Source: Gammaproteobacteria bacterium
Lineage (GTDB): Bacteria; Pseudomonadota; Gammaproteobacteria; SZUA-229
Reading direction: 5' to 3'
NCBI GenBank assembly: GCA_029881035.1
Contig: JAOUNI010000025.1
Coordinates: 1 to 36,821, forward strand
Length of the DNA stretch: 36,821 bases
The position numbers and the translations under genes were made by a program. The notes beneath the pieces are model-generated. The model ran no database searches. It was not told the DNA's origin and worked only from the letters and a program-made list of their open reading frames with translations. Positions 1 to 36,821 of the stretch are shown one piece after another (position 1 is the stretch's first letter; each line of letters begins with the position of its first letter).

Positions 1-118
1 GTCGCAGGTAGAAAAGTTGAGCGATTTATTGCGAAGCAATATGGAAACCGCTGCCGATTTGAGTGTGAAGCTGGTGGTGGATATTGGCGTCGGCAGCAAC
101 TGGGATGAAGCGCATTGA
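1..118 (+). CDS. polA: DNA polymerase I, C-terminal fragment
   Basis: Only the last 38 codons are in the window; the frame runs from base 2 and stops at TGA 116-118. The translated end reads ...VKLVVDIGVGSNWDEAH, which matches the highly conserved C-terminus of bacterial DNA polymerase I, whose last strand ends in D-x-G-x-G-x-NW-x-x-AH. The enzyme fills gaps in replication and repair. The polymerase active site lies upstream and cannot be checked. In many gammaproteobacteria polA is followed by a small RNA gene and then by engB on the opposite strand; here a two-gene cassette sits between them. Confidence 0.93.
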   Translation, partial: SQVEKLSDLLRSNMETAADLSVKLVVDIGVGSNWDEAH

Positions 119-136
119 TGCTTAAGTTAAAGTGCG

Positions 137-150
137 CGGCAAGGTGAATG
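137..150. repeat. Short copy of a dispersed repeat
   Basis: The 14-mer CGGCAAGGTGAATG occurs here just after polA and again at 35066-35079. Extending upstream gives 22 positions with two mismatches (129-150 against 35058-35079). Both copies are intergenic. This suggests remnants of a dispersed repeat, though two copies in one window are weak proof. Confidence 0.4.
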
Positions 151-188
151 AAAGATTAAATCGAATGTGTTCCTGTTTTATTTTTTAA

Positions 189-932
189 TTAAAGCTGTAA
201 AGAGCGAGGGTATGTGTGATGGATTTTATTGTTGAGTAATTTACCATTTTTATGTTTATTGCGTTTAACTCCATCAGCTCCCCAGGTGCCCCATTGTTTA
301 AAAAAGAAAGCAATATTTTGCTTATCACATTGTGTTTGAATGTTTAATACCCACTGCTCCTTCATGGGACGTGCTTTACTGCCGCTTTCGCCTCCAACAA
401 TAACCCAATGAATGTCAGAAAAATCAACTTCACCCAAATCTTCTAGTAAGGGTTCAATAGATAAAAAACGGATTTTTGCTGGTATCTTTTTTAATACATC
501 CATGCGAGGTAGTCCTTCTTTAATATTTTCAATAGTTACTCCTAACCAGACATTGTCAGGCACGTCTTTATTTTTAAAATATGAAAGAAGTTGATTTTGA
601 CGTTTTGTTAATATCTGGTAGCGATGCTGCGGTGTTTGTCGAATCACATCAAATATTTTATCAATAAATGAAAAAGGTACATTTTCGTGAAATAAATCAC
701 TCATTGAATTAACAAAATAAGTGGTAGGTTTTTTGCGTTTAATCGGCTGTGTTAACCGATCGGGCAACAAACTTAACTCAAATCCATTTTGATAGCCATT
801 TGCACCCATGGCCTTTAATCGTTTTGCCATTACTTCAGCGTAACAATTTTTGCATCCAGCTGATACCTTGCTACAGCCTGTAATTGGGTTCCAAGTTTGT
901 TCTGTCCATTCTATTTGGGTTTTAGTTGTCAT
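189..932 (-). CDS. DUF5131 / phage Gp37-Gp68 family three-Cys-motif protein
   Basis: This 247-aa protein belongs to the DUF5131 (phage Gp37/Gp68) family, whose biochemical function I do not know to be established. Near the N-terminus it carries C20-x6-C27-x2-C30, a likely iron-sulfur site that resembles but is not the canonical radical-SAM CX3CX2C. Other family blocks follow in order: SMSDLFH (76-82), ILTKRQ (107-112), WLGVTIEN (129-136), FLSIEPLLEDLG (156-167), VGGESG (179-184) and KQWG (212-215), consistent with a radical-SAM-like barrel. The start codon overlaps the end of the upstream tcmP-like gene by 11 bp, so the two are probably translationally coupled. The gene is visibly more AT-rich than polA and engB, which suggests horizontal acquisition. 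Role in nucleic-acid modification or defence is inference. Confidence 0.85.
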   Translation of the reverse strand: MTTKTQIEWTEQTWNPITGCSKVSAGCKNCYAEVMAKRLKAMGANGYQNGFELSLLPDRLTQPIKRKKPTTYFVNSMSDLFHENVPFSFIDKIFDVIRQTPQHRYQILTKRQNQLLSYFKNKDVPDNVWLGVTIENIKEGLPRMDVLKKIPAKIRFLSIEPLLEDLGEVDFSDIHWVIVGGESGSKARPMKEQWVLNIQTQCDKQNIAFFFKQWGTWGADGVKRNKHKNGKLLNNKIHHTYPRSLQL

Positions 933-2025
933 AAGTAAAAGTTATGTTTTTAGTGATTTTTTCGGCAATGTTCCATTGGGTTTTCTTGTTAGTAATATTA
1001 TCAGACCCATTTAAAACTGTTATTTTATTATTAATACAAAGCGTGTTTAAAACATCTTTTGCATGACTTGGCAAAAACTCCTCTATGATGCTGAAGTCTA
1101 CAATTTCAGCATTAGTCATTATTTTTTTGTTTTTTAGTTCTTTTTCTAAGTCTTTAGAAAACATATCAAATCTTGATGTGCCTTGTGTTCCAAAAATATC
1201 AACTTGCCCAGACTGTTGTACTTTAATATTTACCCCTTTACCGTCATCAGATTTTTTTAGTGCTATTTTGTTCATCAGTAGCATTCCTTCCCTATGCTTT
1301 GTTAAAAGAAAAATTGCATTTTTGCACTTTCCGCCATCAAGTAAAACAGGGCGCACATAGTCTAGGTTTAACTCTGATTTTATTTTGTTTTTAATGGATT
1401 GCATAAAATCATCTATACCATCATAGTTGGACATTCCTCTTGTTGTAAACTCCTCCACAAATTTTCTTGTTTTGTGCTCCTTCGCATAATCATTTTTGTT
1501 TGAAAATCTATAACCATGAAAAACAGGTGTAAATAAAAAAACTTCTGTGTATGGCAGTGCCATTAAATCCCTTAAATTATCAATTGTTACATCAGAATAT
1601 TTAAATGGGTCAAGGAAAAAGAATTTTGGAGTGTTACTGTTTTTAAATTTATGCAATATATTAGTAAGAGAGTTTTGGAAGTCTTTATTAGTTATAGGGT
1701 GTATGTTTATATATGAGTGAGAGATATTATTAAGTTGCAACTCCAGATCGTCAGTATATTCTTTGATTTTATCGTTAAATAATATATCGACTTCTAGGTC
1801 TTTCTGTTTCAAAACAGGGTTTGTTAAAATATATTGCACCTGCTTAATTAATACTAATGGACTACCATCTTGATTACCGTTTTTTCCAGCGCCACAGAAT
1901 AAATCAGCTATTAAACAACGCTTAAATGTTTGTAGTATTTTAGGCAAATAACCAGTTATATATTCTTCGTAAACTCTGACTTTAGCAGCTGTCAAGTCAT
2001 TTTGTTCAACAAAAAAATCACTCAT
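922..2025 (-). CDS. tcmP: Three-Cys-motif partner protein TcmP
   Basis: This 367-aa protein matches the TcmP family, defined by genomic pairing with the three-Cys-motif protein encoded just downstream. The sequence has the look of a class I SAM-dependent methyltransferase: DLFCGAG (41-47) as a glycine-rich motif I, an acidic strand end ILFND (81-85), and FFLDPFKYSD (136-145) resembling the motif IV Asp-Pro of nucleic-acid methyltransferases. A helical segment at about 295-350 could be a winged helix. A good ribosome site, AAGGA at about 2033-2037, supports the ATG at 2025. The gene overlaps its partner by 11 bp and is strongly AT-rich against its surroundings. Family assignment is fairly secure; methyltransferase activity is inferred from motifs only. 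Confidence 0.8.
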   Translation of the reverse strand: MSDFFVEQNDLTAAKVRVYEEYITGYLPKILQTFKRCLIADLFCGAGKNGNQDGSPLVLIKQVQYILTNPVLKQKDLEVDILFNDKIKEYTDDLELQLNNISHSYINIHPITNKDFQNSLTNILHKFKNSNTPKFFFLDPFKYSDVTIDNLRDLMALPYTEVFLFTPVFHGYRFSNKNDYAKEHKTRKFVEEFTTRGMSNYDGIDDFMQSIKNKIKSELNLDYVRPVLLDGGKCKNAIFLLTKHREGMLLMNKIALKKSDDGKGVNIKVQQSGQVDIFGTQGTSRFDMFSKDLEKELKNKKIMTNAEIVDFSIIEEFLPSHAKDVLNTLCINNKITVLNGSDNITNKKTQWNIAEKITKNITFTYDN

Positions 2026-2265
2026 TTTTCATCCTTAATTATATTGATCCTATTAATCATTAAATTAATAAATTAATGGGGCCAAGTCTTGCATTTTGCC
2101 TTGGCGCTGCAATGACTTAACTGATGTTTTTTTATTGTTGTTAGCATCATCCTTAAAAATCCCGTCCTTCTAAATGGTGGGGTATTTTGAATTAGGTTAT
2201 TTTTACGCTATCTGCGGGTAAATGGGAAGTGCTGGTTTGATTGTGAGTTGGATGGGCAGTTAATA
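2026..2265. other. AT-rich junction upstream of the tcmP cassette
   Basis: No gene is convincing here. Bases 2041-2075 are almost pure A/T and precede tcmP on the minus strand. A TATAAT hexamer occurs on the minus strand at 2043-2038, but it lies too close to the start codon to be its promoter. From about 2165 the sequence turns G-rich on the plus strand, which may mark the edge of the inserted cassette. Confidence 0.4.
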
Positions 2266-2297
2266 GGGGCAAAACGGTGGGATGCGGGTTTGCGGGG
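2266..2297 (+). other. Potential G-quadruplex motif
   Basis: Four G tracts of three or more occur on the plus strand at 2266-2269, 2279-2281, 2286-2288 and 2294-2297, with loops of 9, 4 and 5 bases. The longest loop exceeds the strict seven-base rule, so folding is possible but not certain. The motif lies about 50 bp upstream of the -35 element of the predicted small RNA gene. Confidence 0.4.
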
Positions 2298-2346
2298 TGC
2301 TGGTTGCACTTCGAGCGCCATTTTTCGACCATTTATCGAGAGTGTT

Positions 2347-2374
2347 TTGACTTCCGGGGTGATTTGTTTTTAAT
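2347..2374 (+). promoter_or_regulatory. Sigma70-type promoter of the predicted sRNA
   Basis: TTGACT (2347-2352) and TTTAAT (2369-2374) each match the sigma70 consensus at five of six positions and are separated by 16 bp. Transcription would start near 2381. No convincing coding sequence follows; instead a series of hairpins and a terminator does. Confidence 0.68.
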
Positions 2375-2380
2375 TAGGGG

Positions 2381-2508
2381 TGAGTCATTTTTGTGTTGCG
2401 CTGGTGTTCGGCGCGAGTCTGTTCCCTTTCATGGGTGGACTGTGACGGGGCTGGTTTCCCCAAGCTAGTCCCGTTTGTTGCCCGGTCGTTTTGGCCGGGC
2501 TTTTTTTT
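2381..2508 (+). ncRNA. Predicted small RNA in the polA-engB interval (Spot 42/ErsA position)
   Basis: A transcript of about 128 nt is predicted from a good promoter (2347-2374) to an intrinsic terminator (2480-2508). It can fold into several hairpins: GCGC 2398-2401 with 2411-2414; AGTC 2416-2419 with GACT 2438-2441, enclosing a CCC/GGG helix; an 8-bp stem 2445-2452 with 2467-2474 whose 14-nt loop exposes UUUCCCC (2455-2461); and the terminator stem. The gene lies on the polA strand just before the convergent engB gene. This is the location of spf (Spot 42) in E. coli and, to my knowledge, of ErsA in Pseudomonas, both Hfq-dependent regulators. The C-rich loop would be a natural seed for pairing with G-rich ribosome binding sites. 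Homology was not tested; the exact 5' end is inferred. Confidence 0.65.
2480..2508 (+). terminator. Intrinsic terminator of the predicted sRNA
   Basis: GCCCGG (2480-2485) pairs with CCGGGC (2495-2500), with a 9-nt loop, followed by eight T residues (2501-2508). The T tract makes it directional for the plus strand. It lies seven bases from the stop codon of engB, which is on the opposite strand. Confidence 0.85.
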
Positions 2509-2514
2509 GCTCGA

Positions 2515-3156
2515 TTATGCCTGTTCGTGTGTTTTTGCTGTTGCTGGCAGTTCCAGCCATTCATTCAGCTTGTTGACCAGTTGTTCCAGACCGATTTTGT
2601 CCAGGGACGAGAATATCTGGATGCTGGCATCGTAACCTTCGGTTTTTAACAGCTTTTTGCACTGGAGCAGTGCAGTGTTTTGAGCGCCACGCTTGAGTTT
2701 GTCTGCCTTGGTGAGCAGTATGTGAGCGGGCAGGCCAAAGTGCTGGCACCAGTCCAGCATCTGCAAATCGAATTCTTTGAACGGGTGGCGGATGTCCATG
2801 ATGATGACCAGGCCGCGGAGCACGTCTGTCTGTTCCAGATATTTCCCCATCAGCTTTTGCCATTCTTCCTTGACAGCCAGAGGCACTTTGGCAAAGCCGT
2901 AGCCGGGCAGGTCAACCAGGCGGCGCTTTTCGTCGAGTGCAAAGTAGTTGACCAGGCGGGTGCGGCCGGGGGTTTTGCTAATTTTTGCCAGTGTTTTGTT
3001 ATCGCACAGGGTATTGATCGAGCTGGATTTTCCGGCATTGGAGCGGCCAACAAAGGCAACTTCCATGCTTTCGCCCTGTGGGAACTGCTGGGTGGTGCCG
3101 GCGCTGATCAGGAATTTGGCTCGCCGGTAGTAATGATTGATGGATTGAGTGCTCAT
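2515..3156 (-). CDS. engB: Ribosome biogenesis GTPase EngB/YihA/YsxC
   Basis: This 213-aa TrmE-Era-EngA-EngB-Septin class GTPase acts in assembly of the large ribosomal subunit and is essential in many bacteria. Visible motifs are the P-loop GRSNAGKS (37-44), a G2 threonine region around TPGRTR (62-67), G3 DLPG (82-85) and G4 TKAD (149-152). Length is typical of the family. The gene is convergent with the predicted sRNA and divergent from the cytochrome c4 gene. Its upstream region 3157-3300 is shared with that gene. Confidence 0.96.
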   Translation of the reverse strand: MSTQSINHYYRRAKFLISAGTTQQFPQGESMEVAFVGRSNAGKSSSINTLCDNKTLAKISKTPGRTRLVNYFALDEKRRLVDLPGYGFAKVPLAVKEEWQKLMGKYLEQTDVLRGLVIIMDIRHPFKEFDLQMLDWCQHFGLPAHILLTKADKLKRGAQNTALLQCKKLLKTEGYDASIQIFSSLDKIGLEQLVNKLNEWLELPATAKTHEQA

Positions 3157-3300
3157 GGGGGTGCATTATGCGGCTAAAAAGGAGAATGACAAGATAATAC
3201 AGGTGATTTGCCTGTCCGACTTTATGAAATATGACGGTTAGTGTAGAATCTCGCCACATTTTGCCCATTGGCGGGCTGACAGGCTCGGAGTTTTGAAGTA

Positions 3301-3915
3301 ATGAAAAAAATAATTGTATCAAGTTTTGTTTTATTTATGTCACTGGCGGGCGTGGCTCACGCAGCGGGTGATGCGATTGCCGGTAAAGATAAAGCAGCAG
3401 CATGTGTTGGTTGTCACGGTGTGGATGGTAACAGTATGGTGCCGACTTTCCCAAATCTGGCAGGTCAGGGCGAGAAATATATTGCCAAGCAGATCGCTGA
3501 TTTTAAAGCGATGACAACGCGTAAGGATGACACTATGGTCGGTATGTCTGCAATGCTCGCGACTAATCAGGACGCACTGGATGTGGGTGCTTATTTTGCC
3601 GCGCAGAAGTTGAACAGCACTGCACCGGTTGATGAAAGCAAATTAGCTCTGGGTCGTGAAATCTACAAAGGCGGCAATCTGCAAACGGGTATTCCGGCTT
3701 GTCAGGGTTGTCATGGCCCTACCGGTGCAGGTAATTCAGCAGCTGGTTATCCTCAGCTGGGTGGTCAGTTTGTTGAGTACCTCATGAAGCAGTTACACGC
3801 CTTTAAAGATGGTTCACGCAGTAATGATGACCGCGCCATGATGCGTGATGTCATGGGCCGTATGACTGAAGCTGAGCTTGAAGCGGTAGCGCATTACATA
3901 GCAAGTCTTAAATAA
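3301..3915 (+). CDS. Cytochrome c4, periplasmic di-haem
   Basis: The 204-aa product begins with a Sec signal peptide ending at AHA (19-21). Two CXXCH haem attachment motifs, CVGCH (35-39) and CQGCH (134-138), lie in two repeated class I cytochrome folds of similar size, the hallmark of cytochrome c4. Methionines at MVGM (79-82) and VMGRM near the C-terminus are candidate axial ligands. Cytochrome c4 carries electrons in the periplasm to terminal oxidases. It needs the cytochrome c maturation system encoded immediately downstream, which fits the gene order. An intrinsic terminator follows, so it is transcribed apart from ccmA. Confidence 0.93.
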   Translation: MKKIIVSSFVLFMSLAGVAHAAGDAIAGKDKAAACVGCHGVDGNSMVPTFPNLAGQGEKYIAKQIADFKAMTTRKDDTMVGMSAMLATNQDALDVGAYFAAQKLNSTAPVDESKLALGREIYKGGNLQTGIPACQGCHGPTGAGNSAAGYPQLGGQFVEYLMKQLHAFKDGSRSNDDRAMMRDVMGRMTEAELEAVAHYIASLK

Positions 3916-3944
3916 TCGATAAACGATTAAAGAATTTGCTGGAA

Positions 3945-3971
3945 AAGGATGGCCTGGCCATCCTTTTTTTT
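3945..3971 (+). terminator. Intrinsic terminator after the cytochrome c4 gene
   Basis: AAGGATGG (3945-3952) pairs with CCATCCTT (3958-3965) across a 5-nt loop and is followed by a T run to about 3971. It separates the cytochrome gene from the ccm operon. Confidence 0.88.
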
Positions 3972-4048
3972 GCTTTAACGCTTTGTTTATTAGGTATGTC
4001 CACGTCTAGCGGATACAATACGACGAAATTTTGAATTGAAGATTGATC

Positions 4049-4693
4049 ATGTCTGAATCTGGGAACTTATTGCTATTAGAGACGCGCCAGCTGGAATGCG
4101 TGCGTGATGATCGTCTGTTATTTCGCGATCTGTCGTTTACGCTGGCGGCGGGTGAGATTTTGCAAATTGAAGGCGCCAATGGCAGTGGTAAGACCAGCTT
4201 GTTGCGTATTCTTTGTGGGCTGCGCCTGGCTGAGGCCGGGCAGGTGCTGTGGCAGGGCGAGGATGTCAGCGAGGTGCGCGAAGATTATTATGCCAACATG
4301 ATTTATATTGGTCACCTGCCCTGTATCAAGGGCGATTTAACCACGCTGGAAAATATTCGTTCGCTGCTCGATACCCGATCGCAATCGGTGCCGCTTGATG
4401 AGATTGAGCTGGCGCTGACAAAAGTGGGTCTGGCAGGTTTTGATGATGTGGTCGCCAAGGCACTTTCCTCGGGGCAGCGCCGCCGCATTCTGCTGGCCTT
4501 TTTGCTGCTGTCTAAAACAAAATTATGGATTATGGATGAGCCTTTAACTGCACTTGATGTGCATGGCGTGGCGCTAGTCGAGTCAATGCTGATGGAGCAT
4601 CGTGAGGCCGGTGGTAGTGCGATTTTTACTACGCATCATGGCATGAAGCTGCCCTGTGAAATGCGCTCGGTGACGCTGGGGGGCAAATGTTAA
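4049..4693 (+). CDS. ccmA: Haem exporter ATP-binding protein CcmA
   Basis: CcmA is the ATPase of the CcmAB(C) complex that drives release of holo-CcmE in System I cytochrome c maturation. The 214-aa protein shows Walker A GANGSGKTS (42-50), the ABC signature LSSGQRRR (138-145) and Walker B LWIMDEP (158-164). An upstream TTG at 4043 would add two residues, but ATG 4049 with GAAGA six bases upstream is the better start. The stop codon overlaps the ccmB start by 7 bp. It is the first gene of a run of tightly packed ccm genes in the classical order. Confidence 0.95.
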   Translation: MSESGNLLLLETRQLECVRDDRLLFRDLSFTLAAGEILQIEGANGSGKTSLLRILCGLRLAEAGQVLWQGEDVSEVREDYYANMIYIGHLPCIKGDLTTLENIRSLLDTRSQSVPLDEIELALTKVGLAGFDDVVAKALSSGQRRRILLAFLLLSKTKLWIMDEPLTALDVHGVALVESMLMEHREAGGSAIFTTHHGMKLPCEMRSVTLGGKC

Positions 4694-5358
4694 AAGCTTT
4701 TTATCATTTGCTGGTCAGAGATTTACGCCTGGCCTTCCGTTCTCGCCACGAGCTGGCAAATCCGCTGATCTTTTTTGTGCTGGTGGTGACCTTGTTTCCA
4801 CTGGCGGTAGCGCCGAGTGCTGAATCACTAAGGGTAATGGCGCCGGGTGTGATCTGGGTATCGGCCCTGCTTTCAGTATTATTGTCTCTGGATCGCCTGT
4901 TCAAACAGGATTATGAAGATGGTTCGCTGGATCAGTTGATGTTAAGCCCGAATCCACTGGTGATCCTGGTGCTGGCTAAAGTTGGTGCGCACTGGTTATT
5001 GACCGGATTGCCGCTGGTGTTGATAGCACCGCTGCTGGGCATGTTTATGTATGTGCCGGATGAGGCAATTGGTGCATTGATACTGAGTCTGTTGCTGGGC
5101 ACACCGGTATTGAGTTTGGTTGGTGCGATTGGTGTTTCGTTGACGGTGGCAGTGAACCGCGGCGGCGTTTTGTTGTCTTTGATTATTCTGCCACTGTACA
5201 TTCCGGTATTAATTTTTGGTGCCAACGCGGTTGATGTCGCCAGCGATGGTATGAGCGTACGCGGGCAGATGTTATTCTTAGCCGCAGTGCTGGCTCTGTC
5301 AGTGTCGTTAGCACCTCTGGCTACGGCGGTGGCCTTGCGTATTACGGCATCAAGATAG
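4687..5358 (+). CDS. ccmB: Haem exporter permease CcmB
   Basis: This 223-aa inner-membrane protein has about six hydrophobic segments and the length and start of CcmB (an N-terminal cytoplasmic stretch with RDLRLAFRSR). It is the membrane partner of CcmA. The start overlaps ccmA by 7 bp, indicating coupled translation. The FKQDYEDGSLDQL region after the second membrane segment is characteristic of the family. Confidence 0.94.
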   Translation: MLKAFYHLLVRDLRLAFRSRHELANPLIFFVLVVTLFPLAVAPSAESLRVMAPGVIWVSALLSVLLSLDRLFKQDYEDGSLDQLMLSPNPLVILVLAKVGAHWLLTGLPLVLIAPLLGMFMYVPDEAIGALILSLLLGTPVLSLVGAIGVSLTVAVNRGGVLLSLIILPLYIPVLIFGANAVDVASDGMSVRGQMLFLAAVLALSVSLAPLATAVALRITASR

Positions 5359-5394
5359 GTTTTACCAGGATAAATTTTAAGGGTATTTAGGGTT

Positions 5395-6144
5395 ATGTTT
5401 AAAAAAATATGGGGTTGGATACAGCGGTTTTCGTCACCCAAGCATTTTTACAGTATTTCCGGAAAGCTGATCCCATGGTTTGCTGTGCCTGCCGCACTGC
5501 TGGGTATCTACGGTTTATACATGGGCCTGTTTGTGGCGCCGACCGATTATCAGCAGGGTGAAAGTTACCGTATTATCTTTATTCATGTGCCCGCGGCCTG
5601 GATGTCGATGTTTATTTATGTAGTGATGGCGATATCAGCAGCCATTGGCATGATCTGGCAAATTAAACTGGCGGATATGATTGCGTCAGCGAGTGCACCC
5701 ATTGGTGCCTGGTTTACCTTCCTGGCGCTAGTTACCGGCTCACTCTGGGGCAAGCCGATGTGGGGTGCGTACTGGGTCTGGGATGCACGCTTAACCTCTG
5801 AATTAATTTTACTTTTTTTGTATTTTGGTTATATGGCCTTGCAGTCTTCGATCGAAGATCAGCGTACTGCCGATAAAGCCAGTGGTTTGCTGGCGATCGT
5901 CGGTGTGGTCAATATTCCAATCATTCATTACTCGGTGGAATGGTGGAACACCCTGCATCAGGGAGCCACGGTAGCGAAGTTTGATAAGCCTTCCATGCAT
6001 ATTGATATGCTAATCCCTTTATTGGTAATGGCGATTGCCGCCAAACTTTTTTATGCGGCGATTGTACTGATTCGAGCCAGAAATGAAGTGCTGTATCGTG
6101 AACGCAATCGTCAATGGGTTAGAGAACTGGTGGAAAAATTATGA
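5395..6144 (+). CDS. ccmC: Haem handling protein CcmC
   Basis: CcmC delivers haem to the chaperone CcmE on the periplasmic face. The 249-aa protein has six predicted membrane helices, the tryptophan-rich haem motif WGKPMWGAYWVWD (118-130), and periplasmic histidines H64 (in FIHVP) and H188 (in NTLHQG) at the positions expected for axial haem ligands. Its stop overlaps the ccmD start by 4 bp (ATGA). Confidence 0.95.
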   Translation: MFKKIWGWIQRFSSPKHFYSISGKLIPWFAVPAALLGIYGLYMGLFVAPTDYQQGESYRIIFIHVPAAWMSMFIYVVMAISAAIGMIWQIKLADMIASASAPIGAWFTFLALVTGSLWGKPMWGAYWVWDARLTSELILLFLYFGYMALQSSIEDQRTADKASGLLAIVGVVNIPIIHYSVEWWNTLHQGATVAKFDKPSMHIDMLIPLLVMAIAAKLFYAAIVLIRARNEVLYRERNRQWVRELVEKL

Positions 6145-6335
6145 ATGGTGCTGAATTTAGTTGGTCAGAGTTTTTTCATATGGGCGGTTATGCGGGCTTC
6201 GTCTGGTCGTCGTACGGTCTGGCATTAGTCATGGTTGTGTTCAATATTGTTTCACCAATGATAGAGCGCAAGCGGGTTATATCGCGTGTAAAACGCGCCA
6301 TTAAACGCGATGCAAATAGTAGTCAGGCGAGTTAA
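6141..6335 (+). CDS. ccmD: Haem exporter accessory protein CcmD
   Basis: This small protein of 64 aa has one membrane helix (about residues 14-37) followed by a basic tail (RKRVISRVKRAIKR), as in CcmD, which stabilises the CcmABC-CcmE complex. Position between ccmC and ccmE and the ATGA overlap with ccmC support the call. Confidence 0.9.
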   Translation: MNGAEFSWSEFFHMGGYAGFVWSSYGLALVMVVFNIVSPMIERKRVISRVKRAIKRDANSSQAS

Positions 6336-6342
6336 AAAAATT

Positions 6343-6780
6343 ATGAGTATGAATAAACGTAGTAAAAGAAAGTTGCTGGTTGTGATGGTGTTGCTGGGTG
6401 TAGCGCTGGCTACCGTATTGGGCTTGACCGCTTTTGAAGAAAACCTGCTGTATTTTTACAGCCCGACCATGGTTAAAAATGGCGAGGCACCGGCAGAACG
6501 AAGTTTCCGTGCGGGCGGTCTGGTCGTGGCCGGCAGTGTTGAACGTGCCTCGGATAGTCTGTTGGTGAAATTCGATATAACCGATAACGAAGAAACCATG
6601 AGGGTTGAGTACAGCGGCATCCTGCCGGACCTGTTCCGTGAAGGTCAGGGTATTGTTGCCATGGGCGCATTTAATGATAAAAATGTCTTTGTTGCCACTG
6701 AAGTGCTGGCCAAACATGATGAAAACTACATGCCACCTGAAGTGGCCAGTGCGTTAAAAGCAGCGGAGCAGAATAAATGA
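6343..6780 (+). CDS. ccmE: Cytochrome c-type biogenesis haem chaperone CcmE
   Basis: CcmE binds haem covalently in the periplasm and passes it to CcmF/CcmH. From ATG 6343 the protein is 145 aa, with one N-terminal membrane anchor, an OB-fold domain and the haem-binding histidine in the LAKHDENYMPPE stretch near the C-terminus. An in-frame ATG at 6310 would overlap ccmD by 26 bp; the start at 6343 gives the usual basic N-terminus MSMNKRSKRK and is preferred. The stop overlaps ccmF by 4 bp. Confidence 0.94.
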   Translation: MSMNKRSKRKLLVVMVLLGVALATVLGLTAFEENLLYFYSPTMVKNGEAPAERSFRAGGLVVAGSVERASDSLLVKFDITDNEETMRVEYSGILPDLFREGQGIVAMGAFNDKNVFVATEVLAKHDENYMPPEVASALKAAEQNK

Positions 6781-8696
6781 TTCCTGAACTTGGGTTATTC
6801 GCCCTGATTATCGCGTTTGGTATCGCCATTGTTCAAGGTGTGGTGCCTTTGGTTGGAGCTGCACGCAACGATGCAACTATGATTGCGCTGGCCAGACCCG
6901 CCGCATGGGCGCAGATGCTGTTTGTCAGCATTGCTTATGCGGCACTGACCTATTCTTTTGTGGTGCATGATTTCTCCGTACTCTATGTCTCCCAGCATTC
7001 CAATCTGGTTCAGCCATTAATGTATCGCATTTCGGGCGTCTGGGGTTCGCATGAAGGTTCGATGTTGTTGTGGGCACTGATTCTATCTATATGGACCACA
7101 GCCGTTTCTATATACAGTCGCGGTTTGCCGAACGTATTGATGGCACGCGTGCTGTCGGTGATGGCTCTGATCAGCGTGGGCTTTTATGCCTTCATGCTAT
7201 GGACTTCGAATCCTTTCGAGCGCATTTTTCCAGTACCTGCCGATGGTAATGCGCTCAATCCTCTGTTGCAGGACCCTGGTCTGGCAATGCATCCGCCGAT
7301 GTTATATATGGGTTATGTGGGTTTCTCAGTGGCGTTTGCTTTTGCTGTCGCTGCCTTACTGGGCGGCAAGCTGGATGCAACATGGGCGCGCTGGTCGCGG
7401 CCATGGACGACAGTTGCGTGGAGCTTTCTGACCTTTGGTATTGCACTCGGTAGCTGGTGGGCTTATAACGAACTGGGCTGGGGTGGCTGGTGGTTCTGGG
7501 ATCCGGTAGAAAATGCTTCGTTCATGCCATGGCTGGTTGGTACTGCGCTGATTCATTCTCTGGCCAGTACCGAAAAACGCGGTGTCTTCAAAAGCTGGAC
7601 GGTATTGCTGGCGATCCTGGCTTTCTCGATGAGCTTGCTGGGTACCTTCATTGTGCGCTCCGGTGTACTGGTCTCGGTGCATGCGTTTGCAACCGATCCT
7701 GCGCGCGGTGTATTTATTCTTATTTTCCTGTGTGTTGTTATTGGCAGTTCACTGGCATTATATGCATGGCGTTCGGGGACTGTGGTTTCAACTGGACGCT
7801 TCACCTGGTTCTCCAGGGAAACGGCTTTATTGCTGAATAATATTATTTTGCTGACAGCGACGGCTGCCGTGTTTGTTGGCACCATGTATCCGCTGGTGGT
7901 GGATGCGCTGGGAATCGGCAAAATCTCTGTGGGTCGCCCTTATTTTGACACCATGTTTGCGCTGGTTTCGATCCCTTTAATTCTGTTGTTGGGTATTGGT
8001 CCAGTCATGCGCTGGAAAAATGATAGCTCAGAGCGGATCATAAAATCGCTATCGATTGTTTTTGCTATCTCGTTGTCACTGGGCATTGTCCTGCCGTTTA
8101 TTGTTGATGGTGTTTTGAACATCGCTACGGGTCTGGGTCTGGCCGGTGCGTTGTGGATTGCGATTACCACGGTGCAGATTTTTTATCAGAGAATAAAAGC
8201 CGGCTCACGTATGCCATTGTCTTTCCTCGGTATGATTTTGGCGCATCTGGGCATGGCCGCGTTCGTCGCCGGCGTCACCATGGTGATGACTTACAACCAG
8301 GAGAAGGATGTCAGGCTGGAGCCGGGTTCAACTTATGAGCTGTCCGGTTATGAGTTCAAATTTAACGGCGTAAAAAATGTTACCGGTCCGAACTATGAAG
8401 CTCAGGAAGGTCATCTGGAAGTGTTTGATCAGGGTGAAAAGATTGCCGATTTGCATCCACAGAAGCGCGCTTATTCCGCAATGGGCAACCCTATGCCGAT
8501 GACCGAGGCATCAGTTGATACCAGACTGATGCGAGATTTATACGCTGCCATGGGTGAGCCACTGGGTGATACGGCCTGGAGTTTGCGTTTGTATTACAAG
8601 CCGATGATTAGCTGGATCTGGCTGGGATGTTTAATGATGACGGTGGGTGGTGTCCTTGCTGTCAGTGATCGACGTTATCGACAGAAACGTTCGTAG
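6777..8696 (+). CDS. ccmF: Haem lyase subunit CcmF
   Basis: CcmF is the large integral-membrane core of the cytochrome c haem ligase. The 639-aa protein is full length and has many membrane helices. The WWD motif is present in GWGGWWFWDPVENASFMPW (234-252), together with conserved periplasmic histidines such as H172 (AMHPPMLYMG) and H260. A periplasmic domain lies near the C-terminus before the last helix. The gene starts in the ATGA overlap with ccmE. Confidence 0.96.
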   Translation: MIPELGLFALIIAFGIAIVQGVVPLVGAARNDATMIALARPAAWAQMLFVSIAYAALTYSFVVHDFSVLYVSQHSNLVQPLMYRISGVWGSHEGSMLLWALILSIWTTAVSIYSRGLPNVLMARVLSVMALISVGFYAFMLWTSNPFERIFPVPADGNALNPLLQDPGLAMHPPMLYMGYVGFSVAFAFAVAALLGGKLDATWARWSRPWTTVAWSFLTFGIALGSWWAYNELGWGGWWFWDPVENASFMPWLVGTALIHSLASTEKRGVFKSWTVLLAILAFSMSLLGTFIVRSGVLVSVHAFATDPARGVFILIFLCVVIGSSLALYAWRSGTVVSTGRFTWFSRETALLLNNIILLTATAAVFVGTMYPLVVDALGIGKISVGRPYFDTMFALVSIPLILLLGIGPVMRWKNDSSERIIKSLSIVFAISLSLGIVLPFIVDGVLNIATGLGLAGALWIAITTVQIFYQRIKAGSRMPLSFLGMILAHLGMAAFVAGVTMVMTYNQEKDVRLEPGSTYELSGYEFKFNGVKNVTGPNYEAQEGHLEVFDQGEKIADLHPQKRAYSAMGNPMPMTEASVDTRLMRDLYAAMGEPLGDTAWSLRLYYKPMISWIWLGCLMMTVGGVLAVSDRRYRQKRS

Positions 8697-8713
8697 GTAT
8701 ATAGGTTAAGGCG

Positions 8714-9271
8714 ATGACTGAAATAAAACAGAATAATAAATCCATGTTGCAGCGCTTTATGCCGCTGATTATTTTTACATTACTGGTGGTTTTGCTGGGC
8801 GTTGGTTTAACTTTAAATCCCCGTTTGATTCCTTCACCCCTGATTGGCAAACCGGTGCCGGTATTTGAATTACCTCTGCTAAATAAAGAAGGTGTTTTTA
8901 GTAGTGAGGATTTCAAAGGTCAGATCACCTTGCTGAATGTCTGGGCGAGCTGGTGTTATGCCTGTCGACAGGAACACGAAGTGGTGAAGCAGTTAGCACG
9001 ATCGGGCCTGAATGTCATAGGCTTCAATTATAAAGACAAGAAGGAGGATGCGCAGTTGTGGTTAAGGCAACTGGGCAACCCCTATCAGCTGGTGATGGCC
9101 GATGAGGATGGACGTGCGGCCATGGACTGGGGCGTGTATGGCGCACCCGAAACTTTTTTGATTGATCAGCAGGGTATTATCCGACACAAAGTAATCGGTC
9201 CGGTTTCAGATCAGCAGAATTACGATGAGCTGATAGCGGCGATTAAGAAAATTTCAGGCAGTAATTTATGA
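8714..9271 (+). CDS. ccmG: Thiol:disulfide interchange protein CcmG/DsbE
   Basis: CcmG is a membrane-anchored thioredoxin-like reductant that keeps apocytochrome CXXCH cysteines reduced before haem attachment. The 185-aa protein has one N-terminal helix (about 15-33), a thioredoxin fold with active site WCYAC (C81, C84) and the cis-proline segment GAPETF (143-148) typical of CcmG. The active-site dipeptide Tyr-Ala differs from the Pro-Thr or Val-Pro usually seen. The stop overlaps ccmH by 4 bp. Confidence 0.93.
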   Translation: MTEIKQNNKSMLQRFMPLIIFTLLVVLLGVGLTLNPRLIPSPLIGKPVPVFELPLLNKEGVFSSEDFKGQITLLNVWASWCYACRQEHEVVKQLARSGLNVIGFNYKDKKEDAQLWLRQLGNPYQLVMADEDGRAAMDWGVYGAPETFLIDQQGIIRHKVIGPVSDQQNYDELIAAIKKISGSNL

Positions 9272-9783
9272 AGACTTTATTTGCAATAGTACTACTGGTA
9301 TTCAATGCCGGCGTTCTGGCAGCACCGATGGATAGTTTTGAGTTTGAGTCCGAAGCGCAGGAAAAAATATTTCACAAATTGAGTGAAGAACTACGATGTC
9401 TGGTTTGCCAGAATCAGGCGATTGCCGAATCCAATGCGGACCTGGCGAAAGATTTGCGAACAGAAATACACACCATGCTGCTGGCTGGTAAAAGTGAAGA
9501 GCAGATTAAGGAATTTATGGTTAATCGATACGGTGATTATGTTTTGTATGATCCTCCCTTCAAGCCTATGACATGGTTGCTGTGGATTGGCCCCATAGGT
9601 GTTTTATTTTTAGGACTGCATTACGCGCGGCGTTTTATCTTTCAGCAAAATGCATCGGAAGCACCCGGTGAATTATCTGCAGAAGAAGCTGAGCGTATAC
9701 GAGATCTGCAATCTGAATTAAATCGTTCTGATCAAAGTAATAATAAAGAGACTGGCAATATGAAAAAAGAGAAGCGTTCATGA
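9268..9783 (+). CDS. ccmH: Cytochrome c-type biogenesis protein CcmH (CycL-type)
   Basis: CcmH is a membrane-bound thiol oxidoreductase of the haem ligase complex. The 171-aa protein has a signal peptide (about 1-19), the active motif LRCLVCQNQ with C44 and C47, and a C-terminal membrane helix (about 100-118) followed by a charged tail. It corresponds to the N-terminal half of E. coli CcmH; the TPR half is the separate next gene, ccmI. Overlaps of 4 bp occur on both sides. Confidence 0.94.
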   Translation: MKTLFAIVLLVFNAGVLAAPMDSFEFESEAQEKIFHKLSEELRCLVCQNQAIAESNADLAKDLRTEIHTMLLAGKSEEQIKEFMVNRYGDYVLYDPPFKPMTWLLWIGPIGVLFLGLHYARRFIFQQNASEAPGELSAEEAERIRDLQSELNRSDQSNNKETGNMKKEKRS

Positions 9784-11045
9784 ATATTTCTTTCTGGGGT
9801 GCCATGTTGCTGTTATTGCTGGTGGCTATAGTTATCATGATTTTTCCATTGCTCAGGGTTAGGCCAACGCATTCTCTGGCGTATAAAACCAGTAATATTA
9901 AATTGCATGAAGAAAAACTAAACGAGCTGAATATTGACCTGCAGGAAGATCGTATTGATCAGGCCGCTTATAAACTGGCCAGACAGGAGCTAGATAGAGA
10001 GTTACTGGTCGATACGCCAATGGAGAGCAAGGACAATGCAGCACTGCATTATACGACGGAAGCAAAAAAACATCCGGCATTAGCTTTGGCTATTGCCGTA
10101 TTTCTGCCTGCATTGAGTTTGCTGGTTTATATGCAGCTCGGCATGCATGCTGATAGTCAGCAGGAAATGATTGCAGCAGCCACAGACAAGAATGTACCAT
10201 CAGTGGAAGCTATGGTGGCAAAGCTGGAAAAGTATCTGCAGGAGAACAAGGGCGAGTTTAAAGACTGGGTCATGTTAGGACGATCATATAAATATATGGG
10301 TCGTTATGGTGAAGCAGCGAATGCTTTCATCACCGCAAGTGAGATCGAGCAGAGCCCCCAACTCATGCTGGAGCACGCTGAAGTGCTGGCTCTGATGAAT
10401 GGCCAGAAATTCAATGAGGAAGCTCGCGATTTATCTCTCAGGGCTCTGGCTATGGCACCGGGTGATGTCAATGCATTATGGTTTGCCGGTGTCGCAGAAT
10501 TTCAGTTTGCTCATTACCGTGAAAGTATCGAATATTTATCACAGCTAGCATCGGTGGCCGGGGAAGATGCTGAAATTGATCGTTCTATAAGGATGTATAT
10601 AGAAGAAGCTCGCAAGCAGTTGATCGCCGCGGGTGAATCGGTGGCTGCGATGGATGAGTTATTACCGCCTGTTAAAGCAGCACCGCCTGTAGCAAATTTG
10701 ACCAGTTTGAAGGTTAAGATTGATATCAGTAATGAAGCGAGAGAAAATTTTGCTAGTACCGATATTGTGTTTGTTTATGCCAAAGCTTTAACAGGGCCAA
10801 AGATGCCGTTAGCGGCACAACGGCTGACTTTGGCGGATTTGCCAGCTACAGTGGTGCTGGATGATAGTATGGCCATGGTTGAAGGTATGAATTTAAGCGC
10901 CTTTAAACAGGTAGTTGTTTCAGCGCGAGTGAGTAAAACAGGTACAGCGATTGCGCAAAGCGGTGATTATATCGGAGAGATAGTAGTAGACGATGTCACC
11001 TCGACCAGCGAGCTGAGCATTGGCATTGATAAACGGGTTCCTTAA
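9780..11045 (+). CDS. ccmI: c-type cytochrome biogenesis protein CcmI
   Basis: CcmI is the apocytochrome c chaperone of the ligase complex. The 421-aa protein has two membrane helices (about 4-25 and 100-122), a leucine/charge-rich segment between them, TPR repeats in the periplasmic part (about 150-290), and a C-terminal beta-rich domain. This architecture matches the CcmH/CycH C-terminal family. The start overlaps ccmH by 4 bp, so the operon from ccmA to here has almost no gaps. Confidence 0.92.
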   Translation: MNISFWGAMLLLLLVAIVIMIFPLLRVRPTHSLAYKTSNIKLHEEKLNELNIDLQEDRIDQAAYKLARQELDRELLVDTPMESKDNAALHYTTEAKKHPALALAIAVFLPALSLLVYMQLGMHADSQQEMIAAATDKNVPSVEAMVAKLEKYLQENKGEFKDWVMLGRSYKYMGRYGEAANAFITASEIEQSPQLMLEHAEVLALMNGQKFNEEARDLSLRALAMAPGDVNALWFAGVAEFQFAHYRESIEYLSQLASVAGEDAEIDRSIRMYIEEARKQLIAAGESVAAMDELLPPVKAAPPVANLTSLKVKIDISNEARENFASTDIVFVYAKALTGPKMPLAAQRLTLADLPATVVLDDSMAMVEGMNLSAFKQVVVSARVSKTGTAIAQSGDYIGEIVVDDVTSTSELSIGIDKRVP

Positions 11046-11079
11046 AATAATCAGAATTTTCAGTACGGAGTTGTAACAT

Positions 11080-11712
11080 ATGTTAAAAAAATTGGCTTGC
11101 ATTGGTTTCTTCTTACTTTTGTCGAGTGGTTATGTACAGGCCGTGGAGTACAAAGAGGGTGTTGAATATCAGCGCGTTTCTGATCAGCCTACTGAGTCGA
11201 TAGATAAAGTTGAGGTAATCGAGTTCTTTTGGTATGGCTGTCCGCACTGCTATACATTTGATCCAATACTATCAAAATGGCTGGAGACAAAACCTTCTAA
11301 TGTTGAATTCATTCGTGTGCCTGCGGTGTTCAGGCCTGAGTGGAAAGTGCATGCACGTACCTATTATGCGTTGCAGGCCATGGGTCTGGGTGAAAAGTAT
11401 CATTCAGTCATATTTGATGCTATGCATAAAGACAAGAAGGATATCTATAGTGAAGAGGCGATGATTGATTTCCTGGTTTCAAAAGGCGTGAATGAAGAAG
11501 ACTTCAAGGATGCTTATAATGCTTTTTCTATAGATGGTCAGGTACGAAAAGCTATTCAGAAGGTCAAGGGTTATGCAATCAAGGGAGTGCCTGCTTTGGG
11601 TGTTAATGGTAAGTACCTGGTATCAGGCACCAGCGCCGGCAGTTATGAAAATATGCTCAGAATTGTTGATTTTTTGATTAAAAAAGAAACTACCACAGCA
11701 GCTAAAAAATAG
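11080..11712 (+). CDS. dsbA: Periplasmic disulfide oxidoreductase DsbA
   Basis: The 210-aa product has a Sec signal peptide (cleavage near VQA, 19-21), the DsbA active site CPHC (54-57) and the cis-proline Val-Pro at 170-171 (KGVPAL). DsbA introduces disulfides in exported proteins, including apocytochromes before the Ccm system reduces them, so linkage to the ccm genes makes sense. It lies 34 bp after ccmI with its own ribosome site (ACGGAG). The stop codon is within a perfect hairpin. Confidence 0.94.
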   Translation: MLKKLACIGFFLLLSSGYVQAVEYKEGVEYQRVSDQPTESIDKVEVIEFFWYGCPHCYTFDPILSKWLETKPSNVEFIRVPAVFRPEWKVHARTYYALQAMGLGEKYHSVIFDAMHKDKKDIYSEEAMIDFLVSKGVNEEDFKDAYNAFSIDGQVRKAIQKVKGYAIKGVPALGVNGKYLVSGTSAGSYENMLRIVDFLIKKETTTAAKK

Positions 11713-11720
11713 CTGCTGTG
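11694..11720. other. Perfect inverted repeat across the dsbA stop codon
   Basis: CACAGCAGCTA (11694-11704) and TAGCTGCTGTG (11710-11720) form a perfect 11-bp stem with an A5 loop. The dsbA stop TAG (11710-11712) is part of the stem. There is no T tract on either strand, so it is not a classic intrinsic terminator; it may protect the long ccm-dsbA mRNA from 3' exonucleases. Confidence 0.6.
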
Positions 11721-11730
11721 AGAAATTGGA

Positions 11731-12111
11731 TTAATTAACGGGGTAGACCCACACCCAGAGTTCATCCCGACTGGTGTCATGCCAGGTTGCGCGTATGCGA
11801 GTTTTGATTTCCTTATTTTTAATGGATTGATCAATTTGTTTGTCAGAGATGACATAGGCTTTATCGTTAACCACCCGTTCATTGATGGTTTGAACGCTAC
11901 TAATTTCTACGCCCAGTTGTGCCGCCAGTTTTTCGCGAGCACGTGAAATGGCCAGTTCTTCCTGATAGTGACGACCTTTAACGTGGGTGGCTGAAGATCC
12001 GACGGCGCCCTGTTCAGGGTTATTGATCCAGTCCGGCCTGTCTAGTTTGACAGGCCTGGAACTGCAGGCAGAAATAATAAATAACAGGATAAAAGGTAAT
12101 ATCTTGTACAT
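11731..12111 (-). CDS. LPP20-like small lipoprotein
   Basis: From ATG 12111 the product is 126 aa, with a lipoprotein signal ending in IISAC (C16). After the lipid anchor comes an LPP20-like region: PDWINNP, then a segment with many Ala/Arg residues (ISRAREKLAAQLG) and a beta-rich end WVWVYPVN. The strong site AGAGAGAAG just upstream supports 12111 over the upstream in-frame ATG at 12132. The gene is convergent with dsbA. The same fold type appears in the divergent lipoprotein at 12332. Function is unknown. Confidence 0.72.
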   Translation of the reverse strand: MYKILPFILLFIISACSSRPVKLDRPDWINNPEQGAVGSSATHVKGRHYQEELAISRAREKLAAQLGVEISSVQTINERVVNDKAYVISDKQIDQSIKNKEIKTRIRATWHDTSRDELWVWVYPVN

Positions 12112-12331
12112 AAACTTCTCTCTTATAAACATTAGTTTAAATTAGCCAGAATTATAACAGTGAAATCCCTGATTAACGGGGTTTCTGTGAAGTGATTAAC
12201 AGAGATGTTATTCAGTTTTACTATAGACTTCGACGATAAATTCGATGATAGTAATTGCATACCTAAGTTATCTCGGTTATGTTTATGCAAGAAGAATAAT
12301 GAATATTGATTAAATGATGGAGATCAAAAAA

Positions 12332-12922
12332 ATGAAAGCAAGAAATAGTCTATTTATTGTCGGTGGTGTGGCGCTGTCTGTATTGCTGACAGCCTGTGGT
12401 TCAGAAGAAGTAAAATCAGTGGCCCTGGAGTGCTCCTTCCCAGATTCTCCAACTACAGCGGCACCAGGCTGGGTGTGTGATGAGCCGGTACATGGTATTG
12501 AAGTATACGCAGTGGGTTCTGCCGAGAAAACGGCAGCCGGTGTCGCGTTTGCCAAGAACATGGCCGCCACCGATGCACGTGTGCAAATGGCACAGGCGAT
12601 GAAGGTACATGTAACAAACATGGTTAAGCAATACGCTGAAACCACTGGGGCGGCCAGCAGCGAAACTGTTGATAAGGTGAATACTTCGGTGACCAAGCAA
12701 ATCACTGATCAGATGTTGACAGGCTCAAAGATTTTCAGAAATATCGTTAGTCCAAATGGTGTTATGTATGTACTGGTCGGCATGGATAGCAATATGGCCG
12801 CTAAGGCAACTGAAGAAGCCGTGCGTACCAGCATGAATAATGATAAGGCTCTATGGCAGCAGTTTAAAGCACAAAAAGGGCAGGATGAACTGGCGGCTGC
12901 TATCGCTGCAGGTAGGCAATAA
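12332..12922 (+). CDS. LPP20-like lipoprotein
   Basis: From ATG 12332 the product is 196 aa with a lipobox LLTAC (C22). The periplasmic part contains PGWVCDEP, an Ala-rich segment (AKNMAATDARVQMAQAM), and a helical stretch, the general pattern of LPP20 domains. GGAG at 12319-12322 favours this start over the ATGs at 12314 and 12317. A terminator follows at 12956. Together with 11731-12111 it forms a divergent lipoprotein pair. No enzymatic motif is seen; a structural or accessory envelope role is inferred. Confidence 0.72.
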   Translation: MKARNSLFIVGGVALSVLLTACGSEEVKSVALECSFPDSPTTAAPGWVCDEPVHGIEVYAVGSAEKTAAGVAFAKNMAATDARVQMAQAMKVHVTNMVKQYAETTGAASSETVDKVNTSVTKQITDQMLTGSKIFRNIVSPNGVMYVLVGMDSNMAAKATEEAVRTSMNNDKALWQQFKAQKGQDELAAAIAAGRQ

Positions 12923-12955
12923 AACCTCACATTTATTCATAAAATGCTTATTAAT

Positions 12956-12993
12956 AAAAACCGGTACCTGATTTATTTTAGGTGCCGGTTTTT
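12956..12993 (+). terminator. Intrinsic terminator after the LPP20-like lipoprotein gene
   Basis: AAAAACCGGTACC (12956-12968) pairs with GGTGCCGGTTTTT (12981-12993), with one G-U wobble in the RNA, around a 12-nt loop. The A and T runs on either side allow termination on both strands. Confidence 0.82.
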
Positions 12994-13019
12994 ATATTTA
13001 AGAGGTCTAAAGATTAAAA

Positions 13020-14582
13020 ATGTTCAGGCTAAGTAAACTTTCAGGTATTTTGAGCGGAGTCTTATCCGTGACTATGGTCAGTCAGTTTTCATATGCAGAA
13101 GATGATTTTGCAAAATGGAAACAGCAGACGCAGGATTCATTTCAGGAATACAAAGATAAAAGGGATAAAGAATTTACTGCGTTTTTAGAAATGCATTGGA
13201 AAGAGATGGATTTGTTGAAGGGTATTGAGCTTGATCCAGTGCCTAAGCCTGCTGTTATTCCAGTGGCTCAGAAAATGCCAGTCAAACTACCACCACTGGA
13301 ACCGACGCCAGTAGTTCAAGATCTACCTAAGCCTGTGCCAGATGTTAAGGCACCCGAGGTGCCAGTATCCAGTGTCAATTTACCAACAGCTCCTGAAGAC
13401 AAACCAGAGCCGGTAGTATTAAAACCTGTCACTCCTCTGTCGGTCATTAAACCGGTTTTACCACCACAGTCTTTTGTGGCGCATAAGGGGAGAAAAATGA
13501 TGATTACCTATTTGGGTGGTAGCTATGCTTTTTACTACGATCCAAAGTTAAAAACTAATTTATCTCAACGCATTGATGAAAAAGCTGTTAGTAAATTTTG
13601 GTCGACTATGAGTTTGGCGGACTATGATGATTTAATTGCTCAGGTGGATGAAAAATCAAATATGCTGCAACTTAATGACTGGGCATATGCTTTATTAGTT
13701 CATGAAATCTCAAAGCAACTGTACCCGTCTTCAGAGGCAGGTCAGTCACTATTTACCTGGTTTATGTTGGCTAAAGCGGGTTATCAATCACGTATAGCCT
13801 ACAATGATCGTAATGTCTTTTTATTAGTACCTACCCAACAACCTTTGTATGCAGTGCCTTATTTTACTTTTAATAAAGTGCGTTATTACGCCGTGCGTTT
13901 TGATGGGAATGGTCAGAAATTAGGCCAGGTTTATACCTATGATGGAAATTATCCAGGTGCAGATAAGCCGCTAAATATGCAAATGAATAATGAGGCGCTA
14001 GTTAACGGACGGCCAGTACGCAGAGATTTGTCGTTTGAGTTTGAAGGTAGGCGTTATGTAATTCGAGCTATTTATGATAATGAGCGTATAAGGTTTATGG
14101 AAACTTATCCGCAGCTTGATCTGGAATGGTATTTCAAGGGTAGAGTGAGTAATCTAGCATCAACACCTTTGCAGCAGCAGTTGAGTGATTACATGAGAGG
14201 CATGGATGAGCAGAAAGCCGTCAACTTTTTACTTAGATTTGTGCAAACATCTTTGCGTTATAAAACGGATGAAGTTCAGTTTGGTAAAGAAAATTATCTT
14301 TTCCCGGAAGAAACGCTTTATTATCCGTATTCCGATTGTGAAGATCGCTCAATTCTTTTTGCCTGGTTAGTACATAGCTTGTTAGGTATGGATGTTATAG
14401 GGCTGGATTATCCTGGCCACGTTGCAACGGCTGTTTTGTTTAGAGGTAGTATGGTGGGTGATGCGATTGTGCATAATGGAAAACGCTATACTGTTGCAGA
14501 CCCTACCTATATAAATGCATCTGCTGGTATGACTATGCCGGATTTTAAAAATACAAAACCCGGGGTAATAACGATACGCTAA
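13020..14582 (+). CDS. Secreted transglutaminase-like protein with proline-rich linker
   Basis: The 520-aa product has a signal peptide (cleavage near SYA, 24-26), then a charged, probably coiled-coil segment FAKWKQQTQDSFQEYKDKRD (30-49) that recalls the N-terminal region of MltC-like proteins. A proline/valine-rich linker spans about 72-150. The C-terminal domain has a papain-like transglutaminase core with a plausible triad: C440 in YSDCEDRS, H467 in GHVATAV and D494 in VADPTY. Such domains may be proteases or amide-bond enzymes; the substrate is unknown. The domain and linker suggest it works in the periplasm, reaching the wall or outer membrane. It follows the LPP20 lipoprotein gene, separated by a terminator. 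Confidence 0.68.
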   Translation: MFRLSKLSGILSGVLSVTMVSQFSYAEDDFAKWKQQTQDSFQEYKDKRDKEFTAFLEMHWKEMDLLKGIELDPVPKPAVIPVAQKMPVKLPPLEPTPVVQDLPKPVPDVKAPEVPVSSVNLPTAPEDKPEPVVLKPVTPLSVIKPVLPPQSFVAHKGRKMMITYLGGSYAFYYDPKLKTNLSQRIDEKAVSKFWSTMSLADYDDLIAQVDEKSNMLQLNDWAYALLVHEISKQLYPSSEAGQSLFTWFMLAKAGYQSRIAYNDRNVFLLVPTQQPLYAVPYFTFNKVRYYAVRFDGNGQKLGQVYTYDGNYPGADKPLNMQMNNEALVNGRPVRRDLSFEFEGRRYVIRAIYDNERIRFMETYPQLDLEWYFKGRVSNLASTPLQQQLSDYMRGMDEQKAVNFLLRFVQTSLRYKTDEVQFGKENYLFPEETLYYPYSDCEDRSILFAWLVHSLLGMDVIGLDYPGHVATAVLFRGSMVGDAIVHNGKRYTVADPTYINASAGMTMPDFKNTKPGVITIR

Positions 14583-14611
14583 TGTTTGCAAAAATAACCA
14601 TTTTCGTAAAA

Positions 14612-14640
14612 ATAAAAACCTGCGCTCTGCAGGTTTTTAT
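14612..14640 (+). terminator. Intrinsic terminator after the transglutaminase-like gene
   Basis: ATAAAAACCTGC (14612-14623) pairs with GCAGGTTTTTAT (14629-14640) with a 5-nt loop. The A/T flanks make it likely to act in both directions. Confidence 0.85.
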
Positions 14641-14666
14641 TTAAACAGAGTAGCTTATAAAATTAG

Positions 14667-15650
14667 ATGTCCTGGTCAATTCTTAAAAATAGTGCGTATT
14701 TAATACTACTGGTAATGGCCATTTTTGTCAGTGGAAAAAGTGTTTCAGCTGAAAATCAGGAAAATGAAAAACCGCATGTGGAAGACAAAACTAATGTTTG
14801 TGAGAACTTGAGAGGGGAAGGGGATGGCTGGATTGATTCGGTCCATACATTTTTAAGTGTAGAATTTTGTCAGCCTTCGGTCTGGTTTGATTCATTTTTT
14901 TCGGATAAACGAGTTGATGAAGAAGAGCGTGCAGGCACGCACGTACGTTGGCAGAATGATTATGTTCTGACCAAGGGAGGGGTTTGGACATATACTTCTA
15001 ATATACATGCGAGTTTTAAATTACCTAAAACTAAAAAAAGTATTCATATTATTTTTGAGGGTGAGGAAGAGGAGAACTTGAGCGATGTTGTTCCAGTAAA
15101 TCAGGATCAGGCCAAAGGTGACCTTGGGTTATTATATGCAATTACAAAATCTGACAGAGTTAATTTCAGTATCAGATTAAAACTTTCTCCTAGTATGCTT
15201 GTGCGCTATCGTTATACATGGCCGGTAACGGAGTCTTTTACTACACGATTTACTCATGAGATATATCAGCGAGATGATGCTGATAATACGGTTTCGAGAA
15301 TAGATTTTGAGAAAAAAATTTCGGATATATTTTTATTGCGTCAAAGTAATTCATTAACACATTCAGAAATTTTTGAAGGTGAGAAATGGAACAGCAGTTT
15401 GGTGTTATATCAATATTTAACGGAGAAAAGTGCACTATCTTATGAGAGCAGCACGACAAGGTTAACTGAGCCCAGCAACTATGTGCAAAACTCACGTATA
15501 GGTGTGCGTTATCGCAGGAATGCCTATCGTAAATGGTTGTTTTATGAAATAGCGCCGGCAGTAAACTGGGATAGGGTATTTATAACGGATGAGCGTAAAG
15601 CTGCCTGGGAGATATTATTTAGGCTAGAAGTGAATTTCACAAATTTGTAA
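14667..15650 (+). CDS. Putative outer-membrane beta-barrel protein, unknown function
   Basis: I do not recognise a named family. The 327-aa product has a signal peptide ending near VSA (26-28). Alternating hydrophobic/polar segments rich in aromatic residues (for example RVNFSIRLKLSPSMLVRYRY, 168-187) recur to the end, as in outer-membrane barrels, although the last residue is Leu rather than Phe. Two cysteines (C45 and C68) near the N-terminus could form a disulfide. It is the last gene of a cluster with two lipoproteins and a transglutaminase-like enzyme, suggesting a shared outer-envelope role. Confidence 0.55.
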   Translation: MSWSILKNSAYLILLVMAIFVSGKSVSAENQENEKPHVEDKTNVCENLRGEGDGWIDSVHTFLSVEFCQPSVWFDSFFSDKRVDEEERAGTHVRWQNDYVLTKGGVWTYTSNIHASFKLPKTKKSIHIIFEGEEEENLSDVVPVNQDQAKGDLGLLYAITKSDRVNFSIRLKLSPSMLVRYRYTWPVTESFTTRFTHEIYQRDDADNTVSRIDFEKKISDIFLLRQSNSLTHSEIFEGEKWNSSLVLYQYLTEKSALSYESSTTRLTEPSNYVQNSRIGVRYRRNAYRKWLFYEIAPAVNWDRVFITDERKAAWEILFRLEVNFTNL

Positions 15651-15800
15651 TTTGAAAATGTGGCAGGAAATAAGGGAGTCCTGAGTGGAGAATTGCGTAC
15701 CTACAAGTGCCCAGCCTTCCGGGTCATCATCAAAACACGATGATGTTCCAGACAAACTGGTCGAACGAGTGGTTTTCATCATGTCACCCGGCACATCATC

Positions 15801-15820
15801 AAAAAAAATCGCTTGAGGCG
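15801..15820 (-). terminator. Weak U-rich 3' end for tRNA-Arg
   Basis: Downstream of the tRNA on the minus strand a short CGC-CTCAA-GCG hairpin is followed by a run of eight T residues (15808-15801). The stem is only 3 bp, so termination here is possible but not sure. Confidence 0.35.
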
Positions 15821-15833
15821 GGTTTGTGTTTAA

Positions 15834-15910
15834 TGGCGCGCCCGAGTGGATTCGAACCACCGACCACAGCCTTCGGAGGGCTGTACTCTATCCAGCTGAG
15901 CTACGGGCGC
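15834..15910 (-). tRNA. tRNA-Arg (anticodon CCG)
   Basis: On the minus strand a 77-nt cloverleaf runs from GCGCCCG (15910-15904) to an encoded CCA (15836-15834). The acceptor stem GCGCCCG/CGGGCGC is perfect. The anticodon stem CAGCC/GGCTG encloses the loop CTCCGAA, giving anticodon CCG, which reads CGG arginine codons. The T arm contains GGTTCGAATCC. It closely resembles the E. coli argX tRNA. Confidence 0.96.
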
Positions 15911-15958
15911 AGATCATGGCGCGTAGTTTATCAGGCTTGTAGCAGCTTGTAAGACTGT

Positions 15959-17470
15959 TTAATCGAGAAAACGATTAACACTTCGATAAGTGATAGCTTC
16001 GGCCAAATGGGGCATTTCGATGTGCGCACTGCCGGCAATATCGGCGATGGTGCGCGCCAGTTTCAAAATACGGTGGTAGGCGCGAGCTGAGAGTCTGAGT
16101 TTGTCCATGGCCTGGTTGAGCACCTGCTTTTCACGGCTGCCCAGCTGGCAGAATTCGTCTATTTCCTTGTTGTTGAGGTCGATATTGCTCTTGCCGCAGC
16201 GTTGCATCTGTCGCTGGTAGGCCTGATTAACACGTTCACGTATTTGAGCGCTGCTCTCTCCCCGAGGTGCATTGCTGTCCAGAGCAGATTTATCAAGGCG
16301 TGGAACTTCAATATGAATATCGATGCGATCAAGCAGAGGTGCTGAAATTCGGCTGCGATGCCGTTTTTGTTGCTCGATGGTGCACAGGCATAATGATTTA
16401 CCATCACAGCTGTAACCCTGAGGGCAGGGGTTCATTGCAGCTATAAGCTGGAAGCGTGCTGGAAACTCGGCCTGCCGGGCAGCACGTGAAATAATAATAG
16501 TGCCCGTTTCCAGTGGTTCACGCAGTACATCAAGTACATGCCGATCAAACTGGGTGAGTTCATCCAGAAACAGCACGCCATGGTGGGCGAGCGAAATTTC
16601 GCCCGGCGATGGGTATGAGCCACCACCGACCAGTGCAATTCCGGAAGCAGTATGATGCGGGCTACGAAAGGGCCGTTGTTTCCAGCTGCGGATATCGAAA
16701 CCCTGATGGCTGATGGAACTCACCGAGGCGCTCTCCAGCGCGTGCTCATCGCTCATCGGTGGCAGTATGCTGGCTAAGCGTGAGGCCAGCATCGACTTAC
16801 CGGTACCGGGCGGGCCGACCATGAGTAAATTGTGCCGACCTGCGGCGGCAATTTCGAGCGCGCGGCGGGCGTGGTGCTGGCCGCGAACGTCAGCCATATC
16901 AGTCACAGTTCCAGGTAATTCAGTGGCAATATTTCGAATGTCGGGGATATCGAGTTCGCCCTGCTGACGTAGGTACTGACAAATGCTGAGTAAATCTTTG
17001 GCTGATTTAACACAGGTGGTGGTGACTAAAGCGGCTTCTCTGGCGCTTTCCTCGGGGAGAACCAGTGTCCGGCCACTGGCACTGGCTGCTAATGAGGCGG
17101 GCAGGCAGCCGTTTACCGGACGTAAATGACCGGAGAGTGCCAGCTCACCGTGAAATTCATGGCTGCTCAGTAAATCATCATTGATCTGGCCGGAAGCGGC
17201 GAGTATGCCCAGGGCGATGGGCAGGTCATATCGGCCACCATCTTTGGGTAAATCGGCAGGTGCGAGGTTGACGGTAATTTTGCGCGTCGGGAATTCAAAA
17301 TGGGAGTTGATGATGGCGGCGCGAACACGATCCTTGCTTTCCCTGACCGCCGCTTCGGGCAAGCCGACAATGGAAAGAGAGGGCAGCCCATTAGAAATGT
17401 GAACTTCAACGACAACTTCGGGCGCCTGAATGCCGACCAGTGCGCGGGTGTAAACGGTGGCGAGTTGCAT
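15959..17470 (-). CDS. comM: YifB/ComM family Mg-chelatase-like AAA+ ATPase
   Basis: ComM is a hexameric DNA helicase that promotes branch migration during natural transformation; relatives are often named YifB. From ATG 17470 the protein is 503 aa, the family length, and begins MQLATVYTRALVGI as usual. It has the N-terminal ChlI domain (about 20-140), Walker A GPPGTGKS (219-226), Walker B GVLFLDE (298-304) and a C-terminal Mg-chelatase domain. AGGA just upstream supports the start; a longer frame to 17536 would give an atypical N-terminus. UbiK lies immediately upstream on the same strand. The presence of comM hints at competence but does not prove it, since it occurs in many non-transformable species. 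Confidence 0.94.
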   Translation of the reverse strand: MQLATVYTRALVGIQAPEVVVEVHISNGLPSLSIVGLPEAAVRESKDRVRAAIINSHFEFPTRKITVNLAPADLPKDGGRYDLPIALGILAASGQINDDLLSSHEFHGELALSGHLRPVNGCLPASLAASASGRTLVLPEESAREAALVTTTCVKSAKDLLSICQYLRQQGELDIPDIRNIATELPGTVTDMADVRGQHHARRALEIAAAGRHNLLMVGPPGTGKSMLASRLASILPPMSDEHALESASVSSISHQGFDIRSWKQRPFRSPHHTASGIALVGGGSYPSPGEISLAHHGVLFLDELTQFDRHVLDVLREPLETGTIIISRAARQAEFPARFQLIAAMNPCPQGYSCDGKSLCLCTIEQQKRHRSRISAPLLDRIDIHIEVPRLDKSALDSNAPRGESSAQIRERVNQAYQRQMQRCGKSNIDLNNKEIDEFCQLGSREKQVLNQAMDKLRLSARAYHRILKLARTIADIAGSAHIEMPHLAEAITYRSVNRFLD

Positions 17471-17551
17471 GGCGTCCTTTCCAGTACTACTAAAGAGCAC
17501 CCATTGTATGTAAAACCAGGCCTTGTTGAAAGGCACTGGCTTAAAACAGGG

Positions 17552-17794
17552 CTAAATAGATTTTTCGATGTCGGATAACTGTTTTTCCAGGCGATCCAGT
17601 TTTTCGCGAGTGCGTGCCAGCAGCGCCGCCTGTACATCAAACTCTTCTCGACTGACCAGATTCATTTTGGATAACGAGCTCTGCAACAGGGCTTTGATGC
17701 TGGATTCGAGATCCTGCTGCATCTGCTGAACACTGTCCGGTAGCAAGCCAGTTATTTTTTTTGCCAGATCATCAAATGTATTTTTACTGTTCAT
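17552..17794 (-). CDS. ubiK: Ubiquinone biosynthesis accessory factor UbiK
   Basis: UbiK (YqiC/BMFP family) assists the Ubi complex in aerobic ubiquinone synthesis. From ATG 17794 the product is 80 aa: an N-terminal amphipathic helix with LLPDSVQQM, then the family signature LVSREEFDVQ and a C-terminal coiled coil TREKLDRLEKQL. An in-frame ATG at 17824 would add ten residues not typical of the family. It precedes comM on the same strand by about 80 bp. Confidence 0.9.
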   Translation of the reverse strand: MNSKNTFDDLAKKITGLLPDSVQQMQQDLESSIKALLQSSLSKMNLVSREEFDVQAALLARTREKLDRLEKQLSDIEKSI

Positions 17795-17869
17795 AGTTGT
17801 CGTGCCTGAAAAAAGTGATTTCATTTTACTGCAAAACTACGCACAGAAATAAAGCATTAGTCATTATCA

Positions 17870-17886
17870 GGCACCAAGTCAGTGCA
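17870..17886. promoter_or_regulatory. NtrC-like binding site
   Basis: GGCACCAAGTCAGTGCA matches the palindromic NtrC consensus TGCACCANNNTGGTGCA at 11 of 14 defined positions. Its centre is about 110 bp upstream of the predicted sigma54 start site, the usual distance for an NtrC enhancer. Confidence 0.65.
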
Positions 17887-17961
17887 TGTGACCTTAATCA
17901 AAGTCTTAAAATTAACTTGGAAAGTAACATAACTCATTGTTATTAATTGGAAAATAATTTC

Positions 17962-17977
17962 TGGCACGCCGTCTGCA
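17962..17977 (+). promoter_or_regulatory. Sigma54 (RpoN) promoter of the porin-glnK-amt operon
   Basis: TGGCACGCCGTCTGCA fits the -24/-12 consensus TGGCACG-N4-TTGCA with a single mismatch and exact GG-N10-GC spacing (GG 17963-17964, GC 17975-17976). The start site should be near 17988, leaving a leader of about 58 nt before the porin ATG. With the upstream NtrC-like site it indicates induction under nitrogen limitation. Confidence 0.85.
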
Positions 17978-18045
17978 TTAACAAGACCATAGTTGAAAGA
18001 ATTTCAATTAAATTTTTTATAGACAATTTTATAGGAGTCGTAATT

Positions 18046-18714
18046 ATGTTGAAAAAATCTATGGCATTAACAGCCGCTATGGCAGCAATTTTATCAAGTG
18101 GTAGCGCTCTGGCAGATGCATCTGTTAATGCTGCGGCGACAACTAATTATGTGTGGCGTGGCGTTACACAATCAACGGATACTGCTTCTGTATCCGGTGG
18201 AATTGACTGGTCAAATGCTTCTGGCTTGTATGTAGGAGTCTGGTCAGGTTCCCTGGTCGGTGGAACAGAAACTGATGTGTATGCTGGTTTTACAAGTGAC
18301 GTAGGAAGTCTTGGCTATGATGTTGGTGTGCTCACTTATCAGTATAGCCAGACTCCTGATATTAATTTTACCGAGCTTTATCTTAATGTTTCTTTAAGTG
18401 ATCTCACCGTTGGAATTGCGTCTACTGTGTCTGCAGCTGATGGAAATAAAACAGGTATGTTTGACAAGGGCGATATGTACGTGAGTGCCAGTTACGGGTT
18501 TAAAGCAGGTGTTTTTGATGCCAGTGCATATGGTGGTAGTTACATGTTCGAAAACGACAATTTATTTGGAAATGGCGATCTGGACTACAACCACTATGGA
18601 TTGAGTTTTACCAGTGGTGAAGTAACAGTGGCACTGGAAAAGAATGATATTGATGGTGCTAACAATAGCAATGTTCGAGTTGTAGCAACATGGTCAAAGG
18701 CCTGGGATCTTTAA
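18046..18714 (+). CDS. TorF family putative porin
   Basis: The start at 18046 is fixed by AGGAG at about 18033. The 222-aa product has a signal peptide ending near ALA (about 21-23) and the family hallmark NYVWRGVTQS soon after it. The mature part is beta-rich with many Gly and aromatic residues, ending in W-D-L. Proteins of this class are annotated as putative outer-membrane porins; substrate is unknown. Here the gene lies directly behind a sigma54 promoter and ahead of glnK and amt, so an outer-membrane pore serving nitrogen uptake is a reasonable inference. Confidence 0.8.
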   Translation: MLKKSMALTAAMAAILSSGSALADASVNAAATTNYVWRGVTQSTDTASVSGGIDWSNASGLYVGVWSGSLVGGTETDVYAGFTSDVGSLGYDVGVLTYQYSQTPDINFTELYLNVSLSDLTVGIASTVSAADGNKTGMFDKGDMYVSASYGFKAGVFDASAYGGSYMFENDNLFGNGDLDYNHYGLSFTSGEVTVALEKNDIDGANNSNVRVVATWSKAWDL

Positions 18715-18735
18715 TCAACGAGTAATTCATTATCT

Positions 18736-19132
<397 letters not shown>

Positions 19133-19152
19133 CTCATACGAGGTATATAAAG

Positions 19153-20457
19153 ATGGAAAATCAAATTTTTCAACTGCAATACGCGATAGATACCTTTTAC
19201 TTTTTAGTAATGGGTGCATTCGTAATGTGGATGGCGGCAGGTTTTGCCATGTTAGAGGCAGGCCTGGTTCGTTCAAAAAATACAACAGAAATTCTAACTA
19301 AAAACATTGTGCTATATGCTGTGGCCTGCACCATGTATCTAATCTGTGGTTATCAGATTATGTACAGTGGTGGATATTTTCTCGATGGTATAGCCGGTGG
19401 TGATACGCTGGTGGCAGATGCACTGGCAGCATCAACAGAAAATGGTTTTGATGGTGACTCGGTGTATTCCAGCGCTTCAGACTTTTTCTTCCAGGTAGTG
19501 TTTGTGGCCACGGCAATGTCGATTGTTTCGGGCGCAGTGGCTGAGCGTATGAAATTATGGTCGTTTATTTTATTCGCCGTCGTAATGACAGGCATTATCT
19601 ATCCAATGGAAGGGGCATGGACTTGGGGCGGCGAGTCTGTCTTTGGCCTTTTCTCCTTAGGTGATGATGTGGTTGATGAGGCAGGCAATATAATTATGAC
19701 TGGCTTTGGCTTCTCAGATTTTGCAGGGTCAGGCATTGTGCATCTGGCCGGTGCCTGTGCGGCTTTGGCTGGTGTGCTGGTACTGGGCGCGCGCAAAGGC
19801 AAGTATGGGCCGAATGGTCAGGTCAACGCGATTCCAGGTGCAAACCTGCCGTTGGCAACACTGGGTACATTCATTTTGTGGATGGGCTGGTTCGGCTTTA
19901 ACGGTGGCTCAGTGCTGAAATTAGGCGATATCGCTAATGCTAATTCAGTAGCAATGGTATTCGTAAATACCAATGCAGCTGCTGCTGGTGGCGTGATCGC
20001 GGCACTTGTACTTGCCCGTACACTGTTTGGTAAAGCAGATTTGACCATGGCATTGAACGGTGCACTGGCTGGCCTGGTGGCTATCACCGCTGAGCCTTCA
20101 ACGCCAACACCGCTGGTGGCAACGTTGATCGGTGCGGTCGGCGGTATTCTGGTCGTGCTCTCCATCATAGGGCTGGATAAGTTACGCATTGATGACCCAG
20201 TGGGTGCCATCTCTGTACATGGTGTGGTCGGTATGTGGGGCTTATTAGCAGTGCCATTGACCAATGAAGGCACCAGTTTAGGTGGGCAGCTGGCAGGTTT
20301 GTTAACTATCGGTGGCTGGGTCTTTGGGGCAAGTCTGCTGGTATGGTTGGCTATCAAGTTCATCATGGGCGTGCGCGTCAGTGAAGAGGAAGAGTATGAA
20401 GGCGTCGATCTTGCCGAGTGCGGGATGGAGGCTTACCCAGAATTTACTGGCAAATAA
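19153..20457 (+). CDS. amt: Ammonium transporter Amt (copy 1)
   Basis: The 434-aa protein has about 11 membrane helices and the Amt signature features: SGAVAERMKLW (126-136), the twin histidines H197 (GIVHLAG) and H356 (SVHGVVG) of the conduction pore, and GWFGFNGGS (245-253). Unlike E. coli AmtB and the second copy, it has no cleavable signal peptide and starts directly with a first helix. It is coupled to glnK1 and likely inhibited by it. A terminator follows at 20481. Confidence 0.94.
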   Translation: MENQIFQLQYAIDTFYFLVMGAFVMWMAAGFAMLEAGLVRSKNTTEILTKNIVLYAVACTMYLICGYQIMYSGGYFLDGIAGGDTLVADALAASTENGFDGDSVYSSASDFFFQVVFVATAMSIVSGAVAERMKLWSFILFAVVMTGIIYPMEGAWTWGGESVFGLFSLGDDVVDEAGNIIMTGFGFSDFAGSGIVHLAGACAALAGVLVLGARKGKYGPNGQVNAIPGANLPLATLGTFILWMGWFGFNGGSVLKLGDIANANSVAMVFVNTNAAAAGGVIAALVLARTLFGKADLTMALNGALAGLVAITAEPSTPTPLVATLIGAVGGILVVLSIIGLDKLRIDDPVGAISVHGVVGMWGLLAVPLTNEGTSLGGQLAGLLTIGGWVFGASLLVWLAIKFIMGVRVSEEEEYEGVDLAECGMEAYPEFTGK

Positions 20458-20480
20458 ATAGACTCCTGCTGGTAATGTTT

Positions 20481-20508
20481 GCCGGGTACAAATGTGCCCG
20501 GCTTTTTT
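20481..20508 (+). terminator. Intrinsic terminator of the porin-glnK1-amt1 operon
   Basis: GCCGGG (20481-20486) pairs with CCCGGC (20497-20502), loop 10 nt, followed by six T residues. It separates the two glnK-amt units. Confidence 0.87.
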
Positions 20509-20573
20509 GCTTGGTGTGATTATGTAATTAATGTGGTAAAAAGCTGGTTATTGCATACATCTATTGGGCCTGT

Positions 20574-20601
20574 TTGATTAGGCATAGTCGCGTTATAAAA
20601 T
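20574..20601 (+). promoter_or_regulatory. Candidate sigma70 promoter of glnK2-amt2
   Basis: TTGATT (20574-20579) and TAAAAT (20596-20601) are spaced by 16 bp. No GG-N10-GC sigma54 element was found between the terminator at 20508 and glnK2, so this unit may be controlled differently from the first. Confidence 0.35.
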
Positions 20602-20649
20602 TAATATAACGTAGTGATTCGAAAAAATTGAAAATACACAGGTGATTGA

Positions 20650-20988
<339 letters not shown>

Positions 20989-21013
20989 GTAAAAAAATAA
21001 AGGGGAAATAAAA

Positions 21014-22309
21014 ATGAAATTATTGTCAGGCCTGAGAGGGCTTGTAGGTGTGGTGTTGTTTTTGTTGCCACAACTGGTATTTGCAGAGGGTATTGATAGT
21101 GGTAATACATCATGGATACTGACTTCAACTGCGCTGGTGTTGTTTATGTCGTTGCCAGGACTGGCGTTATTTTATGGCGGTCTGGTACGTGCAAAGAATG
21201 TATTGTCGGTGTTGATGCAGTGTTTTGCCATTGCTTGCGTAGTGACCATGCTGTGGGTGATTTATGGTTATAGCCTTTCATTTGGTCACGGCGGTAGTAT
21301 GAATGCCTGGATTGGCGGACTCGATAATATATTTCTTGGGAACGTCAGTCGTGATTCGACAAATGGCACTTTACCTGAGACCGTCTTTATTATGTTCCAG
21401 ATGACTTTTGCTATCATCACGCCGGCCTTGATCGTAGGTGGTTTTGCTGAGCGAATGAAATTTTCAGCCATGTTGCTATTTAGTGTGCTCTGGTCAACGC
21501 TAGTCTATTTTCCAATTTGTCACTGGGTCTGGGGCGGCGGCTGGTTAGCCGAGATGGGCCTGCTAGATTTTGCAGGAGGCACCGTGGTTCATATTACTGC
21601 GGGTGTGGCGGCTATAGTGGCGGCCATGGTACTGGGCAATCGTAAAGGATTTCCGGGGACACCAATGATGCCACATAACATGACCATGACAGTTACCGGT
21701 GCAGGTATGCTCTGGGTTGGCTGGTTTGGTTTTAATGGTGGTAGTGCCGTGGCAGCTAATGGTGATGCGGGCATGGCAATACTAGTTACTCACATCAGTG
21801 CGGCCTGTGGTGCATTAACATGGTCAGCAATTGAGTGGATTAAATACGGTAGACCCAGTGCGCTGGGTATAGTCACAGGTCTGGTGGCGGGCCTGGGCAC
21901 GATTACACCTGCTTCCGGTTCGGTCGGTCCTGCGGGCGCCATGTTCATAGGCGTGAGTGCAGGTTTTGTCTGTTTTCAGGCGACCGTATTTATCAAGCGC
22001 ACACTAAAAATTGACGACTCACTGGATGTTTTTCCAGTGCACGGTGTTGGCGGTATTCTGGGTACGTTTTTGGCTGGAATATTTGTTGCTTCAGGATTCG
22101 GTGGCGCAGGTTTAGCAGAGGGTGTGACTATGAGCCATCAGGTCGGTGTGCAGCTAACCGGTATCATCGCTACTTTAGTATGGACGGCGGTAGTTAGTTA
22201 CGGAATTCTCAAACTGGTTGATAAGCTGATTGGGCTCAGAGTGAGTGATGAGGAAGAAACAGAAGGCCTGGATATATCGCAGCATGAAGAGCGTGGTTAT
22301 ATCTTGTAA
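21014..22309 (+). CDS. amtB: Ammonium transporter AmtB (copy 2)
   Basis: The 431-aa protein begins with a signal peptide ending near FAEG (23-26), as in E. coli AmtB, then has 11 membrane helices. Pore histidines are H193 (VVHITAG) and H343 (PVHGVGG); GGFAERMKF (142-150) and GWFGFNGGS (236-244) are conserved. It differs widely from copy 1 outside these motifs, so the two channels are not a recent duplicate. The gene ends before a bidirectional terminator shared with the convergent DUF1631 gene. Confidence 0.95.
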   Translation: MKLLSGLRGLVGVVLFLLPQLVFAEGIDSGNTSWILTSTALVLFMSLPGLALFYGGLVRAKNVLSVLMQCFAIACVVTMLWVIYGYSLSFGHGGSMNAWIGGLDNIFLGNVSRDSTNGTLPETVFIMFQMTFAIITPALIVGGFAERMKFSAMLLFSVLWSTLVYFPICHWVWGGGWLAEMGLLDFAGGTVVHITAGVAAIVAAMVLGNRKGFPGTPMMPHNMTMTVTGAGMLWVGWFGFNGGSAVAANGDAGMAILVTHISAACGALTWSAIEWIKYGRPSALGIVTGLVAGLGTITPASGSVGPAGAMFIGVSAGFVCFQATVFIKRTLKIDDSLDVFPVHGVGGILGTFLAGIFVASGFGGAGLAEGVTMSHQVGVQLTGIIATLVWTAVVSYGILKLVDKLIGLRVSDEEETEGLDISQHEERGYIL

Positions 22310-22329
22310 GGTTTAGATCATTCAGTGAT

Positions 22330-22360
22330 AAAAAAGCCGGGTGTCTTGTCCGGCTTTTTT
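22330..22360. terminator. Bidirectional intrinsic terminator
   Basis: GCCGG (22336-22340) pairs with CCGGC (22350-22354), flanked by an A run and a T run which add to the stem. It lies between the convergent amt2 and DUF1631 genes and can serve both. Confidence 0.85.
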
Positions 22361-22400
22361 ATTGTCTGATATAAAAGGAAATTTTAAAAAAAGAGAACCG

Positions 22401-24785
22401 CTAATGTTTTTGAATGTTTTTCACCACAGAATTCAGAGCGTGATCAAAAACAGAATGACCCATAATTACTTTTGATTTGCCGTTAGTCATTTCTTCAAGG
22501 AAATCGCCCAGATTTTTTTCTAAAATAACCTGACCCTGATAATTCACAAAGATCAGTTTTTGGTCTTCTAAAATAACCACAGAAAGTTTACAGCGACGTT
22601 GTGCTTTGTCTTCGCCATTAAAAACCTGAAACCACATACCGGGTGCGATGTTGGAAGGCAGTTGTAATTTTTGCGTTTCTTCTTCAACAGTTTCTGTTGC
22701 ATTTACTGCATTATCTTCAGCGGGGCTTTCAGTTTCTATTTCGTCAGATTCGGGCATTTTAGAAAAGTCAGCTTTGTCAATGAGTGACTGCTGTATATCA
22801 ATCAGATTTTGAATTACTTGTTCAATGTCTTCTTCTGACTGATTGGTCCTCTTAAGATAGCTGCGCGTGGTTTCAATTAAATCTTCTCGATTCGAAATCA
22901 GGTGATCGAGATCATTAGTGTTTTTTAAGGGTTGTACACTATTGATGATAGATCTGAGTGTATCGACGATATTGACCCACTCATTATTTTCCTTGCCCTG
23001 TTTCAGGTAATGGTTATACATCATGGTCGGCCAGCGCTTTAAAACCAGAGCATGAATTGTTTCAGGTAATACTTTGCCTCGGGTAGCTGTGCGTAATGAC
23101 TTTAATACGGTATTTCGTGCGTGTTCTCGTAATACCTGCCTTTGTGCTTCTTCTTCTTTTTTTAGAGCCTCGGCATCACGTTCTTCAATAAAAGCTTCAA
23201 GAGCGTCCAGTGCAATCTGGAAAGAATCTGCCTGTAGTTCAAATTCATTGACCAGCGTCGTGACAATTTTATCGAGATGACCATAAATTTCGTCCTGGCG
23301 GTCTGCGACACCGATACCAACATGGGCAATTTTATCCAGCAGCACACGCGCAGGATGATCGTCATAAATAAAGAATTCCTGATCTATCATTGATGCCTTA
23401 ATAACAGGAATTTGCAGACGTAACAGTAATGTCTTGATGGTGTCAGAAATATTGTCATCATCAATGATCGCATCAAAAATAAGCTCAATGAAGTCGATGG
23501 TTTTTTCAGCAATACGGTTGATGCTTTTTGTAACGACACCACCGGAAGTTTTAGCAATTTCCGAGAGTACGGCCTGCTTGATGGCTTCCCCGTCATATTG
23601 AGCAGTTTCGGCATTGCTAAAGATCGGGTTATGCTGAACATTAGAAAGTGCGTTTAAAATTTCCTGATGGCCGTAGTACTGACCTGTGGTGGCAGGGAAG
23701 AACTGACTGCCTTCAGTTATTTCAGAGGTGCCATCTGCAGAGGGAGGCATTAGCGGGGCTCCTCCCAGATAGCCACCCACTACTTCGCCGATTTGACTGG
23801 CAGGCATACCGGCGGTGATGTGCTGGTAGCCCACAGGCGCTGATCCACCTGCTGCATCAGCATTGCCTGATGAGCTATGGTTGCCAGATTGTCCCTGTGG
23901 ACTACTACTGTTTGCATACCCCGTAGTGCCGCCACCCTGAGATCCTCGGCCCCGAGCCTGAGATCCTGTTCCAGTTTGTGGCGTGCCTTGATGGGTGTGG
24001 CCAGGGGTGGCGGTCATGGCATAACCACCCTGATTCATGTCCTGCTCAGGATTATTTTGTCCGCTAGCACTTATGTCTGACTCAGATTGTTCAGTAGTGT
24101 TTGGAGAAGTGTGTCTGGATGATCTTGCAGAGCTGGATTTTTTTGCGTGGAGTTTGATCTGCGGAAGAATGTCGGCAGCAATCAATATGTTGTTGACAGC
24201 ATCGTAAATTTTGTCCAGTTTTAGTGCAACATATTCTTCAAAAAACTTGAACAGAGTTTTTTTATTGATGATGTCAAAATTATTACCCAGTGCATCGTCG
24301 AAAGCCTGAAAAATATTGACGGGATGAAGTGCGTTTTTGTAAAAAATATCAGGGGTTCGTAGAGCAAGGTGCTCAAGTCTGGCCTCAAGGTGAGACAGAG
24401 TTTCACTAAAACGTCCTGTAACGCCACCGCTCATGCTCTTGATTAGCACCATATCTTCCATTTCTGCCTGACCAACCAGGCTGAGCTCATCCTCGCTGTT
24501 TTTTCTGGCTTTCTTCTTTTCCGCCTCAGTTTCTGCAAAGGGGCGCAGATAAAGAGTGATAGCATCGATAAAATCAGATGAAATGTTATTTTTAAGCGTG
24601 CGGGTGTCACGCATTAATTCAAAATAGCGAGTTTGGTCTTTATTGTTATCAGCCGTTTCAGCCATCTCAAAAAGCGTTTCATCAAGCTTGATGAACATTT
24701 CAGCAATCGATTCTTTCAGGTGGGTAATGAGGTTGTTTTTCACCTCAGAAATTAAATTTCCGTATTGCTGTTTAGCAGATGACAT
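22401..24785 (-). CDS. DUF1631 family protein
   Basis: From ATG 24785 the product is 794 aa (an upstream TTG at 24794 would add three residues). It matches the DUF1631 family, large cytoplasmic proteins of gammaproteobacteria and betaproteobacteria without a settled function. The N-terminal helical part spans about 1-215. A low-complexity Gly/Ser/Gln-rich linker follows (about 220-345). A second helical block with many charged residues (545-560) comes next. The beta-rich C-terminus (about 700-790, with GMWFQVFNG) resembles a PilZ-type fold, which could bind c-di-GMP, but the RxxxR...(D/N)xSxxG signature is not evident. Two nearby genes carry GGDEF domains. Confidence 0.8.
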   Translation of the reverse strand: MSSAKQQYGNLISEVKNNLITHLKESIAEMFIKLDETLFEMAETADNNKDQTRYFELMRDTRTLKNNISSDFIDAITLYLRPFAETEAEKKKARKNSEDELSLVGQAEMEDMVLIKSMSGGVTGRFSETLSHLEARLEHLALRTPDIFYKNALHPVNIFQAFDDALGNNFDIINKKTLFKFFEEYVALKLDKIYDAVNNILIAADILPQIKLHAKKSSSARSSRHTSPNTTEQSESDISASGQNNPEQDMNQGGYAMTATPGHTHQGTPQTGTGSQARGRGSQGGGTTGYANSSSPQGQSGNHSSSGNADAAGGSAPVGYQHITAGMPASQIGEVVGGYLGGAPLMPPSADGTSEITEGSQFFPATTGQYYGHQEILNALSNVQHNPIFSNAETAQYDGEAIKQAVLSEIAKTSGGVVTKSINRIAEKTIDFIELIFDAIIDDDNISDTIKTLLLRLQIPVIKASMIDQEFFIYDDHPARVLLDKIAHVGIGVADRQDEIYGHLDKIVTTLVNEFELQADSFQIALDALEAFIEERDAEALKKEEEAQRQVLREHARNTVLKSLRTATRGKVLPETIHALVLKRWPTMMYNHYLKQGKENNEWVNIVDTLRSIINSVQPLKNTNDLDHLISNREDLIETTRSYLKRTNQSEEDIEQVIQNLIDIQQSLIDKADFSKMPESDEIETESPAEDNAVNATETVEEETQKLQLPSNIAPGMWFQVFNGEDKAQRRCKLSVVILEDQKLIFVNYQGQVILEKNLGDFLEEMTNGKSKVIMGHSVFDHALNSVVKNIQKH

Positions 24786-25119
24786 AATATCCAATTAATT
24801 TAAGTGGTTTTACAATAATTAAGAGTTTAAGCCAGTTTGTATCCAATCTAGCCCAAGCATATTAAAGAATGACCGAATTATAACGCGTGTAAAATTGAAG
24901 TGCTTGAGTTTGACCTAAAGTCATAATTATAAAGAGGTTTCTTTGTGCATTTCAAGATTAATTAGGCTAAGGTAGCGACAACGTGTATGGATAAATGAGG
25001 CATATTGTTGTGTATCACTGTCTAGCAGCTATTATCTAAGAGTGGCTGGCCTAGTAAAATGGAAAGTTCGTATTCGTTACCACATATTTATTAACCAGGA
25101 TTAACCAAGAGCTATTGAG
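24786..25119. other. Intergenic region between divergent DUF1631 and response-regulator genes
   Basis: This 334-bp AT-rich gap must hold the promoters of both flanking genes. The best plus-strand candidate is TTGTGT (25008-25013) with TATTAT (25030-25035), 16 bp apart, which is only fair. No ORF, terminator or repeat was seen. Confidence 0.4.
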
Positions 25120-26238
25120 ATGGGTGAGCAGTCTAGTCAAAAACCAGAAATTCTGATTATTGATGATTCCAAGGTAATTCGAGCCGCAGCTACAAAAATG
25201 TTGGGTGATGGCTATGTTGTACGCGAAGCAGTTGATGGTCGTGATGGTTGGCAGCAAATTCAGCAGAACAAGGCTATTTCAGTAGTATTTTCCGATATGC
25301 AGATGCCAGTGATGAATGGCATGGAGCTGCTAGCTAGTATTCGCGGCGCTGAGGATGAACGCATTGCCGGGCTACCGGTGATAATGATCACCGGGCAAGG
25401 TGATACCGATGAAGTCAAGCAGCAGGTCTTTGAGGCAGGGGCTACAGATTTTATTGCCAAGCCATTTAGTTCTATTGATCTGCTCACGCGGGCCAAATCC
25501 TATGCGCAGTTAAATGCCAAAGTAGTCGAACTTGAGAAGCAGACGGGTCATGACAAGCTGACCGGTTTGTTCAATCTTAAGAGTTATGAAGAACAGGGTG
25601 ATAAGGCGCTGTCATTTGCAGCGCGTCATGGCGTTAGTATTTCAGCGGTGTATCTTGAAATTGATGGCTTTCAGAATATTTTCCTGTCGCATGGTAAATC
25701 AGTGGCAACACAGATTATTGTTGCGGTTGCCAAGCGTTTTGAGGCGGTTTTACGAACTGAAGATGTGGCAGCCAGAATTGGCGTGGCCAAGTATGCATTG
25801 TTATTACCATTAACCAGCCATACTCATGCCAAGATTGTGGTCGACCGAGTTAGAGCGTCAATTAATAAGCTGGTATTTGATACGGGTAAGGAAAAAATAC
25901 GCATTGTATTGGCTGCAGGCATGACCTCTCCAGAGGCAAAAGAGGGAATGCAATTTGCTGATATTATGGAGCAGGCGGACGCTACTTTAAAACGTGCTTT
26001 AAGTAAAGCAGGTGAAAAATTAGCAAGTTACATCGAAGCGCAGCCAAAACAGGTTGTAGCTGAAGAAGCAGGTGAACATCTTGACAGGGAGTTGCAGCGT
26101 GCATTTAAACTTATTCTTGAAGGTGATTATTTCAAGATAGAAAGAGATCATTTGAAGCCGCTAATTGAGTGTCTGACGCCATTTATTGATTACGCGAATA
26201 ATCAGGAAGAGTTAACCAGCAACGAGATAAATGAGTAA
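25120..26238 (+). CDS. Response regulator with degenerate GGDEF output domain
   Basis: The 372-aa protein has an N-terminal receiver domain (about 9-125) with acidic residues D15-D16, phospho-acceptor D59 and K114, all as expected. A GGDEF-like domain follows (about 140-310), but the catalytic signature is replaced by RIGVAKYALLLP (219-230, GVAKY for GGDEF), so cyclase activity is very unlikely. The C-terminal part (about 315-372) is helical. The degenerate domain might still bind nucleotide or act as a protein-interaction module. The gene is followed after 8 bp by the rhodanese gene, suggesting an operon. Confidence 0.88.
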   Translation: MGEQSSQKPEILIIDDSKVIRAAATKMLGDGYVVREAVDGRDGWQQIQQNKAISVVFSDMQMPVMNGMELLASIRGAEDERIAGLPVIMITGQGDTDEVKQQVFEAGATDFIAKPFSSIDLLTRAKSYAQLNAKVVELEKQTGHDKLTGLFNLKSYEEQGDKALSFAARHGVSISAVYLEIDGFQNIFLSHGKSVATQIIVAVAKRFEAVLRTEDVAARIGVAKYALLLPLTSHTHAKIVVDRVRASINKLVFDTGKEKIRIVLAAGMTSPEAKEGMQFADIMEQADATLKRALSKAGEKLASYIEAQPKQVVAEEAGEHLDRELQRAFKLILEGDYFKIERDHLKPLIECLTPFIDYANNQEELTSNEINE

Positions 26239-26246
26239 ATTGCGAT

Positions 26247-26669
26247 ATGTCGTCTGAACTTCAAAGTTTATCCCCTGAACAAGCCTGGCAGATTTGTCAG
26301 AAAAATTCGCGAGCCCTGCTTATTGATGTTCGATCGAGTATGGAGTATCTGTTTGTGGGGCATCCGGTGGGCGCTATTCATATACCATGGATTGATGAGC
26401 CCGACTGGGTAGTGAATATGTCTTTTGTGACCGACATTAGAAAATTAATTTTGGGCGGTGTCGCAGAAAACTCCGATGAAGGCGTGCCCATTATTTTAAT
26501 TTGTCGAAGTGGTAAACGTTCAAAAGAAGCAGGCATGAAATTAATCGAAGCCGGTTTTACAAAAGTTTACAACATTGATGAAGGTTTTGAGGGTGAGCTG
26601 GATGAGCAACACCATCGTAGTACCATCGGTGGCTGGCGCTATCATGGTCTGCCGTGGGAACAATGTTGA
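26247..26669 (+). CDS. Rhodanese-like domain protein
   Basis: The 140-aa single-domain protein has the rhodanese fold: LLIDVRS (24-30), GAIHIPW (42-48) and an active-site loop CRSGKRS with C86. It would carry a persulfide or act as a sulfur transferase in the cytoplasm, as no signal peptide is present. The insertion between the IDVRS strand and the catalytic loop, and the C-terminal GGWRYHGLPWEQ, are common in short bacterial rhodaneses. It lies between the response regulator and msrB. Confidence 0.9.
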   Translation: MSSELQSLSPEQAWQICQKNSRALLIDVRSSMEYLFVGHPVGAIHIPWIDEPDWVVNMSFVTDIRKLILGGVAENSDEGVPIILICRSGKRSKEAGMKLIEAGFTKVYNIDEGFEGELDEQHHRSTIGGWRYHGLPWEQC

Positions 26670-26692
26670 TCATATAAATAAGGTTTTTTAAG

Positions 26693-27094
26693 GTGATAAA
26701 CAAAATTAAAAAAACCAATGAAGAATGGAAGCCTCTATTAACTGAGGAACAGTATCGAATAACTCGTCAAGCAGGTACAGAACGTGCCTTCACCGGTAAG
26801 TATTACCAAAATAAAGAGAACGGTAGTTATCATTGTATCTGTTGTAATGAACTGCTGTTTAGTTCGGAAGAAAAATACGATTCAGGTTCGGGCTGGCCGA
26901 GTTTCTGGCAGCCAGCTAATGCCCGTAAACTGGAAGAAGTAAAGGATATCGGGCATGGCATGATCAGAGTTGAGGTGCGCTGCCCGGCTTGCGAAGCGCA
27001 TCTGGGCCATGTGTTTGAAGATGGTCCTGCACCAACAGGATTGCGTTATTGCATTAACTCAGAGTCACTGCTGTTCAATAAAAAAAATGACTGA
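26693..27094 (+). CDS. msrB: Peptide-methionine (R)-S-oxide reductase MsrB
   Basis: MsrB repairs oxidised methionine (R-sulfoxide). The 133-aa protein has the zinc cysteines C48, C51, C97 and C100, the SGSGWPSF substrate motif (64-71) and the catalytic cysteine C120 in RYCINSESL. The start is GTG 26693, with AAGG about nine bases upstream. The stop overlaps the next gene's ATG by 8 bp, so the hydroxylase-GGDEF fusion is translationally coupled to it. Confidence 0.95.
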
Positions 27095-28916
27095 GTTTAT
27101 TTATAAAAATGAAGCCACGATTCGTTTAAGCATATTTATAACTGCCTTTGTATTGCTAGCTATCTGGGAATGGTTCTGGCCCAGGCGCGCATTAACACAA
27201 AATAAATTTAAACGCTGGTTTAACAATATTGCGCTGATGGTGACTGGTACATTGTTCGTTCGCGTTGTGTTGCCAATGGCAGCGATTGGTACAGCGTATT
27301 TTACAGAACAAAACCATCTAGGTTTTGCCAATCATTTCGACTTGCCTATGTGGCTAAAAGTTGTGGCTGTCTTTGTGATTCTGGATCTGGCAATTTATTT
27401 TCAACATGCCATGTTTCATGTGTTACCTGTTTTTTGGCGTTTTCACCGGGTGCATCATTCAGATCTGGATTTCGATGTAACTACCGGCGTGCGTTTCCAT
27501 CCAGTTGAAATTCTTATTTCCATGTTTATCAAAATTATCTTGATCGTGACGTGGGGAGCGCCTGTGTTGGCTGTTATTTTGTTTGAGATTGTGCTTAATT
27601 ACATGTCGATGTTTACACACTCTAATATCCGTATAAATAAAAAAGTGGAACGTGTGCTGCGCTGGTTTATTGTTACTTCGGAAATGCATAGAGTGCATCA
27701 TTCAATTCAGGAAAATGAAACCAACAGTAATTTTGCTTTTAATATTTCACTCTGGGATCGTATTTTTGGCACCTACAGGGCGGAGCCGGAAGCAGGCCAG
27801 CTGGGTATGACCATAGGTATGACTCAATTTCGTGAAAAAAAATGGCAAAACTATGCAGGCTTGTTGTCAACACCTTTTTCAACCAACGTAAATGGTTATG
27901 CAATAAATTATCGCGATACCGTAAATGCCAGGGAACTGGCGCAGGCTAAGGAATTAGCTCGTCAGCATGAGGAGAAGGCCATGCTGGCAATAGAGCTGGA
28001 GAGTTATTTGCAGGCAATTGGTCAGCATGCGTTAGTTTCTGTTGCAGATAGAAATGGCACTATTGTAGAAGTGAATGATAAATTTTGTAAGGTCAGCGGT
28101 TATAGTCGCGATGAATTGCTGGGTCAGAATCATCGAATTATTAATTCAGGTGTTCATGAAAAAGAGTTTTTCGAAGAGATGTGGTCAACCATCACTAGCG
28201 GTAGAAAATGGCATGGTGAACTATGTAACCGAGCCAGAAATGGTGAATTCTACTGGGTGGATGGCGCAATCGTACCCGTTAGGGGCAGAAATGGAGAAAT
28301 TGAACGTTATGTGTCTGTCAGGGTTGATATTACGACACGAAAAAAATATGAGCTGGGTATCGAAAAAGTTAACCAGTCATTGACGGACGCCAATATTCAA
28401 CTCGAGGTATTGAGTCGCATTGATGCTTTAACCGGTGTAGCTAATCGACGTCACTTTGACGAGACTTTAGCGGGTTATATGAGTACCATGAGTCGGACAG
28501 ATGTACCTTTAACCTTAATGCTGTGTGATGTTGATCATTTCAAAAATTATAATGATCTTTATGGGCATCAGGCGGGTGATATCTGCCTGGAAAATATAGC
28601 CAAAACCATAGAGAGCAATTTCACCCGAGGTGGTGACATAGTGGCGCGTTACGGTGGCGAGGAATTTGCCGTGATATTGCCCGGTGTTGGCAAAGAAACG
28701 GCGATTATGCTGGCTGAACGAATGCGTGCCTCGATCGAGTCATTGAAACTTGAGCATGATGATTCTCTGGTGGCTAATGAGGTGACGATCAGTGTCGGCG
28801 TGGTAAGCCAGCAACTGGATGAACAGTCGAGTACTGCAGATTTAATAAAAAAAGCTGATGAAGCGCTATATCGTGCAAAGGAAATAGGACGTAATCGAGT
28901 CGAATTTTCCAGTTAA
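27087..28916 (+). CDS. Fatty-acid hydroxylase/sterol desaturase domain fused to PAS-GGDEF
   Basis: From ATG 27087 the product is 609 aa. The N-terminal 240 residues form a membrane fatty-acid hydroxylase domain with all histidine boxes: HAMFH (H107, H111), HRVHH (120-124) and a second HRVHH (201-205), which would bind a di-iron centre. A PAS domain follows (about 305-420, with [15 protein letters not shown]), then an intact diguanylate cyclase domain with GGEEF (523-527) and an I-site RGGD (514-517) at the correct distance. The protein probably makes c-di-GMP in response to a membrane-lipid or oxygen-linked signal; that link is inferred. A longer frame upstream lies inside msrB and is not used. 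This domain fusion looks unusual. Confidence 0.88.
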
Positions 28917-28917
28917 A

Positions 28918-28954
28918 TAAAAAAGAGCACGGCCTGTTGTTATCGGCCATGCTC
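28918..28954 (-). terminator. Intrinsic terminator of the arsRM operon
   Basis: GAGCACGGCC (28925-28934) pairs with GGCCATGCTC (28945-28954) with one C-A mismatch and a 10-nt loop. Read on the minus strand the stem is followed by a U-rich tract (28924-28918), so it ends the leftward arsR-arsM transcript. Confidence 0.72.
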
Positions 28955-28985
28955 CAGATACATTTTTCAATTCTACTTTTGATTA

Positions 28986-29819
28986 TTAACAGCAGCCCCC
29001 ACTGCAACAACCACCAGGTTTGATCGCTTCGATGCTGGCAGATAAAACATAATCTTCCACGCCTCGACCGGGAGCCCAGTCCTTAATAAATTCCCTGGAC
29101 TCATCTTTGGGCGTGATTTTTATCTCGGTGAAGCCACACTCTGACAGAATGGTTTCAAGATCAGAAATTAGAGAAGCGCCTGCCATGCAACCGGAATAGA
29201 GCATCAGGTCTTCACGGATTTTTTCTGGCAATTCAGTGCTGGCGACAACATCAGAAATCGCTAAACGGCCACCGGCCTTGAGTACGCGGAAAGCCTCGGC
29301 AAAAACGCGAGCTTTGTTGGGTGAAAGATTGATCACGCAATTTGAAATAATCACGTCTACCGTTTCATCGGCCACCGGCAGGTTTTCGATTTCGCCAAGG
29401 CGGAATTCAACATGGTGATACTGGCCGCGACTGGCATTATCGCGTGCTTTACTGATCATGGCGGGTGTCATATCGACACCAATAACGTGACCCTTTTCAC
29501 CGGTTTCAGCGGCAGCCAGAAAACAGTCGAAGCCACCACCACTGCCCAGGTCAAGAATGGTTTCACCCGACCTGATGCTGGCGATAGCGCGTGGATTGCC
29601 GCAACCCAGGCCCATGTCAGCGCCTTTGGGTACGGCAGCAAGATCGTCTTCGCTATAGCCTAAACGGGTTGAGACCAGCGTATTGATGGCGTCATCGGAT
29701 GACACGCCGCAGCAGCTCGATGTTTCACCGCAGCAGTCGCCATTGTTACTGGCTTCGGCCACCTGGGTGTAGCTGGCGCGTACATTTTGACGGATGTCGT
29801 CGGCTTGTTTATGGTCCAT
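28986..29819 (-). CDS. arsM: Arsenite S-adenosylmethionine methyltransferase ArsM
   Basis: ArsM methylates As(III) stepwise using SAM. The 277-aa protein has SAM motif I LDLGSGGGFDC (89-99), with D116 ending the second strand, and the three conserved arsenic-binding cysteines C73 (GLGCGNP), C161 (SNCVINL) and C211 (YSGCMAG). It also has N-terminal CC pairs (29-30 and 36-37) and a C-terminal GGCCSGGCC tail (269-277), which likely bind metalloids. GAGG upstream supports ATG 29819. It lies 18 bp after arsR in the same operon, which is a common arsenic resistance unit. Confidence 0.95.
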   Translation of the reverse strand: MDHKQADDIRQNVRASYTQVAEASNNGDCCGETSSCCGVSSDDAINTLVSTRLGYSEDDLAAVPKGADMGLGCGNPRAIASIRSGETILDLGSGGGFDCFLAAAETGEKGHVIGVDMTPAMISKARDNASRGQYHHVEFRLGEIENLPVADETVDVIISNCVINLSPNKARVFAEAFRVLKAGGRLAISDVVASTELPEKIREDLMLYSGCMAGASLISDLETILSECGFTEIKITPKDESREFIKDWAPGRGVEDYVLSASIEAIKPGGCCSGGCC

Positions 29820-29837
29820 GGAATACCTCTATTACGG

Positions 29838-30173
29838 TTAATTTTGGGTTGTACGGGCGCTGGAAAATAAAGCGGCGACTTCTGCCAGCGTTGCAGGGTT
29901 AATCGAGCAAAGCACCTGCTTGCCATTGCGCTGCATTTCAATCAGTCCGGCGTGATGGAGCTCTTTCAGGTGATGAGACAGTGTTGATGAGGCGATATTC
30001 AGCTGGCTATCCAGATCGCCGACGCAGCAGCTCATCATTTCATCGGTTGAGCATAGCGTGCCTGGCTCGCAGCAGCCGGTCAGAATGTTAAAAATCTGCA
30101 GGCGGTGCGGGTTAGATAGCGCCTTGAAAATAGTGGCGTAGTGGTCAAGGCTAATAGTTCTATAGTTCGACAT
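29838..30173 (-). CDS. arsR: ArsR/SmtB family transcriptional repressor
   Basis: The 111-aa protein is a winged-helix ArsR regulator: HYATIFKALSNPHRLQIFNIL (11-31), then the recognition helix region ASSTLSHHLKELHHAGLI (61-78). Cysteines C34, C35, C41, C49 and C50 cluster before the DNA-binding helix and could bind As(III), although the layout differs from the E. coli CVC motif. No Shine-Dalgarno is visible, and the -10 hexamer lies only 7-8 bp upstream of the ATG, so the mRNA may be leaderless. It should repress its own operon with arsM. Confidence 0.93.
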   Translation of the reverse strand: MSNYRTISLDHYATIFKALSNPHRLQIFNILTGCCEPGTLCSTDEMMSCCVGDLDSQLNIASSTLSHHLKELHHAGLIEMQRNGKQVLCSINPATLAEVAALFSSARTTQN

Positions 30174-30181
30174 GTTTCGAA
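30166..30181. promoter_or_regulatory. Candidate ArsR operator
   Basis: TTCGA (30166-30170) and TCGAA (30177-30181) form an inverted repeat with a 6-bp spacer that covers the arsR start codon and touches the -10 hexamer. Binding there would block transcription start, as expected for autorepression. Confidence 0.5.
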
Positions 30182-30210
30182 TTGTAATCTAAAAGCTACG
30201 ACGATGGCAA
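30181..30210 (-). promoter_or_regulatory. Predicted arsR promoter
   Basis: On the minus strand TTGCCA (30210-30205) and TACAAT (30186-30181) are separated by 18 bp. The predicted start site would be near 30174, at or next to the arsR ATG (30173). Confidence 0.5.
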
Positions 30211-30266
30211 ACATTATTTACCGCAGATAGGGCATGTGATACCGTATCAGGATATTTGGAGTAACC

Positions 30267-30485
30267 ATGTCAAACAGCCTTTCAGAAGAAGAAATCAATC
30301 AAATTAAGGCGAGCATTGTCGAGCTGCAGCTGGAGCATCGCGATCTGGATCAATTAATAGAGCAGCTGGTCAGTGGTCCTGGTTTTGAAGAGCTACACAT
30401 CAAACGACTAAAAAAACGTAAACTGCAGCTGAAAGATTTACTGGCCAGGTTGGAGGATACGCTAATCCCCGACATCCTCGCCTGA
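30267..30485 (+). CDS. YdcH family (DUF465) small protein
   Basis: The 72-aa protein matches the DUF465/YdcH family: a short two-helix coiled coil with LEHRDLDQLIEQL (24-36) and the signature LKRLKKRKLQLKD-like segment (47-58). It is cytoplasmic and of unknown function. TTTGGAG at about 30255-30261 supports the ATG. It is divergent from arsR and followed by the Nudix gene after 28 bp. Confidence 0.85.
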   Translation: MSNSLSEEEINQIKASIVELQLEHRDLDQLIEQLVSGPGFEELHIKRLKKRKLQLKDLLARLEDTLIPDILA

Positions 30486-30513
30486 TATTAAACAGATAAA
30501 GAATGAAGGCCAT

Positions 30514-31080
30514 ATGAATTTTTGTAGCTCCTGTGGAGAAAAAGTAACCTTGGTTGTGCCCGAGGGCGACAACCGACTCAGACATGTTTGTGCCAGTTGT
30601 GGTGATATTCACTACCAGAACCCTAAGATTGTTACCGGCTGTATTCCTGAGTGGGAAAACAATATTTTATTGTGCCGTCGCGCCATTGAGCCACAAAGTG
30701 GCTTGTGGACCCTGCCAGCGGGATTTATGGAAAACCAGGAAACCAATTTGGAAGGCGCCGCGCGTGAGGCACAGGAAGAAGCCAATGCAGACATGCGTGA
30801 GATGAAACTGTTTAGCATATTCAGTATCCCGCACAGAAACCAGATCTACACCATGTACCGTGGTGTCCCGCACGAAGGCAAAGCCAGTGCCGGCGAGGAA
30901 ACACTGGAAGTGGCCATGGTGAGAGAAGAGGACATTCCCTGGAACGAACTAGCATTTCCGGTGGTAATCGAAAATCTAAAGCTATATTTTGAAGATCGTC
31001 GCAGAGGCGAGTTTGGAATTCACTACGGTGAAATTGTGAAGCAGGATGATGGTGAGTTAAAAGTCACTATGATTAGCTAA
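30514..31080 (+). CDS. Nudix hydrolase with N-terminal zinc ribbon
   Basis: The 188-aa protein begins with a zinc ribbon (C4, C7, C26, C29) and then carries a Nudix fold. The Nudix box is GFMENQE-x7-REAQEE (70-89), with all catalytic acidic residues present; the usual glycine following EE is alanine. Zinc-ribbon Nudix enzymes of this type hydrolyse nucleoside diphosphate derivatives such as ADP-ribose or NADH-like compounds; substrate is not determinable here. It is about 70 residues shorter than NudC. It probably shares an operon with the ydcH-like gene. Confidence 0.9.
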   Translation: MNFCSSCGEKVTLVVPEGDNRLRHVCASCGDIHYQNPKIVTGCIPEWENNILLCRRAIEPQSGLWTLPAGFMENQETNLEGAAREAQEEANADMREMKLFSIFSIPHRNQIYTMYRGVPHEGKASAGEETLEVAMVREEDIPWNELAFPVVIENLKLYFEDRRRGEFGIHYGEIVKQDDGELKVTMIS

Positions 31081-31370
31081 GTCCAAATAGTTTTATGGCA
31101 GAGCCGCTGAGATGCGGACAGGCATTTTCATTCAATATCAATAATTGTCGAAGTAGTGCTGCCTTGTACTATTAATTCGAGTTACACATTCTTGAATGCA
31201 CCGGGTTCACCCATTCGTGCTGAGCCAGTCGAATAATAAAATAGTTTTTCGAATATATGGGTTCAATTACACTGCTTTAGTCACAGTTATTCCGGGTTGC
31301 ATGATGTGCTGGTAAACGAGTTATGTCGAGTTTGACCCTGTTACTTCTCGTTATTTCTGAAGTTCTGCCC
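31081..31370. other. Intergenic region upstream of htpX
   Basis: Roughly 290 bp between the Nudix gene and the htpX promoter without a convincing ORF, hairpin terminator or repeat. I see nothing else to support here. Confidence 0.4.
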
Positions 31371-31398
31371 CTTGAACTTATACAAAATGGCCTCATCC
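31371..31398 (+). promoter_or_regulatory. Sigma32 (heat-shock) type promoter of htpX
   Basis: CTTGAA (31371-31376) matches the sigma32 -35 core exactly. After 14 bp comes CCTCATCC (31391-31398), close to the -10 consensus CCCCATNT. htpX is a known heat-shock gene in E. coli, which supports the call. Predicted start is near 31405. Confidence 0.68.
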
Positions 31399-31438
31399 AA
31401 TAGGCATCATAAAAAATCTGTTTAGGGAGACACGAACA

Positions 31439-32323
31439 ATGAAGCGTATCGCTTTATTTCTAGCCACTAATATCGCCATACTGGCGGTACTGTCAATTAT
31501 CCTTGCGGTGACAGGCGTAGGATCCATGCTGGATGAAAGCGGCATGATTGACTTTGCCAGCCTGCTGGCCTACTCAGCCATCATTGGTTTTGTCGGTTCC
31601 TTAATGTCGCTGGCCATGTCCAAATGGACCGCCAAACACATGACCGGGGCACAGGTGATCAGTGAGCCGCGCAATCAGAACGAACGCTGGCTGCTAGCAA
31701 CAGTGCGGCGTCAGTCGGAACGGGCCGGCATCGGCATGCCCGAAGTCGCGATCTACAACGCGCCCGAACCGAACGCTTTTGCCACCGGTATGAGCCGTAA
31801 CAACTCGCTGGTAGCGGTCAGCACCGGCTTGATGAGCGCTATGAGTCTGGACGAAGTAGAAGCGGTGCTGGCGCATGAAGTCAGCCACGTCGCCAATGGC
31901 GATATGGTCACCATGGCGTTAATTCAGGGCGTAGTGAATACCTTCGTCATCTTCCTCTCTCGCATCATCGGCCATGTGGTCGATAAGGCCGTATTCAAAA
32001 CACGCGATGGCCACGGCCCGGCCTTCTGGATTACCAGCATTTTTGCCCAGGTGGTGCTGGGCATACTCGCCAGCATGATCACCATGTGGTTCTCACGCCA
32101 ACGCGAATTCCGCGCCGATGCCGGTGCCGCCGGTCTTGCCAGCCGCGAAAAAATGATCGCTGCGCTCCGTGCATTGCAACGCCGTGCCGGTGAAAACGAA
32201 CTGCCCGACCAGATGGCTGCCTTTGGTATCTCCGGTCACATCGGTCAGGGCATGAAACGCCTGTTCATGACCCATCCGCCGCTGGAAGAACGCATCGCAG
32301 CATTGGGCAAGCTGCAACGCTAG
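31439..32323 (+). CDS. htpX: Membrane zinc metalloprotease HtpX
   Basis: HtpX is an M48 family inner-membrane protease involved in quality control of membrane proteins under stress. The 294-aa protein has two N-terminal helices (about 4-26 and 38-60), the zinc motif HEVSH (146-150), two further helices (about 155-175 and 195-215) and the downstream [10 protein letters not shown] segment with the third zinc ligand Glu. Length is typical. AGGGAG supports the ATG. It is convergent with tex, 35 bp away. Confidence 0.95.
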
Positions 32324-32358
32324 CTGTTTAGTAATGATCGTGATGGATAGCTATAAGA

Positions 32359-34710
32359 CTATTTTTTAAGATTGGCGAAGGCCTGTGCCATGACACCCAG
32401 AGGAGCATCGGGTGTATTTTTAGTTTGACGCTTATTATTGCCCTGCGATCTATTGGGCTGTGATCGTCCGGCATGATTCGGCGAGGCTTTGTTTGCATCC
32501 GCTTCATTTTTTGGTGCGGCGGCTTTTCTTTCCATTTCGTCCGTCAGGCGCATCGATAACGCGATACGGTTTCGTTTAACGTCAACATCCATCACTTTGA
32601 CTTTAACCACTTCACCGGTTTTGACCACTTCATGCGGGTCTTTGACAAATTTATCGGCGATCACCGAAATATGCACCAGGCCATCCTGATGCACGCCGAT
32701 ATCGACAAAGGCGCCGAAATTGGTGATGTTGGTGATGACGCCTTCCAGGATCATGCCTTCTTTGAGGTCGCTAACTTTTTCTACACCTTCCTTGAAACTG
32801 GCAGTTTTAAATTCCGGGCGTGGATCACGACCGGGTTTTTCGAGCTCCTGAATAATGTCACGCACGGTGGGTTCGCCAAAACCTTCCATGACATAATCAT
32901 TGGCCGCGAGTGAGGCTAAAAAAGAACGATCACCGATGACCTGATTTATTTCGCGTTTATTTTTTTCCAGGATATTTTTCACCACCGGGTACGCTTCCGG
33001 GTGAACCGATGAAGCATCCAGTGGATTATCACCATTGGATATTTTTAAAAACCCGGCCGCCTGTTCAAATGCTTTTGGCCCGAGGCGTGAAACTTTCAGA
33101 ATTTCCTGACGGTTTTTAAAGCCACCCGTTTGTTCGCGGTAAGCAACAATGTTCTCTGCCATGCTTTCACTCAGGCCGGCGACGCGCATTAACAACGGCA
33201 CAGACGCCATGTTGACTTCAACGCCGACGGCGTTGACGCAGTCTTCCACTACCGCTTCCAACTTTCGCGCCAGACGGTACTGGTTAACATCATGCTGATA
33301 CTGGCCAACACCGATGGCTTTGGGGTCAATCTTAACCAGCTCCGCCAGCGGGTCCTGTAAACGTCGGGCGATCGAAACAGAACCGCGGAAGGTCACATCG
33401 AGATCGGGGAATTCTTTGGCGGCTAATTCCGAGGCGGAGTAAACCGAGGCACCGGCTTCACTCACCACCAGGCTGGTTAAGCGTAACTCGGGATGTTTTT
33501 TCATTAACTCATTGGTGAGCTTGTCGGTTTCGCGCGAGGCCGTTCCATTGCCGATAGCGACTAACTCAACCTTATGTTTTTTGGCCAGCGCGGCGAGTAC
33601 CGCAATCGACTGATCCCACTGGTTTTTCGGTGCGTGTGGATAGATCACCGCCTGATCGACCAGTAGTCCATGTGCATCAACCACCACGACTTTAACGCCG
33701 GTGCGTAAACCGGGATCGAGCCCAAGTGTGGCGCGTGCACCGGCGGGTGCGGCCAGCAATAAGTCGCGCATATTTTCACCAAACACACGAATGGCTTCAT
33801 CTTCGGCGGAGTCGCGCAGGCGTAAATTTAATTCAGATTCAATCTGCAATGAAATTTTAGTGCGCCATGCCCAGCGTGCGCCCTCTAACAACCAGTCATC
33901 GGCGGCGCGTTGTTTTTGCGAAAGTGAAAAAGCGCTCGCGACAAAATTATCACACAGTCCCATATCAAAAATCGACTCAAGGTCATCCTGGCCAGGAATA
34001 GATAACTTAACGCGCAGGATGCCTTCATTGCGGCCACGGAATAAAGCTAGCGCACGATGCGAAGGAATTTTTTTAATCGGCTCTGAGAATTCAAAATAGT
34101 CGGCGAATTTGCTGCCATTATTTTCCTGGCCATCGATCACGGTCGAAACCAGCTCACCTTTTTCCCAGCAGGTGTCGCGTAACCGGGTGAGCAAGTCAGC
34201 GTTTTCTGCGGCACGTTCCATAAAAATCTGGCGCGCGCCATCGAGTACCGCGTCGCTATCGGCAAACCCGGCTTCGGCATTAATATAAGACTCTGCCTCA
34301 ACCTTAGGTTGCAGAGAAAAATCTTTTAGAATAGCGTCGAGCAAAGGCTCGATGCCCGCCTCGCGCGCAATTTGTGCCCGGGTACGGCGTTTGGGTTTAT
34401 AAGGCGCGTAAAGATCTTCAAGCCGGGTTTTAGTGTCAGCTTCTAGAATGGATTTTTTCAGATCATCACTTAACATGCCCTGTTCTGCTATGGTTTTCAG
34501 CACGGTAGCGCGGCGATCTTCAAGTTCACGCAAATAAGTTAAACGTTCTTCCAGCGTGCGCAGTTGTGAGTCATCCAGACCGCCCGTCACTTCTTTACGA
34601 TAACGTGAAATAAAGGGAACCGTTGCGCCCTCGTCAAGCAAGGTAATAGCGGCTTCAACCTGAGAAACTTTTACACCTAGTTCATTAGCGATAGTTTGTT
34701 GTATATTCAT
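32359..34710 (-). CDS. tex: Tex family transcription accessory protein, S1 domain
   Basis: Tex is a cytoplasmic RNA- and DNA-binding protein linked to transcription and RNA processing. From ATG 34710 the protein is 783 aa, the usual size, starting MNIQQTIANELGV; an upstream ATG at 34773 would add atypical residues. Visible parts are the N-terminal Tex helical region with VPFISRYRKEVTG, a YqgF-like RNase H fold (GLDPGLRTG), a helix-hairpin-helix region (PLLMRVAGLSESMAENIVAYRE is longer than quoted motifs elsewhere; key residues are in the AGLSESMAENIV part), and an S1 RNA-binding domain near the end (GVITNITNFGAFVDIG). The tail is low-complexity, rich in Lys, Asn and Gln. Confidence 0.95.
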   Translation of the reverse strand: MNIQQTIANELGVKVSQVEAAITLLDEGATVPFISRYRKEVTGGLDDSQLRTLEERLTYLRELEDRRATVLKTIAEQGMLSDDLKKSILEADTKTRLEDLYAPYKPKRRTRAQIAREAGIEPLLDAILKDFSLQPKVEAESYINAEAGFADSDAVLDGARQIFMERAAENADLLTRLRDTCWEKGELVSTVIDGQENNGSKFADYFEFSEPIKKIPSHRALALFRGRNEGILRVKLSIPGQDDLESIFDMGLCDNFVASAFSLSQKQRAADDWLLEGARWAWRTKISLQIESELNLRLRDSAEDEAIRVFGENMRDLLLAAPAGARATLGLDPGLRTGVKVVVVDAHGLLVDQAVIYPHAPKNQWDQSIAVLAALAKKHKVELVAIGNGTASRETDKLTNELMKKHPELRLTSLVVSEAGASVYSASELAAKEFPDLDVTFRGSVSIARRLQDPLAELVKIDPKAIGVGQYQHDVNQYRLARKLEAVVEDCVNAVGVEVNMASVPLLMRVAGLSESMAENIVAYREQTGGFKNRQEILKVSRLGPKAFEQAAGFLKISNGDNPLDASSVHPEAYPVVKNILEKNKREINQVIGDRSFLASLAANDYVMEGFGEPTVRDIIQELEKPGRDPRPEFKTASFKEGVEKVSDLKEGMILEGVITNITNFGAFVDIGVHQDGLVHISVIADKFVKDPHEVVKTGEVVKVKVMDVDVKRNRIALSMRLTDEMERKAAAPKNEADANKASPNHAGRSQPNRSQGNNKRQTKNTPDAPLGVMAQAFANLKK

Positions 34711-35245
34711 GAATGCAGGATACTTTGTATTTGTGTTGTAACTGAGCTGATATAGTGCAGGCGAGTTTAACAAAAGGTTAATTTAATAACAGACTTGTAA
34801 TTTTGATTCTTTTGTAACCATGTACGGATGATCATTTCCGCGTGTTTCTAGCGGTAATATAGTAGTTGAAATTGATTTTCAGGTTGTGACAGGTTTTTCT
34901 TAATCGGATATTTCAGTGGTAGTGAGTGTTATGTGGCGCATCCTTGCGCCTTACCTTGCAGGCTCGCTGCGCTCATGCAAATTTGATCCATTCAAATTTA
35001 GGCGCTCCTGCTCGACGAACCTAAAAATTTATTCATGATTTTTCCCATACCAAAGTAAAAGTACTCGGCAAGGTGAATGGGACTAAATTCGTCTGGAACG
35101 AATTTGAACAGCAGTTGTATAGCTGGCCCGTAGGGAAAAACACAGGACGTGTTTTGTAATTTAAAAGCACTCTTTATTACAGGCGTGCGCATGGGGAAAC
35201 GAACAGATCAAAAAACAATAGAGTCTGAACGCATCGATCTTTTAC
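34711..35245. repeat. Hairpin-rich intergenic region, probable dispersed repeat
   Basis: No gene is convincing in these 535 bp. Several inverted repeats lie close together: GGCGCA/TGCGCC (34935-34940, 34945-34950), TTGCA/TGCAA (34956-34960, 34976-34980), AAATTTG/CAAATTT (near 34979-34999), and a perfect 8-bp stem AAATTCGT/ACGAATTT (35085-35092, 35098-35105). A 22-nt segment at 35058-35079 recurs near the polA end (129-150) with two mismatches. This looks like a structured intergenic repeat; copies elsewhere in the genome would confirm it. Confidence 0.5.
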
Positions 35246-35929
35246 TCATTGCGATATTTTGCGGGCCAGATAAACAGTATAACGACTACCTTTACCTTTA
35301 TGTGCCCTGATGGTTTGAACAGTAACCTTAAAGCCAGCTTTTTTAAGTTGCTGGGTAAATTTTTCATCATGCCAGGCGGACCATATTGCTAACACGCCGC
35401 CAGCTTGCAGTGTTTCTCGTATGGCCTGCAAACTTTCGATTGAATATAGGTTGTTATTGCAGGCCTGTGTAAAGCCCTCAGGGCCGTTATCAACATCTAA
35501 TAAAACAGCGTCATAAGTGGCCTGCCTTGATTTGAAAAGTTCAGCGACATCACCCAGATGTACCAGGACTCTATTATCATCCAGCGGCCTGCCTGCACAT
35601 TCGCCCAATGCGCCTTTATTCCAATCGATAACTTCGGGCACCAGTTCAGCCACCACCACCTGAGAGCTTGTTGATGTTGCTTTGAGTGCGGCGGCCAGCG
35701 TGAAGCCCATGCCCAGGCCTCCGACTAACACCCTGGTATTCTCCTTCCCTCGAATATGCGCACAACCTAACTCAGCCAGCGCCAGCTCGGAACAATGGTC
35801 GCGACTGTTCATCAACTCACCACGCACACCTTTTAGATGAATAGAAAAATCATTCTCGCGCTGAGTTAGTTTTAGTTCGCCCCCGTTATTGGGAATGTGG
35901 GCTGTGCCTAATAATATCCAGGGGATCAT
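35246..35929 (-). CDS. Spermidine synthase-like SAM-binding protein
   Basis: The 227-aa protein has a Rossmann fold of the polyamine aminopropyltransferase type: the glycine-rich loop GGLGMGFT (70-77), VVAELVPEVIDW (about 92-103) for cofactor binding and LLDVDNGPEG (about 143-152) in the active-site loop. It is shorter than genuine spermidine synthases (about 285 aa) and lacks their full N-terminal beta domain, so substrate and reaction are open; a spermidine-synthase-like methyltransferase is possible. No clear ribosome site precedes the ATG. Confidence 0.72.
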   Translation of the reverse strand: MIPWILLGTAHIPNNGGELKLTQRENDFSIHLKGVRGELMNSRDHCSELALAELGCAHIRGKENTRVLVGGLGMGFTLAAALKATSTSSQVVVAELVPEVIDWNKGALGECAGRPLDDNRVLVHLGDVAELFKSRQATYDAVLLDVDNGPEGFTQACNNNLYSIESLQAIRETLQAGGVLAIWSAWHDEKFTQQLKKAGFKVTVQTIRAHKGKGSRYTVYLARKISQ

Positions 35930-36245
35930 AATTTTTATGTTAAGTAAGAGTGGAGGAATTGATTACGTAGTTTAAACATAATCATGATATTGAGATTTAT
36001 TTTTTTAAATGGAGCAGTGGTGCAGGGATGCACCGATTACGAACCTGAAGAATGGAGTGGATGTTATACGGTGTATCTATGCTCGATGAACTTCACATAG
36101 TGAAAGTGCCAGGAAAATTGAGTGGGAGTTTAATAGCGCTTTGAATTTGAAATACAGAGAGTCAAAGGACATGTCCTAAATATTTAAATATCGTTCCAAA
36201 GAAATTTGGTGTTAGAGCAAAAGCTCACTGAGCGTGGCTCGAAAT
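35930..36245. other. Intergenic region with short palindromes
   Basis: No ORF is supported. Two palindromes stand out: GGTGCA-GGGA-TGCACC (36019-36034), a 6-bp stem hairpin, and AGGACATGTCCT (36166-36177), a perfect 12-bp palindrome. They may belong to a dispersed repeat or be binding sites; there is no T tract suggesting a terminator. Confidence 0.4.
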
Positions 36246-36821
36246 CTAAGCAGTTTCGTAACAGTTCTTGCCTTTGGCTTTGGCTCGGTACATGGCGCTA
36301 TCCGCAAGCTCAATCAGGGCGCTGGCACTGGTTGCTGATTTTGGATAATTGGCGATGCCAATGCTCACGCTCGTAAAGTAGGTGAATTCGCTGATCACGA
36401 TGGGCTGCGCCACTATGCTCAGCAAATTTTGAACAACCTGTATGGCGGCCTCCGGAGTAATGGCACCGGTCATCAGCAGGGCAAATTCATCACCGCCAAC
36501 CCTGTAGGCCATATCGGTTTCACGCACAGCCTGCTTAAGCCTCTGTGCAATTTCGGCAAGTATGGCATCGCCGGTACCGTGACCGTGGCTATCATTGATG
36601 GCCTTAAAACCATCAAGATCGAGATATAACAGTGCAAAGCCTTCATTATGCCGGCGGCAGTGAAGGATATGCGCTTCCAGAGCCTGATCGAAACGATGGC
36701 GATTGGGCAATTGGGTGACCGCATCGGTATAGGCAAGGCGTGAAATTTCATTATGGGCATCAATCAGCGATGCCTGCTGGCGACGGATAATCAGGTCTGC
36801 ACGCACGACCATGATATACAG
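36246..36821 (-). CDS. Diguanylate cyclase, GGDEF domain, 5' end outside window
   Basis: The reading frame stays open to the window edge, so only the C-terminal part (191 codons) is visible. It holds an intact GGDEF domain: signature RVGGDEFALLM with GGDEF, and an RETD I-site five residues before it, so product-inhibited c-di-GMP synthesis is expected. The preceding segment (RRQQASLIDAHNEISRLAYTD) is a helical linker typical of membrane-bound or sensor-coupled cyclases. An internal ATG at 36812 is probably not the start. It is the third GGDEF-type gene in the window. Confidence 0.92.
   Translation of the reverse strand: MYIMVVRADLIIRRQQASLIDAHNEISRLAYTDAVTQLPNRHRFDQALEAHILHCRRHNEGFALLYLDLDGFKAINDSHGHGTGDAILAEIAQRLKQAVRETDMAYRVGGDEFALLMTGAITPEAAIQVVQNLLSIVAQPIVISEFTYFTSVSIGIANYPKSATSASALIELADSAMYRAKAKGKNCYETA

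Follow-up and report, generated by a model that had tools for sequence, protein, structure and literature searches.

A small RNA gene in the polA-engB interval of a gammaproteobacterial contig and its relation to a class-wide RNA family

A real, previously unannotated small regulatory RNA gene is very probably present in the window, i.e. the whole stretch of 36,821 nucleotides analyzed here (positions 1 to 36,821, forward strand, of contig JAOUNI010000025.1; Gammaproteobacteria bacterium, SZUA-229, assembly GCA_029881035.1). The encoded RNA is best filed as a divergent member of a Gammaproteobacteria-wide polA-engB sRNA family. We do not file it as Spot 42, ErsA, sX13 or anti-hemB proper, since it fails the tests of each of these.

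The RNA gene and its locus

The features of the gene and its neighborhood are collected in Table 1.

Table 1. Features of the sRNA gene and its flanking genes (positions in the window).
Feature	Position	Strand	Basis
polA, 3′ end	2-118	+	Pfam DNA_pol_A match
Conserved box ACCATTTATCG upstream of the -35 element (consensus in the family: ACCNTTNRTCG), candidate activator site	2328-2338	+	30 family loci; putative function
-35 element TTGACT	2347-2352	+	sequence; kept in most family members
-10 element TTTAAT	2369-2374	+	found in each of the 30 listed family loci (collected by pattern)
sRNA gene, predicted transcript of 128 nt	2381-2508	+	MFE z-score -5.45; R1 and R2 matches
Hairpin 1	2397-2415	+	folding, alignment consensus
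Hairpin 2, loop with UUCCCUU	2416-2441	+	folding, covariation, loop comparison
Hairpin 3; the C-rich loop at its apex, UUUCCCCAAG (2455-2464), is the proposed seed	2444-2475	+	stem covariation; CCCCAA invariance
Intrinsic terminator, hairpin (2480-2500) plus U8	2480-2508	+	terminator scan, folding
engB (YihA/YsxC GTPase), convergent neighbor	2515-3156	-	same gene order in E. coli

The predicted RNA has a minimum folding energy of -57.1 kcal/mol, compared to a mean of -38.4 kcal/mol for shuffled sequences (z -5.45; 0 of 200 shuffles). It forms four hairpins, and hairpins 1, 2 and 3, as well as the terminator, each fold well alone. The terminator (2480-2500 followed by U8) is the strongest terminator-like site of the region. 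A preceding sequence-only reading had proposed about 128 nt of hairpin-forming, apparently non-coding sequence ending in a strong intrinsic terminator, and both parts of this proposal were upheld. It had also described a 14-nt loop exposing UUUCCCC. A C-rich loop indeed caps hairpin 3, but it is 10 nt long (2455-2464) and sits on a comparatively supported 8-bp stem; in the single-sequence MFE structure the stem extends to 14 bp and leaves a CCCC tetraloop. Overall, there is a high probability that the sRNA gene at 2381-2508 is real.

Since Spot 42 of E. coli is annotated with SpfP, a gene of this kind might, like spfP inside Spot 42, specify a small protein. This is scarcely credible here: no conserved small ORF was found across the family members, several of which have no frame of 12 codons or more, and a small ORF was ruled out as the gene product because no reading frame is common to them.

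The gene was expected to lie on the polA strand, right before engB. It does occupy the polA-side strand and adjoin engB, but engB is convergent, and therefore only 6 nt separate the end of the RNA gene from the engB stop codon. The minus strand shows no terminator-like site within positions 2000-3000, and read-through from engB would therefore be antisense to the sRNA. The interval itself had been correctly named as the site of spf in E. coli, where the order polA > spf < yihA is the same as around the window sRNA, and of ersA in Pseudomonas (PMC8575079).

The gene likewise lies between polA and engB as claimed, but a two-gene cassette (189-2025) intervenes and puts the polA end (118) about 2.25 kb upstream. 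The cassette consists of genes for a DUF5131 protein and a TcmP-like protein, which correspond to the PADLOC candidate defence pair PDC-M30 (PDC-M30A/B). The distance from polA to the -10 element is 88-94 nt in three same-genus loci, and the window exceeds this spacing by about 2.16 kb. The cassette is thus most simply regarded as an insertion, and the sRNA promoter as independent of polA. In five relatives (L018, L019, L020, L024 and L033) the same gap holds 1.4-4.2 kb of extra genes, and it looks like a repeated insertion site. The L018 gap contains an apparent HigB/HigA-type toxin-antitoxin pair, judged from reading frames only.

Conservation and promoter in close relatives

Loci of relatives were fetched via engB, and most were gathered with a pattern combining CCCCAA with TTTAAT/TTTACT. 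The same element was found downstream of engB in most of these loci, with conserved promoter, hairpins and terminator. RNAalifold analysis of alignment A1 (26 sequences including that of the window) gave a consensus of four helices, a structure derived from these same sequences. In A1, 96.8% of the cells are standard pairs, and 17 of the 28 pairs have changed on both sides; no shuffle reaches any of these measures, and sliding the pairing partners lowers pairing to 28-46%. The compensatory stem changes that the sequence-only reading had suggested looking for in relatives are thus found (17/28 pairs, two-sided, in 26 sequences). The CCCCAA of the hairpin 3 loop is invariant in the 26 family sequences, most of which were collected by that motif; the invariance of CCCCAA and of TTTAAT/TTTACT is therefore partly due to selection of the loci. 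The covariation of the stems is not explained by this motif-based collection. In one same-genus genome (G005; locus L017, about 5640-5840) the promoter is kept and the sRNA body is replaced by unrelated sequence, which means that the RNA can be lost or that the contig is chimeric.

The two hexamers of the promoter are separated by a 16-nt spacer, and this layout places the predicted transcription start site at about 2381. A two-hexamer promoter with this spacing had been proposed from the letters, and both the sequence and its conservation in relatives confirm it. A promoter scan passes over TTTAAT, since it accepts a -10 element only if the second base is A. TTTTGAC is kept in most relatives, and a TTTAAT or TTTACT -10 element in all those listed, the 30 family loci used for this comparison having been collected by a pattern that requires it. 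Alignment columns -41 to -32, counted from the -10 element, are conserved across the 30 loci even where TTGAC is lost; several members of the window's family lack TTGAC and retain the upstream box. The promoter of this family consists of TTTTGACTT...GTCTTTAAT plus the upstream box ACCNTTNRTCG and is sigma-70-like. The conservation of the box suggests that a regulator may bind it.

These observations bear on the possibility that the region is simply a polA/engB terminator with fortuitous hairpins and no independent RNA. Terminators always fold well, and the part of the window matched by several Rfam models is largely terminator, but the promoter, the loop sequences and all three stems ahead of the terminator have been maintained, with compensatory changes, and the promoter stays attached to the RNA though 1.4-4 kb of other genes part it from polA in the window and in several relatives. 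We therefore consider this explanation very improbable.

The wider family and the proposed action of the RNA

Two covariance models, R1 (26 sequences) and R2 (68 sequences), were built, both including the window sequence, which they match at 2390-2508 with 89.9 and 72.4 bits, respectively. Among 369 genomes sampled across the Gammaproteobacteria, R1 matches 139 (E 1e-3) and R2 182 (E 1e-4). In the wider alignment A3, which was fitted to the model, 97.2% of cells are paired and 27 of 28 pairs show two-sided changes. Direct scanning of engB loci of supposedly negative genomes revealed further members in 8 of 30 (E about 1e-4 or better), since the class-wide searches use strict filters. The one genome presumed to represent Pseudomonadaceae (G214, family f160) had neither polA close to engB nor a match to R2.

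In 32 of the 39 class-wide loci that were read, with flanks of about 4 kb on both sides, the RNA is adjacent to polA or engB; three more contain the cytochrome c4 gene, the usual follower of engB. Outside the class, R2 gave four weak matches (about 32 bits), which set the background of the model; neither polA nor engB was found beside them in the stretch fetched. The window gene shows the traits of the family, i.e. location on the polA-side strand, a convergent engB, four covarying hairpins and a CCCC loop in hairpin 3. Its location, promoter and terminator, together with conservation and covariation, accordingly support the suspicion that it is a new member of a positionally conserved sRNA group, which turns out to be larger than first assumed and to extend to about half of the sampled Gammaproteobacteria.

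Several variants of the common arrangement were observed. In L163 (4001-4747), L133 (1500-2257) and L138 (1500-2438), the polA-engB interval holds four to five copies of the sRNA in tandem. Family-like RNAs with no polA or engB found nearby occur in L101, L106, L111, L160 and L161, some in pairs, and hairpin 3 is missing from the shorter RNAs of L106 and L111. In L086 a c-di-GMP-I riboswitch (2037-2121, minus strand; 77.9 bits) lies about 450 nt from the sRNA.

The hairpin 3 CCCC is present in 64 of 68 members. A CUCCCU loop in hairpin 2 is common, not universal (58/68); hairpin 2 of the window RNA lacks it and has UUCCCUU. Just before hairpin 1, the element GAAC(C/T)-N15-17-GTC was found in 65 of 96 class-wide members outside the window's family (f1), mostly ending 1-5 nt before the model start, compared to 0.4 on average in shuffled controls and 0.9% in other 80-nt segments of the loci. 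This element represents the sigma-E/AlgU promoter type. Most of the wider family is thus probably under the control of the envelope-stress sigma factor. No sigma-E element (GAACTT...GTC) was found upstream of the window gene, and a search for this promoter type across f1 showed that nearly the whole of this family lacks it, with a possible overlap in L066 only. Loss of RpoE as the reason was ruled out, since RpoE is encoded in the genome. Control of the window's family appears to have shifted to the sigma-70-like promoter with the upstream box.

We regard it as probable that the RNA is a trans-acting sRNA of the polA-engB family, transcribed from its own promoter, whose C-rich loop pairs at ribosome sites to block translation. 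According to this proposal, an RNA of about 128 nt would be made from its own promoter and would stay highly structured; the C-rich residues UUUCCCCAA, unpaired in the loop of hairpin 3, would pair with G-rich stretches at ribosome-binding sites, perhaps assisted by the UUCCCUU of hairpin 2, and the pairing would block translation of several mRNAs, on the pattern established by experiment for sX13 and ErsA. The C-rich loops of sX13 repress mRNAs with G-rich motifs, some of them at the ribosome site, without Hfq (PMC3771888). ErsA, which is sigma-22 dependent, pairs with the algC ribosome-binding site, with Hfq (PMC6321483). If the analogy holds, UUUCCCCAAG (2455-2464) would be the part of the window RNA that acts on its targets. 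Both hfq and RpoE are encoded in the window's genome. The GGGG motif used by sX13 is absent near the hfq start in this genome, so the sX13 target hfq is not carried over. No publication on the CCUCCCUGAG motif turned up in a literature search.

The RNA could instead mainly sequester a protein, e.g. an RNA-binding regulator, rather than pair with mRNAs. Its highly structured nature, the repeated similar loops and the tandem copies in some genomes would fit such a role, but the loops carry CCC or CCCC, not the GGA of CsrA/RsmA sponges, and sX13 and ErsA work by base pairing (PMC3771888, PMC6321483). Protein sequestration is thus unlikely, and mRNA pairing is the reading adopted here.

Comparison with named RNAs

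No Rfam model matched the window RNA at its gathering score. With E values up to 10 allowed, the scores obtained included those of anti-hemB (28.5 bits), SorX (26.3), PrrF (22) and sX13 (16.5); the models of Spot 42 (RF00021) and Pseudomon-1/ErsA (RF01719) gave no match even at E 10. This agrees with the remark, made before any search with these two models, that the sequence is not obviously that of Spot 42. Furthermore, an ErsA northern probe (PMC7565897) compared with 80 genomes and all loci gave one match with two mismatches, judged to be due to chance.

The named models nevertheless converge on the same loci elsewhere in the class. Within 61 kb of family loci, nearly all Rfam matches with E<1 fall on the family RNA and belong to anti-hemB, sX13, Pseudomon-1/ErsA, ar14 or SorX, the sole exception being the c-di-GMP riboswitch. 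The anti-hemB model (RF02837), searched independently, matches 168 of the 369 genomes, of which 20 exceed its cut-off, and the matches largely coincide with R1 loci. The sX13 model (RF02232) scores >100 bits in three genomes of one family, beside polA, and remains below its cut-off at several R1 loci of other families (best 48.3 of 50 bits). Conversely, R2, which was built without sX13, scores 25-28 bits (E 3e-6 to 2e-5) at the coordinates of these sX13 genes themselves and 38.7 bits at a related gene. The Pseudomon-1/ErsA model gives 37.1 bits for the L133 (G223) copy and 30.3 bits for the L115 copy, the Rfam cut-off being 50. Because the anti-hemB, sX13 and, weakly, ErsA models match the same loci, these RNAs look like branches of one family, and they appear to belong with the window RNA to a single family, the link of ErsA being weak. 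The alphaproteobacterial ar14 model scores 31-40 bits on members in L133, L136, L098 and L079, which may indicate a link to alphaproteobacterial C-rich sRNAs.

The likeness to sX13, anti-hemB and ErsA might also have arisen by convergence of unrelated sRNAs that occupy the same gap and were selected for C-rich loops: the similarity to ErsA and sX13 is modest, and C-rich loops arise in unrelated sRNAs (PMC3771888). Against this, the gap, strand and hairpin order are common, the CCUCCCUGAGCGGG loop is shared by many members, the sigma-E promoter is placed alike in most families, and the models of one RNA find the others. Convergence is therefore rather doubtful, and common descent is preferred here. 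The evidence is evenly balanced on a fuller scenario, in which an ancestral sigma-E-controlled sRNA with C-rich loops, located in the polA-engB gap of early Gammaproteobacteria, would have given rise to sX13, anti-hemB and ErsA and to the RNA that about half the class carries without annotation, while the window's family would have been rewired to a sigma-70-like, activator-dependent promoter and would have dropped one seed loop.

The R2 model finds a polA-engB RNA in about half of the sampled Gammaproteobacteria, in many of which the gene is missing from the annotation. Rfam families listed without a clan are now linked, with a common envelope-stress input predicted, and scattered sRNAs of virulence and metabolism become comparable. 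The window's family offers a test case for a regulator that changes both promoter and seed.

Spot 42 occurs in Enterobacteriaceae and Vibrionaceae; it is repressed by cAMP-CRP and acts, in an Hfq-dependent manner, on carbon metabolism. Its gene (spf) shares the interval and orientation of the window RNA. R2 scores 17.7 bits at E. coli spf, mostly on the terminator, and no homology with Spot 42 is therefore claimed; given also the lack of a Spot 42 model match at E 10, this candidate was rejected as unsupported. ErsA of Pseudomonas lies in the polA-engB intergenic region (PMC8575079), a position common to it and the window RNA. Its sigma-22 promoter (PMC6321483) resembles that of most of the wider family, whereas the window's family lacks the sigma-E element.

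Anti-hemB (Burkholderia RNA 7, ncS04), which is strongly expressed in B. cenocepacia biofilms (PMC5688073), resembles the window's family in the architecture of hairpin 2 and the terminator. The window copy differs from it in lacking the CUCCCU loop and scores 28.5 bits (E 6.5e-5 in 301 nt), below the cut-off of 49.5. By this absence and by its scores against anti-hemB (28.5 bits) and sX13 (16.5 bits), the window sequence is among the more divergent members. sX13 of Xanthomonadaceae, whose gene lies directly downstream of polA (PMC3771888), resembles the window RNA in having three stem-loops, C-rich loop sequence and an intrinsic terminator. The window RNA differs from sX13 in its score (cut-off 50) and its sigma-70-like promoter; of its three stem-loops one carries CCCC and one CCC, the sX13 trait being 4C or 5C in each.
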